Shown here piece by piece: positions 1 to 64,000 of a DNA stretch of 64,000 nucleotides (position 1 is the stretch's first letter; each line of letters begins with the position of its first letter). Made by a program: the position numbers and the translations under genes. The notes beneath the pieces were generated by a model, which was not told where the DNA came from, did not search any database, and saw only the letters and a list, made by a program, of their open reading frames with translations. The stretch comes from Burkholderia sp. GAS332. Lineage in GTDB: Bacteria; Pseudomonadota; Gammaproteobacteria; Burkholderiales; Burkholderiaceae. The stretch spans positions 186,001 through 250,000 of the forward strand of contig FSRV01000002.1 of assembly GCA_900142905.1 (NCBI GenBank), in the 5' to 3' direction.

Positions 1-1737
1 ACGGCGAAGAAGGGCATGCATTTCAGCGCGCTCAAGCGATTCACCGTGGCCGCGCGCGACCTGGTGTCGGTCTTCACGCAGAAGGGCATGAGCCTGATCG
101 CGGCGGCGGGCGCAGTTGTCGTGCAGGCCCAGCGTGGTCGCATGCAGCTCGCGTCACAGGAGGACATGACCATCGAGACGGTTGGCGGCGTGTTGCATGT
201 GAAGTCGCCGAAGGAAATCGTGCTGAACGTGGGTGGTTCGTATTTCCGCATGACGCCTGATGGGATCGAGATGGGTACACGCGGCGGCATCCTGTTCAGG
301 ACAAGTCGCCTGAAAAAGACTGGCCCTGCTCAGATGGACCTGGGCGGTGCGGCCTTCGCACCGAAGTTTGTGCCGTTCACGACGGACTGTGAGGTATGGC
401 GCACCAATCCGAAGTTCACGGAACTGACCGCGTGTGCATCAGTGCCGGGCCCGGCGCAGCGGGAGGAGTCGGGCAACGCGGGAGCTGTGCCGCTACTAGC
501 GCCCTCACCCGGGACGGCTTCACTGATAAACAACCAGTCTGACGCTGCCCCGCTGATATCGGCGCGGGCCGGAAATGCGCAGATACCCAGTCCGCCGCTG
601 CAGATGAGGGCGAGCCCCGCTGGTAATGGTGGGCTGGTGTTGAACGATTCCGCTAATGCTCCGGACGATACTGTGCTGCCGCCGGACAGTGACGGTCGCG
701 ACGGTGATAATTACGTTACCGATCCCCTTCTGCTCAGTAACCCTGCACCTTGCAATTGGACCATGCCCAATTTCGAGGATACGTACGCGCACAGAATGGA
801 AATTGCTTCATATTATCCTTGGACGGATGAGCAGACGCATTACGCGCCAGGCGGGAACTGGCGGTTATCGAGCGGCAATGGTGGCATAACAAAATTCAAG
901 GTCAGCTTCGATGGTAGGTTCAAGACTTTGACTGCATCTGTCAAAGTTGGAGTGATCTTAATGGATATCGTTGAGGTTGATCCGGCAACCGAAGCATACG
1001 TGAGATTAAGCAATGGCCTGGTGAAAAGCGTGCCGTACGATAGTTTCGGGAATGGTGAGAATGCGCCGAGAGGTTCTGTTCCGGATAACCTGAAGTTTAT
1101 TCATCGCGATACGTCGACGTACGATTTTTCATCAAAAGCGCAAATGATTCGAAACACGTTGAATCAGAATTCTTACAAATTAATTCTCGACGGATGTTCA
1201 AAGGCGGGCGCGTGCGGGTGCCGGATTTCGATAAAGTTTGACGTGGAATTTGTTGTGGTTGAATCGCGGCTCGAGCCACATGCTTTGGAATGTGGCAAGG
1301 TGATAAGGCTCTTTCCATATGCATTTAGAGACGACTCGGCAAACTGGGGGGAAGTTGTTGCTGAATTAAAGCGAACAACCAATGAATATAAAAAATACAA
1401 CGAAGATTACACAGCGGCGCATGAGTGCGGGCACCTTTTTAATTATCCAGATGAATATTTTCAGGAAGGTGGGGCTGTGCACGAGCAGTACGTTGCCAAC
1501 CAACAACTGCAATTTTCTAAAGGGCATCAACTGGCAGGAACGCCCACGTGGCAGTTGATCTCAGAAAATAATCTGATGGGGAACGGTGCTCGAAAAAAGA
1601 TTTCGGGTGGCGCTGCGCCTGATATCCCACCGTATTACATGGAGTATCTGCGGCGCTGGATGACGAAACATACCAAGAAGAAATGGCGAATTGGGGCGAA
1701 CGTAGCGTGTTGGCAAAATGATGAGAATTTGTTATGA
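1..1737 (+). CDS. VgrG C-terminal part with metallopeptidase-like effector domain (5' end outside window)
   Basis: The reading frame is open to the first base, so the gene begins upstream. The first ~110 residues look like the DUF2345-type region at the end of a VgrG spike (short repeating beta-rich stretches such as LASQEDMTIETVGGVLHVKS). A ~450-residue extension follows that ordinary VgrG proteins lack. It contains AAHECGHLFNYPDEYF at 1417-1464: an HExxH zinc motif with an Asp seven residues after the second His, resembling the HExxHxxGxxD arrangement of metzincin-like and snapalysin-like peptidases, but with Asn in place of Gly. Inference: an evolved VgrG that delivers a zinc peptidase through a type VI secretion system. 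The stop overlaps the next start (ATGA at 1734). A PAAR gene follows 1.4 kb later, supporting T6SS context. The VgrG part is fairly sure; the peptidase activity is motif-based only. Confidence 0.8.
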   Translation, partial: TAKKGMHFSALKRFTVAARDLVSVFTQKGMSLIAAAGAVVVQAQRGRMQLASQEDMTIETVGGVLHVKSPKEIVLNVGGSYFRMTPDGIEMGTRGGILFRTSRLKKTGPAQMDLGGAAFAPKFVPFTTDCEVWRTNPKFTELTACASVPGPAQREESGNAGAVPLLAPSPGTASLINNQSDAAPLISARAGNAQIPSPPLQMRASPAGNGGLVLNDSANAPDDTVLPPDSDGRDGDNYVTDPLLLSNPAPCNWTMPNFEDTYAHRMEIASYYPWTDEQTHYAPGGNWRLSSGNGGITKFKVSFDGRFKTLTASVKVGVILMDIVEVDPATEAYVRLSNGLVKSVPYDSFGNGENAPRGSVPDNLKFIHRDTSTYDFSSKAQMIRNTLNQNSYKLILDGCSKAGACGCRISIKFDVEFVVVESRLEPHALECGKVIRLFPYAFRDDSANWGEVVAELKRTTNEYKKYNEDYTAAHECGHLFNYPDEYFQEGGAVHEQYVANQQLQFSKGHQLAGTPTWQLISENNLMGNGARKKISGGAAPDIPPYYMEYLRRWMTKHTKKKWRIGANVACWQNDENLL

Positions 1738-3173
1738 ATCGGGTAATTTTAGTTATTACATTTTTGGTATATCAGGCTGTGGGGATTAATGTTATGGCTT
1801 TCGAAAAGTCTATTTCCGGGCAGCAGTTAAAGCAGTGGTCACTTGTCTGGGGCGGCGATTGGCGATTTGGCGACTATGGAGTATCTGTCGATAACTCTGG
1901 TAAGGCTAGATTGATGCTATTTAATACTGTGAACAATGAAAATGCGAGTGGCGCCGGCATTGTCGAGTCCCAGGAGGGTTTGTACGATCGGAACGCTGCT
2001 AACGAAGTGAGGCAGGCGCTGTGTGATCCGTCGAGTCAGGCCGGGCGGGGGCTTGATATTACGCCGACTGACGCCGCGGCAGTGTTTTCGGCGGCGTGTG
2101 AAATGGACGGTGCGACGCAGGAACGACAGGGCCATATCGGGATGCTGCCTGAAAATTTATTCAATAAAGTCACTGAGAATGCGCGGCTTATCCATCGTGA
2201 TCTCTCTGAGTCGGGTGTAAAGAAAATATGGATCAATGCATTGGTACAAGATGTTGTGCGGAAAAATAATAATTTTTTGGTAACCGTGCGTTTGATCAAC
2301 TACGGACGGGAGGCTGTTTCATTCACAAGGCCGGACTTGTGGTCGGGAAAATTTCGGGAGGAAACGCTTTCTGTTGGGGGAATTGAAAAAAACCCTTCTG
2401 GAAAAGGTGGCTGGGAATTTGAGTTGGCGGGTCAACCTTTGGAGAACAAGTCGGAGTTCAAGGGCGAAGTCGTCACACTGGAGGCTGGCGCCCATCAGGA
2501 TTTCGTTTTTCAGGCGATGCCGGAAGCTAAGTACAAGGCTGGCACCTATGAATTTTCCCTAGATGCGTGGATGTATTTAGATTGGATGGACGGTGAAAGC
2601 AGACAGCATAGTCACGTTGACTTCTATTCCGGGAAAAATAGCCGTAAGACAATCACCATCGACCACGACTACCCCTCAACACCGCAGGAGCGCGAGCAAT
2701 GGGAGGCACAGCATCGCGCCAACATGTCGCTGCAGCCAGTAAAACCAGGTGAGACATTTACCGAGGACGGCCTGTATCGCGCCGTACGTGTGATTTCCGG
2801 CGCAAGTTACCGCAGCCTTCAGCTCAAACCCTTCAAGGCTGGGGACATTGCCACGACCGAAAACGTGAGGATGCCCATGGAATCCGCGAGCGGTGTCGAG
2901 ATCAACGGTCCGGTGCAGTGGGTATGGGAAGCGAGTGCCCCAACACGCACCAAACCATTTTCGTCCGATTACATCGAAGGCACCGAGCATGTCTGCAAGC
3001 CCGGCGCCCCCTGTCCGCGCAACGGGCGCTGGATCGAGCGAACCGAGCCCGATTCTTGGGGCGGAAACTACACGTACCGTCTTTCCAGCCTCATCACGCG
3101 ACGCGCGGGCCAGCAGATGCCGCAGGTTCAGGGCGACGCGGGCGAGACCGAATGGGAATGGGTGGGAGCCTGA
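1734..3173 (+). CDS. Exported protein of unknown function, T6SS-linked (possible immunity protein)
   Basis: A 479-residue protein translationally coupled to the VgrG gene (ATGA overlap). The N-terminus MNRVILVITFLVYQAVG is a hydrophobic segment like a signal peptide or anchor, so the protein probably sits in the periplasm. The body is soluble, rich in Trp and acidic residues, with beta-type segments (for example NNNFLVTVRLINYG) and Cys residues near 100-120 and 410-420. No catalytic motif was recognised. Position between a metallopeptidase-tipped VgrG and a PAAR gene is typical for an immunity protein or effector accessory, but that is inference from context. Codon use is more AT-rich at the start of this gene and at the end of the preceding one than in the surrounding DNA, which fits exchange of effector/immunity cassettes. 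Confidence 0.6.
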   Translation: MNRVILVITFLVYQAVGINVMAFEKSISGQQLKQWSLVWGGDWRFGDYGVSVDNSGKARLMLFNTVNNENASGAGIVESQEGLYDRNAANEVRQALCDPSSQAGRGLDITPTDAAAVFSAACEMDGATQERQGHIGMLPENLFNKVTENARLIHRDLSESGVKKIWINALVQDVVRKNNNFLVTVRLINYGREAVSFTRPDLWSGKFREETLSVGGIEKNPSGKGGWEFELAGQPLENKSEFKGEVVTLEAGAHQDFVFQAMPEAKYKAGTYEFSLDAWMYLDWMDGESRQHSHVDFYSGKNSRKTITIDHDYPSTPQEREQWEAQHRANMSLQPVKPGETFTEDGLYRAVRVISGASYRSLQLKPFKAGDIATTENVRMPMESASGVEINGPVQWVWEASAPTRTKPFSSDYIEGTEHVCKPGAPCPRNGRWIERTEPDSWGGNYTYRLSSLITRRAGQQMPQVQGDAGETEWEWVGA

Positions 3174-3174
3174 C

Positions 3175-3462
3175 ATGGGAGAGCGTGCCCACATTCTCCA
3201 GTATGACCGGACCAGCGCGGGAGGCACCGTGCTCGATGGTCTTGATGACGTGTGCTGGAGCGACCGCAAGCTAAGTTACCTCGGTGCGCGGGTCCAGTGT
3301 CCCGCGTGTCATTCCATTGGCCGGATCGGGCCGGATGGTACCCGCCCCGAGAATGATCTGGCTGGCAGGCAGCCCGCGCTGGAGGGGGACTACTGTCTGT
3401 GTGCCTGCAGTCCGAAGCCAACCCTGATTGCGTCACAGAAAGACTGGACGCTCGACACCTGA
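3175..3462 (+). CDS. PAAR-domain protein (T6SS spike tip)
   Basis: A 95-residue protein. I chose the ATG at 3175, one base after the upstream stop, because the homologous part starts there (MGERAHILQYDRTSAGGTV). PAAR proteins cap the VgrG trimer and sharpen the T6SS spike. Features seen are the G-rich beta repeats, a CPACHSIG pair of cysteines and a later DYCLCACSPKP cysteine cluster, followed by a conserved-looking tail (TLIASQKDW). The length matches stand-alone PAAR proteins. It lies downstream of the VgrG and its partner and directly upstream of two membrane proteins, so the five genes probably form one transcription unit. Confidence 0.75.
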   Translation: MGERAHILQYDRTSAGGTVLDGLDDVCWSDRKLSYLGARVQCPACHSIGRIGPDGTRPENDLAGRQPALEGDYCLCACSPKPTLIASQKDWTLDT

Positions 3463-3481
3463 ACTACAGACAGGGGGATCA

Positions 3482-4915
3482 ATGACATTCCGTTGGGATC
3501 AACCCATGCCGCCTGAGATGGAGACGCCTGAGCCACCATCGGTATGGGTTTTCGTATTGCTGTACCTCGTGACTGAAGGCTCCGCCATGTTTTTGACGCT
3601 GAGCGGTTGGCCCAAGGGCGAGCCTGTTGCGTCACAGAAGTTCATGCTGGATGCAGTTGTTGCCCCCCTTCTTGTCTGGCTGGGAATCAGCATTGCTCTG
3701 TATCAAGCGATGTATGGGAGCTTTGTCTATGAAGCAGCGGTCATGAACTCGGAACGCTGGCGTCTGATGACACGCTGGAAGAAGCAGAGCCGTGCTGGTA
3801 TCGCACTTCTTGACAGCGTGCTCCTCACGCCTGAACCCGATCTCGCCGAGCGCATGCTCAGCCTGGAGGGCAACCCTCCGGTGAACCCGGGAAAAGTCAT
3901 GGCGCTCGACAGCGTTGCCGCGGCCGATGGTATGTCGCGCGTGCACGGAGTGCTGGAAAGGCTTCTGACACCCATGGCGGCGAAGCTTGCCCAGGCGGCG
4001 CGCAGTGACTCATTCGAGATCGTGATGCAGTGCGAACGGCAGGAAATGTCGGCTGACGTTCAAGTAGTGTGGAGCGAGCTGAAGTTGCCTGGGCGTCCGC
4101 GTATCAGGTGGATGGGCAACGACAGGGAAGTGGGCTTTGCAGATAGCTGGTTCAAGGACGACAGTCATACGTCTTACTCATTCAGCTCGTTTCACGAGAC
4201 GCCCAGGTATCGGCTTCTGCTGGCGTGGCATCTGAACGAAGGAGGAGCAGAGGTCCCGCAGACGGCTTCAGAGGCGGCGGTCGCACTGTTGCTGGGCTCG
4301 GCCGCGCTCATGCAGGAGAAGCCGGACACCAGGCATCAGGCGTGGCTGTTGCGCCAGATTGTAGGCGAAGCCGACCAGGTAGACAGGTCGCTTGCGCTGC
4401 TACTCAGGGCGGAACAGGTACCGCCGGAGCGTATCCGCCATTTTTGGCACAGCCGGCTCAAGGGGCTGGCGCAGCATACGACTGTCGGAGCGGTCAGGGA
4501 CGCCGATCTGACGGTGGAAGAACATGCGCTTGACCCGGCAATGGGTCCGCAGGCGCCGGTTGTGCGGTGGCTCCTTCCTGCGCTGGCGGCGAAGATGGCG
4601 CATTTCGGGCAGGGGGCGCAACTCGTCGCGCTACCTCATGAAAAAGGCGTCGCGCTGAACCTTGTCGTCAAAACCCCCACTCCTGCAGGCATGCCGTGGA
4701 AACCTGAGTATGGATACAGCCTGATTGCTTTTGCAGAAATCTGCGCGTGCATGACGGCTGTAACACTCGCGCTACTGCTGTCCGACAACAAGGAGTGGGA
4801 CACTTTTGAGACCGTTGTTGTCGTTCTGGGTGTGATCTTTTCCCTGCTATTCGTTGACGCAAAAATTTTCATGCGCGGCGTTTACGTGGATAACTTCTGG
4901 CGTGAACACGGGTGA
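3482..4915 (+). CDS. Membrane protein of unknown function, T6SS-associated
   Basis: A 477-residue protein. The ATG at 3482 is preceded by an AGGGGG ribosome-binding site, so it is preferred over an in-frame start at 3428 inside the PAAR gene. Two transmembrane segments near the N-terminus (around PSVWVFVLLYLVTEGSAMFL and DAVVAPLLVWLGISIALYQ) are followed by a soluble domain of about 320 residues. Two more membrane segments come close to the C-terminus (SLIAFAEICACMTAVTLALLL and VVVVLGVIFSLLFV). No enzyme motif was recognised. The next gene overlaps its stop (GTGA at 4912) and also encodes a membrane protein, suggesting the two products act together. The order VgrG-partner-PAAR-membrane pair suggests an effector with its loader or immunity protein, but no function can be assigned. 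Confidence 0.6.
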   Translation: MTFRWDQPMPPEMETPEPPSVWVFVLLYLVTEGSAMFLTLSGWPKGEPVASQKFMLDAVVAPLLVWLGISIALYQAMYGSFVYEAAVMNSERWRLMTRWKKQSRAGIALLDSVLLTPEPDLAERMLSLEGNPPVNPGKVMALDSVAAADGMSRVHGVLERLLTPMAAKLAQAARSDSFEIVMQCERQEMSADVQVVWSELKLPGRPRIRWMGNDREVGFADSWFKDDSHTSYSFSSFHETPRYRLLLAWHLNEGGAEVPQTASEAAVALLLGSAALMQEKPDTRHQAWLLRQIVGEADQVDRSLALLLRAEQVPPERIRHFWHSRLKGLAQHTTVGAVRDADLTVEEHALDPAMGPQAPVVRWLLPALAAKMAHFGQGAQLVALPHEKGVALNLVVKTPTPAGMPWKPEYGYSLIAFAEICACMTAVTLALLLSDNKEWDTFETVVVVLGVIFSLLFVDAKIFMRGVYVDNFWREHG

Positions 4916-5352
4916 CGGTCATGAGCATTCGACCGTTGAACTGGATCAACCGCTTCGTTGCGTGGTACTGGCTTGGCCTGCTGGCGAGTTGCGCATGGAT
5001 GACGACCGTCTGCTGGCTCGCATCGGAAGACTTGGGTACACCGGAACCCATGCAGTACGCACTGATCCTTCTGGGATTCACACTGGGTCTGATCGTGGAT
5101 GACCTTTGCTACATGTGGCGATGGCATGTTGCGTGCATCCTCCATATTGAGGACGTCCTTGACGGTGTATGCCCCGACCAGGGCGGCGAAATCACAGATT
5201 CTGCAGTCTGGCGCTGGTACGTGAAACAGGGCAAGCCATGGTGGATCAGCTCGAAACGCGAACGGCCACATGTACGTTTTCAGGACGCCAGGAAGCGCAT
5301 GGAAGATTACCGGCGCGCGATGAAGCGGGCCGTGAAAAATCGGGGGGTGTGA
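4912..5352 (+). CDS. Small membrane protein of unknown function
   Basis: A 146-residue protein with a GTG start overlapping the previous stop; an ATG three codons later (4921) is an equally good start. Two hydrophobic segments are visible (WYWLGLLASCAWMTTVCWLA and YALILLGFTLGLIVDDLCY), followed by a basic cytoplasmic tail rich in Arg and Lys (WISSKRERPHVRF, RRAMKRAVKNRGV). It is coupled to the larger membrane gene and closes the T6SS-linked group. No family was recognised. Confidence 0.55.
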   Translation: MTVMSIRPLNWINRFVAWYWLGLLASCAWMTTVCWLASEDLGTPEPMQYALILLGFTLGLIVDDLCYMWRWHVACILHIEDVLDGVCPDQGGEITDSAVWRWYVKQGKPWWISSKRERPHVRFQDARKRMEDYRRAMKRAVKNRGV

Positions 5353-5532
5353 TATCACAACGCCTCGGACATCGCGGTTCCGTCCCGCCGTCGCCCTATC
5401 ATCTCGTTGAGAAAATGTTAGGTTGCATTCTTTGATGTGGGAATCCCCTTCCGTCAGATAGGGGAAATGTCAAATCGGGTAGAGTCGCGCATATTCCCTT
5501 GCGACCGCGTGTCTAACGTCCGAACCTTCGCG

Positions 5533-6231
5533 ATGTATTCGATAGAACCTCTTGCGTTACCTCATGACGGCCCGTCCGACGTTTCGTTGTGGCGGGTCGA
5601 TTTCGCTTTCGGCGCGTCGTTGGACGATGCCGCCTTCGCTGCGCTCAGCGACGACGAACGCGCGAGAGCCGGTAACTTTCGCCGCCACGAAGATGCGCTT
5701 CGTTTCGCATCTGTGCGCGTGGCGTTACGTGTGCAACTCGCGCGGTATCTTGGCATCGCGGCACACGCCGTTCAGTTCAAGCTTGATGCGAATCGTCGGC
5801 CTCATTTCGCCGATTCCGATGCATACGACTTCAACGTCTCGCATGCAGGCGCGCATGGATTGATCGCGATGTCGCCGTGCCGGCGTGTCGGCGTCGACAT
5901 CGAGCAATACAGCGATAAATTCGATTGGCGTTCGATCGTGGCATTGACGCTCGATGCGAGCGAGGCTGCGTGGATCGAGCGGCTAGACGTCACGCAGCAG
6001 GTCAGCGCGTTTTACGACGCGTGGGTCGCCAAAGAAGCGCTCGTCAAAACGACGGGCGTGGGCATCACGCGCGGCTTGCAGCATCTGACGGTGCTGCCGC
6101 GCGACAGCATGCAGGTGACGCCACGCAATACGATACCGGGTGACATGCGCGAGATTGCTGCGCGCTGGATCGCGGCGCCAGAAGGCTATGCTGCATGCGT
6201 GGCGTGGTCGACGAAAACGTTCGCGCGCTAG
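5533..6231 (+). CDS. 4'-phosphopantetheinyl transferase, Sfp type
   Basis: A 232-residue enzyme that moves 4'-phosphopantetheine from CoA to a carrier-protein serine. I use the ATG at 5533 (MYSIEPLALPHDG); an in-frame ATG at 5467 would add 22 residues unlike the family. Seen: the N-terminal half motif LSDDERARAGNF with a following R-F-S-V-R run; FNVSHAGAHGLIAM; the metal-binding VGVDIEQ; and the C-terminal WVAKEALVKTTGVGI, which matches the W-x-x-K-E-A-x-x-K catalytic signature. The length is normal for the Sfp class, so the substrate is likely a secondary-metabolite or siderophore carrier protein. The gene converges with, and overlaps by four bases, a degenerate paralogue on the other strand. 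Confidence 0.85.
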   Translation: MYSIEPLALPHDGPSDVSLWRVDFAFGASLDDAAFAALSDDERARAGNFRRHEDALRFASVRVALRVQLARYLGIAAHAVQFKLDANRRPHFADSDAYDFNVSHAGAHGLIAMSPCRRVGVDIEQYSDKFDWRSIVALTLDASEAAWIERLDVTQQVSAFYDAWVAKEALVKTTGVGITRGLQHLTVLPRDSMQVTPRNTIPGDMREIAARWIAAPEGYAACVAWSTKTFAR

Positions 6232-7082
6232 GCGCTCGTTTCTCCAAACACCAACGCCTTCGGCCATCCAACGGCATGCACATGCGTAACCGGTTGCGCG
6301 AGTGCAACCGCCGCGCGAATCTTGCCCGACATCGGCACATCAAGCACCTGCCAGCGGCCATGCCCGGCGAGATCGAGCGCGCAGACAGCGGCATCGCCCG
6401 ACAACAGATCCAGATCGACATCGACGGGCGCATAGCGCAACGCGTTGCTCAAGCTGCCGTAACGCGCGCGTCGGCGTGAACCTTCCGGGGTCTCGTCGAG
6501 AGCCGCGCCCGGCGAGGGGACGACGACGTTCAGACCGAGCGTCGCCGACGCAATGCCGATCACGATCCAGATACCGGCGTACGCGATATCGATGGTGATG
6601 CCGCGACCATCGTGCGGATGACGCGCGCGCAGCTTCTCGTTGCCGTCGTCCTGCAAATCGACGGCACGCGGCTCGCAGTCGAACAGATTCGCGACGATCC
6701 AGCGCGTCACCACGCGTGCGCTAACAAAGCGTTTGCGCAGCGCCGAATTCGGATGAAGCCGTGCGCGTTCGCGCTCTCCCTTCGACAACCACGCATCGCC
6801 TTCCTGCACCGGCACCGGTAGCCATTCGCACCGGAACCGCCACAGATGCAACTCACCCGCGCGCGGCGCGACGACGCTGCGCGGATAGTGGCGCGTGAGT
6901 GGATGCGAGACGAATTGCGGCAGGGCCGCGCTGACGATAGCGTGTGCGGTTCTAACAGGTTGAGCCGGTTGTGCAGGTTGTGCGGCTTGCAAGGCGTTTG
7001 CGCTATTCGTCGCCTGCGAGCCGATGCTGTCACGCACACGCGACGGAGCGAGAGGAGCGAGAGAAGCGAGTTCCAACGGCAT
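6228..7082 (-). CDS. Degenerate PPTase-like protein
   Basis: A 284-residue protein whose middle part follows the PPTase fold pattern: LHLWRFRCEW, LSKGERERARLHPNSALRKRFVSARVVTRWIVANLF, then EKLRARHPHDGRG, IDIAYAGIWIVIG and LGLNVV. The positions that hold the metal-binding GVDIE in active enzymes read LGLNVV, and the WxxKEAxxK segment is absent, so catalysis is not expected. The N-terminus (about 60 residues) is Ala/Gln/Pro-rich (AAQPAQPAQPV). It starts 12 bp after the end of the upstream minus-strand gene and appears to be the last gene of the nitroreductase operon. It may be a structural or regulatory pseudo-enzyme; the role is unknown. Confidence 0.6.
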   Translation of the reverse strand: MPLELASLAPLAPSRVRDSIGSQATNSANALQAAQPAQPAQPVRTAHAIVSAALPQFVSHPLTRHYPRSVVAPRAGELHLWRFRCEWLPVPVQEGDAWLSKGERERARLHPNSALRKRFVSARVVTRWIVANLFDCEPRAVDLQDDGNEKLRARHPHDGRGITIDIAYAGIWIVIGIASATLGLNVVVPSPGAALDETPEGSRRRARYGSLSNALRYAPVDVDLDLLSGDAAVCALDLAGHGRWQVLDVPMSGKIRAAVALAQPVTHVHAVGWPKALVFGETSA

Positions 7083-7094
7083 ACCCTCGGGTCC

Positions 7095-7574
7095 TCAATG
7101 CATATACGTGACGCGGCGCGCTTGCACGTCGAGCTCGACACCGGCGTCGAGCAGATCGATGGCGAACCAGCGGATCAGCTTCAACACGCCACTGACCGCC
7201 GGCCCCGGCAGCCATTCGCTGAGCATGCGCAATGCAGCGCCGCTGTGCGTTTTTTGCAGCAACGCGATGGTTTGCAGGATCACGGCTTCGTCCTTGCCGA
7301 GATCACTGGCGCAGCGGCATCGCATGTCGAGCGGACGGTAGGACACGTGCATCAGCGAACGCATCAGCAGATCGAAATGCTCGATGCCGTCTTGCCGCAA
7401 GCCCACGCCGCTCAGGATGTCGCGCCACTGCACGCCGCCGCGCGCCGATTCACACGCCGGCCGCAGCCAGGTGCGCACGGCGCTGAGGACCGTGCGGTCA
7501 GGCGCGTCGGGGGTATCCGTGACGTGATCGTCGACCAGTTCCGGACGGCTGCTGTAGTGAGAGCGGAAGTTCAT
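7095..7574 (-). CDS. Conserved-looking protein of unknown function
   Basis: A 159-residue protein. The start is set at MNFRSHYSSRPE (7574), although the frame stays open upstream into the nitroreductase gene. It is mainly predicted helical, with a Leu-rich centre (HFDLLMRSLMHVSYRPLDMRC and KLIRWFAIDLLDAGVELDV). No motif or family was recognised. It sits between the nitroreductase and the PPTase-like gene on the same strand, 12 bp from the latter, so the three are probably co-transcribed. Confidence 0.55.
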   Translation of the reverse strand: MNFRSHYSSRPELVDDHVTDTPDAPDRTVLSAVRTWLRPACESARGGVQWRDILSGVGLRQDGIEHFDLLMRSLMHVSYRPLDMRCRCASDLGKDEAVILQTIALLQKTHSGAALRMLSEWLPGPAVSGVLKLIRWFAIDLLDAGVELDVQARRVTYMH

Positions 7575-7702
7575 CTGTGCTCCTGAATGGACACGGTCCA
7601 ATGAGTCGCGCCGGCCTGATCGGAGGAGGGCCACGTCGCAGGCCAGCGCATGTCGCGTGCGACGGATAGGCGGTGACGCAGTGCTTGCGCCGAGTGCTTG
7701 CT

Positions 7703-8368
7703 TCAACCTTTTGCCGGCTGCGGTGGCAGCCATTCGCGCACATGCTCGCTACGTGCCGGACGTGCCGGTTCTTTCCCGGGGTTTATCGGCGTGCCGACAA
7801 AGAGGAAGCCCACGAGTCTCTCGTTCGGCGCAAAGCCCAGCGCGTCGCGCAGTTGCGCTTCATAGCTGTCGGGGCCCGTGGCCCAGAACCCACCGTAGCC
7901 GAGCGCGTGGATCGCGTTCAGCATGTTCATCGTGGCTGCGCCGACCGCCAGCAATTGCTCCGTCTCGGGCACTGTCGAATGGGCCGAGAGCGCCGCACCG
8001 AGCGCGATCACCAGTGGCGCCGCGTAAGCCTTCTGCCGCCGATGCGCATGCGCGGAGCGCGGCTCGCCGGGCGAGCGGGCGCAGGCGAGGTCGACCAGCA
8101 CGTCGCCGAGGTGGCCGCGTGCGTCGCCACGGATCGTGACGAAGCGCCACGGCCGTAGATTGCCGTGATCGGGCGCGCGCAAAGCGGCGTCGAAGATCAG
8201 ATCGAGTTCGACGTCGGCCGGAGCCGGCTCGGTGAGCGGCCAGTGGGACTGGCGCGACAGCAGCACGTCAAGCGCGGCCGCCGCCTTGCGCCCGGCGGCG
8301 GTGTCAGGCGTCGCGGTTGCTGTGCGTTCAGTTTCGGTTTCAGGTCGGCTGACGTCGAGTGTGCTCAT
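7703..8368 (-). CDS. Nitroreductase-family flavoprotein
   Basis: A 221-residue protein of the NADH/FMN nitroreductase fold. Seen: the FMN-contact segment LLSRQSHWPLTEPAP, the RAPDHGNLRPWRFVTIRG block typical of the YdjA-like branch (AP.HG...PWRF), a central helix with NMLNAIHALGYGGFWATGP, and the C-terminal RLVGFLFVGTP segment. Members reduce nitro compounds, quinones or other electron acceptors; the substrate cannot be read from sequence. An N-terminal ~25-residue extension rich in Thr/Ala is not part of the fold. It is the first gene of a three-gene minus-strand operon with a Fur-box-like palindrome 54 bp upstream of its start. Confidence 0.8.
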   Translation of the reverse strand: MSTLDVSRPETETERTATATPDTAAGRKAAAALDVLLSRQSHWPLTEPAPADVELDLIFDAALRAPDHGNLRPWRFVTIRGDARGHLGDVLVDLACARSPGEPRSAHAHRRQKAYAAPLVIALGAALSAHSTVPETEQLLAVGAATMNMLNAIHALGYGGFWATGPDSYEAQLRDALGFAPNERLVGFLFVGTPINPGKEPARPARSEHVREWLPPQPAKG

Positions 8369-8421
8369 GATTTCGGTGTTCGGCTGATGGTATGGGCGTC
8401 ATGATGAGCCAATTTGTTAGT

Positions 8422-8442
8422 AAATGCAAATCATTCGCATTT
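8422..8442. promoter_or_regulatory. Fur-box-like palindrome upstream of the nitroreductase operon
   Basis: A 21-bp near-perfect inverted repeat, with outer arms AAATGC and GCATTT around an AAATCATTC core. Read on the minus strand it carries GAATGATT, the core of the classical Fur box. It lies 54 bp upstream of the nitroreductase start in an AT-rich spot of the 256-bp divergent region shared with the MFS gene. Iron regulation is an inference from the match. Confidence 0.5.
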
Positions 8443-8624
8443 AGAAAATGAATTTGACGGGGCATTGCACCGCGCGTTGCGCAGCCTATGAGCGCTCAGG
8501 AGGCCGTGCGGCCGAGCGTGGGCAGATAATCCGCAACTAACGGTCAGCCGTATGGAGCGCCCACAGATATGATGGCGAAATGCCGCAGCAAGCCTGCCGC
8601 ATCCTCGTCTACCCACGTTAGCCA

Positions 8625-9854
8625 ATGCCGACAAAATCTCTCGACGCCGCATCGTCCGCCATGTCCACCGAAGCGGCGCAGCGCCTGCCTACCTTGATGC
8701 TGGCCGCCGGCCTGTCGTTAGGCAGTGCGATCGCGCTGGGTCTTGCGCGCTTCGCTTACGCGCTGCTGTTGCCGTCGATGAAACTCGACCTCGGCTGGAG
8801 CTTTGCTCAAGCCGGCGCGATGAATACCGCTAACGCGCTGGGCTATCTGCTGGGCGCGTTGGCCTTTCCGCGACTCGCGCGCCGCTGGTCGGCCGGTATG
8901 TTGTTCGGCGCCGGCTGCGTGGCCACTGCGCTTCTGATGGCCATCAGCGGGCTGCTTGCCGACACGCATTCGCTACTCGCGTCGCGTGTCATCACCGGCG
9001 CGAGCAGCGCGGCGGTTTTCATTAGCGGCGGCGTGCTGGCGGCGCGACTGGCGTCGGCGAGACCGCACGATGCGGGGCTCGTACTCGGCTTGTATTACGG
9101 CGGAACGGGGTGGGGCATCGTCGCTTCGTCGGTGCTGGTGCCGCTGACGATCTTCAACGTCGCGCATGGCTGGCAGTTTGCGTGGTTCGCACTGGCGGTT
9201 GCGTGCGCTGTGTTCGCTGCGATCGCCATCGGCGCCGCGAGGAAAATCGACAGCGCGCATACGGCCGGACCTTCGACCGCACATGCTTCCGAAGCCGCCG
9301 ACGCGCCACGTTGGCCGCGTTTTAGTCCCGCGCTGGCGGGCTATGGATTGTTTGGTGTCGGCTATATCGGCTACATGACGTTCATCGTCGCGCTGCTGCG
9401 CAATGCGGGCATGAGCGCCGCGGTGGTGACGGGCTTCTACCTGTTGCTCGGCGTAGCGACGGTCGTCTCGGCGCGCGTGTGGTCCAGTCTGCTCGACCGT
9501 ATGCGCGGCGGCCACGCGCTCGCGATACTCAACGCGTTGCTCGCAGTGGCGACGCTGTTGCCCGCGCTCTTCACGCAGCCGTGGGTGGCGTTTGTCTCCG
9601 GCGTGCTGTTCGGCGCGACGTTTCTCTCAGCCGTCGCCTCGACCACGGCTTTCGTGCGCCACAATCTGCCCGCGAGTCACTGGGCCAAGGGCATCAGCGC
9701 ATTCACGATCGTGTTCGCGTTCGGACAGATCGTCGGGCCGATGGTGATCGGCTGGGTCTCGGATGGCGCCGGTCTCGCCCGCGGCTTGGTGTATTCCGCG
9801 TTGTTGCTCGCGGCCGGCGCGGTGCTGGCGGCTTGCCAGAAGCCGTTACGCTGA
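8625..9854 (+). CDS. MFS transporter, YbfB/YjiJ-like
   Basis: A 409-residue membrane protein with about 12 hydrophobic segments. Seen: the N-terminal LGLARFAYALLLPSM signature of the YbfB/YjiJ branch of the major facilitator superfamily, a following LGWSFAQAGAMNTANALGYLLGAL helix, the GLYYGGTGWGIVASS helix, and a cytoplasmic loop between helices 6 and 7 rich in Ala/Thr/His. The substrate is unknown. The start may be the ATG at 8625 or the in-frame ATG at 8661; neither has a strong ribosome-binding site. It diverges from the nitroreductase operon and converges on the Lrp-type regulator. Confidence 0.8.
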   Translation: MPTKSLDAASSAMSTEAAQRLPTLMLAAGLSLGSAIALGLARFAYALLLPSMKLDLGWSFAQAGAMNTANALGYLLGALAFPRLARRWSAGMLFGAGCVATALLMAISGLLADTHSLLASRVITGASSAAVFISGGVLAARLASARPHDAGLVLGLYYGGTGWGIVASSVLVPLTIFNVAHGWQFAWFALAVACAVFAAIAIGAARKIDSAHTAGPSTAHASEAADAPRWPRFSPALAGYGLFGVGYIGYMTFIVALLRNAGMSAAVVTGFYLLLGVATVVSARVWSSLLDRMRGGHALAILNALLAVATLLPALFTQPWVAFVSGVLFGATFLSAVASTTAFVRHNLPASHWAKGISAFTIVFAFGQIVGPMVIGWVSDGAGLARGLVYSALLLAAGAVLAACQKPLR

Positions 9855-9924
9855 GTCCGAGTCTGAGTCGGCCTGGCGATGCATCTGCGTATTAGTGCGC
9901 GAGGGCCAGCAAGGGACGAAGGCA

Positions 9925-10398
9925 CTAAATCTGCACCGACGGAATGCTCTTCATACACCGCAGTGCAAACATCGAGCGGCTGTGGCGGATGCCGGCGATC
10001 TTGTAGAGCTTCTCGCGCAGAAACCGCTCGTAGCCCGCCGTACCGTCGACCGCCACTTTGACCAGATAGTCGTAATCGCCCGACACCAGATACGCTTCCA
10101 GCACTTCGGTCAGCGTTGCCAGCTCGGCGCCGAAGCGGGCGAGCGCGTCATCGTCGTGACGGTCGAGCGTAACTTCGAGCAGCACGACATCGGCGAAGCC
10201 GAGCTTCTGCTGATCGAGCAACGCGACGTAGCCGCGGATGTACCCCTCGGTTTCCAACTGCCGCGTGCGATTCCAGCACGCCGTGGTCGACATGCCGACC
10301 AGTTCGGCAAGCTCGGCGTTGCTCAGGCGCGCGTTCTTCTGCAACTCGCGCATGATCTTCCGATCCTGGTTGTCCAGTGGGCGATTTCGGGTGGTCAT
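9925..10398 (-). CDS. Lrp/AsnC-family transcriptional regulator
   Basis: A 157-residue regulator. The start at MTTRNRPLDNQDRKIMRELQ matches the family; an in-frame ATG 57 bases upstream is less likely. The N-terminal helix-turn-helix is clear (LSNAELAELVGMSTTACWNRTRQLETEGYI), followed by the ligand-binding RAM domain (VVLLEVTLDRHDDDALARF, AYLVSGDYDYLVKVAVDG). Such proteins sense amino acids and often control an adjacent, divergent LysE/RhtB exporter. Here the divergent neighbour is exactly such an exporter gene, but gutted (10794-11085), so the regulator may have lost its local target. Confidence 0.85.
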   Translation of the reverse strand: MTTRNRPLDNQDRKIMRELQKNARLSNAELAELVGMSTTACWNRTRQLETEGYIRGYVALLDQQKLGFADVVLLEVTLDRHDDDALARFGAELATLTEVLEAYLVSGDYDYLVKVAVDGTAGYERFLREKLYKIAGIRHSRSMFALRCMKSIPSVQI

Positions 10399-10793
10399 AG
10401 CATTCTCGGAAGCATGTTCGGATAAATGCCATTCTAAAGGAAGATCGTCCTGCAAACCGCGAGCGGCTGCATCGCTTTAGGAAGCATATCCAGCCTGCGC
10501 CTGGGTATATTTTCAGGGTGCATTCATGCCCGGGACAACCGTCCGGGCCGCCGGCCCCAAGCCTGCGGTCTTGCGCGGCCACAAGCTGCCATCCGGTGTC
10601 TCGCTGCCTTCACAGGAAGGCAGCACGCGGGCGAATTCCGGCGTCACCCGCGCCGGAAGACGCGCTCGCCGGGCATGGACGCATTTTTCTAACCGAATGC
10701 TTGCCGGTACCTACCGTCCGTACGCCGTCCTTGAACGATCTTCGAGCGCGGCGGCGGCGCGCACTGCCGGCCAAGCCGCAACTTGGCCCACCG

Positions 10794-11085
10794 ATGTCGA
10801 TTCAGTTGTACGTTTCATTTCTCCTCGCTTCCCTTGTCCTTGTCGTCGTTCTTCCCGCAGTTCATTAGCGCGCCTTCGGATGAGGTGCACTGGTCCGCGA
10901 ATCAGCAATATCTCTTGCTGGCCGCGACGTTTGCGCTGGTGTTCGCGCTAGGCGTGGCATCGACGGCGGTGTTTTCGCACCGCTTGCGCACGGTGTTGCA
11001 ACGGCCGAAGCGGTTGCGTGCGGTCAATCGTCTGATGGGCAGTGTGCTGGTCGGCATGGGCGCGTTGATGGCGGCGGTTCGCTGA
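10794..11085 (+). pseudogene. LysE/RhtB amino-acid exporter, internally deleted
   Basis: The first frame gives MSIQLYVSFLLASLVLVVV, a typical LysE/RhtB first helix, then stops at 10866-10868. In another frame the sequence resumes with SFFPQFISAPSDEVH and runs to a normal family C-terminus (FSHRLRTVLQRPKRLRAVNR, then a final membrane helix). About 110-120 residues of the usual ~205 are missing at the junction near 10855. No functional product is expected. It is divergent from an Lrp/AsnC gene, the classical arrangement for these exporters. Confidence 0.75.
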
Positions 11086-11169
11086 TCGAGTCAACTGCGA
11101 CTCGCCAGCATCAACGTCATACCACCGACGATAAAACTCATCACTGGCGAGACAGACGACAGGTCGCGT

Positions 11170-11541
11170 TCAGCTTGGTTTGGTCGGTGTTCTGACCGCG
11201 CTTTGCACCTCGACATTGCGATAGACGTCACGACAGAATTGCATGCCGCCTTCATGCGTGCCTTTGACGGCGACCGCTATCTGCGCAGCGCCTTCAACAT
11301 GTTCAGGCACCGGCGGATTGACGAGCGCGGCGTCGATCGCGAGTGGATCGGCCGGCGAGGTCCGCATGATGCCGATGCCCTTGATCGTCACGGCGAGGCA
11401 GGGGTCCGGCACTTGCGGGCCGTGAGTGGCGGCGACGTTGAAATTGATGTTCAGCGTCCAGAAGCCCTCATGAATATTCTGATGAATGATCACTGCCTTC
11501 ACCACGTCCTGATGTGACAGTGTGTATTCGTTGTTTGCCAT
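11170..11541 (-). CDS. Hypothetical protein
   Basis: A 123-residue cytoplasmic protein with a strong ribosome-binding site (AAGGAGGGA, 7 bp before the ATG). The sequence is beta-rich (GFWTLNINFNVAATHG, CLAVTIKGIGIMR) with Pro residues in loops and no signal peptide or membrane segment. No family was recognised with certainty. It is monocistronic as far as the spacing shows. Confidence 0.6.
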   Translation of the reverse strand: MANNEYTLSHQDVVKAVIIHQNIHEGFWTLNINFNVAATHGPQVPDPCLAVTIKGIGIMRTSPADPLAIDAALVNPPVPEHVEGAAQIAVAVKGTHEGGMQFCRDVYRNVEVQSAVRTPTKPS

Positions 11542-11799
11542 CGGTCCCTCCTTGCTCGTACGCAGTCTGTGCGTGCGCGTGCAGATATGGCATGTGCGAG
11601 GACTAGAGGCCTAGTTTTACGCACCGTTTTGACCAGCGCAAGTGGAAAGGTATGGGCGGCGATACGCGGATCGGTGCAGACGGGTGGAAGAAGAGGGCGC
11701 AAGCGGCACTTAAGGGCGGATGCCTTGGGACGTGCGGCTGCCGGAGCAGGCAGAGCCGCACGGAATGACCTTCAGGTGAACTGCATATCTGGCAAAGGA

Positions 11800-11874
11800 T
11801 TAATGGAAAATGAGGTACAGGATAACCAGTACGATCAGCGGGACGCCAAGAAGCCAGCCGAGAAGGTAAGGCAT
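11800..11874 (-). CDS. 24-residue hydrophobic membrane miniprotein
   Basis: A tiny gene read on the minus strand from the ATG at 11874 to TAA at 11800. The product begins MPYLLGWLLGVPLIVLVILY and ends with a His, so it is a single membrane helix with almost no soluble part. AAGGAG lies about 8 bp upstream of the ATG, a good ribosome-binding site for so short a frame, which is the main argument that it is real. Similar one-helix proteins exist in related bacteria, but I cannot name a family. Confidence 0.5.
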   Translation of the reverse strand: MPYLLGWLLGVPLIVLVILYLIFH

Positions 11875-11988
11875 GATGTGATCTCCTTTCGTATCAATGT
11901 TTGAATACGACGGTGATTCAGCATCCGGCGTGCCTGACGATGTTCGCCCGCGTTTACATGTCTGCGGAAAGGCCCAAACCCCCGCTAA

Positions 11989-13044
11989 TCAAGGCAAATT
12001 CTCCCTCAGAACAATACTGAACTGCACGGGTTTAACGTCACTCATCGCATCGCGCTTCTGCCGCACATTCCGAAAGATCTTCAAACAATTCCCCACCATG
12101 GCCTGCGGCGTTTGCGTGATCAACGCATCCATCGTCCCGTCAATCAGCAGCGCTCGCGTATCAGGCGTCAAGCCGTGCCCGACAAACAGGATCTTCTGTT
12201 CGGAACGCGCTTCCACGATCGCGCGCGCGACGCCGTCCGATCCGCCGCCACTGTTGTAGATCCCGGCGAGATCAGGGTGCTGTTCCAGTAGCTTGCGGGT
12301 CTGCGCATAGTTGCGCTCGCTATTGTCGTGCCCTTCGCGCAGGCCAATGACCCTGACCAAAGGAAACGTCGATTCGATCAAGTGCAGAAAGCCGATCTCA
12401 CGTTCCTCATGCCCGCGATAGTTGAGGCTGCCCGCCAGCATTGCGATTTTCCCGCTCGGCCGTGGCCCCATGAAGCGGCCCAGCAGCAACGCGGCCGTGC
12501 GTCCGGCGGAACGATTGTCGATGCCCACATACGCGAGGCGCCGCGCATTCGACAAATCGGAAATCAGCGTAATCGCCGGCACGCCCTGATCGGCCAGCGT
12601 ATTCACCGCATCGCGCACAACGGGATGCTCGAGCGCCATGAACACCACGCCATCCGCACGTTGACCGTAATGCAGCAGACGGTCGGCGAGTTCCTTCGGA
12701 TTGAAACTCTCGACGTAATGGACACGGCATTTCATGTCCAACGCGTTCCACTGATCGTGCGCGAAGTCGATGTAGTCGCCGAGCATGTGCAAATAGCGAT
12801 TGGTGCCGGCAGGCAAGAGGAACGCGATACGCATCGGTCTCGCAGCAGACGCTACGGGTGCTTCCGGCGTCAGCAGATAGCCGAGTTGCGCAGCCGCTTG
12901 AAGGACACGTTGCGCGGTGACGGCGCGTACCCCTTCGCGGCCATTGAGTACGCGATCCACCGTGGCGGTCGAGACGCCGGCGGCGCGCGCAATGTCGGGA
13001 ATACGCGCCCGTGCCGTGGCGCTGAGGAGAAGCGGTTCGGACAT
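11989..13044 (-). CDS. LacI-family transcriptional regulator
   Basis: A 351-residue regulator with an N-terminal LacI helix-turn-helix (RIPDIARAAGVSTATVDRVL, then NGREGVRAVTAQRVL) and a periplasmic-binding-protein-type effector domain (MRIAFLLPAGTNRYLHMLGD, YVGIDNRSAGRTAALLLGRF, DLAGIYNSGGGSDGVARAI). Family members bind a sugar or sugar acid and release DNA. It is divergent from the TRAP/RuBisCO-like operon, and a 17-bp sequence repeated in inverted orientation lies in the shared promoter region, so it is the likely local repressor. An AAGGACG ribosome-binding site precedes the ATG. Confidence 0.85.
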   Translation of the reverse strand: MSEPLLLSATARARIPDIARAAGVSTATVDRVLNGREGVRAVTAQRVLQAAAQLGYLLTPEAPVASAARPMRIAFLLPAGTNRYLHMLGDYIDFAHDQWNALDMKCRVHYVESFNPKELADRLLHYGQRADGVVFMALEHPVVRDAVNTLADQGVPAITLISDLSNARRLAYVGIDNRSAGRTAALLLGRFMGPRPSGKIAMLAGSLNYRGHEEREIGFLHLIESTFPLVRVIGLREGHDNSERNYAQTRKLLEQHPDLAGIYNSGGGSDGVARAIVEARSEQKILFVGHGLTPDTRALLIDGTMDALITQTPQAMVGNCLKIFRNVRQKRDAMSDVKPVQFSIVLRENLP

Positions 13045-13067
13045 AGCCGTCCTTCGCAGAGTGGAAG

Positions 13068-13084
13068 TCCATCAAAAACCATCA
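13068..13084. promoter_or_regulatory. Candidate LacI-type operator, copy 1
   Basis: The sequence TCCATCAAAAACCATCA, 24 bp upstream of the LacI-type gene start. Its exact reverse complement occurs at 13187-13203. Internally it is a direct repeat of CCATCA spaced 10 bp, one helical turn. Paired exact copies in a divergent regulator/operon region suggest an operator, perhaps with looping across 104 bp; binding is not shown. Confidence 0.5.
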
Positions 13085-13186
13085 GGTTTGCGGTTTGACA
13101 GCGATTGCCGCGCACCCCTAGTCTTGCAGCTATCACACGACGGCTGATACGCAGTGACCGGAAATCAGGGCAGTGTCAGCAAGCGA

Positions 13187-13203
13187 TGATGGTTTTTGAT
13201 GGA
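13187..13203. promoter_or_regulatory. Candidate LacI-type operator, copy 2
   Basis: The sequence TGATGGTTTTTGATGGA, the exact reverse complement of the copy at 13068-13084, located 40 bp upstream of the TRAP binding-protein ATG. This position would cover or follow the promoter of the catabolic operon, as expected for a repressor site. Confidence 0.5.
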
Positions 13204-13242
13204 TTCAACAGTCACATCAATTATAAGCAAGGAGACACCCAA

Positions 13243-14268
13243 ATGACCAACCTCGCGAGACGCACGTTGCTGCGTGCCGCGGCCGCCGTGCCGGTAGCCA
13301 GCGCGCTGGGCTTTCCGGCGATCGTGCGCGCGGCGTCCGGCCCGGAGTTCGTGTTCAAGTACGGCAACAATCTGCCGCTCACGCATCCGCTGAACGTGCG
13401 CTCGCAGGAAGCGGCCAATCAGATCAAAGAGGCGTCGAAGGGGCGCATGGAGATCCGGATATTCCCTAACAACCAGCTAGGCGGCGATACCGACATGCTT
13501 GCGCAAGTGCGCAGCGGCGGCATTGAGATGTTCACGCCGTCGGCGCTGGTGGTGTCGACGCTCGCGCCGTCGGTGGCGATCAATGCGGTTGGCTTTGCCT
13601 TCAGCGACTACAACCAGGTATGGAGCGCGATGGATGGCAAGCTCGGTGCCTACGTGCGCGCCGCGATGCAGAAGGCCGGTCTCGAGTCGTTTGAAAAGAT
13701 GTGGGACAACGGTTTTCGTCAGACCACCACCAGCAACGGCCCGATCGCCAGCGCGCAAAACATGCGCGGTCTGAAGATCCGCGTGCCGGTGAGTCCGCTT
13801 AGCATCGACATGTTCAAAGGCCTCGGTGCCGCACCGACCAGCCTGCAATTCAGCGAAGTTTATTCGTCGCTGCAAACGCATATCGTCGATGCTCAGGAAA
13901 ACCCGCTGCCGATCGTGCAGGTCGCGAAGCTCTACGAAGTGCAGAAGTATTGCTCGTTGACCAACCACATGTGGGACGGCTACTGGTTCGTGTTGAACCA
14001 GCGCGCGTGGCAACGCTTGCCGAAGGACCTGCAAGGCATCGCCAGCGACGCGTTCAATCAAAGTGCGCTGAAACAACGCGACGACGTTCGCAAGCTCAAC
14101 GACGCTGCCGTCGCGGATCTGCAAAGCAAGGGCCTGGCGATCAACCGTCCAGCACCGGACACGTTCCGCGCAGCGCTGCGTCAAGCGGGCTTCTACGCCG
14201 AATGGAAGAGCAAGTTCGGCACGCAGGCCTGGGATCTGCTCGAACAATCCGTCGGCAAGCTGGCGTAG
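13243..14268 (+). CDS. TRAP transporter solute-binding protein (DctP family)
   Basis: A 341-residue periplasmic receptor. The start at 13243 follows AAGGAG and begins a twin-arginine signal (MTNLARRTLLRAAAAVPVAS, cleavage expected after IVRAA). The mature part has the DctP-family pattern: FKYGNNLPLTHPLNVRSQEA, MEIRIFPNNQLGGDTDMLAQ, then MRGLKIRVPVSPLSIDMF, where the Arg is the carboxylate-binding residue of the family, and LQTHIVDAQENPL. The ligand is therefore probably an organic or sugar acid. It is the first gene of an operon with the fused permease, VOC protein, RuBisCO-like protein and DUF1537 kinase. Confidence 0.85.
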   Translation: MTNLARRTLLRAAAAVPVASALGFPAIVRAASGPEFVFKYGNNLPLTHPLNVRSQEAANQIKEASKGRMEIRIFPNNQLGGDTDMLAQVRSGGIEMFTPSALVVSTLAPSVAINAVGFAFSDYNQVWSAMDGKLGAYVRAAMQKAGLESFEKMWDNGFRQTTTSNGPIASAQNMRGLKIRVPVSPLSIDMFKGLGAAPTSLQFSEVYSSLQTHIVDAQENPLPIVQVAKLYEVQKYCSLTNHMWDGYWFVLNQRAWQRLPKDLQGIASDAFNQSALKQRDDVRKLNDAAVADLQSKGLAINRPAPDTFRAALRQAGFYAEWKSKFGTQAWDLLEQSVGKLA

Positions 14269-14371
14269 CCGTGAGCCGTGAATCATGCGCCGCGAACCCT
14301 GAGCCCGGGCCGTGCGGCACATCGGTGAGCATGAGACGAAACGCGGCGAGCGGCCGCGAGGAGGCATCCGC

Positions 14372-16258
14372 ATGTCGAATCACGCGTTGAATCCTGCGGA
14401 GGCGGCCGTCGCGCCGCACGCAGGGAGCATGCCGCGGCGCTGGCTGAGAATCTTCGACCGCGGCCTGATTGCACTCGTTGAAGTCTGTGCGGCGGCGCTG
14501 CTGGCGGTGGAGATCGTCGTGATGCTGGCGGGTGTGATCTGCCGCTATGCGCTGCATCAGCCGCTGGTGTGGTCTGACGAACTCGCCGGGATTCTGTTTC
14601 TGTGGCTCGCCATGCTTGGCGCCGTGCTCGCGTTGCGGCGCGGCGAACATATGCGGATGACGGCGTTCGTCAGCCGTCTTTCGCCGGAGCGGCGTGCATT
14701 CGTCGATACGCTGGCGATAGCCGCATCGATTGCCTTGCTCGCGCTGTTGATCGGACCCGCATATGACTATGCGTCCGGCGAGGCGGCGATCATTACGCCC
14801 GCGCTGGAGATCAGCAACGCATGGCGCGCGCTCGCGTTGCCGATCGGTGCGGTACTCATGCTGATCGTCGGCTTGATTCGTCTCGCGCAGGTGAGTCGCG
14901 TGCGCGACGTGCTGATCGCGCTCGTGATTGCCGCGCTATTAGGGGCTGTGGCGATGTTCGCCGGTCCGTGGTTTCAGACGCTCGGCAAGACCAACCTGGT
15001 GATCTTCTTCGTCGGCGTGGTGGCGATCGGGATTTTTTCGGGTGTACCGATCGGCTTTTCTTTCGCGCTCGCCACGTTTGGCTATTTGGGGCTCTCGACC
15101 TTCACGCCGCTCGAGGTGGTGGTCGGCCGCATGGATGAGGGGATGTCTCATCTCGTGTTGCTGGCGGTGCCACTGTTCGTGTTTCTTGGTTTGCTGATCG
15201 AAATGACCGGCATGGCGCGCGCGATGATCGAGTTTCTGGCGAGTCTCGTCGGGCACTTGCACGGCGGATTGTCGTTCGTGCTGATCGGCGCGATGTATCT
15301 GGTGTCGGGTATCTCTGGGTCGAAGGTTGCCGATATGGCGGCGATCGCGCCGGTGCTGTTCCCGGAAATGAAAAACCGTGGCGCCTCAGAAGGCGATCTG
15401 GTCGCGCTGCTTGCCACCACCGGCGCGCAAAGTGAAACCATTCCGCCGAGTATCGTGCTGATTACGATCGGCTCGGTGACCGGCCTGTCGATCTCCGCGC
15501 TCTTTACCGCAGGGATGTTGCCGGGCGCCGTACTCGCGTTGATTCTGTGCGTGGTGGTGTGGTGGCGCTACCGCAAGGAGGACCTGAGCGGCGCGCAGCG
15601 TTTCAGCAAGCGGCAGATCGGGCGGCTGTTCATTGTGTCGCTGCCCGCGCTGGCGTTGCCTTTCGTGATCAGAATGGCGGTGGTCGAAGGCGTGGCGACG
15701 GCGACTGAAGTGTCGACCATCGGCATCGCGTATTCGATGGTGATCGGGTTGCTCGTCTACCGGCGGTTTGAATGGAAGCGCCTCGGCCGCATGCTGGTGG
15801 ACGCGGCGACCTTGTCCGGTGCGATCCTGTTCATTATTGGTTGCGCGACGGCCATGGCGTGGGCGCTGACGCAATCCGGTTTCTCGCAGGACCTCGCACA
15901 ATTGATGGCTTCGATGCCCGGCGGCGCATATGGCTTTCTCGCGGTGTCGATCGTCGTGTTCGTGATGCTCGGCAGTGTGCTCGAGGGGCTCCCCGCCATC
16001 GTGTTGTTCGGACCCCTGCTGTTTCCGATCGCGCGGCTCGCGGGCGTCAATGAAGTGCACTACGCGATCGTCGTGATCCTGTCGATGGGGGTGGGTCTGT
16101 TCTCGCCGCCGTTTGGCGTCGGCTACTACTCGGCGTGCGCGATCAGCAAGGTCAATCCCGATGCGGGCATTCGTCCGATCGTCGGCTACATGGGGGCTTT
16201 GATTATTGGCCTGATCCTGGTCGCGGCGATTCCGTGGATTTCGATCGGTTTTCTTTAA
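14372..16258 (+). CDS. TRAP transporter fused permease (DctQ-DctM)
   Basis: A 628-residue protein, start chosen at the ATG at 14372 behind GAGGAGG. Residues ~25-190 form the small DctQ subunit (CRYALHQPLVWSDELAGILF is its hallmark). The rest is the large DctM subunit with many helices, beginning near LVIFFVGVVAIGIFSGVPIG and including GSKVADMAAIAPVLFPEM, SETIPPSIVLITIGS and LFSPPFGVGYYSACAI. With the binding protein it forms a sodium-driven importer of an acidic substrate. DctQ and DctM are fused here, a common variant. Confidence 0.85.
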   Translation: MSNHALNPAEAAVAPHAGSMPRRWLRIFDRGLIALVEVCAAALLAVEIVVMLAGVICRYALHQPLVWSDELAGILFLWLAMLGAVLALRRGEHMRMTAFVSRLSPERRAFVDTLAIAASIALLALLIGPAYDYASGEAAIITPALEISNAWRALALPIGAVLMLIVGLIRLAQVSRVRDVLIALVIAALLGAVAMFAGPWFQTLGKTNLVIFFVGVVAIGIFSGVPIGFSFALATFGYLGLSTFTPLEVVVGRMDEGMSHLVLLAVPLFVFLGLLIEMTGMARAMIEFLASLVGHLHGGLSFVLIGAMYLVSGISGSKVADMAAIAPVLFPEMKNRGASEGDLVALLATTGAQSETIPPSIVLITIGSVTGLSISALFTAGMLPGAVLALILCVVVWWRYRKEDLSGAQRFSKRQIGRLFIVSLPALALPFVIRMAVVEGVATATEVSTIGIAYSMVIGLLVYRRFEWKRLGRMLVDAATLSGAILFIIGCATAMAWALTQSGFSQDLAQLMASMPGGAYGFLAVSIVVFVMLGSVLEGLPAIVLFGPLLFPIARLAGVNEVHYAIVVILSMGVGLFSPPFGVGYYSACAISKVNPDAGIRPIVGYMGALIIGLILVAAIPWISIGFL

Positions 16259-16365
16259 GGTCTCTTTTAAGTCTCTTAACAAACAGGTTCGACATTCGGG
16301 CGCTGCGTTCCCGCTGCGCCGGGGCGTCGCTCGTCTTTTAAAACTGGCAGTATCGGGAGAGTTTC

Positions 16366-16905
16366 ATGAGTCGTTTCTTTGGCGAGATCCGTCAGGCCGG
16401 GTACGTCGTGCGCGATATCGAGGCCGCCATGGACTACTGGAGCCGTGTGCTCGGCGTCGGGCCATGGTTCTACAACGAACGTGTGCCGATCGAAAATTAC
16501 ACCTATCGCGGGCAATCGTACGACGTGCATAACTCGGTGGCGCTGGCGAACTCGGGACCGTTACAGGTCGAACTGATCCAGACACGCAACGATGCGCCGT
16601 CGATGTATCGCGACTTTCTCGCCGCGGGCCACACCGGTTTGCAGCACAACGCATATTGGACCACTACGTTCGATGCGGACCTCGCCCGCTTGGAGCAGCA
16701 AGGCTTCAAAGTCGCGATGAGCGGCGAAGTGGGGCGCAACGGGCGCTTCGTTTACTTCGACACCGAAAATCATCCGGGCACGGTGATTGAGTTGTCGGAA
16801 ATCGCCGGGCCGAAAGGCAAACTGTTCGACATGATCTACGCGGCCTCGCGCGATTGGGACGGGCGCGAGCCGGTGCGCCCGTTTCCCGATCTGAGCGCGC
16901 TATGA
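16366..16905 (+). CDS. VOC-family (glyoxalase/dioxygenase fold) protein
   Basis: A 179-residue protein with paired beta-alpha-beta-beta-beta units of the vicinal oxygen chelate fold: IRQAGYVVRDIEAAMDYWSR opens the first module and GHTGLQHNAYWTTTFDADLA the second. The ending VYFDTENHPGTVIELSE supplies the usual C-terminal Glu metal ligand. Family members bind a metal and act as lyases, epimerases or dioxygenases. It overlaps the RuBisCO-like gene (ATGA at 16902), so it very likely acts in the same pathway, perhaps as an isomerase or epimerase; the reaction is unknown. Confidence 0.75.
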   Translation: MSRFFGEIRQAGYVVRDIEAAMDYWSRVLGVGPWFYNERVPIENYTYRGQSYDVHNSVALANSGPLQVELIQTRNDAPSMYRDFLAAGHTGLQHNAYWTTTFDADLARLEQQGFKVAMSGEVGRNGRFVYFDTENHPGTVIELSEIAGPKGKLFDMIYAASRDWDGREPVRPFPDLSAL

Positions 16906-18200
16906 ACGCGCCACTGCAACGGCGAACCGTGAACGACGATTGCCTCGAAGCCGACTATCTGATCGAGACGCCGCTCGATCCTGCACGCGTCGCCGATGTG
17001 ATGGCAGGTGAGCAGTCGAGCGGCACCTTTGTGCGCGTCGCCAACGAGTCCGACGCGCTGCGCGCGCGCAGCCGCGCGAGCGTGTTGCGCGTCGACGAAC
17101 TCGAGCCGGTTTCACAGCCCAGCTTGCCGAGCGCGTGGCTCGCGCGTCAGGACACGCGGGGACCGTGGCGGCGCGCGCGCGTCACGCTGTCGTTTCCGCT
17201 TGCCAACATCGGCGCGAATCTGCCTACGCTTGCCGCGACCGTCGCCGGCAATCTGTATGACCTCGGTGAAGTCACCGGCATGCGGTTGTTGTCGCTGCGC
17301 TTACCGGCGACATATCGTGCGCGCTTCGAATTGCCGCGTCATGGCGTAGCCGGTACGCGGGCGCTGACGCAAGTCGCGGGCCGGCCGATGATCGGTACCA
17401 TCATCAAGCCGAACGTCGGCCTGAGTGCCGAAGAAACAGCAGCGCTGGTGCGCGAGTTATGCGAAGCGGGCGTCGACTTCATCAAGGATGACGAAGTGTG
17501 CGCGAATCCCGCGCATGCGCCGCTCGCCGAGCGCGTGTGTGCCGTGATGAAGGCGGTGCGCCATTACCGCGAGCGCAGCGGCCGCCCCGTCATGGTCGCC
17601 TTCAATATCACCGACGACCTCGACGCCATGCGCCGTCACGCGGACCTAGTCGAGCGAGAAGGAGGGAGTTGCGTGATGGCCAGCATCAATTGGTGCGGTT
17701 TTTCCGCGATCCAGACGCTGCGCCGCGCAACACCCCTCGCGCTGCATGCGCATCGCAACGGATACGGCATGATGTCGCGCGATCCGGCGCTCGGCATGTC
17801 GTTTCAAGCGTATCAGACGCTCTGGCGTTTAACGGGTGTCGACCACATGCACGTGCACGGTCTTGCCGGGAAATTCGCTCAGAGCGATGCCGAAGTGATC
17901 GAGTCCGCGCACGATTGCATCACCTCGCTTGCGCCGGGTTGCGACGATATCGTGCTACCTGCGTTTTCATCAGGACAATGGGCCGGCACCGTGCAAGCGA
18001 CCTTCGACGCCGTGCGTTCTACCGACTTGCTGTTCATGTCGGGCGGCGGCATTCTCGCGCATCCCGATGGTCCGGCCGCAGGCGTCACGAGTGTTCGACA
18101 GGCATGGGAAGCGGTGCAGGCGCACACGCCGCTGGAGATTTACGCCGAACACATGCCGGAACTGCGGCGTGCGTTGGAATTTTTTGGTGGCCGTCTATGA
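16902..18200 (+). CDS. RuBisCO-like protein (form IV related)
   Basis: A 432-residue protein of the RuBisCO large-subunit superfamily; start at the ATGA overlap with the VOC gene. The chemistry residues are kept: Lys169 in IIKPNVGL, the carbamylated-Lys/metal motif DFIKDDE (Lys195, Asp197, Glu198), HAHRNGYG, the loop-6 Lys in GLAGKFAQ, and the phosphate-binding FMSGGGI. It is thus an active enzyme by motif. Non-photosynthetic members act as enolases or isomerases in methionine salvage, or as decarboxylase/transcarboxylase on 3-oxo-isoapionate-4-phosphate (OiaX/OiaT). Linkage to a DUF1537 kinase and TRAP carrier favours the second type; which reaction it does here is not settled. Confidence 0.8.
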   Translation: MNAPLQRRTVNDDCLEADYLIETPLDPARVADVMAGEQSSGTFVRVANESDALRARSRASVLRVDELEPVSQPSLPSAWLARQDTRGPWRRARVTLSFPLANIGANLPTLAATVAGNLYDLGEVTGMRLLSLRLPATYRARFELPRHGVAGTRALTQVAGRPMIGTIIKPNVGLSAEETAALVRELCEAGVDFIKDDEVCANPAHAPLAERVCAVMKAVRHYRERSGRPVMVAFNITDDLDAMRRHADLVEREGGSCVMASINWCGFSAIQTLRRATPLALHAHRNGYGMMSRDPALGMSFQAYQTLWRLTGVDHMHVHGLAGKFAQSDAEVIESAHDCITSLAPGCDDIVLPAFSSGQWAGTVQATFDAVRSTDLLFMSGGGILAHPDGPAAGVTSVRQAWEAVQAHTPLEIYAEHMPELRRALEFFGGRL

Positions 18201-19612
18201 GCGGTACACGGGAGGCGAGCGGCACGCGTGACATTAGCGGCGACGGCCCGGCATATGGCTTTTACGGCGACGACTTTACGGGCGCGACCGACACGCTCGC
18301 TCATCTCACCCGCGCCGGGTTGCGCACCATGCTGTTCTTCGCGCCACCGGATGCTGCGCGCCTTTCGATGCTTGGTCGACTCGACGCGGTTGGCATCGCG
18401 GGCGCGGCGCGGACCATGGCGCCGCACGCACAGCATCAGGAACTCGCGCACGTGGGGGCCGCGTTCGCTGCGCTTGGCGTGCGCGTGATGCACTACAAAG
18501 TGTGCTCGACCTTCGATAGCGCGCCGCAGACCGGCAGCATCGGCGTGGCGATTCAGACGTTGCGCGAGTACTGCCCGAATCCGTTGGTGGCGGTGGTTGG
18601 CGGTCAACCGAATCTGCGCCGTTATTGCGTGTTCGGTGAACTGTTCGCGGCAGCCGGCGCGGACGATCATCAACAGTCGATCTACAGGATTGACCGTCAT
18701 CCGACCATGAGCCGACACCCCGTCACGCCGATGAGTGAGGCGGACTTACGTGTCCATTTGCAGCGTCAAGGACTGGGGAATGTGCAATCGATCGATTGGC
18801 GTTGCTACGGAGGCGGCGATACGGTGCTGCAAAAGGAGCTGGACTGCCGGCTCGAATCAAAACCTGACGCCGTGCTTTTCGACGTACTCGACGACTCGCA
18901 TTTGCGAGCGATTGGTCGGCTGATCGCACGTCATGCCACAGTACAAGCGCCATTGCTCGCGGTCGGCGCAAGCAGCGTGGCGCAGGCCTACGCGGCTGCG
19001 CTCAACGATGCGGCTGAACGTGAAGAAGTCAATGCTGTCCCCGTGCCGCTGGCTAGCGCGCGGGGACCTGTGTTCGTGCTGGCCGGCAGTCTTTCGCCCT
19101 TGACCGAAGTGCAGATCGCCGCCGCGCATTCTTATCTGCGTGTGGAACTGGATCCGTTGCAAATGACCGGCGATGCTGCGTCGGCTTATTTGGCCGAGCG
19201 GGTTGCTGCAATCACTGGGCCATTGCGCGATGGGCGCAATGTGCTCGCTTTTACGACGCGCCGCGCGGCGCAAGTAGGCGATGCAACTGATGCAACCGAT
19301 GCAGGCGGCGTGCTGCCGCAACTCGCCCATGCGTGCGCCGCGCTGCTGCAAGCGGTACTCGGCAAGGTGAGCTTGCAACGCATCGGTGTCGCAGGCGGCG
19401 ATACATCGAGCGTCGCCGTCCGCGCACTCGACGCCTGGGGGTTGTCATATCTAGCGCCCTTGCCGGCAGGCGTGACCGTGTGCCGCCTCCATGCCGACCG
19501 GAGCGAACTCGACGGCATGGAGATCATGCTCAAAGGCGGTCAAATGGGTGATGCCGATCTGTTCGAGCAACTGCTGAACGGCTATACCGTTGATGAGGCA
19601 GCCAACGGCTAA
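18197..19612 (+). CDS. Four-carbon acid sugar kinase family (DUF1537) protein
   Basis: A 471-residue kinase-family protein; the ATG at 18197 overlaps the RuBisCO-like stop. The N-terminal domain opens with GFYGDDFTGATDTLAHL, the family's substrate-binding DDxTG motif. The C-terminal nucleotide domain contains VFVLAGSLSPLTEVQI and RIGVAGGDTSSVAVRALDAW, then a GGQMGDADLFEQLL tail typical of the family. Known members phosphorylate threonate, erythronate, 3-oxo-tetronate, or 3-oxo-isoapionate (OiaK). Since OiaK makes the phosphorylated substrate of RuBisCO-like OiaX/OiaT, this gene pair suggests an apionate-type pathway. It is the last gene of the operon. Confidence 0.8.
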   Translation: MSGTREASGTRDISGDGPAYGFYGDDFTGATDTLAHLTRAGLRTMLFFAPPDAARLSMLGRLDAVGIAGAARTMAPHAQHQELAHVGAAFAALGVRVMHYKVCSTFDSAPQTGSIGVAIQTLREYCPNPLVAVVGGQPNLRRYCVFGELFAAAGADDHQQSIYRIDRHPTMSRHPVTPMSEADLRVHLQRQGLGNVQSIDWRCYGGGDTVLQKELDCRLESKPDAVLFDVLDDSHLRAIGRLIARHATVQAPLLAVGASSVAQAYAAALNDAAEREEVNAVPVPLASARGPVFVLAGSLSPLTEVQIAAAHSYLRVELDPLQMTGDAASAYLAERVAAITGPLRDGRNVLAFTTRRAAQVGDATDATDAGGVLPQLAHACAALLQAVLGKVSLQRIGVAGGDTSSVAVRALDAWGLSYLAPLPAGVTVCRLHADRSELDGMEIMLKGGQMGDADLFEQLLNGYTVDEAANG

Positions 19613-19830
19613 CCGTTCGGCAAGCAACGCCACACCCTAGGCCGGAACTCGCGCCTGTGATCGAAACAAACTGATGAACGAGTATTTTTTCCATTGCGTT
19701 CTCCGGCGCGACAACGTGAACGTTTATGGACAATCGACATAACGAGGCCGCCGGATAGCCATGCAGTGAACTGCATCGATATCCGGTCGCCACCTCGATT
19801 TGAACTGCTGACCCGTGCACTTCAACCCGG

Positions 19831-19986
19831 CTATATCACGCCGGCGATGACCAGCACGATCACGACAATCACCACGATGCCGAGGCCGCCGGTCGGCCCA
19901 TAACCCCACGAGCGGCTATGCGGCCATGTCGGAAAAGCACCGATGAGGAGAAGGATCAGCACAACCAGAAGAATAGTTCCCAACAT
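19831..19986 (-). CDS. DUF3309-family small membrane protein
   Basis: A 51-residue protein starting MLGTILLVVLILLLIGAFP, then WPHSRSWGYGPTGGLG, then a second hydrophobic stretch ending VLVIAGVI. This two-helix hairpin with a Trp/Tyr/Gly-rich middle is the DUF3309 pattern. AGGTGAT precedes the ATG at 19986. The function of the family is unknown; it is often found in stress-responsive settings. Confidence 0.75.
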   Translation of the reverse strand: MLGTILLVVLILLLIGAFPTWPHSRSWGYGPTGGLGIVVIVVIVLVIAGVI

Positions 19987-20322
19987 ATCAATCACCTCCG
20001 CTTGGGTTGACAGGGCCTGCCTGTCACGACTGCCGTGCAGCGCGCGGTGGGGCGAGCTTGCGAAAAGGCAGTATCGATCTCTTGGGGTGAGCAACCCATG
20101 TGCCCAAAGGCGTAAGTCAGGGCACGAATTTGTTTGAAACGACCTTCCGCGTCTGTACGTGATGCTGCTCCGATTTATCGGTAGGCGAGACGATTCGATC
20201 CCTATCCCCAGCCCTGCTCCTGCTGCCTTAAGGCACATCTCCACGCTGCTTTCTTCAGACTTTTGTTGCGCCACACAACGCCCCGCTTCCGTCACTGGAT
20301 CGATCGGGGCCGTAACGGGCGG

Positions 20323-20334
20323 CGTTACGTAACG
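20323..20334. promoter_or_regulatory. Palindrome CGTTACGTAACG, candidate enhancer site 1
   Basis: A perfect 12-bp palindrome flanked by further half sites (CGTAACG at 20311). It ends 130 bp before the GG of the sigma-54-like promoter at 20462. The same palindrome occurs at the same distance from the second promoter (24410 versus 24550), which is the usual place for a sigma-54 activator site. Confidence 0.55.
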
Positions 20335-20461
20335 AGTGCGTTACCGAACACTGTTTCGCGTTTTATTTGCCAGCTTCCTGAGGGGCCGCGTTGGGGAAAA
20401 ACGTATGTCTGACAAGGGTTTGCCCGATGTATCCAAGGTATCTGTAAAAAAATTTTAACGA

Positions 20462-20478
20462 TTGGCATGATTGCTGCT
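20462..20478 (+). promoter_or_regulatory. Sigma-54-like promoter 1
   Basis: TTGGCATGATTGCTGCT has the GG-N10-GC spacing of -24/-12 promoters. It resembles the copy at 24550 (TTGGCACGATTGCTGCT) at all but one base. It reads toward the WcaJ N-terminal fragment. The AT-rich upstream stretch (TAAAAAAATTTTAACG) fits an open or bendable DNA region. Confidence 0.6.
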
Positions 20479-20892
20479 TTGAAGAGTGCGCGGTGCATAA
20501 CACAGACAAGACAAGCAGTAAGTGGAGGCGAAGTTCGAGTCAGCGACCGGCCTGGTCGGGGGTTATCAGGTCGGTCTCCTCAACGCACAAGCGATGTGAT
20601 CTGTCGTTCGGATTTCATCGTGGCGGCGTTTGCCTGAGTACCCAGTTAGACGGGTGCGAGCGGCTTGCAGGAAATCCCCCATTGTTGTTCACGACCATCC
20701 GGTCGCTTGGTTTCGCGCTGGACGAGTGAAATCCAGAGGGTTTGCATTGCACGCTTCTTCGCGTGCCGGGGCGATGTTGCTGCCGCGAAGAGCGTGGTGG
20801 TTGAAGTACGAGACGCATGAGCTGTTGAAGCGAATACAAGTTGAGCAGCTCGACAAAAACGTTTGGCGTGAGAGACCAACGCGGGGATAAGA

Positions 20893-21121
20893 ATGGATAC
20901 GGCGAATTTTGCCCAGCAGAGAAGAACGATACCGGGGTTGCAGAGCCTGATCGCGCGCTTGTTCGATGTGACGCTCGTCGTCCTTGGGGCGTTGGCGGCG
21001 TCGCAGGTGCGATTTGAAGATATTACGCAAAGCCGTATCGATACCGCGTTCGTTGCGTTTGCAGCAGCTTTTACGCTGGTTCTGTTCCCCACATTCGGCG
21101 TCTACGGTTCTTGGCGCGAGC
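20893..21121 (+). pseudogene. WcaJ/BceB-type undecaprenyl-phosphate sugar transferase, N-terminal fragment
   Basis: MDTANFAQQRRTIPGLQSL, two hydrophobic helices (FDVTLVVLGALAASQV and FVAFAAAFTLVLFPTFGVYG) and SWRER match the start of polyprenyl-phosphate hexose-1-phosphate transferases. After about 76 residues the homology ends abruptly and the DNA continues with the 3' part of a polyketide synthase. The catalytic C-terminal half is missing here; a matching C-terminal remnant lies 29 kb away at 50394. Confidence 0.7.
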
Positions 21122-21499
21122 GGGCTGGCGGCTACTTTCATGGCGTGGGGGCCGATCGACGATGTCGGTTTCCTCGCGCGCAACAGTGCGAAGCGTGGGG
21201 CGGGCTTGTGCGGCCTGACCGGACGCATCCTGCATATGTCGCCGGAACGCATCGACCTCAACCGGTCCGTCCTCGACCTCGGCATGGACTCACTGATGGG
21301 TATTGAGCTTGGCATGGCAGTCGAGGAATCGTTCGGCGTGAAACTGTCGATCATGGCGATCGCAGAGGGGGCGACGGTGCATACGCTTTCCACGCGGATC
21401 GTCGATCTGCTCGACGAGTGTGATGCGGATGAGGCTAGCCCCGGCGGAGCGGCCGCGACCGACGTGCGGGAACGAGCCACGTGCGATGCGCGAGCGTAA
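21119..21499 (+). pseudogene. Type I polyketide synthase, C-terminal KR end plus acyl carrier domain (fragment)
   Basis: In a frame different from the WcaJ fragment, the sequence begins GLAATFMAWGPIDDVGFLAR, the end of a ketoreductase domain. It then gives a complete acyl carrier domain with the phosphopantetheine site LDLGMDSLMGIELG and a short tail. The rest of the synthase (several kb) is absent. The fragment has no start of its own that I can support, though the carrier domain itself is intact. It precedes an LpxC-like gene and a dead AONS-family gene, which looks like the end of a capsule-lipid cluster of the wcbR/rkpA type. Confidence 0.65.
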
Positions 21500-21529
21500 T
21501 CGGAATCAGGAACATCAGGGAGACAGGAC

Positions 21530-22474
21530 ATGTCAGTCGACGCCGGCGTTTGCCGAGTAAAGCTGCCTTCAGGTTGGCAAGCCAGTGAAGGCACGCTCGC
21601 CCGGCCTCTCGAACTGTCGGGGCGCGGGCTACATACCGGGCGACGCGTGAACGTGCGGATTCTGCCCGTGGCGCCCTCCGGCGAGCGGCACGGCATTGTG
21701 TTTCGCCGTCTCCGCGACGGGCGTGAGCTCGGCATGATCGCCGCCGATCCGGCATTGCGCCAGAGCCAGCCACTGTGCACGATGCTGCGCGCAGCCGATG
21801 GTGTCGGCGTGCGCACGGTCGAACATCTGCTTGGCTCGCTGCTGGTCTGCGAGATCGATCACGCGATCGTCGAACTCGACGCCGAAGAGGTGCCGATTCT
21901 CGACGGTAGCGCGCAGCCGTGGATCGATGCGATCATGGCCTGCGGACGCACTGCGTTGCCGCAGCCTAAACGCTTTCTCCGCGTGCTGAAGCCGGTGAGT
22001 GTCGCCGATGGCAATGGCGCCGCGCGCCGCGAGATGCATGTCGAGCCCGCGGACGAGTATGCGCTCAGCGTCTACAACAACGACCTCAAGGACTTCGGCG
22101 ACATGGAATGGCACGGCCGACTCACGCCGCGCGCGTTCGCGGATGAGATCGCGTCGGCGCGTTCTTACGGGCAGATCAAATGGGCAGTGCCGGCGATCGT
22201 CGTCGGCTATTTGCGCGGGGTGCCGATTTTGCGTGGCGCGCGGCCGTCCTGCACGGCGTCGATCGTCGGCAAGCGTGTGGTTGGCGGCTTGCGTCAGCCG
22301 GACGAATTCGTGCGCCACCGCGTGCTCGACCTCGTCGGTGATCTAGCGCTAGCAGGCGCGCCGCTGCTCGGGCGGGTCACGGCACGACGGCCGACACACG
22401 AGATGAATTACAGGCTGCTCGCCGCGTTGCTTGGCACGCCCGGCGCGTGCGAGTGGGTTAGCGCGGACGCGTGA
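21530..22474 (+). CDS. LpxC-like deacetylase paralogue
   Basis: A 314-residue protein preceded by GGGAGACAGG. It follows the UDP-3-O-acyl-GlcNAc deacetylase fold: LSGRGLHTGRRVNVRI near the start, VRTVEHLLGSLLVCEID (zinc-ligand His of the first domain), EVPILDGSAQPW, and DEFVRHRVLDLVGDLALAG (the His and Asp zinc ligands of the second domain). A C-terminal THEMNYRLL His follows. The region 2160-2260 bases further (ARSYGQIKWAVPAIVVGYL) is unlike housekeeping LpxC. The gene appears intact although both neighbours are wrecked. It is probably a cluster-specific paralogue rather than the essential lipid A enzyme; substrate unknown. Confidence 0.7.
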   Translation: MSVDAGVCRVKLPSGWQASEGTLARPLELSGRGLHTGRRVNVRILPVAPSGERHGIVFRRLRDGRELGMIAADPALRQSQPLCTMLRAADGVGVRTVEHLLGSLLVCEIDHAIVELDAEEVPILDGSAQPWIDAIMACGRTALPQPKRFLRVLKPVSVADGNGAARREMHVEPADEYALSVYNNDLKDFGDMEWHGRLTPRAFADEIASARSYGQIKWAVPAIVVGYLRGVPILRGARPSCTASIVGKRVVGGLRQPDEFVRHRVLDLVGDLALAGAPLLGRVTARRPTHEMNYRLLAALLGTPGACEWVSADA

Positions 22475-22512
22475 GATGGGCAGGCGGGATAGAGAGGCTG
22501 GAAAAGGATCAC

Positions 22513-23840
22513 ATGGCACTCGGAGAACACATTCGCCAGCAGTTGGCGGCAAATAGCCCTGCAACGGCGACTTGAGCGCGCGACCGAAGCGGTCGCGGCG
22601 TCCGGCGCGCCGGCTGCAGAAGTAGCAAGAACCGAATCGGCGCGTAGTCGTTTCGAGGCGATGCCGCAGTACCAGCAGGTTCGGATCATGCGGGAGATGG
22701 GTGAGACGCTGCGCGTCGCCTTTCTTTCGCGTGCACGAGGGCATGGCAGGCGCGACGACGCAAATCGGCGGCCGCGAATACGTGAACTTTTCGAACTATA
22801 ACTATCTTGGTCTCGCCGACGATCCCGTCGTCGCGGCGCGCACCAAGGCGGCGATCGACCGGTATGGCACGTCCGCGTCGGCGAGCCGTATTGTCGCGGG
22901 CGAGCGGCCGGTGCATCGCGCGCTCGAGCATGCGCTCGCCGCCTTCTACGACACCGACGACTGCGTCGCATTCGTGAGCGGCCACGCCACCAACGTGACC
23001 GTGATCGGCGCGCTGTTCGGACCGGGCGACCTGATTGTCCACGACGCGCTCGCGCACAACAGTATCGTGCAGGGTGCACAACTGAGTGGCGCGAAGCGCC
23101 TGAGCTTCGCGCACAAAACGACTGGCAGGCGCTCGACGAATTGCTTACGCGAACGCGTCGCGACTACCGGCATGTCCTGATCGCGATCGAAGGGCTTTAC
23201 AGCATGGATGGCGACTTCCCTGACCTACCGCGATTCTGCGAATTGAAGGAACATCACGGCGCCTTTCTGATGGTCGACGAAGCCCATTCGCTCGGCGTGC
23301 TCGGCGCGTCGGGCAAGGGCATTCGCGAGCAGTCCGATATCGACTCAAACCGCGTGGATCTGTGGATGGGCACGATGAGTAAAACGCTGGCCGGCTGCGG
23401 TGGTTTCATTGCCGGCTGCCAGCCGCTCGTCGATATGCTGCGCCACTTCGCGCCCGGCTTTCTGTATAGCGTGGGGCTTGCCCCGGCGCTTGCCGAGGCC
23501 TCGCTTGCGGTGCTCGACTGCCTGCTTGCCGAACCTGAACGCGTCGTGCGGTTGCAGGCGCGCGGTCGCCAGTTCCTGACCGAGGCGCGTGCTGCCGGGC
23601 TCGATACCGGGTTGAGCCAAGGTTTTGCGGTCGTGCCCGTCATCACCGGCACTTCATTGAAGGCGGCTCAATGGGCAAACGCGCTGTTCGACGAAGACGT
23701 CAACGTGCAGCCGATCTTCTATCCGGCTGTAGAAGGAAAAAAGCGCACGCCTGCGTTTTTTCATTTGTTCGACGCATGCGCCGGAGCAGATCAGCCGCAC
23801 GGTTGCCGCCTTGTCGAGAATCGCGGGAATCGCACGCTGA
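22513..23840 (+). pseudogene. AONS/serine-palmitoyltransferase-like PLP enzyme, multiply frameshifted
   Basis: Homology to alpha-oxoamine synthases runs through five frame segments. These are MALGEHIRQQLAAN from 22513; a second frame with RFEAMPQYQQVRIMREMGET to ~22705; a third with FFRVHEGMAG, YVNFSNYNYLGLA and CVAFVSGHATNVTVIG to ~23115; a fourth with HVLIAIEGLYSMDGDFPDL, LMVDEAHSLGVLG and the PLP-lysine segment WMGTMSKTLAGCGGF to ~23735; and a last with RLRFFICSTHAPEQISRTVA, ending at the stop at 23838. At least four indels make a functional protein impossible. Position after an LpxC-like gene and PKS end resembles acyltransferase genes of capsule-lipid clusters (wcbT/rkpG type; inference). 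Confidence 0.75.
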
Positions 23841-24409
23841 GGACAGCGATGTCACGCGAAGCAGGCGTGACGTCTCGGTTACTCCGCGCTGTACCTGAGC
23901 GTTCGCAAACTGAACGAAGAACTCGCCATCGCACACGGTGGCCGCCGCTATGCCCAACTGCGGGTGCAATGGGCCGGGACCGACATGTTGCTCATGAACA
24001 ATCTCCCATCGTGTAGACCAGTCCATAAAAAATCCAGATGGACAAGATCCTCGCCCTCGCACCTTAATAATCAAGATAACTTCCGCGGGTGCTTACGTTG
24101 CTTACTCCGTTCTGGGCGTGCTAGTCGATTCAACGCTGCATGTTGGGGTGTTCCCGTAACGTCACCGTAACGCCGTTGGCCAAAAAAGTACCTTGAATCA
24201 GCCACGACGGAGACCTCGGCATTAGCTGCGGCCGTTGCCGATAACCGGTGCGAGGCGACCCGCACGACCTGGGGGGGCATTGTTGATGCTCAACCGAGAA
24301 TCCCGTGTCCTGCTCGTATCCGCTGACCGCGGCACGCGTCGCGTATTGACCCATCCGTTTTGCGCCGGAGAAGACTGCCCGCGCGTGTCCTTATCGTCGG
24401 TGGCGAATG

Positions 24410-24421
24410 CGTTACGTAACG
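24410..24421. promoter_or_regulatory. Palindrome CGTTACGTAACG, candidate enhancer site 2
   Basis: Identical 12-bp palindrome to that at 20323; it ends 131 bp before the GG of the promoter at 24550, against 130 bp for copy 1. Two further CGTAACG half sites lie at 24156 and 24167. Confidence 0.55.
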
Positions 24422-24549
24422 AACACGTCGAACGAAACGGATCTGGCCGATTTTTTAGCGCGTCCAGTCGTCTGCAATTTTCAGAAAAATACCTATCTAT
24501 CAATGAATTAGGCATGTCCGCCGTTCGACGGCGATTAAAAATTATGCCA

Positions 24550-24566
24550 TTGGCACGATTGCTGCT
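24550..24566 (+). promoter_or_regulatory. Sigma-54-like promoter 2
   Basis: TTGGCACGATTGCTGCT, with GG-N10-GC spacing and a perfect TTGGCACG -24 element. It reads toward the second WcaJ start remnant and then the capsule export genes from 25380, so it is a plausible main promoter of the capsule operon. Confidence 0.65.
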
Positions 24567-24838
24567 TAAGTAGGGTGGCAGGAGCAGGAGGGGAGCATGA
24601 GCGATAGTGAAAATTACTACATTTATCGCCGATGATTGGTCTGCTTGGGGCCTGTCAGGCTGGGTCCCCTTAATCGTAGTGAACATGGTTTTATTTGCGC
24701 TTCTCGTCGCGTGCCGGGGATGTTTTTGCGAGGAGCGCGGCGGGTGAGATGAGAGATCTCAGACGTGCTCAGGCGGACAAAAGCAGAGCATATCGACAAA
24801 AAAACGTTTGATGCGAATGACCAGCGCGGGGAGTAAAA

Positions 24839-24910
24839 ATGGGCACAGTGGTATTTGCGCCGCATAGAAAACCTATGCCGGGCCTATATAGGCTAATTAC
24901 ACGCCCGAGC
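24839..24910 (+). pseudogene. Second WcaJ/BceB-type start remnant
   Basis: MGTVVFAPHRKPMPGLYRLI parallels MDTANFAQQRRTIPGLQSLI at 20893. The 60 bp before both ATGs are also related (both contain CGACAAAA, AACGTTT and GCGCGGGG or ACGCGGGG just before the start). Homology is lost after about 22 codons. It is a leftover 5' end of a duplicated sugar transferase gene. Confidence 0.55.
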
Positions 24911-25379
24911 CGGGTGGGATTCAACGCGCGGCTCGATAGAGACGAGAACGATCACCTCAGTGATCGCCGAGGTCAAAAAGACAAGGCCTGCTTCCGCAAA
25001 ACCGATCTGCCGCTGCATCGTCGTGGGTCCGTTCCATGAACTTCTTTCTGTAGCGTCCCTGGGCATGTCATCGATGACCGCCGAGCCGGATAAATCGGCG
25101 TATCTCTAATCGACATGCGCACGGGGAATAGAAAAGAGAGCTGCCGGATCGTATAGCAGACGTGTTCGGCACGATCGAGTCATCGTTGAGATGCCAATGG
25201 TGGATCCGTTCCATTACTTGCAAATCGGTCAGATGACGCTCCGAAATAATTGTCAGGAAGATGCACTTCCCAATGCGAGCTTGCAAGACGTAATGCCATG
25301 ATCGATTGGTAGTCGTACGTTGTCGATCTGGCAGCAAGCTCAGTTGGAAAGGCATCGCCCGATTCAGGTATTGCAATTC
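24911..25379. other. Gap before the capsule export operon, no gene seen
   Basis: About 470 bp between the transferase remnant and the export lipoprotein gene. Short frames here have no recognisable product. It may be residual transferase DNA plus the leader of the export operon. Confidence 0.4.
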
Positions 25380-26567
25380 ATGAAGAAGAACTTTTTGGCG
25401 GTGTGCTTTCCCGCCGTTTTATTTCTATCGGGGTGTGGGACTTATTCAGACTGGTTGCCGGCGTCTGGCGCGAGTCGCGAGCAGGTTCAGGAGAAGCATG
25501 ATTCGGGTCGAGTCGATGGTATCCAGGTGGTGGATGTCAACGATGCATTGGCTCGTCGATTGGCTGAATCGAAGAAGCTTGGGCAATTCTCCAGCACGTT
25601 CGCGAGCAGCACAGCCAGCAACTATGTGATCGGCCCGGGCGACATGATCGCGGTGACGCTCTGGGAGACGCCGCCTGCGATTCTGTTCAGCTCGATGTCG
25701 TCCGCGTCGTCGCCGACGGCGGGCTCGAACACGTCGAGTGGTTCGAACACGTCGAGTGGCGTCGCGCTGCCGACGCAAATGGTGGCGGCCGACGGCACGA
25801 TCGTTATCCCTTTCGCCGGCCGGATTGCGGTGAGTGGGTGCACGACGGAGCAGATCGAAGCCAGCATTGTCGAGCATCTCCAGGGCAAGGCTAACCAGCC
25901 TCAGGTGCTTGTCGGGGTCGCGAAGAACAATGCCTCGAACGTCACGATCGTCGGTGAGGTGAACACCAGCACTATGATGCCGCTGACGCCGAAGGGTGAG
26001 CGTTTGCTGGATGCGCTGGCATTTGCCGGCGGCTTTAAGCAGGCGATCAGTCATATGGCGGTTCGGCTTTCGCGTGGCAATATCACCGGCACGATGACGC
26101 TCGACTCGATCATTAGCGATCCGAAGCAGAACGTGTTGCTCAAACCGGGCGATGTTGTCACCGCGCTTTATCAGCCGCAAACTTTTTCGGTCTTGGGTGC
26201 GACGGGGAAGAACGACGAGATTCCGTTTGAGGCCCAGGGCATTTCGCTGGCTCAGGCGCTGGCACGCTCAGGCGGGCTCAACGATAACCGGGCGGATGCT
26301 CGCGGTGTGTTCGTGTTCCGATTCGAGGACGCGAAGCTGGTCGACAATAAGGATCCGGCAGTCAGGTCTACTAATGGCACAGTGCCGGTAGTGTATGAAA
26401 TCAATCTGCGCGATCCGGCCTCGTTTTTCGTGACGCAGAATTTCCCGATTCAAAATCATGATGTGATTTACGTTACGAATTCGCCTGGAGCGGAATTCAG
26501 GAAATTCTTGTCGTATGTCGCAATGGTGGCTGATCCGGCTATTACCTTTACCAACGATTTGCAGTAG
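25380..26567 (+). CDS. Outer-membrane polysaccharide export lipoprotein (Wza/KpsD/BexD family)
   Basis: A 395-residue protein. The ATG at 25380 begins a lipoprotein signal, MKKNFLAVCFPAVLFLSGC, with the lipidated Cys at residue 19; a start 60 bp upstream would spoil it. Residues ~80-190 hold the polysaccharide export domain (YVIGPGDMIAVTLWE, ADGTIVIPFAGRIAVSGCT). Two SLBB-type domains follow (NVTIVGEVNTSTMMPLTPKG; TFSVLGATGKNDEIPFEAQG). A SNTSSGSNTSSG repeat (residues ~115-127) interrupts the first domain. It should form the outer-membrane channel for the exported polymer, fed by the KpsMTE-type genes directly downstream. Confidence 0.85.
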   Translation: MKKNFLAVCFPAVLFLSGCGTYSDWLPASGASREQVQEKHDSGRVDGIQVVDVNDALARRLAESKKLGQFSSTFASSTASNYVIGPGDMIAVTLWETPPAILFSSMSSASSPTAGSNTSSGSNTSSGVALPTQMVAADGTIVIPFAGRIAVSGCTTEQIEASIVEHLQGKANQPQVLVGVAKNNASNVTIVGEVNTSTMMPLTPKGERLLDALAFAGGFKQAISHMAVRLSRGNITGTMTLDSIISDPKQNVLLKPGDVVTALYQPQTFSVLGATGKNDEIPFEAQGISLAQALARSGGLNDNRADARGVFVFRFEDAKLVDNKDPAVRSTNGTVPVVYEINLRDPASFFVTQNFPIQNHDVIYVTNSPGAEFRKFLSYVAMVADPAITFTNDLQ

Positions 26568-26573
26568 CCGGCT

Positions 26574-27392
26574 ATGAAAGCAACGACCCGTACTGCCTCG
26601 CAGATTACGCTTTCCGTTTGGTGGGCCATCTTCCTGCGTGAGGCGCTCGATCGGCTGTTTGAAGCGCGGGCCGCCTGGCTTTGGCTTTTGGCCGAACCGA
26701 TAATCTATATTTCATTGCACGCGTTTGGGCTGGAAACTTTTCGCATCCACCAGGTGGGTGGAATTGCGATAAACATGTGGATTATTTCCGGGTTCATTGG
26801 ATTTATTCTTTGGCGCCGAACGTGGGTTCAGGTGCTGCATGGAATAGATAGCAACCGGGCGTTCTTTGCGTATCGGCAGGTCAAGCCCTTCGATGTCGCT
26901 GTTGTCAGAGCACTCCTAGAGTTGTTCTTGATGGTGCCGATATCGTTTGTCATTTGCACGATTGCAATGGCGACGGGGCATGCGATCACCCCGGATTTTC
27001 TGAGTCCTGTATGGATGCCCGGAGATCCTCTACTGATCGCAGCAAGTATTGTCGGTTTGTGGTTGTTCGGATTGGGATTTGGCATGATCACATCGGTGGC
27101 GATGAGATTCGTCCCCGAACTGGATCATGTTTTCAAACTCATGTACTTGCCGCTCTACTATATCTCGGGAGCGTTGCTTCCTCTTGTGTTGTTCGTGCCT
27201 GTCCCTTATCAGTACATTTTTCTGGCAAACCCGGTCGTCAACGGGCTTGAGTTGATGAGGGAAGGATTTCTGCCCTGTTACCACGGCCTCCAAGGTGCGA
27301 GCCTCGCATTTCTTTATGCATGGGCATTGGGTTCTATTCTGATCGGCCTCGCTTTGTACAAGCGCTTTGCCCGAAAATTGGTGATGCGATGA
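26574..27392 (+). CDS. kpsM: Capsule ABC transporter permease (KpsM/CtrC family)
   Basis: A 272-residue membrane protein with six hydrophobic segments in ABC-2 arrangement. It has the family's N-terminal REALDRLFEARAAWLWLLAEP (compare the R-x-x-T/E-R-F pattern of capsule permeases) and a late PLYYISGALLPLVLFVP segment near NPVVNGLELMREGFLP. It starts 6 bp after the export lipoprotein and overlaps the ATPase gene by ATGA. With KpsT it moves the lipid-linked polysaccharide across the inner membrane. Confidence 0.85.
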   Translation: MKATTRTASQITLSVWWAIFLREALDRLFEARAAWLWLLAEPIIYISLHAFGLETFRIHQVGGIAINMWIISGFIGFILWRRTWVQVLHGIDSNRAFFAYRQVKPFDVAVVRALLELFLMVPISFVICTIAMATGHAITPDFLSPVWMPGDPLLIAASIVGLWLFGLGFGMITSVAMRFVPELDHVFKLMYLPLYYISGALLPLVLFVPVPYQYIFLANPVVNGLELMREGFLPCYHGLQGASLAFLYAWALGSILIGLALYKRFARKLVMR

Positions 27393-28051
27393 TTCTTGTC
27401 GAAGATGTCCACAAACGATACATGACCGAGCACGGCGCTGGACGGTGGATTTTGCGTGGCATCACTATAAGTATTCCGTCCAAACGAAGTGTCGCCTTGA
27501 TCGGACAAAACGGGGCAGGAAAATCGACTTTGCTCCGCATCATTGGTGGAGTCGATTTTCCGACTAAAGGTCGAGTTGAGCGAAGGTGCCGCGTATCGTG
27601 GCCAATGGCCGGCGGTGGATTGGAGGGCACGTTGACGGGGCGTCAGAATGCGAAATTTGTCTGCCGCGTTCATGGCCACCAGGACGAACTTAAGGACCGC
27701 CTTGCCTTCATTCAGGATTTTGCTGAATTAGGTGATGCTTTCGACGAGCCGGTTGAGACTTACTCTTCCGGGATGCGTTCGCGTCTACAGTTTGCCTTGT
27801 CGCTAGCTTTCGACTTCGAGGTGTTTATCTCTGACGAAGTCACTGCGGCAGGCGATGCGAAATTCAGAAAGAAAGCCGCCGATGCTTTCAGAAGCATGGT
27901 GGACCGAGCCAGCATCATCATGGTTTCTCATGACGAAGGAACTCTTAGGCAATTTTGTCAATCAGGCATCTTTATCAATGACGGTATGGCTTACTGGTTT
28001 GATGATCTCGACGAAGCACTGAAAGCATACAAAAGCAAAATATCACTATGA
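27389..28051 (+). CDS. kpsT: Capsule ABC transporter ATPase (KpsT/CtrD family)
   Basis: A 220-residue ATPase, start at the ATGA overlap. Walker A is GQNGAGKST, the signature is YSSGMRSRLQFALSL (capsule exporters use this SSGM variant), Walker B is FEVFISDEV and the switch His is in MVSHDEGTL. The Walker B region ends SDEV rather than DEP/DEA, also usual for KpsT. The length is that of the short KpsT class without a carbohydrate-binding tail, which implies export of a complete lipid-anchored polymer. Confidence 0.85.
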   Translation: MILVEDVHKRYMTEHGAGRWILRGITISIPSKRSVALIGQNGAGKSTLLRIIGGVDFPTKGRVERRCRVSWPMAGGGLEGTLTGRQNAKFVCRVHGHQDELKDRLAFIQDFAELGDAFDEPVETYSSGMRSRLQFALSLAFDFEVFISDEVTAAGDAKFRKKAADAFRSMVDRASIIMVSHDEGTLRQFCQSGIFINDGMAYWFDDLDEALKAYKSKISL

Positions 28052-29217
28052 ACGAACGAGTGTCGAACAACAACTGGCGCGCAGGCACCAAAATTGCCGA
28101 AGTCCTTGAAAGGGGAAAACGGGGGCTGCGGTCCATTAATTTTTTTCGGCTGTTCGTGAGGCTTGTACTGGTATATGCGATCTTGTCGGTGCCGTACTGG
28201 GCGGTGATTGCCTCTGACCGTTATGTTTCGGACGCCACTATCATCGTCCAGAGAACAGATCAGTTGGATGGTCCGAGCGTCGCGTTGCCGGCGGCCATCG
28301 CCGGTGCTAGCCCTAATAGCGCTGATCAGCTTTTGCTGCGCGAATATCTCTTATCCGAAGATTTGTTGAAGAAGCTCGATGCTTCGCTCGATCTGCGTTC
28401 GCATTACAGTGATTCGCGCCGGGACCTAATCTCGCGGATGTGGTTTAAACATGCCCCGATGGAGTGGTTCTACAAGTACTGGCTGTCACGGATTGACGTT
28501 GAGTACGACGATTACAGCGGTGTGTTGCGTATTGAGTCTCAGGCATACGATCCAAAGACAGCGCAGGCCATTGTTAAGTTGATGGTCCAGGACGGAGAGG
28601 CGCACATGAACGATATGGGTCATGAATTGGCTCAGTCGCGCGTAGACTTTCTTTCGAAGCAGGTGACCTCGACGCATGATCGGCTCCTCGATGCCACACA
28701 GGCGGTAGTTGACTTTCAGAACGAGAAAGGTCTGTCAGCGCCGCAAGCGACGGCAGAAAGCATCAATGTGCTTATCGACAAGCTCGAAGAGCAGAAATCT
28801 GCAATTCAAACTCAGCTCGCGTCCTTGCCGACGAATTTGAGTCCGAATCAACCGACTGTGGTGTTGCTAAAGGCCAACGTTAACGCGCTTACGCAGCAAA
28901 TTGCGGAGAAACGCGCCGAACTGACTTCGCCTTCAAGAAGAACTCTCAACTACACCATTGAGGAGTTCCAACGCTTGCAGATGCAGGTCACGTTCACACA
29001 GGATTTATACAAGACGGCTCTTTCGGCGTTGGAGCAAGGTCGGATGGACGCCGCTCGCACGCTCAAGATGGTCTCCGTACTGCAATCACCGACTACACCG
29101 GTCTTTCCTCTGGAGCCGGAGCGAATTTACAGTCTGATCGTCACCCTGTTGGTCGCGCTTGCCCTGATTGGTGTCGTCAAATTAACGGAGAGCATCATCC
29201 GTGATCACGTGGACTGA
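28048..29217 (+). CDS. kpsE: Capsule export inner-membrane protein (KpsE/CtrB/BexC family)
   Basis: A 389-residue polysaccharide co-polymerase-like protein with a cytoplasmic start, a first membrane segment near residues 32-52 (LFVRLVLVYAILSVPYWAVI), a long periplasmic part with coiled-coil helices (about 200-330; DRLLDATQAVVDFQNEKG, INVLIDKLEEQKSAIQTQLA) and a C-terminal membrane segment (IYSLIVTLLVALALIGVVKL). It links the KpsMT exporter to the outer-membrane channel. Coupled to kpsT by ATGA overlap. Confidence 0.8.
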   Translation: MNERVSNNNWRAGTKIAEVLERGKRGLRSINFFRLFVRLVLVYAILSVPYWAVIASDRYVSDATIIVQRTDQLDGPSVALPAAIAGASPNSADQLLLREYLLSEDLLKKLDASLDLRSHYSDSRRDLISRMWFKHAPMEWFYKYWLSRIDVEYDDYSGVLRIESQAYDPKTAQAIVKLMVQDGEAHMNDMGHELAQSRVDFLSKQVTSTHDRLLDATQAVVDFQNEKGLSAPQATAESINVLIDKLEEQKSAIQTQLASLPTNLSPNQPTVVLLKANVNALTQQIAEKRAELTSPSRRTLNYTIEEFQRLQMQVTFTQDLYKTALSALEQGRMDAARTLKMVSVLQSPTTPVFPLEPERIYSLIVTLLVALALIGVVKLTESIIRDHVD

Positions 29218-29657
29218 TGGCAGCCAAAGCGATGGCGCTTTGATCATCTTCGGGACTCGACCGGAAGCAGCCAAGGTGCTTTCGCTGGCGTCGCGGAAGC
29301 AGCAACCTGGGCTTATTTTCACGCGAACCTCAAGATTGCGTTTCGTTCGCGTATCTGATGCGTGTCCGATTTGTATCCGATGAAACAAACCAAGTCCGCT
29401 TATCGCTGATTCTGGCGGGATTCAGAAAGAGGCTCCGGGTTTAGGCAGACCAGTAGCCGACAGACGAAAGACGGCAACGTGAAGTGAGGCATCGACGTGG
29501 ATACTCTCCGGATCATTGGTATCGATGAAGTGACTTTTTTATGAAAGTGACCCAGCTACTCGACGACGCGGCAAACTATGTGTTGACAGCACAGGCAGCG
29601 AATCCGCGCGTCGACGGGAAGGCCGATGAGCGCACTCGCGATAATTCCGGCGAGTGC
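29217..29657 (+). pseudogene. UDP-GlcNAc 2-epimerase (WecB-like), gutted remnant
   Basis: Three pieces of the WecB sequence survive in order: the N-terminal IIFGTRPEAAKVLSL (from ~29240), the active-site region LIADSGGIQKEAPGLGRPVA (from 29399, another frame), and the C-terminal VTQLLDDAANYVLTAQAANP then VDGKADER (29547-29630). An intact enzyme is ~375 residues; some 250 residues are gone and stops break the frame. The C-terminal piece is in frame with wecC and could be mistaken for its N-terminus. Confidence 0.75.
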
Positions 29658-30926
29658 ATGTTGAACACAATTTCGATCATAGGCCTTGGGTACATCGGCC
29701 TGCCCACGGCCACACTATTTGCTTCCCGCAAGTTGCGTGTAATCGGTGTCGATGTGTCACCTCGCGTGGTCGATACCATCAATCGTGGGATGATCCACAT
29801 TATCGAACCCGAACTGGACATCCTTGTCCGGGCAGCGGTAGGTGCCGGCTACCTGCGAGCGACAACTTGCGTTGAACCCGCCGACGCTTTCGTGATTGCT
29901 GTGCCGACGCCCTTGACGACCGAGCGCAGGCCCGATTTGAGTTACGTCGAATCGGCGGCCAAGACGATCGCGGCAGTATTGAAGAAAGGCAATCTGGTCG
30001 TTCTTGAATCGACCTCGTCCGTTGGCACAACTGAGTTGTTATCTAGGTGGATGGCGGAAATCCGGCCGGATCTCACTTTCCCGCATCAGGCAGGCGATGC
30101 GTCTGATATTCGCGTCGCGCACTGCCCCGAACGAGTTCTTCCCGGCAGCATCGTGCATGAACTGGTTGCCAATGATCGCGTCATTGGTGGCATGACCCCG
30201 AGGTGTTCCCAAGCCGCGATCGCCCTCTACAGTATGGTTGTGCAGGGTGACTGCATCGTCACGGACGTGCGGACGGCTGAAATGTGCAAGCTGAGTGAGA
30301 ATAGCTTTCGCGATGTCAACGTGGCGTTCGCCAACGAGCTTTCGATGATCTGCGACACGCAGGGGATCGATGTGTGGGAGCTCATCAAACTGGCTAACCT
30401 GCATCCCCGCGTCAATATCCTGCAGCCGGGTTGTGGCGTGGGCGGGCACTGTATTGCGGTCGATCCCTGGTTTATTGTGGATAGCGCGCCTGACGACGCG
30501 AAGTTGATTCGTGCCGCACGTGTAGTCAATGACTCGAAGCCTGGCTGGGTCGTTCGGAAGGTCGGCGACGCCATAGCAGATCTTGTCGACACGGGTTTTG
30601 CTATTAAAGACGTTCGCATCGCGTGTCTGGGCATTACTTACAAAGCCGACATTGACGATCTGCGAGAAAGTCCCGCGCTCCAGATTACTCGAACATTGGC
30701 AAATTGCTACGGACGCAAAGTGTTAGTCGTCGAGCCCAACCTTCAGACCTTGTCCGATGAGTTAATCGCGACCCAAGCGAGCTTGGTGACCTTGGACGAG
30801 GCAGTCGCGCGGGCGAACATATTGGTTTTGCTCGTGGATCACGCCGAATTTAGAAACGTGCGACCGGAGCTCGATGACCGGCAACGGCTTATCGATACTC
30901 GCGGTACCTGGAAGGCTAAAAAATGA
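29658..30926 (+). CDS. wecC: UDP-N-acetyl-D-mannosamine dehydrogenase (WecC-like)
   Basis: A 422-residue nucleotide-sugar dehydrogenase, start at MLNTISIIGLGYIGLPTATL, because the frame upstream belongs to the wecB remnant. Seen: the NAD-binding GLGYIGLP, VPTPLTTERRPDLSYVESA, the catalytic LSENSFRDVNVAFANELS Lys-analogue/Asn region, GCGVGGHCIAVDPWF with the catalytic Cys, and the C-terminal GITYKADIDDLRESPAL. It oxidises UDP-ManNAc to UDP-ManNAcA. Its usual substrate supplier WecB is dead just upstream, so it needs an epimerase from elsewhere or has no substrate. Confidence 0.8.
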   Translation: MLNTISIIGLGYIGLPTATLFASRKLRVIGVDVSPRVVDTINRGMIHIIEPELDILVRAAVGAGYLRATTCVEPADAFVIAVPTPLTTERRPDLSYVESAAKTIAAVLKKGNLVVLESTSSVGTTELLSRWMAEIRPDLTFPHQAGDASDIRVAHCPERVLPGSIVHELVANDRVIGGMTPRCSQAAIALYSMVVQGDCIVTDVRTAEMCKLSENSFRDVNVAFANELSMICDTQGIDVWELIKLANLHPRVNILQPGCGVGGHCIAVDPWFIVDSAPDDAKLIRAARVVNDSKPGWVVRKVGDAIADLVDTGFAIKDVRIACLGITYKADIDDLRESPALQITRTLANCYGRKVLVVEPNLQTLSDELIATQASLVTLDEAVARANILVLLVDHAEFRNVRPELDDRQRLIDTRGTWKAKK

Positions 30927-33900
30927 TGACTAACCGGAAAGAGATAGCCGACCCCCAAGCCAGTCTCAAAGATCTGGAAAAGGAAAATCAGTTGCTGCTT
31001 CTCCAGCTTCATGAGGTGCAGGAGCAACTGGAGGTCTACTATCTGCGCAACAAGGATCGCGAACGCGCAGTGGTAACTAATCCTACGATCCCCCCTTTGC
31101 CGGACAGGGAGCGGGACGATGAAGATCTGATTAAGGCCCTGATCGAAAGCCGTCGGCTGACTACACTGGTGAAGGTTCAGCAGGAAGTCCACGAGCTTCA
31201 AACGCAAAACACGTTGAATGCAAAGCTGGGCGATCTGCTTATTGCAAGTGCTGATTCGCCCAAAGCATTTCTGATGCTGCCCGGTAAGCTTGGGAAGATT
31301 TGGCGTACCTATAGCAAACAGACGCCGCCAGTGTCATTGGGAGGCGAAGGGTTCGACAAGGTCTTGTCCGCGTACGGCGAAGGCGGTTTCGACGCGGTCG
31401 AGAAATTGATGCGCGAGACAGTGATCTCACCCGCAATGCAGGCCAATGGCTATACCGCTTTGGGGAGATACGTGCAGCACAGCGATTGTTCAAACGCAGC
31501 TGAAGCAGCGCGCCGTGCCTATAGGCTAGACCCAAAGCCTTACAGACTGAAATGGCTGGCCTTCAGGCTTCATGAGGCCGGCAATGTGATTGAAGCGGAG
31601 GCCATGCTGGCGACCTTGCCCGCAGATATACAGTTTAGCGATTCTGAAGATCGTCAGGCTGTCCGCTTACGGTACGAAGCAAGTCTTGCTCTGCGGGACG
31701 AAGTGAAGAAGCTGGCATCGATTTCTGAGCGTCGTGCACAGATCGAAATGCAAATTGATGAATTGGTCCGCGCGCGCGATGAGCGGGCACAACTAGTCAT
31801 TGAACAGGTTCAGGAAATTGATGAGTTAAAGCAAACCAGGGCGCGACTGGAACGGGATAAGGTGAGCCTGGAAGGACGCTATGATGAGCTCGTCAGGCTC
31901 GTTGCGACGCGCAATCAGGAAATCGAGGCCCAGAAGCAAGCCAGCGTCCTGCTTAAGCAAGAGAATCTGGCGCTAACGCGACGCAATGATGAGGCCACCA
32001 GACTTGCTGCTTTGAGTGCTCGAGAAATCGAGTCGCAGAAACAGGCTTACTCTCGCGTTGAGCAGGAAAGATCGGACTTGGTGCTGCGATCTGAAAATGC
32101 GACCGGCAGCCTTGTCGCGCGTGATCAGGAAGTGAAAGCACTGAAGCTGGCCAAGGCACTTATCGAAAAGGAAAATCAAGCGCTGTGCGGCCAGCGTGAC
32201 GAAGTCGCGAGGTTAGTAGTTGCGCAAAATCTCGAAATTGATGCCCTGAAGCAGATCAAAGCGCAACTCGAACAGGAGCACTCGACACTTGCAAGCCGGC
32301 ATGACGAAATCGTCAAGCTTGCGACCGACCGAGCTGAGGAAATCGAAGTCCAGAAGCAGGTCAAGGCGCAACTCGAAGAGAAGAGTTCGGCGCTTTCGGG
32401 CCTGTATGAAGGAGCTACCCAACTCGCTGTTGACCGTGCTGAAGAGATCGAAGTCCTGAAGCAGGTCAAGGCGCAACTCGAAGAGAAGAGTTCGGCGCTT
32501 TCGGGCCTGTATGAAGGAGCTACCCAACTCGCTGCTGACCGTGCTGAGGAGATCGAAGTCCTGAAGCAGGTCAAGGCGCAACTCGAAGAGAAGAGTTCGG
32601 CGCTTTCGGGCCTGTATGAAGAAGCTGCCCAACTCGCTGCTGACCGTGCTGAAGAGATCGAAGTCCTGAAGCAGGTCAAAGCGCAACGCGAAGAGAAGAG
32701 TTCGGCGCTTTCGAGCCTGTATGAAGAAGCGACCCAACTCGCTGCTGACCGTGCTGAAGAGATCGAAGTCCTGAAGCAGGTCAAGGCGCAACTCGAAGAG
32801 AAGATTTCAGCGCTTTCAGGCCGGTATGAGGAAGCCTCGAAACTGGCTACCGACCGGACTGAGGAGATCCAAACCCTAAAGCAGGTTGGGGCTCAACTCG
32901 AAGAGGAGAGCTCGACATTTGCAACCTGGTATGACGAAGCCTCCCTACTTGCTGACGACCTTTCTAAGGAAATCGAAGCCCTGAAGCAGGTCAAAACGCA
33001 ACTGGAAGAGGAGAGTTCGGCGCTTGCAATTCGGCATGACGAAGCTGCTCAACTGGCCGGCGACCGGGCTCGGGAAATTGAGACCCTGAAGCAAGCCAAA
33101 GCGCAACTCGAACAGGAGCACTCGACATTTGCAAGCCGGCATGACGAAATCGTCAAGCTTGCGACCGACCGAGCTGAGGAAATCGAAGTCCAGAAGCAGG
33201 TCAAGGCGCAACTCGAAGAGAAGAGTTCGGCGCTTTCGGGCCTGTATGAAGGAGCTACCCAACTCGCTGTTGACCGTGCTGAAGAGATCGAAGTCCTGAA
33301 GCAGGTCAAGGCGCAACTCGAAGAGAAGAGTTCGGCGCTTTCGGGCCTGTATGAAGAAGCTACCCAACTCGCTGCTGACCGTGCTGAAGAGATCGAAGTC
33401 CTGAAGCAGGTCAAGGCGCAACGCGAAGAGAAGAGTTCGGCGCTTTCGGGCCTGTATGAAGAAGCGACCCAACTCGCTGCTGACCGTGCTGAAGAGATCG
33501 AAGTCCTGAAGCAGGTCAAGGCGCAACTCGAAGAGAAGATTTCAGCGCTTTCAGGCCGGTATGAGGAAGCCTCGAAACTGGCTACCGACCGGACTGAGGA
33601 GATCCAAACCCTAAAGCAGGTTGGGGCTCAACTCGAAGAGGAGAGCTCGACATTTGCAACCTGGTATGACGAAGCCTCCCTACTTGCTGACGACCTTTCT
33701 AAGGAAATCGAAGCCCTGAAGCAGGTCAAAACGCAACTGGAAGAGGAGAGTTCGGCGCTTGCAATTCGGCACGACGAAGCTGCTCAACTGGCCGGCGACC
33801 GGGTTCGGGAAATTGAGACCCTGAAGCAAGCCAAAGCGCAACTCGAACAGGAGCACTCGACACTTGCAAGCCGGCATGACGAAATCGTCAAGCTTGTGGC

Positions 33901-34171
33901 CGACCGAGCAGAGGAAATCGAAGCCCTGAAGCAGGCCAAAACGCAGCTTGAGCACGAAAAATCAGCGCTGTCGGAACGACATGACGAAACTGCCAAGCTG
34001 TCAGCGGAACATCTCAAGAAAATCAGTGCGTTGCAACTGCAAATCTGGCGCCACCAGGCGAGTGAGGTCGAAAGGGTCACTCGTCAGCAAACTATGCAAG
34101 AAGAGGTAGCGAGGGCTGAAGCACAGATCGACTTGATTAAGGAAGTGTTTCTCGGAGAGCACCGGGCATGA
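30923..34171 (+). CDS. Large repetitive coiled-coil protein of the capsule locus
   Basis: A 1082-residue cytoplasmic-looking protein, ATGA-coupled to wecC and to the next gene. Residues ~12-95 form a first coiled coil; ~100-270 is a small globular domain with TPR-like helices (YTALGRYVQHSDCSNAAEAARRAYRLDP would extend one such helix pair). Residues 306-1040 are 21 consecutive 35-residue units (five heptads each) of the type KAQLEEKSSALSGLYEGATQ. An ~840-bp block of eight units is repeated almost identically as a seven-unit block. No signal peptide. It may be a scaffold or length ruler for the glycosyltransferases or exporter; this is inference from location and shape. Confidence 0.7.
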   Translation: MMTNRKEIADPQASLKDLEKENQLLLLQLHEVQEQLEVYYLRNKDRERAVVTNPTIPPLPDRERDDEDLIKALIESRRLTTLVKVQQEVHELQTQNTLNAKLGDLLIASADSPKAFLMLPGKLGKIWRTYSKQTPPVSLGGEGFDKVLSAYGEGGFDAVEKLMRETVISPAMQANGYTALGRYVQHSDCSNAAEAARRAYRLDPKPYRLKWLAFRLHEAGNVIEAEAMLATLPADIQFSDSEDRQAVRLRYEASLALRDEVKKLASISERRAQIEMQIDELVRARDERAQLVIEQVQEIDELKQTRARLERDKVSLEGRYDELVRLVATRNQEIEAQKQASVLLKQENLALTRRNDEATRLAALSAREIESQKQAYSRVEQERSDLVLRSENATGSLVARDQEVKALKLAKALIEKENQALCGQRDEVARLVVAQNLEIDALKQIKAQLEQEHSTLASRHDEIVKLATDRAEEIEVQKQVKAQLEEKSSALSGLYEGATQLAVDRAEEIEVLKQVKAQLEEKSSALSGLYEGATQLAADRAEEIEVLKQVKAQLEEKSSALSGLYEEAAQLAADRAEEIEVLKQVKAQREEKSSALSSLYEEATQLAADRAEEIEVLKQVKAQLEEKISALSGRYEEASKLATDRTEEIQTLKQVGAQLEEESSTFATWYDEASLLADDLSKEIEALKQVKTQLEEESSALAIRHDEAAQLAGDRAREIETLKQAKAQLEQEHSTFASRHDEIVKLATDRAEEIEVQKQVKAQLEEKSSALSGLYEGATQLAVDRAEEIEVLKQVKAQLEEKSSALSGLYEEATQLAADRAEEIEVLKQVKAQREEKSSALSGLYEEATQLAADRAEEIEVLKQVKAQLEEKISALSGRYEEASKLATDRTEEIQTLKQVGAQLEEESSTFATWYDEASLLADDLSKEIEALKQVKTQLEEESSALAIRHDEAAQLAGDRVREIETLKQAKAQLEQEHSTLASRHDEIVKLVADRAEEIEALKQAKTQLEHEKSALSERHDETAKLSAEHLKKISALQLQIWRHQASEVERVTRQQTMQEEVARAEAQIDLIKEVFLGEHRA
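31838..34042 (+). repeat. 21 tandem 105-bp repeats with a nested 735/840-bp block duplication
   Basis: The 105-bp unit encodes 35 residues. Four diverged units come first (31838-32257), then block A with eight units (32258-33097), block B with seven units (33098-33832) and two closing units. Blocks A and B are nearly identical at DNA level apart from one missing unit and a few base changes, so the duplication is recent and prone to slippage or recombination. Confidence 0.85.
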
Positions 34172-36021
34172 CCGAGAAACCAACCTCCACTTTCGATGCC
34201 ACCCTGATCAAAAGCGATATTCGAAGTGCCGCCATGATCGAAATCCAGTCAGAGCAACGTTTTGTACCTTACGACGAGTACCTGCTCGAACGCGCGCATA
34301 CACAGTGGCAGTTTGGTGACTGGGGAAGCCTCGCTCAACTCGATTGCAATACGGCGCAGAACCATCCTGATCGCGCTAAGCTGGCTGTGCTCATGGCTGC
34401 CGCGCGACTTCAACTCGGACAACTCGTTCAAGCCAGACAATTCATCTGGTTAGCTCGAGAGTGGGGGGCGAGCAAGAAGTTGATCTGCCAGATTCTTGTC
34501 TCAGGCGTGCATAACAGCTTAGGGCGTGCCGCAGCTATCGCGGGCAACTCAAAGTGTGCAATTGGGCATTTTGAATCTGCAATCAGGGCTGGCACTCCTG
34601 GAGGTGACAGACTTCTGCTAACAAAGGCACGTGTTAACCAGCAATACCACGATCTTGGTTTGCCGGCAGCAGGCTTGGACGATGAGCTGAGCGGCGCTCC
34701 CGTTTCACAGAAATTGCTGCGCAGAATCCGCGGTTTCAGCGTCAATCGACTGGCAGATTTCAAGTTGGGAGACGCGTGGGCTGGCAACACGGTTAACACG
34801 GTCATATTTCGTCACCACGGCATCCTCACTCATCAAGGCAAGCAATTTACCGCCTTCTATGTGGATACCAACACACTGCGCCTCGTGCAACGCGACCTGG
34901 AAACAGATAGCTTCGAGACTTACGATATCGGTGGCACTTACAATCTCTCCGATGCTCACAACACCATAAGTCTCGGCGTGGATCGTGCCAATCACCTTCA
35001 TATGTGCTACGACCACCATGCCACTCAACTTCGCTACCGACGGAGCATTCGACCCAATGACATTTTGAGTTGGAGCGACGAGTTGCCCATGACGGGCATG
35101 GCGGAAGACAGGGTCACGTATCCCTCATTCATACAACCTCATCATGGATTTCCACTGACCTTACTTTATCGTGATGGTGGGCACAACAGAGGTAACGCAC
35201 GCCTCAAATTCTATGATGAATTGCTGAAAAACTGGACGGACGTCTCCCTGCCTATTCTCAGCGGTAGCGAGTCAAAGCCGTGGACAAGCAACGCCTACTG
35301 GAATCATCCAGCTATCGGCAGTGACGGTAGTCTGCACCTTAGCTTTGTGTGGCGAACCCATACGCTAGGCAAGGAAGAGCGGATAAACAACATTAATATC
35401 GGTTACGCCTGCTCGCCGGATGGTGGATTGAGCTGGTTTACCTCCAGAGGGCGGAGTTACCAATTGCCTATCACTCAGGTCAATGCGGAGACCGTGCATC
35501 CAGTTTCTCCGGGCAGCAACTTGATGAACCAGTGCAGCATGGCGCTTGACGGTCGTAACAATCCGCATATCGTTTTCTATGCGGACGACGCCAATGGTAT
35601 TCCGCAATACCAGCATTTGCGATTTGACGGACACCGATGGCATCACCAGATCATATCGCGACGGACCCAAGCTTTTGTCTTGCAGGGAGCCGGTACTTTG
35701 CAAATTCCGATAAGCCGCCCCGAAATCGTGATTGACCGGCAGGACAATGCCTATGTCATTACTCGAGGGGATCATAGCCAGGGACGGATGGTCGCCACTT
35801 TTCTTGCGAGCCCTAGCTACGAATGGTTTCCTGAAAATGTCGAAGTTTTATGGGATGAAGATGTGGGTCTTTCCGAACCCGTTATTGACCGCATGCGTTG
35901 GGAGCAAGACAACGTGCTGAGCCTGCTTTTGCAGTACAACGAACAGCCCGATCATGAGGGCGGCCCGCAAACGTCAGATCGGCCGGTCATGCTTGCCGAC
36001 ATTCAATTTGCAACCGCTTAG
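34168..36021 (+). CDS. BNR-repeat (BNR_4-like) beta-propeller protein with helical N-terminus
   Basis: A 617-residue protein coupled to the coiled-coil gene by ATGA. Residues ~35-165 are TPR-like helices (YLLERAHTQWQFGDWGSL, LQLGQLVQARQFIWLAREWG). From ~200 on the sequence has propeller blades with the pattern of the BNR_4 family: TAFYVDTNTLRLVQRDLETD, DRANHLHMCYDHHATQLRYR, RVTYPSFIQPHHGFPLTLLY, GSDGSLHLSFVWRTHT, YACSPDGGLSWF, DGRNNPHIVFYADD. Several polysaccharide lyases and glycan-binding proteins use this fold. No signal peptide is visible, odd for a lyase. It could bind or modify the capsule before export; not established. Confidence 0.65.
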   Translation: MTEKPTSTFDATLIKSDIRSAAMIEIQSEQRFVPYDEYLLERAHTQWQFGDWGSLAQLDCNTAQNHPDRAKLAVLMAAARLQLGQLVQARQFIWLAREWGASKKLICQILVSGVHNSLGRAAAIAGNSKCAIGHFESAIRAGTPGGDRLLLTKARVNQQYHDLGLPAAGLDDELSGAPVSQKLLRRIRGFSVNRLADFKLGDAWAGNTVNTVIFRHHGILTHQGKQFTAFYVDTNTLRLVQRDLETDSFETYDIGGTYNLSDAHNTISLGVDRANHLHMCYDHHATQLRYRRSIRPNDILSWSDELPMTGMAEDRVTYPSFIQPHHGFPLTLLYRDGGHNRGNARLKFYDELLKNWTDVSLPILSGSESKPWTSNAYWNHPAIGSDGSLHLSFVWRTHTLGKEERINNINIGYACSPDGGLSWFTSRGRSYQLPITQVNAETVHPVSPGSNLMNQCSMALDGRNNPHIVFYADDANGIPQYQHLRFDGHRWHHQIISRRTQAFVLQGAGTLQIPISRPEIVIDRQDNAYVITRGDHSQGRMVATFLASPSYEWFPENVEVLWDEDVGLSEPVIDRMRWEQDNVLSLLLQYNEQPDHEGGPQTSDRPVMLADIQFATA

Positions 36022-36042
36022 CCATAAAATTAGAGAGATAAG

Positions 36043-38772
36043 GTGCGTCAAGTGAATCTACTAAAAAAGGCGAACAAGGAATTTGTCGGGCTCGATTATG
36101 AAACTGCTTATAAATCCTATCAGGCAGCGATCGAAGCTATGCCAGAACTGGCAAGCGTCATCAACTTCAACATCGAGTTGATGCGCAGGCGCGGGTACGA
36201 GCTCACTCCTCCTGTTGTCGCAGAAAAGAAAACTGAGAACAATGTGGTTCCGCCGATCGTCAGAAAGCTGCCGATTACGGTTCTGATCATCACGTGGGAC
36301 GTCGGCCACAACTGTTTAGGGCGATCCTATATGCTTGCCGAGGTGGTCGAGCGTATTGCCCGACACTCGCTGCTAGTGGGCTTCCAGTTTCCTAAATACG
36401 GCAGCAATGTATGGGAGCCTGTCCGCGAAGGCCGACTTCCAGTTATTACCTTGCCAGGTTCCAACCTGCCTGAGTTTCATCAGAGCCTTGAGCGCATTTC
36501 GGCGCGCATTAAACCGGACATTGTCATTGCGTGCAAGCCGCGTCTGCCCTCTGTCGCACTTGGCATGATGATCAAGGAAAAATGGGGCTGTCCGCTCATC
36601 ATTGATGTGGACGATCACGAGCTTTCATTTTTTAAAAACCAGAATGAGCTGAATGCGCAGGACTTGTTATCTTTACCTGCCGGCGAGATAGCCAATGTCA
36701 CCGAGCCTTATGCGGAATTGTGGACGCGATTCACGGAGAGCCTCTGCAAAGCCGCAGACGGAATTCTTGTATCGAACGTCGCCTTACAGAAGAAATTTGG
36801 TGGAATAATCGTTCCTCACGTAAGGGATGAAAACAGATTCGACCCGTCGAAATATGACAAGCTAAAAATTCGCAGTCAGTACGCGGTACCAGTCGACGCT
36901 AAGGTTGTTTTATTTTTTGGAACACCGCGCGTCCACAAAGGAATCAACATTCTCGCCGAGGCAGTGAGCAAGGTGGCCGATCCGGGTTTCCGGCTGGTTT
37001 TAGTAGGCACCCCGACCGACAAAAGCGTTTATGCCCAGTTGGACCGATTGGCTATGGGGCGAATCATTTATCTTCCCAACCAGCCTTTCGCGGCTATCCC
37101 GGAAATCCTCGCCATGGCTGACATTGTTTGTCTTCCCCAGGACGAAGAGCATGCAATCTCCAAGTTTCAACTTCCTGCAAAGGCGATTGATGCCGTCGCA
37201 ATGGGCATCCCCTTATTAGTCAGCAATACCCAACCGCTGATGCAATTGGTTGAGGATCAGGTTGCAGAGCTTGTCAGTGTCAAGGACATACCCGCTGCGC
37301 TGGAGCGTCTGGCGGGAAAGAAAGAGAGAGTCCAGCAGTGGCAGGACGACGTTCGCGGAAAATTTCTTGGTCGCTATAGCTACACCGCCGCCGCCAGCCA
37401 ATTACGGCAGTTATTTCAACAGTCCCTGTCACGCAATACGCGAGGCGGCGGCCCGTGGGCGAACGGATTTCATTCAGTAATGCGGCATGCGTTAAGTGCG
37501 CATAAGGTGGCTGCTTCGGAACCTCGCGAACATGGTTTTGATATCGTATTGTTCTGGAAACAAAACGATACGAAGCTATACGGCCGTCGTCACGACATGG
37601 TAATCAAATACCTTTCGTCGCGACCTGACGTGCGTAAAGTGGTTATTTTCGATGCACCCATATCCGAGTTCGATTTAATTCAGCGTCAACAATCACGTGA
37701 TGAAGCCAGTCAGCATCGCTGGATCTACGTGAGTACCTATGAAAAATTGTTGGGAAAGCACGACTCACAGAAGACCTCGTACAACGTGTTCGTCTATCCT
37801 CCCGGAAAATATAGACGCAATGATTCGGAGCTGACGAAGCCGGATTTGCATGATGGATATTTCCCGTACGTCAGCGATGTGCTGAAGCGGGAGGGGGTGA
37901 ATGCGGCCGAATCGATCTTCTGGATTTACCCGAAGAATTACTCTGCGCCGGCACTTATCGACTATTTCAAGCCGATGAAAGTTGTGGTTGACGTCGTGGA
38001 TGACCATCGGGCGTGGCCAGACGTCTCGGCTGCCGAGCATCAGCGTCTGACGGATAATTACAGGCTCACGTTGGCAAAGGCTGATATGGCTTTTGTCAAT
38101 TGCGAACCGATGGTCGGCGCCATGAAGCCGTTTTACCCCGCAATTCGTCTTGTCCCGAATGGTTGTGATGCAAATCCGTCTAAAATGGAACCGAGAGATA
38201 GTGCGGAATTCGAGGCGTTCAAGTCATGGAGCGGGAAAACTATAGGCTTCGTGGGAAATCTTGAGAAGAAGATCGATATTCCTCTTCTGGAGAAAATCGC
38301 GAAACGTTTTACAGATTATCAGATCGTGCTTATAGGTTCGACACATTCGAATCCCGATGTACTGCGGCTCAAGCAGTATCCTAACGTGCGGCTGGCAGGA
38401 GTGGTGCCTTACGATGAAGTTGGTGCCTGGGTCTCCCGATTTGATGTGGGGATTATTCCTCATTTGAATCTTGAAATGACGCAAAACATGAACCCACTGA
38501 AGCTATATGTTTACCTGTCATGGAATGTTCCGATCATCTCCACGGAGATATTCAACGTCGATCGTGGGGCGCGCGCGTTGCGCATCGCTGGCTCTCATGA
38601 TGAATTTCTAAGTCAGATTTCCGCTGTTATGCAAAATGGAAAAATCGCTGCTGAGAATATGCTTGGTTATGTTCAGCAGAATAGCTGGAACAAAAGATTT
38701 GAAAAACACGTGGACGAATTACTTGGCGAAATATTTGAAAACCACGTGGACGAACTGCTAGCCGCTCATTAA
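36043..38772 (+). CDS. Double-headed GT-B glycosyltransferase
   Basis: A 909-residue protein (GTG start at 36043, with AGAGAGATAAGG just before it). After a TPR-like first ~50 residues, residues ~75-470 form one GT-B enzyme (VLIITWDVGHNCLGRSYMLA; KVVLFFGTPRVHKGINILAE; YLPNQPFAAIPEILAMADIV; LPAKAIDAVAMGIPLLVSNT). Residues ~500-890 form a second (VVVDVVDDHRAWPDVSAAE; IRLVPNGCDANPSK; GKTIGFVGNLEKKIDIPLLE; NMNPLKLYVYLSWNVPIIST). It probably adds two sugars in turn, possibly a disaccharide repeat. Not ATGA-coupled: 21 bp follow the propeller gene. Confidence 0.75.
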   Translation: MRQVNLLKKANKEFVGLDYETAYKSYQAAIEAMPELASVINFNIELMRRRGYELTPPVVAEKKTENNVVPPIVRKLPITVLIITWDVGHNCLGRSYMLAEVVERIARHSLLVGFQFPKYGSNVWEPVREGRLPVITLPGSNLPEFHQSLERISARIKPDIVIACKPRLPSVALGMMIKEKWGCPLIIDVDDHELSFFKNQNELNAQDLLSLPAGEIANVTEPYAELWTRFTESLCKAADGILVSNVALQKKFGGIIVPHVRDENRFDPSKYDKLKIRSQYAVPVDAKVVLFFGTPRVHKGINILAEAVSKVADPGFRLVLVGTPTDKSVYAQLDRLAMGRIIYLPNQPFAAIPEILAMADIVCLPQDEEHAISKFQLPAKAIDAVAMGIPLLVSNTQPLMQLVEDQVAELVSVKDIPAALERLAGKKERVQQWQDDVRGKFLGRYSYTAAASQLRQLFQQSLSRNTRGGGPWANGFHSVMRHALSAHKVAASEPREHGFDIVLFWKQNDTKLYGRRHDMVIKYLSSRPDVRKVVIFDAPISEFDLIQRQQSRDEASQHRWIYVSTYEKLLGKHDSQKTSYNVFVYPPGKYRRNDSELTKPDLHDGYFPYVSDVLKREGVNAAESIFWIYPKNYSAPALIDYFKPMKVVVDVVDDHRAWPDVSAAEHQRLTDNYRLTLAKADMAFVNCEPMVGAMKPFYPAIRLVPNGCDANPSKMEPRDSAEFEAFKSWSGKTIGFVGNLEKKIDIPLLEKIAKRFTDYQIVLIGSTHSNPDVLRLKQYPNVRLAGVVPYDEVGAWVSRFDVGIIPHLNLEMTQNMNPLKLYVYLSWNVPIISTEIFNVDRGARALRIAGSHDEFLSQISAVMQNGKIAAENMLGYVQQNSWNKRFEKHVDELLGEIFENHVDELLAAH

Positions 38773-38911
38773 TGATGTGTCACGACGCTTTTTTTCGAGG
38801 TTGAACGTCACGGTGAACTAGGGATGTTTAGCATTCGTCGCAGCGTAAGCTCGCAGATTGTCGGCGGCTCTTATTCGATAGTAGCGTATAAATTTTCAGG
38901 GACTTTTTTTT

Positions 38912-40093
38912 ATGTTTAATTTTCTTGGCATGTTGCTCAAAGGGCGGCAGTCGAAACATCTGGTTCTTTTGATGCTGGTCGCTGGTGCTCCTCTTGCCTC
39001 GGCAAGTGATTCGGAAGATCTCTTCCACAATCAAGGGGACTGGGCGAAGAGTTGTTTCGCCGCACTTCCTGCCCCTGCGAAGCAGGAAGTGCAGCCGGAG
39101 CTATTCCCGGTCGTGATACATGGTACGCCGGGTCGAAACTTCGGCTCCGAGCAGCTTTTTGCACCCGTCGTATCCATTGCGTATCCACTGGCAAATCTAG
39201 GTTCTGCTTGTATGACAGGCGACCATGCCGCTTGCCAGCAATTCTCCGATTGGGTTGGGAAGTTGGCTGACACAGACGCCCTGCATTTTGATCGCGAAAA
39301 GCATAAAGATAGCCAATCGTCGCTGGTCACGGGCGAGTTGTCGGGTAACAGCACGCTCAGGCCTATCGCCATTTATACGTCGATACTGCGACGGCATAAT
39401 CTGATCACACTGACTAATCGCAGCACCGTATTCGACTGGATGCGTCGCCGCACGCAGGAATACTCGCATATATCGGGAAAAGAGAGCGAGTCTCAACTTG
39501 CACAGAATCTGGTGCTGAATTCTGCAGTTACCCAGTTAGAAGTGGGCATTACGACGTCGGACCCGTCACTGACAAACCCGGCGGAAAAGGTCTATCGCGC
39601 TTATATCGATACCATGAGGGCAGACGGAAGTTTCCCGGCAGAATCTCAACGTGGTCAGTCCGCGTTGAAATACGAAAATGACGCAATTGGGTTGCTGGTA
39701 CTTGTTGCGGAAACTGGACTCGTAAATGGTGCCGACCTTTATGCGTATAAAGGGCCGAACGGAGATATTCATACGGCTATAAAATTCTGGCTTGATGCGT
39801 TGCAAAACGAAAATTTGATTGCGCCCTATGCAGCGGCCAATGTCGCGCCAACGGACGCCGCTCAGCCGGGCGGAAAGCAGGCGCTCAATTTTATGAAGCC
39901 TCAAAGAGATATGGTGCAGCTGGGATGGATTATCCCTTACGTCAAACATTTTCCGGATAGTGAAAACACCAAAATTATCCGCCTTTTGGTGGCTCACGGC
40001 GAGATTCCAGTCCTGAATAACTATGATAGTTTATTAACTGTTTACCCGAAATGCGTGTGGGGAACGCCAGCGGGATTGGTAAAAAACCCATAA
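38912..40093 (+). CDS. Alginate-lyase-family (PF05426-like) exported protein
   Basis: A 393-residue protein. The N-terminus (MLLKGRQSKHLVLLMLVAGA then PLASA) looks like a signal peptide with cleavage before SDSED, so the enzyme is periplasmic or secreted. The (alpha/alpha)-toroid alginate-lyase pattern is visible in NSTLRPIAIYTSILRRHNLI, NLVLNSAVTQLEVG and especially ADGSFPAESQRGQSALKYEN, which matches the D/G-S-x-P-x-E-x-x-R-G-x-x-A-L-x-Y signature with catalytic Arg and Tyr. Such lyases in biosynthetic clusters trim mislocalised polymer. Substrate is presumably the locus's own uronic-acid polysaccharide. Confidence 0.7.
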   Translation: MFNFLGMLLKGRQSKHLVLLMLVAGAPLASASDSEDLFHNQGDWAKSCFAALPAPAKQEVQPELFPVVIHGTPGRNFGSEQLFAPVVSIAYPLANLGSACMTGDHAACQQFSDWVGKLADTDALHFDREKHKDSQSSLVTGELSGNSTLRPIAIYTSILRRHNLITLTNRSTVFDWMRRRTQEYSHISGKESESQLAQNLVLNSAVTQLEVGITTSDPSLTNPAEKVYRAYIDTMRADGSFPAESQRGQSALKYENDAIGLLVLVAETGLVNGADLYAYKGPNGDIHTAIKFWLDALQNENLIAPYAAANVAPTDAAQPGGKQALNFMKPQRDMVQLGWIIPYVKHFPDSENTKIIRLLVAHGEIPVLNNYDSLLTVYPKCVWGTPAGLVKNP

Positions 40094-40168
40094 TCTTCGG
40101 ATCAGTGATTACGATGTTTGGTTCAAAAGAAACGATCCTGATGAACCTAAGTCGATGAAGAATCGCTT

Positions 40169-41389
40169 ATGCTACTCACTATTGGAAAGTTTGCGATGCG
40201 CTGCGAAGTCAAAGGAATATTTGAAATTGTCAAGGAGAAAGGACTTGAATATAGAGTGCTTTCGCCGGCTGTCGATTATTTGCGGCCATCGATAGCTCGA
40301 TTTACGAACATAAATGAATTTAAGTTTGATAGATCTGACTATCTCGAGTCGCAATATAAAAATCGAAAAATTTCGGTTGATCCGTGTATATGCGTGGATC
40401 TGCGGGACGTTATTGTTCTGTTGGACGGAACCATCATTGTCGATGGTTGCATTGTAAAAGATAGCGTTCCCGGGGTGGTTGTGAAGCAGCGGCAGCGCTA
40501 TAAGCTACTGAGCCCGGTTGACAGTGATGCATGGGAAGTCGACGTCTCAGGCATTGTCAATTCACCGGTCGAGCTCGCAGTATGCACCACCCGTTATGGT
40601 ATCCAGTACTATGGGTATTGGCTTGCCGAAATTCTGCCTCGTCTTTACGCCGCGCGGAGCGAAATTCCTCCGAACGCCAGCATTTTGATGCCTGCGAACT
40701 TTGCATCCCCCCATGACGGTCAGTCGTCTGGCGTGTGGACGGCGATCCAGCAGTCGCTCGAACTCGCCGGGATCGCTTTTGGGTCTGTCATTTCTCTTCC
40801 CGAAGCGGGTATGCGTATTCCTAGGCTGCGCTACGTTACCAAGATGGGTCCGACAGACCGAAAAGCGCCAGCCATTTTTGAATGTTTTCGCGAACTGTCA
40901 GGACGGATTGGAGCACGGACGAGCGATCGTCGAATCTATGTAACGCGCCATGATGTAGCGGACCGTCGTGTGCATAATGAGGACGAGGTTATGTCTCTGC
41001 TTGGCAAGCATGGCTTTGAATACATCCGCGTCTCGGAATATGATTTTGCCGGCCAGGTGGAGTTGTTTTCTTCAGCTTCCGTAATTGCTGGCCCTTTGGG
41101 TTCGGCTTTGACGAACATCGCATTTGCGCGCTCAGGTACGGCCATTCTTCCCATGATTCCTGCTCATTGGGACGACATGTTTTTCTACGACCTCGCGGCT
41201 TTGGGTGGAATGTACTGGTATGAAGTTCGTGGGCCCTTGAGCACGAACGTCCACAAGTTGTATCACCGAAACGATTTCGAGGTCGATTTGCCGACGCTTC
41301 GGCGAGCGTTAGCCCTAATCGAAGAAGACTCCGACCGTACAAGGCCGGTTAGATCCCGCGGGCCGTATCCACTCCCGGCGCAAATCTAG
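40169..41389 (+). CDS. Glycosyltransferase family 61 (DUF563) protein
   Basis: A 406-residue protein with the GT61 C-terminal half: RRIYVTRHDVADRRVHNEDE, LLGKHGFEYIRVSEYDFAGQ, VELFSSASVIAGPLGSALTN and GTAILPMIPAHWDD. The central AVCTTRYGIQYYGYWLAEIL matches the family's H/W-x-x-E-x-L-P-R-L segment (LAEILPRLYAAR). It likely adds one residue to the capsule repeat. The first ~130 residues are diverged. It is followed by a hairpin at 41448 that may end the first capsule transcript. Confidence 0.75.
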   Translation: MLLTIGKFAMRCEVKGIFEIVKEKGLEYRVLSPAVDYLRPSIARFTNINEFKFDRSDYLESQYKNRKISVDPCICVDLRDVIVLLDGTIIVDGCIVKDSVPGVVVKQRQRYKLLSPVDSDAWEVDVSGIVNSPVELAVCTTRYGIQYYGYWLAEILPRLYAARSEIPPNASILMPANFASPHDGQSSGVWTAIQQSLELAGIAFGSVISLPEAGMRIPRLRYVTKMGPTDRKAPAIFECFRELSGRIGARTSDRRIYVTRHDVADRRVHNEDEVMSLLGKHGFEYIRVSEYDFAGQVELFSSASVIAGPLGSALTNIAFARSGTAILPMIPAHWDDMFFYDLAALGGMYWYEVRGPLSTNVHKLYHRNDFEVDLPTLRRALALIEEDSDRTRPVRSRGPYPLPAQI

Positions 41390-41447
41390 ATCAGGTTGGA
41401 GTTTAAATATGTTTTTCATGATTTTTCTCCTATCGTCCGCTAACGTA

Positions 41448-41471
41448 CGTGACTCGTGTGAGTCGCGTTTT
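41448..41471 (+). terminator. Candidate intrinsic terminator after the GT61 gene
   Basis: An 8-bp stem (CGTGACTC pairing with GAGTCGCG, one G-T pair) with a GTGT loop, followed by TTTT. It lies 59 bp after the GT61 stop and 200 bp before ugd, at the break between two tightly packed gene groups. Confidence 0.45.
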
Positions 41472-41672
41472 CGGCGCCTGGATGATTATTGTGCGTCCGG
41501 TAGTGTGGTCTGACGGGCGGTCGTGGCCTTCCATTGGCGACAGTGGGGCGATCAGTGGATGCAGATATGGAAACGGCGACACGGTTTTTTGATTGCTTGA
41601 CAGCTCGAAGCTGAGTCAGTGTCTGACGCGAACAAACAGCTTGAACCCCCTAATTGCCTGTGAGAAATGTGT

Positions 41673-42842
41673 ATGAAAATCGCGATCGCCGGCACCGGCT
41701 ACGTCGGCCTTTCTCTCGCCGTACTCCTCGCTCAGCACAACGAGGTCATCGCTCTGGACATCGTCCGTGAAAAGGTGGCGTTGCTCAACCACAAGCAATC
41801 CCCGATCGAGGACACCGAACTCGAAGATTTTTTGGCGCACAAGCCTCTCAACTTCCGCGCCACGCTGGATAAAGAGGAGGCCTTTGCCGGTGCAGACTAT
41901 GTCATTATCGCGACGCCGACCGACTACGATCACGGAACGAATTACTTCAACACCACGTGGATCGAGGGCGTTATCCGCGATGTGATGGTCATCAATCCGC
42001 AGGCCGTCATGGTGATCAAGTCGACCATACCTGTCGGCTATACTGAGCGCGCGCGAGCAACCCTGGGCACCGGCAACCTGATCTTCTCGCCTGAATTTCT
42101 GCGTGATGGTCTGGCGCTGTACGACAACTTGTATCCTTCTCGAATCGTCATTGGCGAGCGCTCCGAACGGGCGGAAATCTTCGCCGATCTGTTGAAGAAA
42201 GGGGCCGTCAAGCAGGATATTGCAACGCTGTTTATTGACAGCACGGAGGCCGAAGCGATCAAGTTTTGCTCCAATACCTACCTTGCCATGCGCGTTGCCT
42301 ATTTCAACGAACTCGACCCCCATGCTGCCCAGCACGGTCTGAATCCACATCAGATCATCAACGGCGTATGCCTTGACCTGCGCATCGGCGCCCACTACAA
42401 CAGCCCACGCTTCGGTTGCGGCGGCTATTGCCTGCCCGAAGACACCCAGGGACCTCTCGCCAATTGCAGTCATATGCCGCAAAACCTGATTCACGCCATC
42501 GTGAAATTGAATGGCACGCGCAAGGATTTCATCGCCAACAGCGTGCTCAAACGGGACCCGAAGGTGGTGGGCATCTATCGGCGGGTCATGAAAACGGAAT
42601 CCGATAATTTCCGCGCGTCGAATATTCAGGGTGTCATGAAACGCATCAAGGCGAAGGCGGGACAGGTCATCGTGAATGAACCGGCTATGTACGAATCGAC
42701 CTTCTTCAATTCGATGGTGGTCAACGATCCGCCCGAATTAAAATGGTGTGCGGATTCGATCGTGCCGAGCCGCATGACGAACCATCTCGTCGACGTAGCA
42801 GACAATGTCTATACCCGTGACCTGTTCGGCGGCAATGCATGA
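41673..42842 (+). CDS. ugd: UDP-glucose 6-dehydrogenase, enterobacterial type
   Basis: A 389-residue enzyme; the ATG at 41673 ([20 protein letters not shown]) fits the family better than 41667. It closely follows E. coli Ugd: [75 protein letters not shown] and the final [13 protein letters not shown]. It makes UDP-glucuronate for the polymer. Oddity: the catalytic-Cys motif, FGYGGYCLPKDT in E. coli, reads [12 protein letters not shown]; the Cys and Asp stay but Lys becomes Glu (codon 42438-42440) and Tyr becomes Cys. This may alter activity or specificity. It leads a seven-gene operon with overlapping starts. Confidence 0.8.
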
Positions 42843-43951
42843 ATGACCAAAGTCCGGCGCGGCTGGAAAGTTCTGCCGTAGCGCTCCCGCGCATCCTGTT
42901 CTTCAACGTGAACGGCTCGGGCATGGGCCATCTGAATCGTTGTCTAGCGTATGCGCGGCGCTTGCGGGGACAGGCTCGCCCCTTTTTCTTTTCGCTGGCA
43001 TCGGCGATCGACATCATCGACGAAATGGGATTCGAGGCGGATTACTTCGTCTCTCCTTATTGGTCGACGAGTTCGACCTTTGCCTGGAATAGCGAGTTGG
43101 CAGTTCGATTCGGCCTGGTACTCGAACGCGTTCGCCCCGATGTGATCGTGTTTGACGGAACCTGGCCGTTTCAGGGTTTTCTGTATGCCTGTGAAGCGTA
43201 TGGCTCGCCGACTCTGGTCTGGTCCAATCGCGGTTTGCTCAAGGCAGCCACGAAAACGGTGCCGATAGACGAAGCGTTGTTCGATCTCGTCATCCAGCCG
43301 GGCGAGCTGGGCGCGGACGAAAGCAGGTCGGCACTTGCCGGTGGCGGCGAGCGGATAGTCGTTCCGCCAGTATGTTTGCTGGAAGACGATGAGTTGCTCG
43401 ACCGTGCCACGGCGAGAGAAGCGTTGGGCCTGGCACAGGAGAGTCTTATCGTGCTCTTCGCTCTAGGAGCGGGAAATCTTAAAGATGTCGCGGGCATCGG
43501 GCAGGGTCTGATTCGTGTTTTCGAGTCCGCCGGCTTTCAGGTGGTCTGGGCCCGCGCGCCCATTTCGGTGCAAGACGTCGCGTTGCCGTCAAGCGTACGC
43601 TCCCTCTCGATCTATCCGTTAGCGCGCTATCTGCGCGCCTTCGACGCGTTCGTTGGAGCTGCTGGATACAACACCTGTTGTGAATTGGTTCAGTCGGGCG
43701 TTCCTTCGCTGCTGGTCCCCAATGCTGAACTGGCGGACGACCAGGTCCGTCGAGCACAGATGCTGGCGCAGGTGATGCCGGCTGTCGTCTCTGCCTGCGA
43801 AACGGAAGAGCAGCGCAATGATGCGTTGCGCGAACTGCTCGACCTGCTGAACGCCGCGCAGACGAATAACGCGGACATTCCCATGAACGGCGCTTCGTTG
43901 GCCGCAAAAGAAATTCTGGGTTTAGCCGCGCGCAGGGAGCACAACCATTGA
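42839..43951 (+). CDS. GT-B glycosyltransferase, MurG/GT28-like
   Basis: A 370-residue protein, ATGA-coupled to ugd. Seen: the N-terminal glycine loop [20 protein letters not shown], the middle [13 protein letters not shown], and a C-terminal donor-binding domain with [50 protein letters not shown] and [13 protein letters not shown], typical of GT28-like enzymes using UDP-sugars. It probably transfers a UDP-GlcA or UDP-HexNAc unit made from locus products. Confidence 0.7.
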
Positions 43952-44499
43952 GCGTGATCGCCGAAACCAAAGCATTGAGACGACAGTTGAGGACGCTCGC
44001 GGCCACGCCCGAATGGGACTTGCTCGCGCGTTACGATCTGTTGGGGAAAAAGCCTCCGTCCACTTTTAAAGCACGGGTATGGCGACGGATACGCCGCCTG
44101 ATGTCGGTCGCGGGTCTGATTTCTCCGCATGTGAGTCCCTATCCGTGGATGTCCACTCTCAAGCACCGAGCTGTTACGGCCAATGCAAAGACGTGGTTGA
44201 TCTGGGCTATCGGCGCGGATCGTGATGAGTTACGCGCCGCGTGCGAGGGTTTCTCGACGAGGCTGCAGAGTGAAGAGGGCATAGCCGCAGTGCTGGTAAC
44301 GGATGTCGCGGATTTTGCCTATTTTTCGCGGCTGGGATGGCTCGTGGAGTATCTCCCGAACCTGAGCGGCGAAGGGCAATCCTATAAGCAGAGAAAGCAG
44401 ACCTACCTTGCGTGGCGCTATCGCAATGCCTGCATCGTTCCGCTTAGCGCCGGACACGCAAGCGAGTCGGAGTGGAATGCAGTGCTGAAAGTGAGTTGA
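43948..44499 (+). CDS. Hypothetical protein of the capsule operon
   Basis: A 183-residue basic protein starting with TTG (overlapping the previous stop) or GTG at 43954. It has an Arg-rich first half (RARVWRRI-type patches: FKARVWRRIRRLM), then TWLIWAIGADRDELRAACEG and VLVTDVADFAYFSRLGWLVE, which resembles part of a Rossmann-like or glycosyltransferase-associated domain. No catalytic motif was seen. Its place inside an unbroken glycosyltransferase operon implies a role in assembly of the polysaccharide, such as an accessory subunit. Confidence 0.5.
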   Translation: MSVIAETKALRRQLRTLAATPEWDLLARYDLLGKKPPSTFKARVWRRIRRLMSVAGLISPHVSPYPWMSTLKHRAVTANAKTWLIWAIGADRDELRAACEGFSTRLQSEEGIAAVLVTDVADFAYFSRLGWLVEYLPNLSGEGQSYKQRKQTYLAWRYRNACIVPLSAGHASESEWNAVLKVS

Positions 44500-44501
44500 G
44501 A

Positions 44502-45476
44502 ATGACGGAAAAGAATCGCTACGCCCTATTGACGGTGGATACCGAAGCGTTGCCAAAACGTGCATCGCATGATCACGTCAAGCGATTGATGTGGGGCGAG
44601 CATGAAGGAGGAACGGCGGGGATCAGGGAAATGGCCTCGATTGGCGATGAGTTCGGCGTCAAGCACGTTTTTTTCGTCGATCAATGCGGCGCCTGGTCGT
44701 ACCTCAACGAAACGCTGGAGGTCGTGCGGTGGTTGGATTCCGTTGGCCAGGACGTTCAGCTTCACACCCATCCGGAGTATTTGCCCGATACCTTTTGGGC
44801 CGAGCATGGTCTTGCGCGCCGGCCGCAATATATGAATCAATATACCGAGGACGCGCGTGCTGAGTTCGTCATCAAACATTTCGGCGAACTGCTTTCGAAG
44901 GAAACCGGCAAACCTGTACTGGCGCACCGGGCAGGTTCGTTTCGCTGGAATGCGTGCACGATTCGCGCGCTCAAAACCGCGGGCGTGCAGTTGTCGTTCA
45001 ATAATTCCGTTTGCGCGGTCCATGCAGGGCAGTGTGTCTACAGCGAGCAGACGAATCTGCCATACATGTGGTCGAACGGCGTGATCGAATTGCCCATGAC
45101 GGAGAAGAGAATCTTGCCGAAGGTTGGCAAAGACGAATGGTGGGCTCGCCTGACCTATCCGGAATCGTCCTATTTCCGCTTTCGCCCGTGGTGGGGCAAG
45201 TTGCTGTTCGACGCACTGAGCGGTAGCCCGACGTTCTCCATTTTTCTGCTGCATTCCTGGTCGTTGCTGTATTGGGACGAGAAAGGTTACGCGACTTACC
45301 GCAACGATCAACGCACCGAGGGATACAGAAAACTACTGTCGCGTCTGACCAAAGACTACGACGTCATCACGACTGCGGAATTTCTGGATCTGCACGCGCG
45401 CGGCAAGATCAAGACCACGCATACGGTCGATCTCGCACTGGCGGAATTGAATCAGTCCGGGAAAGTACGGGCATGA
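44502..45476 (+). CDS. Polysaccharide deacetylase-like protein (CE4 fold)
   Basis: A 324-residue protein; ATG at 44502, two bases after the previous stop. The CE4 (NodB) metal site can be traced: LLTVDTEALPKR supplies the catalytic-base/metal Asp pair region, DVQLHTHPEYLP gives the HxxxH-like histidines (HTH), and VLAHRAGSFRWNACTIRALK gives the Arg motif (R-x-G). The end FLLHSWSLLYWDEKG carries the late His. It probably removes N-acetyl or O-acetyl groups from sugars of the polymer or its precursors. No signal peptide, so it would act in the cytoplasm. Confidence 0.65.
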   Translation: MTEKNRYALLTVDTEALPKRASHDHVKRLMWGEHEGGTAGIREMASIGDEFGVKHVFFVDQCGAWSYLNETLEVVRWLDSVGQDVQLHTHPEYLPDTFWAEHGLARRPQYMNQYTEDARAEFVIKHFGELLSKETGKPVLAHRAGSFRWNACTIRALKTAGVQLSFNNSVCAVHAGQCVYSEQTNLPYMWSNGVIELPMTEKRILPKVGKDEWWARLTYPESSYFRFRPWWGKLLFDALSGSPTFSIFLLHSWSLLYWDEKGYATYRNDQRTEGYRKLLSRLTKDYDVITTAEFLDLHARGKIKTTHTVDLALAELNQSGKVRA

Positions 45477-46792
45477 GCGGCGCGTTAGATTCCGTGCAAA
45501 CGTTCGTAAGCGAACCGGTCCTGGCCTTGAATCGCTGGATCACCGTCCGTGCGCTGGAGCGCAAGTTGAGGCAGCCCGTTGGCGCGATGCCGTTCCAGCC
45601 AGACTCGGCAAGCATGCTGTACGTGGCTGCGAGCGCCTTGCCGTACCACACGAGTGGTTACACGACGCGCACTCATGAGGTCATTCGGGCACTCGGTTCG
45701 GCGGGCGGCCGCGTGCATGCGTTGACAAGGCCGGGTTATCCCGGCGACCGTTTCGATCGCCTGCACGACACCGCGGGCAATGAGACGCAGGTTGGCGAGG
45801 TGCGTTATCTGCATGCAACGGGGCCGGCCAATAACCGGCCGGTTCTGCTCTATGCTATGCAGGCGGCGCGTGTCGTGGCCCACTGGGCCAAACACCATAG
45901 GGTGTCGGTGATCCATGCCGCGTCCAACCATGTCAATGCGTTGCCGGCACTGCTGGCCGCTCGCCAGTTGGGGATTCCCTTCCAGTACGAAATGCGCGGA
46001 CTGTGGGAGCTCACCCGGATTTCACGTATGCCGCTTTACGAGGAAAGAGAGGGTTTCAAACAAGGACTGCAACTGGAAGGACTGGTTGCGCAGCATGCTG
46101 ACCGGTTGTTCGTGATCTCGGAGCAGTTGGGCCGCTTCGCCCGGGACCGATGGGGAATTGCTGAGGAACGTGTGTTCCTGTTGCCGAATTGCGTGGAGCC
46201 CGTGCGCTTTTCGTCCCTGCCCGCGCAGGACGTCGAGCCGAACACGATCGGCTATGCAGGCTCGTTGATGGCCTACGAAGGCCTGGATACACTGATCGAC
46301 GCCGTTGCGCTCTTGCGCACCCGCGGAGAGCCGCTGAAGGTCTATCTCGCTGGAGATGGGGAGGCGCGTCCAGCACTCGAGGCTCAAGTAAAGCGCCAGG
46401 GATTGTCCGGGCAGATACGTTTTTTTGGCCGGATGTCGCCGGCAAAGGCGCATGAGATGATTGGCCAGTGCGCACTCGTGTGCCTGCCGCGCAAGCCGTT
46501 CCAGGTCTGCGAGATCGTGCCGCCCATCAAGCTGGTGGAGGCCATGGCAATGGGCAAGCCGGTTATTGTTCCCGATTTGCCGGTGTTTTACGACGAAATG
46601 GGCGCGAACCCAGCGGGCTGGTTTTTCAAGGCTGGCGATGCGGCAGATTTAGCGCGCGTGATCGACTCGGCACTCGCCGATCGTACGGCGCTGACCGCAT
46701 TCGGTGAGCGTGCAAAAGAATATGCGACTACGCAGCGCAACTGGTGCGATTTTGTCATGCAGGCACTGCCTCACAGTGCGAGGATGGGCTGA
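45473..46792 (+). CDS. GT4-family glycosyltransferase
   Basis: A 439-residue GT-B enzyme; ATG at 45473 overlaps the deacetylase stop. The acceptor half has LPYHTSGYTTRTHEVIRALG and FQYEMRGLWELTRISRMPLY. The donor half has NTIGYAGSLMAYEGLDTLID, PLKVYLAGDGEARPALEAQ, RFFGRMSPAKAHEMIGQCAL and the EX7E-like end IKLVEAMAMGKPVIVPDLP. A retaining transferase of the capsule repeat unit; sugar unknown. Confidence 0.8.
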   Translation: MSGALDSVQTFVSEPVLALNRWITVRALERKLRQPVGAMPFQPDSASMLYVAASALPYHTSGYTTRTHEVIRALGSAGGRVHALTRPGYPGDRFDRLHDTAGNETQVGEVRYLHATGPANNRPVLLYAMQAARVVAHWAKHHRVSVIHAASNHVNALPALLAARQLGIPFQYEMRGLWELTRISRMPLYEEREGFKQGLQLEGLVAQHADRLFVISEQLGRFARDRWGIAEERVFLLPNCVEPVRFSSLPAQDVEPNTIGYAGSLMAYEGLDTLIDAVALLRTRGEPLKVYLAGDGEARPALEAQVKRQGLSGQIRFFGRMSPAKAHEMIGQCALVCLPRKPFQVCEIVPPIKLVEAMAMGKPVIVPDLPVFYDEMGANPAGWFFKAGDAADLARVIDSALADRTALTAFGERAKEYATTQRNWCDFVMQALPHSARMG

Positions 46793-47878
46793 ATGGTCGG
46801 CAGAGTCATTAGAAAATTGGGTTCACTCGTCTACGACTATCCGAAGGTTTCGGAGGATACAGCGCGGGACGGGCGCTTTGGCCAGTTGAAAATCGCGCTG
46901 GTCGCAGATTATTTCACGGCCGATTGTCTCTCCGCGGAGTGCCGGATACGGACCATGACGCCTGCCAATTACAAGGACGTCATTGGCAACTGGAAACCTG
47001 ATCTCGTCCTTGTCGAGTCTGCGTTTCACGGCGTGGACGGCAGTTGGCGCTACGAACTGGCGAAGCAGCCCAGAGCTTTACGCCTGACGAAACCCAAGGC
47101 AATTTTTCGCCTCGTTAACTTCGCCAAACAGGCGGGCATTCCAACTGTTTTCTGGAACAAGGACGACGGCCCTTTCTTCGACGCGTTCATTGACGTGGCA
47201 AAGGTGTTCGATTACGTCTTCACGACGGACGCGGAGTGTCTCGACCGGTATCGGCGGCAGGTGCCTGCGCAGGTGCCGGTGAATACGCTGATCATGCCGT
47301 ATCAGCCGGCTTTTCACAGCTTTACGGGTTTTAACTTCACGCGCAACGAGGTCTGCTTTACGGGCAGTTACTACCGGCGCATTCTGAACGAGCGGCGCCG
47401 TTTTCTCGACATGGTGTTCGACATCTGCGAGCAGAATCATATGCGGATCAACGTTTTCGACCGGAATCACGACAGGTTGTCCCGGCACCTCGAGTTCCGC
47501 TTTCCGAAGAAGAACCAGTTGCGCGTGCATGGAAAAATGCCTCACCGGGAAACGGCGCTTATCTATAAAGCGCATGCCGTCTCGCTCAACGTCAATTCGG
47601 TGACGAGTTCGGAGACCATGTTTTCGCGCCGGCTGGTCGAAATTCTGGCCTGTGGCGGCATTGCTGTGACAAACGCCGGCCGTGCCGTCGATCGGTATTT
47701 TCGCGACTTTTGCCACGTAATGAATACGCATGAAGAGGCGCGAGAACTGTTTGCCCGGCTCCGGCACGGCCCCTCGCAGGAAGACAGGGATCGCGCCGAG
47801 GCAGGGGCGATCTATGTAAGGCAAAACCACACCTGGGCACATCGGTTGGAAGAGATTTGCGCCGTCGTGAAGCTTTGA
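46793..47878 (+). CDS. CgeB/DUF3880-like glycosyltransferase
   Basis: A 361-residue protein starting immediately after the GT4 stop (TGAATG). It matches the CgeB-like group: PDLVLVESAFHGVDGSWRYE, FAKQAGIPTVFWNKDDGPFF, DYVFTTDAECLDRYR, VCFTGSYYRRILNERRRFL and the C-terminal SETMFSRRLVEILACGGIAV. Such proteins are GT-B transferases of spore coat and surface glycans. Acceptor and donor unknown. Confidence 0.7.
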   Translation: MVGRVIRKLGSLVYDYPKVSEDTARDGRFGQLKIALVADYFTADCLSAECRIRTMTPANYKDVIGNWKPDLVLVESAFHGVDGSWRYELAKQPRALRLTKPKAIFRLVNFAKQAGIPTVFWNKDDGPFFDAFIDVAKVFDYVFTTDAECLDRYRRQVPAQVPVNTLIMPYQPAFHSFTGFNFTRNEVCFTGSYYRRILNERRRFLDMVFDICEQNHMRINVFDRNHDRLSRHLEFRFPKKNQLRVHGKMPHRETALIYKAHAVSLNVNSVTSSETMFSRRLVEILACGGIAVTNAGRAVDRYFRDFCHVMNTHEEARELFARLRHGPSQEDRDRAEAGAIYVRQNHTWAHRLEEICAVVKL

Positions 47879-47891
47879 GGAACTGATCGCG

Positions 47892-49355
47892 ATGCTTGCG
47901 TTGTTTTCCTGGCTTCTTCAGTCGGTTTTCCTGATCGTGGTGGTCTATTTTGCGCTGTACGTCGTGCTCGAACTGCGCGTCTTTCTGATCTCGCGGAATG
48001 TCGAGCAGCGCAAATTGACGTCGCTCGCGTGTCACGCCGTACACGAAGCGAAGCTTTGGCCGTCGGTGAGTGTTTTGCTGCCTATCTGCAACGAGTCCGA
48101 CGTGGTCGAGCGGCTGATCGATGCTGCCTGTCGATTGCGCTACCCGGCGGAGGCGCTGCAAATTCTGGTGCTCGACGATTCGTCGGATAAGACCACCGCG
48201 CTTGCGCGTTCCAAAGTCGACCACTATGCAACCCAAGGCGTCAATGTCCTTTTTATCAAGCGCCCGAACCGCAAAGGTAACAAGGCGGGAAATCTGGTCA
48301 ATGGCATCCGGCAGTCTTCGGGTGAATTCTTTGCCGTCTTCGACGCGGACTTTGTGCCGCCAGTCGACTTTCTGCTGAAAACCATACCTTGCTTCAAGGA
48401 TCCGGAACTGGGATTCCTGCAGACAGGGATCGGCTACGAAAATCGCGATGTATCGTTCCTGACGCGCTTTCAAGCTATGGAAATGGGTCATCAGCAATAC
48501 GTGACGGTCGGCTTAAGTGAAGACGGCGATATGGCCTCGCTCAGCGGAAGTTCGTGCGTGTGGCGTAAAGCGTGCGTCGACGCTCTCGGCGGCTGGAGTA
48601 CGTCGACGGTTACGGAAGACGTAGACCTCGGTTACCGGGCCCAATTCGGCCACTGGAAATATGCCTACCTGCGTGATGTGGTTTCCATGTCGCGGCTACC
48701 GGAGTCCATCAGCGCATTTCGCATTCAGCGCGAGCGCTGGGGGCGCGGCTTGATCCACAGCGGATTCAAGCATGCGAAGGAGATGCTCCTGCAACGCATG
48801 CCGCTGATAAAAAGAATGCACGCCTTTTCCATGATGTTCTCTTCCGTGCTGCTGGCTTCGATCTATGTGCTGATCATGCTGAGTTTGCCGTTGACGGTCC
48901 TCGTTCATTTCGGTGAGGAAAGCATGCGCTTGGGCACATTGGCGTTCTTTGTGCTCGTCGGGATCTGGGCACTCGTCAACGCGTTCGGTGCGCGCAAAGG
49001 CGCAAGATTCGACGCTAAAACGAGTTTCCTGCAAGACCTGTGGAATACCTACCGCTATATCGCCATGTTTCTGCCGATGGCCTGGTATTATTTCGCTGGC
49101 GGCGTGCGGGCGCTTTTGGGTATTCATGAAGATTTTCACCGTACGCCAAAGGGTAAGAGCGCATACCGCGCGGTCATTCCCCGCCTCGACTCTGTCCTGC
49201 TGGCGGGAGATTTTTTTACCTTTTTCTATTCGCTGACGGCGATTGTGGTTGCACTTCACACCGGTCATTATTTTTTGATTCCGCTGAATGTGACCTCATG
49301 TGTTGGTTTTGGAATGGTTCTCTACTGGACCTGGAAAGAAAGAAATGTGCGATAG
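47892..49355 (+). CDS. Membrane GT2 processive-type glycosyltransferase (cellulose/mannan-synthase-like)
   Basis: A 487-residue membrane enzyme: one N-terminal helix (LLQSVFLIVVVYFALYVVLE), a cytoplasmic GT2 domain, and four or more helices at the C-terminus. The GT2 motifs are complete: ILVLDDSSDKT (first Asp), FAVFDADFVPP (DxD), TVTEDVDLGYR (TED base) and the QRERWGRG (QxxRW) polymer-terminus motif. Enzymes with QxxRW and this topology build beta-linked homopolymers or repeat backbones. It ends the seven-gene ugd operon. Confidence 0.8.
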   Translation: MLALFSWLLQSVFLIVVVYFALYVVLELRVFLISRNVEQRKLTSLACHAVHEAKLWPSVSVLLPICNESDVVERLIDAACRLRYPAEALQILVLDDSSDKTTALARSKVDHYATQGVNVLFIKRPNRKGNKAGNLVNGIRQSSGEFFAVFDADFVPPVDFLLKTIPCFKDPELGFLQTGIGYENRDVSFLTRFQAMEMGHQQYVTVGLSEDGDMASLSGSSCVWRKACVDALGGWSTSTVTEDVDLGYRAQFGHWKYAYLRDVVSMSRLPESISAFRIQRERWGRGLIHSGFKHAKEMLLQRMPLIKRMHAFSMMFSSVLLASIYVLIMLSLPLTVLVHFGEESMRLGTLAFFVLVGIWALVNAFGARKGARFDAKTSFLQDLWNTYRYIAMFLPMAWYYFAGGVRALLGIHEDFHRTPKGKSAYRAVIPRLDSVLLAGDFFTFFYSLTAIVVALHTGHYFLIPLNVTSCVGFGMVLYWTWKERNVR

Positions 49356-50393
49356 CGAGTTGCAACCGACACCCGGCAACGACGCCTCCATCTTGTTCGG
49401 CACGCTGCCACGCAGGCGGCTGCGTTCGCGTCGTCTGCCGGCACAACTGGAATCGGTGCGGATGCGACTTGCCGCGCGCCGCGGAGTGTAATGCGAATGC
49501 ACGGTAGTGCGCGTTCCGACTGGCCGGATTCCATCGGACTCAGGCGGTCGGCTATGGCGTACGGAACGGGTGATCTCATAGGTTAGACGTCTAGGGGCGG
49601 CACACCATGCTCGTCACGCCGCGAAGAAGCGCGCAATGCTTCGTCCATTTCCCGTTGCAGTTCGCTATGTCTATCAAGGGAGCTCCGGCTTTAGCATTCG
49701 CAGCAGTACGCGCTGAAGAGACGTGTCACGTTACAGAGCCACGAGTGTTACGCCGACATTACGCCAGATTTCCTCCATTTTGTTTTGGTCGATGAGGCAC
49801 CTTGTCTTTGCTAGGCCGCCTCCAGTGTCACCGAGGGAAAGAATAAGGCCCTCGCTGGGCGAGCTGCAAAGCCGCTCGCAATCTATTATCGACGCGGCGT
49901 CGAGCACGTCGAATTAGATTTCCGGAATATTGGCACAGTCCTTGCCTGTTAATTTCACAAAGGCACCCGGACGACCGAGGTACTGTCGACAGTAGGTTGT
50001 CCACGGACCTTGGCGAAGTCGACATTGACTAAGCAGACCTTGAAGCGGTGACCTGTAGATTGTGGTTTCGGTGGAGGAGAGCAATGAAAGCAAGCAATGG
50101 GACCACAAGCGACTCTGCACGTTTGAGTATCTCTCGTCATGTTAAGAAATTTGGTCACGAAACGGTCATCGTCGTGCCGCAGATGCTCGCAGGAAGAGCG
50201 CCGACGTGACTCGGGCTGAGATCGAGAAAACATCTTGCGAACATTGTCCGCAACGAGACGCTTGTGGAGGAGATGTTACGTAGTGCATCGGGAATCGCTG
50301 CGGGCCAAACTGCCGCATCGACGTCCGTTGTTTGTGTCGGATCGCATCGCACCGCACCGCACCGTTACATCACCGCTCGCCAATTAGCTCGTC
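49356..50393. other. Long intergenic region with third sigma-54-like promoter
   Basis: About 1 kb with no supported gene. It contains a strong sigma-54 match at 49930 and dispersed CGTTAC/GTTACG half sites near 49727-49753 but not the perfect palindrome found upstream of promoters 1 and 2. A short frame at 50084 (MKASNGTTSDSARLSISRHV...) has no recognisable product. Probably the 5' part of a destroyed sugar transferase gene and its leader. Confidence 0.45.
49930..49946 (+). promoter_or_regulatory. Sigma-54-like promoter 3
   Basis: TTGGCACAGTCCTTGCC contains both consensus elements, TTGGCAC and TTGC, with GG-N10-GC spacing; the best match of the three. It reads toward the WcaJ C-terminal remnant and the second ugd. 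Confidence 0.65.
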
Positions 50394-50549
50394 ATGAAGA
50401 TGCACAAAGAAGCAGGCCACGTCGAAAGATGGTGGGTGGGCTACGTGAAGCGCGCTCTGTATGCCATGCAGCGCTGGACTTTCTGGCTCGACATCAAGAT
50501 CGTCGTGCCGGTGCTACGGATTGGATTGGTGGGTGGCAACGTTTATTGA
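50394..50549 (+). pseudogene. WcaJ/BceB-type sugar transferase, C-terminal remnant
   Basis: The last 51 codons read HVERWWVGYVKRALYAMQRW then TFWLDIKIVVPVLRIGLVGG and NVY-stop, matching the R-W-S/T-x-W-L-D-x-K-I-I end of bacterial sugar transferases (usual ending GxxNAY). Nothing of the catalytic core precedes it. It stands 54 bp before the ugd/bceC gene, the order bceB-bceC known from cepacian clusters. Confidence 0.65.
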
Positions 50550-50602
50550 ACGCCGCCTTATCTCGCTCCTGAATCAACTCAATTTCTTTCGAAGTGTAAT
50601 GC

Positions 50603-52021
50603 ATGAACCTGACGATTATCGGTAGTGGCTATGTAGGCCTCGTGACGGGCGCATGTCTGGCCGACATTGGCCACGACGTGTTCTGTCTCGACGTCGATCA
50701 GCGCAAGATCGACTTGCTCAACAACGGCGGCGTGCCGATCCATGAGCCGGGTCTGCAGGAGATCATCGCGCGCAATCGCAAGGCAGGTCGCTTGACGTTC
50801 TCGACCGACATTCAGGCCGCGGTCGCGCACGGCGACATCCAGTTCATCGCGGTGGGCACGCCGTCGGACGAAGACGGTTCCGCCGACCTGCAATACGTGC
50901 TGGCCGCCGCGCGCAATATCGGCCGCCACATGACGGGCTTCAAGGTGATCGTCGACAAATCGACGGTGCCGGTCGGCACGGCGTCGCGGGTGCGCGACGT
51001 GATCGCGGCGGAGCTGGCCGAGCGCCGCGCCGGGCACATGTTCTCGGTGGTGTCGAACCCGGAGTTCCTGAAAGAGGGCGCAGCGGTCGACGACTTCACG
51101 CGCCCGGACCGCATCGTGCTCGGCTGCGACGAGGACGTGCCGGGCGAAAAGGCCCGTGAACTGATGAAACGCCTATATGCGCCGTTCAACCGCAATCGCG
51201 AACGCACGCTGTATATGGACGTGCGCTCGGCCGAGTTCACCAAGTACGCGGCCAACGCGATGCTCGCCACGCGCATCTCGTACATGAACGAACTCGCGAA
51301 TCTGGCTGACCGCGTCGGCGCGGATATCGAAGCGGTGCGCCGCGGCATCGGTTCCGATCCGCGGATCGGCTACGACTTTCTGTATGCCGGTTGCGGCTAC
51401 GGCGGTTCGTGCTTCCCGAAAGACGTGCAGGCGCTGATTCGCACGGCCGCCGACCATAAGGCCAACCTGCGCATTCTCGAAGCGGTGGAAGCCGTCAACG
51501 ACACGCAGAAAAAGATCCTCGCGCACAAGATCGTCGATCGTCTGGGCGGAGACCTGTCGGACCGCACCTTCGGTGTGTGGGGGCTCGCCTTCAAGCCGAA
51601 CACGGACGACATGCGCGAAGCGCCGAGCCGTCCGCTGATCGCCGAACTGTTGCGCCGTGGCGCGCGTGTAAAGGCCTACGACCCGGTCGCAATCGACGAA
51701 TCGAAGCGCGTTTTTGCGCTCGACCTGAAGGACGTGCCGCAACAGCACGCGCGTCTGTCGTTCGTGAACGAGGAGATGGAAGCGGCCGAGGGGGCCGATG
51801 CACTCGTCATCCTCACCGAATGGAAAGTCTTCAAGAGTCCCGACTTTGGGTCGCTCAAGGAGAGCCTCAACACGCCGCTGATTTTCGACGGCCGCAATCT
51901 GTACGAGCCCGACGCGCTGCTGGAACTCGGGATTGAGTATCACGCGATCGGCCGCCAGCATGCGCTGCGTAACGCGCCGGCATGGGTTGGTGTAAAGGCT
52001 CTAGTGCAATTTGGGGATTGA
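50603..52021 (+). CDS. UDP-glucose 6-dehydrogenase, BceC-like
   Basis: A 472-residue enzyme, ~85 residues longer than the enterobacterial-type Ugd in this window. Seen: [79 protein letters not shown] and the intact catalytic motif [16 protein letters not shown], then [20 protein letters not shown]. It oxidises UDP-glucose to UDP-glucuronate. The DNA is more GC-rich and codon use more regular than in the capsule genes, so it appears native; the preceding transferase remnant suggests it once belonged to an exopolysaccharide (bce-type) operon. Confidence 0.85.
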
Positions 52022-52638
52022 GCCAGAGTGAGGGGTTTGAACGCGGGAAGCGGAATGGCGAAGAAGCTGAGAGATTTTGACGATCTGTTCAAGGGTCGGC
52101 AAGTTGAACGTGAACTGATCGTTCTCTGTGTACACGGGCACTCCTGCTACAAACTCTCGTGCCTGCGTGTCAAAGACCGTACTCCGTCGATAATTTGTCA
52201 CGTCGGTACTCGACGCATGAGGGGTTTTCACTAAGGCGGCATTCCTCTAACTGCCTTCATTTATTCGCACCACTACCATTTCATCCTGGATCACTGCCGC
52301 CTGTCATTCCATAACCGCAATCACTGTGAGAAAATAAACGGAAATAGACGCTCAGCTGACGAACTTGCATTGTCGCCCTTGTGCTTCGAGCGCCCAGTGC
52401 AGTATTTTTTTGCGTTCTTTGAAGCAGGGCGCCAGCAGGTCAAGTATTCCGAACGGAACCTCTGCGCCTAGAACCTCTGCGGGTGTCACACAGTGCGCGA
52501 ACGTCGTCTTGGTCCCCGAGCTAGGGTTTGAGTTTTTACGCATCTTTGGCAGCCATCCAATCTGGCCTATAAATCGCTGGTTAACGCCGTGCTGTTGCTT
52601 CTGCGTGAAATCAGCTAGCTAGACTAGTAAATTAACTT
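52022..52638. other. AT-richer gap with one doubtful small frame
   Basis: 617 bp between ugd and the KfrA-like gene, lower in GC than the flanks. Apart from the small minus-strand frame listed at 52352-52543, nothing is recognised. It marks the start of an accessory stretch. Confidence 0.4.
52352..52543 (-). CDS. Doubtful small protein
   Basis: A 63-residue frame whose product has a plausible folded look (AEVLGAEVPFGILDLLAPCF, KERKKILHWALEAQGRQCKF) but no ribosome-binding site and no known family. It could be a gene fragment. Kept at low confidence. Confidence 0.25.
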   Translation of the reverse strand: MRKNSNPSSGTKTTFAHCVTPAEVLGAEVPFGILDLLAPCFKERKKILHWALEAQGRQCKFVS

Positions 52639-53178
52639 ATGCAAAAAAATCCAGCCGGACAAACCATTAACAGTCCGCGTTACAGTCAAATAGCACATGC
52701 CGTAGCTGCGATTCGCGCAAGCGGTGCGACTCGTCAGGAAGCATCCCACTTCGCTTGCAGAAAACTCCTCGACGAATTAGGAGAGATGCCTACGACTCGC
52801 GTCGTCCGAGACATTACTGGGTGGGGATCTCATTCGGACGTGCAACAGGACGTCAAATCTTTCATGCGGACGCTTCGCTCGCACGGACCTGCGCCCTTTC
52901 CGGAAGCGAAGTTGCCCACAAACGTTCAGGCGGCTTTTCGAGAGGGAATACTTGAACTCTATGCCCACGCCCGGGCGGAAGCTGCGAGAGCGTTTGAAGA
53001 TGCACGAGAAGCCTTTGACATTGAGAGGAGGGGGTTTGCGGAGCGTGAGCGAGAACTAAAACTTAGAATCGCGGCTCTGGAGGAGGACAACCAGGTTATT
53101 ACAGAACGCCTTGATGGCTTGCTGAGTCTTCTCGTGCTAACGACGAAGCCCGACGAGTTGCCGGGGGCTCTGATGTGA
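52639..53178 (+). CDS. KfrA-like DNA-binding protein (KfrA_N domain)
   Basis: A 179-residue protein. The N-terminal ~100 residues match KfrA_N: IAHAVAAIRASGATRQEASH, then the helix-turn-helix PTTRVVRDITGWGSHSDVQQ and DVKSFMRTLRSHGP. Residues ~110-165 form a short coiled coil (EAARAFEDAREAFDIERRGF, ERERELKLRIAALEEDNQVI). KfrA proteins bind operators on plasmids and mobile elements, and stand-alone relatives occur in genomic islands. Here it lies in an AT-richer region with no other recognisable mobile gene. Confidence 0.65.
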   Translation: MQKNPAGQTINSPRYSQIAHAVAAIRASGATRQEASHFACRKLLDELGEMPTTRVVRDITGWGSHSDVQQDVKSFMRTLRSHGPAPFPEAKLPTNVQAAFREGILELYAHARAEAARAFEDAREAFDIERRGFAERERELKLRIAALEEDNQVITERLDGLLSLLVLTTKPDELPGALM

Positions 53179-53560
53179 TGGACGACTCCCGCTAAACGGC
53201 GAGAGATTTATGCCAAAGTGGACTGGTCGTGATGTCTTACTCTTGGCCCTTCCGAAAACCTGTGACGAGGTTGATGCTGACGAGATGCGCGAACGTTATT
53301 GTGATTCAAATGCCCTGTCTTGAGAGGACGGCCGCGTCGAGAATGGCAAGTCTCACCAACATACCGAGCGCCGCGGAGACGCCAACTTTCCCGCGCGCGT
53401 AACCGATAGCGGAGCTGGCATCTTCCGTAGCCAGCGCTAATGTTGTGCTCTCATTCGTGGGCCGTCTCGAGCCAAAATACGCATGTCAGCCGCACACTTT
53501 ACATCTCGCCTTTAACGCGAAGCGAAACTGCAGGTAGCCGCCGCTTCGATTGCCACCCGC
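53179..53560. other. Gap, nothing recognised
   Basis: 382 bp after the KfrA-like gene; no supported frame, RNA or repeat seen. Confidence 0.4.
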
Positions 53561-53776
53561 CTAAACGAGTCCCGCCCGTTCCGCCTCAAACCGATCAAGC
53601 TCCCCAAGCAAACGCTCGATCTGGAACGTCTGCAAATTGGTTAAGGGGAATTCATCCTGTATTCGTTGTAGCCGCTTTCGCCAATATGCTGGTGGCAGCA
53701 CGGGTTCACCACGAAAGGCGCGCAGCGATGGCGCCATCACACGCGCTACGTGCGCGATGTCTTCATCCATTGTCAT
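53561..53776 (-). CDS. Small hypothetical protein
   Basis: A 71-residue protein starting MTMDEDIAHVARVMAPSLRA and ending FQIERLLGELDRFEAERAGL with a final V. It is predicted helical, with a central PPAYWRKRLQRIQDEF. The frame is open upstream but the likely start is 53776; no strong ribosome-binding site. The family is not certain; such YWR-RL helical miniproteins are common hypotheticals in related genomes. Confidence 0.45.
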   Translation of the reverse strand: MTMDEDIAHVARVMAPSLRAFRGEPVLPPAYWRKRLQRIQDEFPLTNLQTFQIERLLGELDRFEAERAGLV

Positions 53777-54162
53777 GCAGGAACCCCGGAAGACCTCGTT
53801 GTTTAGTTTTGGCCTTGTTTTATGGGCGCGCTTGGGGGAAAGTGGGTTGGTCGTTGGTGCGCAAGCGCCGACGCCAATGGTAAGAAAACACAGTCGTTCG
53901 GTCAAGCTTTCTGACCACAATTTGTGTCGGCAGTGCGTCGAATTGTCCTTCATCTTAGGGGGCGTTTCGATCATGCGACGGTTCCATGCGGTCGCTCTGT
54001 TGGTCCCGAGGCAAAGGTAATGCTAGTGGCGCAATCGTTTTAACGCATCGCGTGTCAAACGGCGCAAGTGAGTACCTCCACACCTGAAGACTCAGGTAGA
54101 AAAAGGGGCGCGGCCGATGGGAGTGCTAGCGGCATCGGAACCCAAACCCAAACCTGACCCGC
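53777..54162. other. Gap, nothing recognised
   Basis: 386 bp upstream of the small hypothetical gene and beyond the 3' end of the exporter gene; no supported gene or clear hairpin terminator found. Confidence 0.4.
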
Positions 54163-55803
54163 TTAAAGCGCATTACTCCGCGGCGGAAGCGTCTCGGCTT
54201 GCGACGGGGCTCCGTCGGGCACCCACTCCGCCTCCGGATAGCTAATCCGCACCGGCGGCACAAACCACGCAAGACACAACCCGATCAACGCAGCCGCGCC
54301 GGCCACCAGAATCCCAATATGAATCGACTGCACAAGCGCATCCCGCGCAGAATTCATCATCGCATCGCCCGCATGTCCCGCGCTCACCAGACGATTGATC
54401 AACGCCGCCTGCTCCGCGCGGTCCACCAGCAGCTCAGGACTTGCGAACGACTTGAACCACTGCGTCGCCTGATACGAGGCGAGCGAGCGATGCACCCCTT
54501 GCGTATAGAGATGCCCGAGCAACGCACCGGTCATCACCGTGCCGAGCATCCCACCGAACGTGCGAAGCGATTGCAGCAGCGCAGTTGCCGCACCGAGCTG
54601 ATCACGCGCGACGATCTGCTGCGAACAGACCGTCAGACTGGTCGCCACCAGACCGAGTCCAAGACCGCTGATCCCCATGCACGACATCCACACCAAATGC
54701 GGCTCAGTACCTCTAAGCACGATCACGCTCAAACACGCCAGCGCGGACAGCGCGAAACCGACATACATGATGCCGTTCGCGCGACGGATTCGTGTGACGA
54801 TACGATTGTTCACCACGCTACCGACAGTGGTGCCGAGCAGCAGCGGCGTGATCAGCATGCCCGAGTCATGCGCGGACATCGCATAGCCGCCCTGGAACAA
54901 CAGCGGCACATAAAACACCAGTGAAAACAGGGCGAAACCGCCGAGTACCGACATCGCGAAGAGCGCGGAGAGCTTGCGGTTCAACAGCATATCCACTGGA
55001 ATGATCGGATACTTGATCCTCCGCTCCCAAAGCCAGAGCGTTAGCGTAAAACTCCCCGCAACGACGGCCAGCACGATCGTTATCGTGTCGACGCCGTACT
55101 TCGGAAACAATTCGATCAGCAGTTGCAGCGAGCCGAACGTGACGGCGAGCACGAATGCCCCGAGCCAGTCGAGCCGCACGGGACCCTTGTGCCGCAGATG
55201 GAGCAGCGGTGGTAGAAAGCGCTGCACGAACAGCAGCGACACCAGGCCGACCGGTACGTTGACGAAAAACACCAGCCGCCAGCCGCCGTATTGCGTGAGG
55301 ATGCCCCCGAGCGTCGGCCCGACCATATTGGCGATGCCGAACGCGGACGTGACGAACACGAGCCAGCGCAGCCGCAGCTTCGGATTGGGGAACAGATCGG
55401 CGACGGTGGCGAACACCGTGCCGATCAGAATGCCGCCGCCTATCCCCTGCAGGCCGCGCGAAATCACCAGCAAGAGCATGCTGGTGGCGAGGCCGCACAA
55501 TACCGAAGAGCCGGTAAACAATAGAATGGCGGCGATCAGAAACGGCTTGCGGCCGAACAGATCCCCCAGCCGCCCGAAGATCGGAATGGTGATCACCGAA
55601 GCCAGCATGTACGCTGTCGCGACCCATGCGTATAGATCGAAGCCCTTCAGATCGGCGACGATGCGCGGCAGCGCCGTGCCGACGATAGTCTGATCGAGCG
55701 CCACCAGCATCGAGACGAAGGCAATGCCAAGCATCGCCAGCAGCGACTCGCGAAACGGCAGCAGTTGTCCGCTGGGTGGAGGCGTGTCGAGACTGGGCGG
55801 CAT
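54163..55803 (-). CDS. DHA2-family (EmrB/QacA) multidrug MFS exporter
   Basis: A 546-residue protein with about 14 hydrophobic segments. The start at 55803 (MPPSLDTPPPSGQLLPFRES) is used; an upstream in-frame ATG would add 19 polar residues. DHA2 motifs: ALDQTIVGTALPRIVADLKG in helix 1, GRLGDLFGRKPFLIAAILLF (motif A), and GGGILIGTVFATVADLFPNP with the motif-C-like GPTLGGILTQYGGWRLVFFV in helix 5. It should export drugs or toxic compounds with proton exchange. It follows the DUF3303 gene by 31 bp and may be co-transcribed with it. Confidence 0.85.
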   Translation of the reverse strand: MPPSLDTPPPSGQLLPFRESLLAMLGIAFVSMLVALDQTIVGTALPRIVADLKGFDLYAWVATAYMLASVITIPIFGRLGDLFGRKPFLIAAILLFTGSSVLCGLATSMLLLVISRGLQGIGGGILIGTVFATVADLFPNPKLRLRWLVFVTSAFGIANMVGPTLGGILTQYGGWRLVFFVNVPVGLVSLLFVQRFLPPLLHLRHKGPVRLDWLGAFVLAVTFGSLQLLIELFPKYGVDTITIVLAVVAGSFTLTLWLWERRIKYPIIPVDMLLNRKLSALFAMSVLGGFALFSLVFYVPLLFQGGYAMSAHDSGMLITPLLLGTTVGSVVNNRIVTRIRRANGIMYVGFALSALACLSVIVLRGTEPHLVWMSCMGISGLGLGLVATSLTVCSQQIVARDQLGAATALLQSLRTFGGMLGTVMTGALLGHLYTQGVHRSLASYQATQWFKSFASPELLVDRAEQAALINRLVSAGHAGDAMMNSARDALVQSIHIGILVAGAAALIGLCLAWFVPPVRISYPEAEWVPDGAPSQAETLPPRSNAL

Positions 55804-55834
55804 CACGGTCCTATTTGCGGTCTTATTGGTGTAC

Positions 55835-56119
55835 TTACTTGCGCGCGGCCTGACGCGCACCCAATGCCGCGCCGAGGTCCTCGTCCGTCATCGCGGGGAC
55901 GATGCTCATCGTCAGTAAATCGCCCCATTCGAGCGCCAGCGCCGACAGTCCGCGCGAATCGTCCGCCTCGACAATCGCAACGCCATGCAATCCGCCGATC
56001 GCGTGCCAGCGCCCCAGCATTGTGACACCCTCCGGCGACTGGCCGCCGGTTTTCATGAAGCGCTCGATGACGGCATTTTCCGCCGTTGGCAGGCCCTTCC
56101 ATTGCACGATGAATTTCAT
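55835..56119 (-). CDS. DUF3303-family protein
   Basis: A 94-residue protein, MKFIVQWKGLPTAENAVIER as the start, then GRWHAIGGLHGVAIVEADDS and a closing EWGDLLTMSIVPAMTDEDLG. This small ferredoxin-like alpha/beta layout with the GRWH segment is the DUF3303 pattern. Function unknown. It immediately precedes the multidrug exporter on the same strand. Confidence 0.7.
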   Translation of the reverse strand: MKFIVQWKGLPTAENAVIERFMKTGGQSPEGVTMLGRWHAIGGLHGVAIVEADDSRGLSALALEWGDLLTMSIVPAMTDEDLGAALGARQAARK

Positions 56120-56598
56120 TGCATGTCTCCAATATGAATGGGCAGTGGCGGCTCGTGGCGCGCCGTCATCGCCGCTCGTGCTGCGCGACGCTTTTGTATG
56201 CCCTGCGCCGCGAACACTTCTGCGCCAGGTTGCTGTCTGGATAGCGTGTGCTATCGGTGAACGGCATAAAACCACGTGGCATCCTAAACATCATAGATGA
56301 GGGCACGATCGCTAACGTCGCCGCGTGCGGACATTCGCCAGGTCGATTGAACAATGCGTCTGCCGCCGGGGAAGCGTGGCGGGCGCGTCTGTTTCCAATT
56401 GCAGGTATCTCACGCGTCCTACTAGAGGAACCTCTTTTAGTACGGCAGCCGAAGATGTCGGTATCGATCTGGCCTGAAGTGCGCCATGCAGTGTGCCGGC
56501 ACGCATGCGAACGGCCAGCGCACAAGGCGCGTATGCATCAAACGAAAACGGCACGCGCGTTAAGCGCATGCCGTTGCTTCGAATGTTTGGGTCCGAGG
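56120..56598. other. Gap, nothing recognised
   Basis: 479 bp between DUF3303 and the third double-glycine peptide gene. No supported gene, repeat or strong hairpin was seen; it presumably contains the DUF3303/exporter promoter. Confidence 0.4.
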
Positions 56599-56826
56599 CT
56601 AGCCGCGCGGCGAATTGCGCGGCGCTGTGGCGGCGGGCACTTCGGCAATGGTCTGATGTGCCGCAGGAAAGCCCGGCGGATAGTCGACGACGCGTACGGA
56701 ACCCGGTGCCACCTGAACGGCGACGCTCGCACGCGCACCGATCCGTGCGCCGCCGACAATGGCGGCCATCGCCTGGCGGTCGAGTTCGACGCTGTCGGTG
56801 AGGTCTTTGATAACGAGCTTTGCCAT
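56599..56826 (-). CDS. Double-glycine-leader small protein, paralogue 3
   Basis: A 75-residue protein. The leader MAKLVIKDLTDSVELDRQAM ends in AAIVGG, matching the leaders of the two genes upstream. After GG the mature part is ~49 residues, Ala/Pro/Val-rich (ARASVAVQVAPGSVRVVDYP) with no Cys. Start chosen at the leader Met (56826), where all three paralogues align. Such Gly-Gly leaders direct cleavage and export by peptidase-containing ABC transporters in bacteriocin systems; no such transporter is in the window, so export is inference. Confidence 0.6.
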   Translation of the reverse strand: MAKLVIKDLTDSVELDRQAMAAIVGGARIGARASVAVQVAPGSVRVVDYPPGFPAAHQTIAEVPAATAPRNSPRG

Positions 56827-57009
56827 GGCGGCTCCAGCGATCAGGCGAGGGCGGCGGTTGGCGCGATTCTCCAGTCGCCGCCCGGGTGTGTCTTTAAGTG
56901 TGCGGAGGTCTCGTCGCACTATCAGTATAGGAAATCTGCTTGCAGCTCGTCTGTCGGATGTGACCCGGTCGCAGTAGGGAAGCCCCCGGCCCCACGCTAC
57001 CGCACGCCG

Positions 57010-57294
57010 TTAAACGTTGGCGTAGTTGGCGCCGAACAAAGACGGACTAACGTTCAAGTCCAACGGCACGAAGCCGGCGCCGATCACGCCGATGTTGTTG
57101 AGAGCGGCAACGTTGACAGTTTGTACCTGGGTGAGGTTCTGGTTCACTTTGACGCTGACGTTGGCGATGCCGCTCAGGCCGGGCATCGACGGCAGGCCGG
57201 GCACGCTGCTGCCGGTGCCGCCGGCCACCGCCGACATTGCGTGGCGGTCGAGCTCGCGGGTGCGGGACAGATCGCGAATCATGAGGGATGACAT
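57010..57294 (-). CDS. Double-glycine-leader small protein, paralogue 2
   Basis: A 94-residue protein. Leader MSSLMIRDLSRTRELDRHAM then SAVAGG; mature part ~68 residues, rich in Asn, Val, Gly, Pro and Leu without Cys (IANVSVKVNQNLTQVQTVNV, AALNNIGVIGAG). The Asn/Gln/Val pattern is reminiscent of beta-forming, possibly amyloid-like or adhesive peptides, but no family is recognised. AAAGGTG-like and GGAGAATC elements precede the ATG. Confidence 0.65.
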   Translation of the reverse strand: MSSLMIRDLSRTRELDRHAMSAVAGGTGSSVPGLPSMPGLSGIANVSVKVNQNLTQVQTVNVAALNNIGVIGAGFVPLDLNVSPSLFGANYANV

Positions 57295-57382
57295 GGTGAT
57301 TCTCCAAAGGTGCGCGGAAGACGGGCGTGATCGGGGCGAAGCGGAGATTGCCGAAGGCCTCTTCGCTTCGCCGAATCAGGCC

Positions 57383-57670
57383 TTAAACGTGGATGTTGTT
57401 GCTCGACGTGACGGAGGGATTGATCGTCGAGGTGATGCCAGTGGCGAACGCGACGTTGTTGCCGTTGGCGCTCTGGATGTTCATCTCGTTGCTGATCAAC
57501 TGCGTGGCGTCGACGTTCTTGCTGTTGTTCGGCGCGATCACGGGGCTGATGTTGACGAACGAGCTGGAGGAGTAGGGGTAGCCGTAGCCGAGGCCGCCAC
57601 GCACGGCGCGCATAGCCTTGCTGTCGAGTTGTTCGGTGATGGACAGGTCTTTGATCATCAGCGTGTTCAT
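57383..57670 (-). CDS. Double-glycine-leader small protein, paralogue 1
   Basis: A 95-residue protein. Leader MNTLMIKDLSITEQLDSKAM then RAVRGG; mature part ~69 residues opens LGYGYPYSSSSFVNISPVIA and continues Asn/Ser/Thr-rich (MNIQSANGNNVAFATGITST), no Cys. CCAGGAGATTTACC before the ATG is a good ribosome-binding site. First gene of the trio, divergent from the Ser/Thr kinase gene across a 415-bp region. Confidence 0.65.
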   Translation of the reverse strand: MNTLMIKDLSITEQLDSKAMRAVRGGLGYGYPYSSSSFVNISPVIAPNNSKNVDATQLISNEMNIQSANGNNVAFATGITSTINPSVTSSNNIHV

Positions 57671-58085
57671 GGTAAATCTCCTGGAAAGAAACATCACAGT
57701 CTTGCGGTTGGGTTCGAGCATCTTGTCTGCTCGAGTGTCACTAACGCATGGGCTGTGCCAGTTTTAATCTCATCTCCTAAGAAAGTTGGCGAAGGCTTTA
57801 CACACAAGGCTTTCGCGTCACACCAACGCGTCGAAGCCCCATTGCAGCCGCGAGCAGACAATCAGCGAGTGATGGCGCTTACCCAACAACGCACCGCATT
57901 CTGTCGGCTGTCGCAAGACACTTGCCGGCAGTGCGCGCAGCGGGGCAATCCTGGTTTGCGAAAGCGCAGGTCGGGGGCTAGTATCGAAGCGGCACATGTA
58001 ACTGGTTACGACAGGTTTTCAATCAGCCCGAGGGGCTCCGGTCGCATGCGATCCGGCCCAACGGCAGCGGCGGCGCTTCGCACAA
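57671..58085. promoter_or_regulatory. Divergent promoter region between peptide trio and kinase gene
   Basis: 415 bp with no supported gene, expected to hold promoters for both directions. No clear sigma-70 or sigma-54 match or palindrome was singled out by eye. Confidence 0.4.
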
Positions 58086-60329
58086 ATGGCTAGCCTTGCG
58101 CGTGTGATTCGCGACTATCAGAACGGCGATCTGTCACGTGACGAGTTCGTCGCTCAACTCGACAGCACGTTGACGACCGAAGGACTCGGTCCCACGCAGC
58201 TGCTGGAGATGCTCGGCGCGGCGCATCGCAGAGCCCCTCTGCCCGACGATCTCTACGCGGAAGTGCGGCGGCGCATCGAACAGCTGCGGGTCTCGAACGT
58301 GGCAGCGGGCGGCGAGGAAACCGGTATGCAGACGACCGTCGAGATACCGTCGGTACGCTCTGCGAGTGCTGCAAGCCCGGCAGGCGCGGCGAGCGCCGGC
58401 GGTGCGGCGGGACATGATCAGATCAAAGGCACTGGCGATACGCTGAACAACCGTTTCGTCCTCGAGGAGTGTCTGGGCGTCGGCGGAATGGGCACGGTGT
58501 ACAAGGCGCTCGATTTGCGCAAGCTCGAGGCGTCGGATCGCAAACCGTATGTCGCGATCAAGGTGCTCAACGTCCAGTTCCGCGGCAACCCGAATTCGCT
58601 CGTCGCGCTGCAACGCGAGGCGCGCAAGGCGCAGGTGCTCGCGCACCGCAACATCATCACGGTGTACGACTTCGACCGCGACGGACCGATCGTCTATCTG
58701 ACGATGGAGTACCTGACCGGCAAGCCGTTGAGCCAGCTATTGCGCACGCCGGGGTATAAGGGGATGCCGGTTCGCGCCGCGCTGCCGATTGTGCGCGGCA
58801 TGTGCAACGCGCTCGCCTATGCACACGAGCACGGCTTCGTGCATTGCGATTTCAAACCCGCCAACGTCTTTCTCACGACAAATGCCGAAGTGAAGGTGAT
58901 CGACTTCGGCATCGCCCGTGTTTTCCAGCGGCCCGAGGAGGAGAGCGATGCAACGGTCTTCGACCCCGGCAGTCTCGGCGCGTTGACGCCCGCGTATGCG
59001 AGTCCGGAAATGATCGAGCATCGCGAGCCGGATCCACGTGACGATATCTACGCGCTCGGTTGCATTACCTACGAGTTGTTGACGGGCCACCATCCGTTCG
59101 ATCGATTGTCGGCGACGCAGGCTCGCAATGCGCAGTTCAAGCCGCAGCGTCCGCCCAATCTCGATGCGAAACAGTGGCGCGCGTTACGGGCCGCGCTTTC
59201 GTTCGATCGCAACACGCGCATGCCGAGTGTCGCGCGTTTTATCGCGGAGTTCGACAACGAAGCGCGCGCGGAGAAGTCGGGTACCTTGGTCAAGGCGGGG
59301 TTCGCGGGTTTCGCCGTGGTGTGTGCCGCGGCAGTCGGGGTGTTTGCCTTGCGGTCGGCGCCGGATCGGCAACGTGGCACGCAGCCGGCTGCGGCGGCTT
59401 CGGAGGCGGCAGCGGATCAGGGGGCTTCGGCGGAGACGCCTGTTGCCACCGCAACGATAGCGAGTGCGTCTGGGTCACCTTCAACTGCCGGGCCGACCGC
59501 GGGGGGCACTGGAAGGCCGACCGCGGGGTCATCTGTCGGGACAACCGCAGCGCCTACCGCAGCCGCAGCCGCAGCCGCAGCCGCAGCGTCGCTCGGGGCA
59601 TCACCCCCGGTGCAACCTCCAGCGCCGCCCGTGCCGCCCGTGCCGAAACCCGCGCTGACCCTGGCCGCCGTCGCGCCGGTGCTGGCGCAGGTACCATGCT
59701 CGGCGCTGTCCGCTTCGACGCAGGACCACGCCTTGACGGTGCGCGGCTATATCTCACAGCACTACGGCGCGGCTCGGCTGAAGGACACGCTGACCGCATT
59801 GCCGGGCGTCGATACGCTGACGCTCCAGGTCGAGCCGGTCAGCGACGACAAATGCGACACGATCAAAGCGCTCGCCCCCTATTGGACCCGCAACTGGCAA
59901 GCAGGGCACCTCGCGTCGCTGCATGTGCGGCCGCCCGGCGGGCAGTTGAGCGAGGGCGATCCGCTGGTCGTCGACGTGACCACGCCTGCTTACGACTCTT
60001 ACGTGAACCTCGACTACTACCAGCTCGACGGCAGCGTCGTGCACATGGTGCCGAGCCCACGTGCGAAGGACAATCAGGCACCCCCGCACTACGCGGCCAC
60101 GATCGGCAGCGCGGGCGACTGGATTATTTCGAAGCCGTTTGGATCGGAGATGGTGGTGCTGTTGATTACACCTGCGCAGCTATTCGACAAGCCGCGGCCC
60201 GAAAGCGAATCACGTGCCGATTATCTGCGCGCACTGAATACGCGGCTCGCGCAGATCGCCGGCAAATACGGTCAGGATCATATCGTCGCGGACTTCGCGC
60301 CGATCACGACGAAGCCGCGCACACCTTAA
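58086..60329 (+). CDS. Membrane Ser/Thr protein kinase with DUF4384-like C-terminus
   Basis: A 747-residue protein. After ~115 residues of variable N-terminus, the Hanks-type kinase domain (about 123-390) shows the glycine loop GVGGMGTVYKA, Lys159 in VAIKV, the catalytic loop HCDFKPANV (Asp255; Cys instead of Arg, so a non-RD kinase), DFG as VIDFGIA, the APE-like YASPEM, and DDIYALG. A membrane helix follows (~403-422), then a long Ala/Thr/Pro/Gly linker with an Ala run, then a ~200-residue periplasmic domain (LVVDVTTPAYDSYVNLDYYQ, GSEMVVLLITPAQLF) of DUF4384 type. It should sense something outside and phosphorylate inside; PpkA-like T6SS kinases share the layout. Confidence 0.8.
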   Translation: MASLARVIRDYQNGDLSRDEFVAQLDSTLTTEGLGPTQLLEMLGAAHRRAPLPDDLYAEVRRRIEQLRVSNVAAGGEETGMQTTVEIPSVRSASAASPAGAASAGGAAGHDQIKGTGDTLNNRFVLEECLGVGGMGTVYKALDLRKLEASDRKPYVAIKVLNVQFRGNPNSLVALQREARKAQVLAHRNIITVYDFDRDGPIVYLTMEYLTGKPLSQLLRTPGYKGMPVRAALPIVRGMCNALAYAHEHGFVHCDFKPANVFLTTNAEVKVIDFGIARVFQRPEEESDATVFDPGSLGALTPAYASPEMIEHREPDPRDDIYALGCITYELLTGHHPFDRLSATQARNAQFKPQRPPNLDAKQWRALRAALSFDRNTRMPSVARFIAEFDNEARAEKSGTLVKAGFAGFAVVCAAAVGVFALRSAPDRQRGTQPAAAASEAAADQGASAETPVATATIASASGSPSTAGPTAGGTGRPTAGSSVGTTAAPTAAAAAAAAAASLGASPPVQPPAPPVPPVPKPALTLAAVAPVLAQVPCSALSASTQDHALTVRGYISQHYGAARLKDTLTALPGVDTLTLQVEPVSDDKCDTIKALAPYWTRNWQAGHLASLHVRPPGGQLSEGDPLVVDVTTPAYDSYVNLDYYQLDGSVVHMVPSPRAKDNQAPPHYAATIGSAGDWIISKPFGSEMVVLLITPAQLFDKPRPESESRADYLRALNTRLAQIAGKYGQDHIVADFAPITTKPRTP

Positions 60330-60445
60330 GCCGCACACCCCTTAAGCGGCACGCTGGGGCCGTCCGCAACCGATGAAGCACGCGCGGCCACGGAAGTGCG
60401 CGCAGCTCCGGAAGTACGCGTCCCGCCGCCCTCCCAACACCCGCA

Positions 60446-62452
60446 TTACTTAAGATCCTTGACCACCCTGAAGCCATCCTGCGACTGGCGCACGCTCGCG
60501 CTGTACTTGAAGCGTGTCGCGCTCAACATGTAGTTCCCACCTTCACGCCACGAGCCGCCGCGAATCACCCGCATGTCGCAACTGGGACTGTCCCACGCAT
60601 GGCCGTCGGCGGGTGCACCCTGGTAGGAGTTGTGCCAGCAATCGGCGACCCATTCCCAGACGCTGCCGTTCATGTCATACAGGCCGACCGGATTCGGCGC
60701 GAACGAACCGGCGGTCTCGGGCCCGTCCTTGTGCCAGGGATCACCGCAGTCCTTGCAATTGGCGTTGCCCTTGCGCATCTGATCGCCCCACCAGTATGTC
60801 GTTGTGGTGCCGCCCCGGTCCGCGTATTCCCATTCGGCCTCGGTGGGCAAGCGGTACGGTTTGCCGGTCATTTTGCTGAGCCACTTCACATACTGTTGCG
60901 CGTCGTCCCAACTGAGGTCGCGTGCCGGTGCCGCTTTGTTCGTGTTGCTTTCGGGCGTCAGCTTTTGACAGGCGTTCGCTGTGGCGCACGCATTCCATTG
61001 CTCGACGGTCACTGCGTATTTGCCGATCGCGAAGGGCGCGCCGATGGTCACGTGATGGACGGGCTTTTCGGAGGGATCGTCGGTGTTGCTGCCCATCGAG
61101 AACGCGCCCGCAGGCAAGGCGATCATGATCGGGCAGGTGGCGCAATCGCGGCTTTCTCCGGCGCCAGGTGGATGCGCCGTGGCTTTTTGTGCGATCGCCG
61201 GCGTGGAAGGGGCCGCGGGTGGGGCGGTCGTCGTAGTTGGCGTAGGCCCGGCTGCGCGCGGGTGGTCCTGCGGCACGGCGCTGGCCGGCGCGGCTGGCCG
61301 CGCGGCTTGCGGTGTCGGCGCGACCGGCGGCGCAGCAGATGACGTGGCAGAGGTCGACGCGGATGGCGCGCTCGCCGATGCCGCGGCGCGCAGCCGATCG
61401 ATACGTGCGTGTGCAAGCGCGGCGAAGCGGCCGTTCGGGTAGGCCTTTAAATAGGCTTCGTAGTCGCCCGGGTAGTTGCTGTCCTTGATGGAATTCCAGA
61501 AGGTAATTTCATACTGCTCGCTGCTGTCCTTCGGCAGGATGCCTCTGCTGCGCAGCACGACAAGTGGGTCGTCGCCGGTAGCGGATGCGAGCGGCGCAAT
61601 AACCGGGCGAGATATCGGCTCGCTCGGACTCGCGGTCTTAACAAGCGATGACGCGATCCACGGCGTTTGTTCACCGCCAGTGACCTCGCTCACCCTCGTC
61701 GCCACGCGTTGAAACAAACCCGCAAGATCCTGTGATGAATAAGCGTTGTTGAGCGCGCGCAGCAATGCATTCGTATAAACCCCGTGATACATGCCGTCCG
61801 CTGCGAAGCCACCCGGCGCCGTGGCGAAAGCGACCACGGTATAGGCGGGCAGCACGGACGCACCGAGTGTGGCGTCGTTGGAGAACGGGTTGTTCAGACA
61901 CGTATCGAGAATCACGAGATTGAGTGCGTCGGCACGCGGCGCGCGCATCGCCTGCAATACAGCATTCAAATCGACGCCCTCGCTGACCAGCCGCGCCGGC
62001 TCGCGAGCATCGAGGCCGGCGGGTACGAGCAGCGTCTGCCGTCCGACTTGCATGCCGTGCCCCGCGAAATAGAAGAGGCCAATACCGCCTGCTCGCAGAC
62101 GTTGGCGGAATTCGCTGATGGCTTGCCACATTTGCTGCGGCGTTGCATCGGTGCGCATGATGACGTCGAAGCCGTGCGCACGCAGTGTGTCGCGCATAGC
62201 TTCAGCGTCGCGCGGAGCATTGCCGCGAATCGGGGTTGCGTCATCGCCGTACGCGCCGTTGCCGATCACCAGCGCGATGCGCGCAGGCTGCGTATTGTTC
62301 TTATGCAGTGTGAGCGGCGCGATGAACGTGGCCGTCGTACGCGTAGCGGCAGCGCCATGCTCCGCACCGTCACGCTGCGCCGCGGCATAAACACTGCCCC
62401 AATGCGCCTGAATCGCCCCGGCCATGCACACCAGCAGGAATGTTCGCCACAT
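60446..62452 (-). CDS. Caspase-like (C14) peptidase fused to FGE/SUMF1-type domain
   Basis: A 668-residue protein. The start at 62452 gives a signal peptide ([20 protein letters not shown]). The caspase-like domain (about 55-310) has [20 protein letters not shown], catalytic His132 in [11 protein letters not shown] and Cys185 in [12 protein letters not shown] middle helical region is followed by a Pro/Ala/Thr-rich linker (about 410-480) and an FGE/sulfatase-modifying-factor domain ([77 protein letters not shown]). Caspase-FGE fusions are known in bacterial signalling sets. Convergent with the kinase gene, which ends 116 bp away. Confidence 0.8.
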
Positions 62453-62844
62453 ATTCGTATCCTGTTTGTTCCGGACAGAACATAGGGTTTCGACGACCGC
62501 GACGCCCGCGTCAGCCGTTGGAGTGGACCGAGCGCAGCATCGATGCCGCCTTCGACTCTCCATCGACAACCTATGAACAACGATAGCACGCAGTTCGCGC
62601 GCCACAACTGTCCGCGCATCGTCAACGCGGTATTCGGTTAACGAGCGTGGCGTATCTTTTTGTCAAGTTACGGCCTAAGCTAATTCACAAAGTAAGGCAG
62701 TACGGCCGTTTTAGTAATGCGGCCGCTCATCCACGTGAACTCGCCACGTGAACCCACGTGAAATCACGCGACATCCAGCGGGAGCGTCTGGGCCGCATCT
62801 TGCGCAGCCGAGGCAGCCATGACCCCTCTTCGGGAGAGTGCGTA
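62453..62844. other. Divergent upstream region of caspase-FGE and DUF4399 genes
   Basis: 392 bp with no supported gene; it should contain promoters in both directions. CCACGTGAACTCGCCACGTGAACCCACGTG near 62732-62761 holds three CACGTGAA-type repeats about 14-16 bp apart, a possible regulator site. Confidence 0.45.
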
Positions 62845-63348
62845 ATGCGAAGAACCCTCACACGTGGCGTGCTCGACATACGTCATGGAACGAAGGCGAG
62901 TCTTGCAGCGTTCTGCACGGCTTTGTGCGCCACGCTGTCTCTCCTGTTGGGTATCGGGTTAATGTCCGAAACCGCGCTTGCCGAACAAACCCCGTCGCCG
63001 CCGGGCGCTGAGGAGTACATCATCTGGCCGCCGGATGGCGCGGTGATTCATGGCGGCAAGCTGTGGGTGCGCATGGGCCTGCGCAACATGGGCATCTGCC
63101 CGAAGGGCGTCGCGGTTCCGAACACCGGTCATCACCATCTGCTGATCGACACCGACCTGCCGCCGCTCGACCAGGAAATTCCGTCGGACCGCAATCATCT
63201 GCATTTTGGTGCGGGTGAGACCGACGCGCGCATCGAGTTGCCGCCGGGCAAGCACACCTTGCAACTCATTCTCGGCGACCACAACCACATCCCGCATGTG
63301 CCGCCCGTGTATTCGAAGAAGATCACCATCACCGTACTAAAAGACTAG
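62845..63348 (+). CDS. DUF4399 exported protein, copy 1
   Basis: A 167-residue protein; start at 62845 with GGGAGAG upstream. The first ~47 residues include a long hydrophobic export signal (FCTALCATLSLLLGIGLM) ending at ALAEQ. The DUF4399 core has PPDGAVIHGGKLWVRMGLRN, NTGHHHLLIDTDLPPLDQEI, NHLHFGAGETDARIELPPGK and a final HTLQLILGDHNHIPHVPPVY. The many conserved His (GHHH, NHLHF, HNHIPH) suggest metal binding; function unknown. Tandem with the next gene. Confidence 0.75.
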   Translation: MRRTLTRGVLDIRHGTKASLAAFCTALCATLSLLLGIGLMSETALAEQTPSPPGAEEYIIWPPDGAVIHGGKLWVRMGLRNMGICPKGVAVPNTGHHHLLIDTDLPPLDQEIPSDRNHLHFGAGETDARIELPPGKHTLQLILGDHNHIPHVPPVYSKKITITVLKD

Positions 63349-63395
63349 CGCGTCCCGTGCATGCAAAGCGGGGCCGTCAGGACGGAGAGATCAAC

Positions 63396-63830
63396 ATGTA
63401 CAGGATCATTGCGCTCGCGGCGCTCGTGACGTTGGCGTCACTGGCCTCGCCGAATCTCGCCATGGCCGGCACGACACCGTCGCCGCCCGGCGCGCACGTC
63501 TATATCGGCTATCCGAACGACGGACAGGTGGTGCCGGCCAACAAGCCGTTTCGGGTCTGGTTCGGCTTGCGCTATATGGGCGTGGCGCCGAAAGGCGTCA
63601 AGTATCCGAACACGGGGCACCACCATCTGCTGATCGACACCGACCTGCCGCCGATGGATCAGGAAATTCCAAACGACCGCAACCATCTGCATTTCGGCGC
63701 GGGCGAAACGGAAACCATGATTCAACTGCCGCCTGGCAAGCACACGTTGCAACTGCTGATGGGCGACGACATGCATATGCCGCACAACCCGCCGGTGTAC
63801 TCGAAGAAGATCACGGTCATTGCGCGGTGA
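63396..63830 (+). CDS. DUF4399 exported protein, copy 2
   Basis: A 144-residue paralogue of the preceding gene with a cleavable signal peptide (MYRIIALAALVTLASLASPN, cleaved near AMAGT). The core repeats the same His-rich blocks (NTGHHHLLIDTDLPPMDQEI; NHLHFGAGETETMIQLPPGK; MHMPHNPPVYSKKITV). GACGGAGAG precedes the start. The pair arose by tandem duplication and is probably one operon (47 bp apart). Confidence 0.75.
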   Translation: MYRIIALAALVTLASLASPNLAMAGTTPSPPGAHVYIGYPNDGQVVPANKPFRVWFGLRYMGVAPKGVKYPNTGHHHLLIDTDLPPMDQEIPNDRNHLHFGAGETETMIQLPPGKHTLQLLMGDDMHMPHNPPVYSKKITVIAR

Positions 63831-63877
63831 CGCGTTACTAGCATGAGCGGCTTTGCCGCTTCAGTGTCACGCCGCAG

Positions 63878-63902
63878 CCAACACCGTCGCGCGCGGTGTT
63901 GG
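63878..63902. terminator. Perfect 9-bp hairpin after the DUF4399 pair
   Basis: CCAACACCG and CGGTGTTGG form a perfect 9-bp stem around a 7-base GC loop, 48 bp after the last stop. No T-run follows, so it may be a weak or bidirectional terminator, or a protein site. Confidence 0.35.
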
Positions 63903-64000
63903 TTGCGATCCACCAGCTCCAATCTGTCACTGGGTAGCCGGCGCGCTGCGTCCAGCGGCTTACCGTCCCCGAAGTCCTTTATCTACGGCCATTCAGAAGA

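Follow-up and report, generated by a model that had tools for sequence, protein, structure and literature searches.

Double-glycine peptide genes and their neighbours

The window, that is, the whole 64,000-nucleotide stretch of Burkholderia sp. GAS332 DNA that was analysed (positions 1-64000, equal to positions 186001-250000 of contig C2 in a 10.4 Mb genome of three contigs), carries three small minus-strand genes, P1, P2 and P3 (Table 1), each encoding a 26-residue leader that ends in GG and a mature part free of Cys. The sizes and leaders reported for them in the first-pass annotation were reproduced. P1-P3 are not chance reading frames, because leader profiles derived solely from the peptides of other genera place them first among the 1229 stop-to-stop frames of the window. 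The class A leader profile (for the classes, see below) recovered them with E-values of 1e-15, 1.3e-11 and 3.8e-6, the next frame standing at 0.52; with the class C profile the weakest of the three scored 7e-4 and was followed by an unrelated frame at 0.012.

The flanking genes likewise agree with their earlier description as a kinase, a caspase-FGE protein and two exported proteins: the first has a Pkinase domain, the second caspase and FGE domains, and the last two are DUF4399 proteins. The transmembrane (TM) segment and outer part of the kinase, like the TM segment of the FHA protein described below, were assigned by hydropathy only, and the start of the caspase-FGE gene was chosen, by eye, at a Met that is followed by a signal-peptide-like stretch.

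Table 1. Position of the peptide genes, their neighbours, the upstream elements and the transporter (window coordinates, except where contig C2 is named).
Feature	Position	Strand	Description
P1, class C GG peptide	56602..56826	-	75 aa; short mature part of 49 residues
P2, class B GG peptide	57013..57294	-	94 aa; 68-residue mature part with VNQN..QVQ.VNVAALNNIG motif
P3, class A GG peptide	57386..57670	-	95 aa; leader (residues 1-26) MNTLMIKDLSITEQLDSKAMRAVRGG; 69-residue mature part
GAGC-N-GCTC palindrome	57714..57734	-	7-bp stem; near the expected transcript 5' end
Sigma-54 -24/-12 promoter-like site	57746..57760	-	TGGCACAGCCCATGC; 90 nt before the P3 start codon; same site precedes P4
Membrane Ser/Thr kinase	58086..60329	+	Pkinase domain; predicted TM at about residues 404-422; outer part with below-cut-off DUF4384
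Caspase (C14) + FGE protein	60446..62452	-	Start placed at a downstream Met; the listed ORF opens at 62605
DUF4399 protein a	62758..63348	+	Hydrophobic segment near the N-terminus
DUF4399 protein b	63390..63830	+	Hydrophobic N-terminal segment
C39 ABC transporter	C2:257185-260241		About 13.5 kb from P3, 7.2 kb beyond the window end

Searching the complete genome with P3 revealed a fourth peptide, P4, 73% identical to P3 and located 116 bases past the window end (C2:250116), and a weaker match, P5, at C2:269860. An alignment of the five peptides matches 920 proteins; the 120 of these that were listed come from Paraburkholderia or Burkholderia records, are named, where a name is given, hypothetical or uncharacterized, and have no precomputed Pfam domain. 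The peptides themselves gave nothing above cut-off against Pfam and NCBIfam, and no match in PHROGs.

Peptides from this genome and 20 further loci were sorted into four classes whose limits were set by our own patterns: 91 matched frames left, after exclusion of eight that could not be trimmed and one of over 150 aa, 82 classed peptides (37 A, 15 B, 14 C and 16 D), to which all class counts refer. The mature parts had been described as completely divergent, or hypervariable. They fall instead into these orthologous classes, with between-genus identities for leader and mature part of 64 and 32% in A, 50 and 45% in B, 70 and 18% in C, and 52 and 53% in D; by these values the mature parts of B and D are about as conserved as their leaders, those of A less so and those of C least, and only class C is as variable as had been claimed. 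Profile comparison indicates a weak common core in mature A, B and D (hhalign probability 41-58%, E 1e-4 to 3e-4), and gave no link of mature class C to any of them. Mature A, B and D contain 14-15% Asn and 6-7% Gln (20-22% together) at a charge near zero, and class C is Arg-rich (13.5%). Within the classed set, Cys occurs in the mature part of one of the 37 class A peptides and of none in B, C or D; class A copies of Noviherbaspirillum have more.

Substitution rates were estimated at 44 Paraburkholderia-type loci out of 80 (class A in 44, class D in 41) from pairs with dS between 0.1 and 1, a range in which the class A leader gave no pair. Median dN/dS of the mature part was 0.10 for D and 0.35 for A, which argues against an arms race on average, and one class A pair reached 1.64. 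AlphaFold predicted no fold for class A (pLDDT 68, pTM 0.30), where residues 51-95 are locally confident (80-91) yet have no assigned helix or strand, and none for class B (pLDDT 49, pTM 0.14). A fold search of the PDB with class A returned no match, and a PDB profile match to VgrG (E 0.21) was set aside as chance.

Two observations concern individual class members. Residues 20-38 of class D peptides (for example L007:7825-8109) are weakly like lactococcin G-beta, below cut-off. In an Oxalobacteraceae metagenome-assembled genome (L118:14462-15793), three near-identical class A-like leaders precede mature parts unlike those of other class A peptides, a class D gene is readable in two frames, and the same exporter operon adjoins.

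The adjoining exporter operon and its distribution

P4 is followed in the same genome by genes for an outer-membrane-factor channel (OMF), an FHA protein, an HlyD adaptor, a PpiC-type isomerase, a cNMP-C39-ABC transporter and a sigma-54 activator. The earlier statement that no bacteriocin-type ABC peptidase transporter lies next to the peptides holds inside the window only, and is wrong for the genome because the transporter operon starts just past the window end. A check for C39 peptidases over the whole genome gave six matches, of which the operon transporter, beside the peptide cluster, is the only one on C2.

The transporter combines two cNMP stretches with a C39 domain and an ABC exporter (PF03412, PF00664, PF00005). 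The Cys, His and Asp of its C39 domain align with those of PCAT1, indicating a peptidase that is intact by residues, and the fusion of such a C39 domain to an ABC exporter is the architecture of peptidase-containing ABC transporters (PCATs). The ABC exporter is accompanied by an adaptor and a channel, as in type I secretion: the channel matches outer_NodT above cut-off, and the adaptor scores below the cut-off of TIGR01843 (174.7 vs 208.65) and above those of the Pfam HlyD domains. The isomerase is TIGR04500-like, below cut-off, and has no hydrophobic N-terminus. The FHA protein has two FHA domains, then one predicted TM segment.

The leaders have the features of PCAT substrates, a double glycine with hydrophobic residues at positions -4, -7 and -12, by comparison with the accessible part of PMC6363468. 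That part describes the same three hydrophobic positions for substrates of LahT150 and places -4 and -7 among the groove-binding residues. Here position -7 is Met in 80 of the 82 classed peptides and position -4 is Val or Ile in 80 of 82; Leu at -12, Gly at -2 and Gly, Ala or Ser at -1 were demanded by the search pattern and so are not counted as evidence. Given the intact C39 residues and the agreement of leader positions -4 and -7 with the residues that bind the groove in LahT150 substrates, cleavage of the leader and export by this transporter are predicted with high confidence.

The transporter and the peptides co-occur. Both are present in 41 of 150 genomes of the family, the peptide alone in one (G147, a single weak match with E 0.0035), the transporter alone in none and neither in 108, a table that does not amount to 150 independent trials because the genomes are related by descent; joint absence is also seen within the genus of the window (G075, G085, G095, G143). 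Among the 150 peptide matches listed, out of a larger number, 138 lie within 25 kb of the transporter, eight further away on the same contig and four on other contigs. In the sample of the taxonomic class, the transporter turned up in two of 368 other genomes; each of these also encodes GG peptides, located on other contigs of fragmented assemblies.

Gene order is equally stable. The order OMF-FHA-HlyD-PpiC-C39 ABC-sigma-54 activator is identical in all 20 fetched loci, which represent seven genera; a PP2C phosphatase gene is near in all 20, the kinase in 16 and caspase-FGE in 15, the kinase being absent from the fetched stretch in the other four (L054, L055, L056, L058) and caspase-FGE in the other five. 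The full arrangement, with signs for strand, is -C -B -A2 +kinase -caspase-FGE +DUF4399 +DUF4399 +A1 +core -PP2C -D in this genome and in seven loci (L041-L045, L057, L059; in L041 and L045 class C is outside the stretch or undetected). In nine loci (L046-L053, L060) the peptide genes and kinase are placed after PP2C, D and usually an LRAT-domain gene. Among 80 named loci, taken from 245 relatives, the PpiC, ABC and sigma-54 activator genes occur in 80, OMF, FHA and HlyD in 79, DUF4399 and PP2C in 76 and caspase-FGE in 73; the 10-kb flanks of this survey mostly stop short of the class B and C genes, reached in 3 of 80. Maps were drawn for 11 of the 80 loci, without HK, RR, MFS, cyclase, UGD, patatin, HD-like and DUF3303 labels. 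Neither caspase-FGE nor DUF4399 was found in the examined stretch of the two Aromatoleum loci. Across family genomes and mapped loci, the co-occurrence with neighbouring genes proposed in the first-pass annotation is confirmed, which supports its view that the double-glycine peptides form an exported family linked to the kinase and caspase-FGE genes. Among the named carriers are P. xenovorans LB400, P. fungorum, P. graminis, Caballeronia glathei, Aromatoleum toluolicum and Noviherbaspirillum autotrophicum.

On the far side of the operon, P5 adjoins the PP2C gene, whose product is Stp1-like (214 bits vs a cut-off of 230), and an LRAT-domain gene lies next. The LRAT-domain gene beside the class D peptide (L007:8429-9049) is present in 71 of the 80 named loci; its product is a possible acyltransferase or hydrolase of the system. 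In this genome, response regulator, histidine kinase, adenylate-cyclase/AAA and patatin-like genes (L006:11706-18286) separate the sigma-54 activator from PP2C. This block is probably an insertion, and the histidine kinase, cyclase and patatin genes were dropped as system members, because nothing matching them lies in the interval from the sigma-54 gene to PP2C in the 20 mapped loci, one of which (L054) carries 3.6 kb of different content in that interval.

Sigma-54 sites and an adjoining palindrome

The sigma-54 promoter-like site was first spotted by eye in the sequence upstream of P3 and P4, which is duplicated between them, and the pattern was then tested in other loci. It precedes 33 of 37 class A and 12 of 16 class D genes, and none of the 15 class B or 14 class C genes, with control means of 0.04-0.12; its distance to the start codon is 86-98 nt in class A and 53-93 nt in class D. 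In this genome the B and C genes lie downstream of A. The sites end in ATGC, CTGC, GTGC or TTGC, and a strict pattern ending in TTGCW was found in chance numbers only. Since the pattern was set after some sites had been seen, its only independent check comes from two distant genomes, where the pattern, fixed beforehand, precedes three of the four peptide genes that resemble class A or D, one gene being cut off by a contig end and having the same leader as another. From these motif counts, transcription by sigma-54 RNA polymerase is very likely.

Directly after the site, a GAGC...GCTC palindrome is present in every one of the 33 class A genes with that site (L006, L041-L059; control mean 0.24, largest 2 of 33), a feature noticed before it was counted. 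Its offset is nearly fixed, at 12-13 in 32 cases and 9 in one, and its inner stem varies by genus; it is absent from the 12 class D genes with a sigma-54 site. Loop lengths misalign, so that a covariation count is uninformative and the element is given only as a palindrome at a near-fixed place; Rfam gave no match in window positions 54000-64000. Class A transcripts should start with the palindrome, which is possibly a 5'-UTR RNA element or a protein site.

Proposed function and alternative readings

The cluster is best explained, with a probability that we put at about 0.6 from sequence-based evidence, as a C39-type I system that exports EbfG-like matrix or surface proteins under threonine-phosphorylation control of the type VI kind. 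The class A and D genes would be transcribed by sigma-54 RNA polymerase, with the cluster's own activator as its probable driver, and the class B and C genes would be read through from A. The 26-residue leader would dock on the C39 domain of the transporter and be cut after GG, and the mature protein would exit via the HlyD adaptor and the OMF channel, with help from the cytoplasmic PpiC-type isomerase, which would probably act on the precursor. After export, A, B and D, which are neutral and rich in Asn and Gln, would most likely be small cell-surface or biofilm-matrix proteins and may polymerise like EbfG1-3 of Synechococcus. Class C, whose mature part is neither Asn/Gln-rich nor well conserved, would have a minor or accessory role. 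In response to an envelope signal, the kinase (together with the exported caspase-FGE protein), the PP2C phosphatase and the membrane FHA protein would most likely turn the exporter on and off through threonine phosphorylation, on the model of PpkA, TagR, PppA and Fha1 of the H1 type VI system.

For the exported proteins the closest precedent is EbfG1-4/PteB of Synechococcus elongatus PCC 7942, where four adjacent small GG proteins are exported and a C39 peptidase transporter is involved; EbfG1-3 form amyloid, and EbfG4 is found on the surface and in the matrix (accessible parts of PMC4997328 and PMC9981879). The likeness is one of analogy and composition, not of sequence comparison with EbfG, and, unlike the present cluster, the EbfG system is not mentioned together with a kinase/FHA/phosphatase set or sigma-54 control in the accessible parts of these papers. 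Composition, conservation, the lack of a broadly kept immunity-like ORF and the EbfG precedent point to a function outside the cell, and a role in the matrix or at the surface has roughly even odds.

The FGE domain is also a feature of TagR. A membrane kinase, a PP2C phosphatase and an FHA protein also come together in the threonine phosphorylation pathway of type VI secretion (PpkA, PppA, Fha1 and TagR; described in the accessible parts of PMC5532429 and PMC12133291). The present cluster has such a set, including an exported FGE-type protein, and resembles the pathway by domain content only. This set sits with a type I exporter, however, its FHA protein has a predicted TM segment, and no type VI core protein was found among the cluster proteins scanned. 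Because the kinase, FHA, PP2C and exported FGE genes make up the type VI threonine-phosphorylation set, control of this exporter by phosphorylation appears fairly probable. A more specific picture is offered tentatively: an envelope-sensing kinase with its exported caspase-FGE partner, the phosphatase and the membrane FHA protein would gate a nucleotide-regulated C39 exporter, and the released proteins of the four classes would assemble together, forming a fibre at the surface or in the matrix of Paraburkholderia and its relatives.

The transporter shares its cNMP-C39-ABC architecture with HetC of Nostoc PCC 7120, whose peptidase is active and which has been proposed as a signalling-peptide exporter (accessible part of PMC10986499). 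It differs from HetC in its two cNMP stretches, its operon with HlyD and OMF and its adjoining candidate substrates; ppGpp binding and a role in cell differentiation are further features of HetC. The shared cNMP domains, together with the small, basic class C, would suit a system in which at least one class is a processed extracellular signal sensed by the kinase or other sensors, the copies grading the response. However, mature parts about 40-70 residues long, divided among several classes and including two class A copies, look more structural, and no receptor was identified, so that we regard signalling as unlikely.

A GG leader, a C39 transporter and several substrates per cluster would equally be expected of class II microcin-like bacteriocins directed at related strains, several of them widening the range or acting in pairs, and 8 of 26 class D/B sequences weakly match lactococcin G-beta (best E 0.057; 13 bits for the member shown vs a cut-off of 37). 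This is nonetheless improbable: the mature parts of B and D are retained from genus to genus, those of A and D evolve on average under purifying selection, and A, B and D are neutral. No dedicated immunity gene was found when 20 ORFs of at least 35 aa around the five peptide genes, in three stretches of this genome, were compared with 20 loci; those outside the peptide genes recur in at most 6 of the 20, and the ORFs with a wide distribution overlap a peptide gene. NHLP/Nif11 bacteriocin systems resemble the cluster in joining C39-ABC and HlyD proteins to several peptides with a shared leader, but the transporter (553 vs 853 bits) and HlyD (72 vs 156 bits) fall below the NHLM cut-offs, and the 26-residue leader did not match the nitrile-hydratase and Nif11 leader models.

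Chemical modification of the mature parts before export, as in RiPPs, with the FGE or LRAT protein as a candidate enzyme, is very doubtful: FGE-like proteins include oxidases, the LRAT gene is widespread in the named loci and there are weak matches, all below cut-off, to GG RiPP leader families, but the scanned cluster proteins include no YcaO, radical SAM, lanthionine synthetase or ATP-grasp enzyme, the kinase reaches 84.8 bits against lanthionine synthetases (cut-off 650) through its kinase domain only, and the caspase-FGE protein, being apparently exported, would not meet the precursor in the cytoplasm.

The preferred reading, a phosphorylation-controlled C39-type I system for matrix or surface proteins, combines modules that are each known. 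The suggestion that this may be an undescribed secreted-peptide system stands, as a full-text search, which covered few subscription papers, found no published description of the combination; the first-pass interpretation as a whole is partly supported. Some such genes may already have been listed when Gram-negative genomes were first screened for GG peptides (Dirix 2004). If the preferred reading is true, Paraburkholderia, Caballeronia and their relatives share a widespread secretion system for which we found no name, and the type VI phosphorylation switch can control another machine. The presence of the cluster in named strains such as P. xenovorans LB400 makes it directly testable.

Elsewhere in the window, a long ORF (30923-34171) with about 14-16 copies of a 105-bp (35-aa) tandem repeat, coiled-coil-like by eye, lies inside an apparent polysaccharide synthesis and export locus (about 25-52 kb, also by eye).
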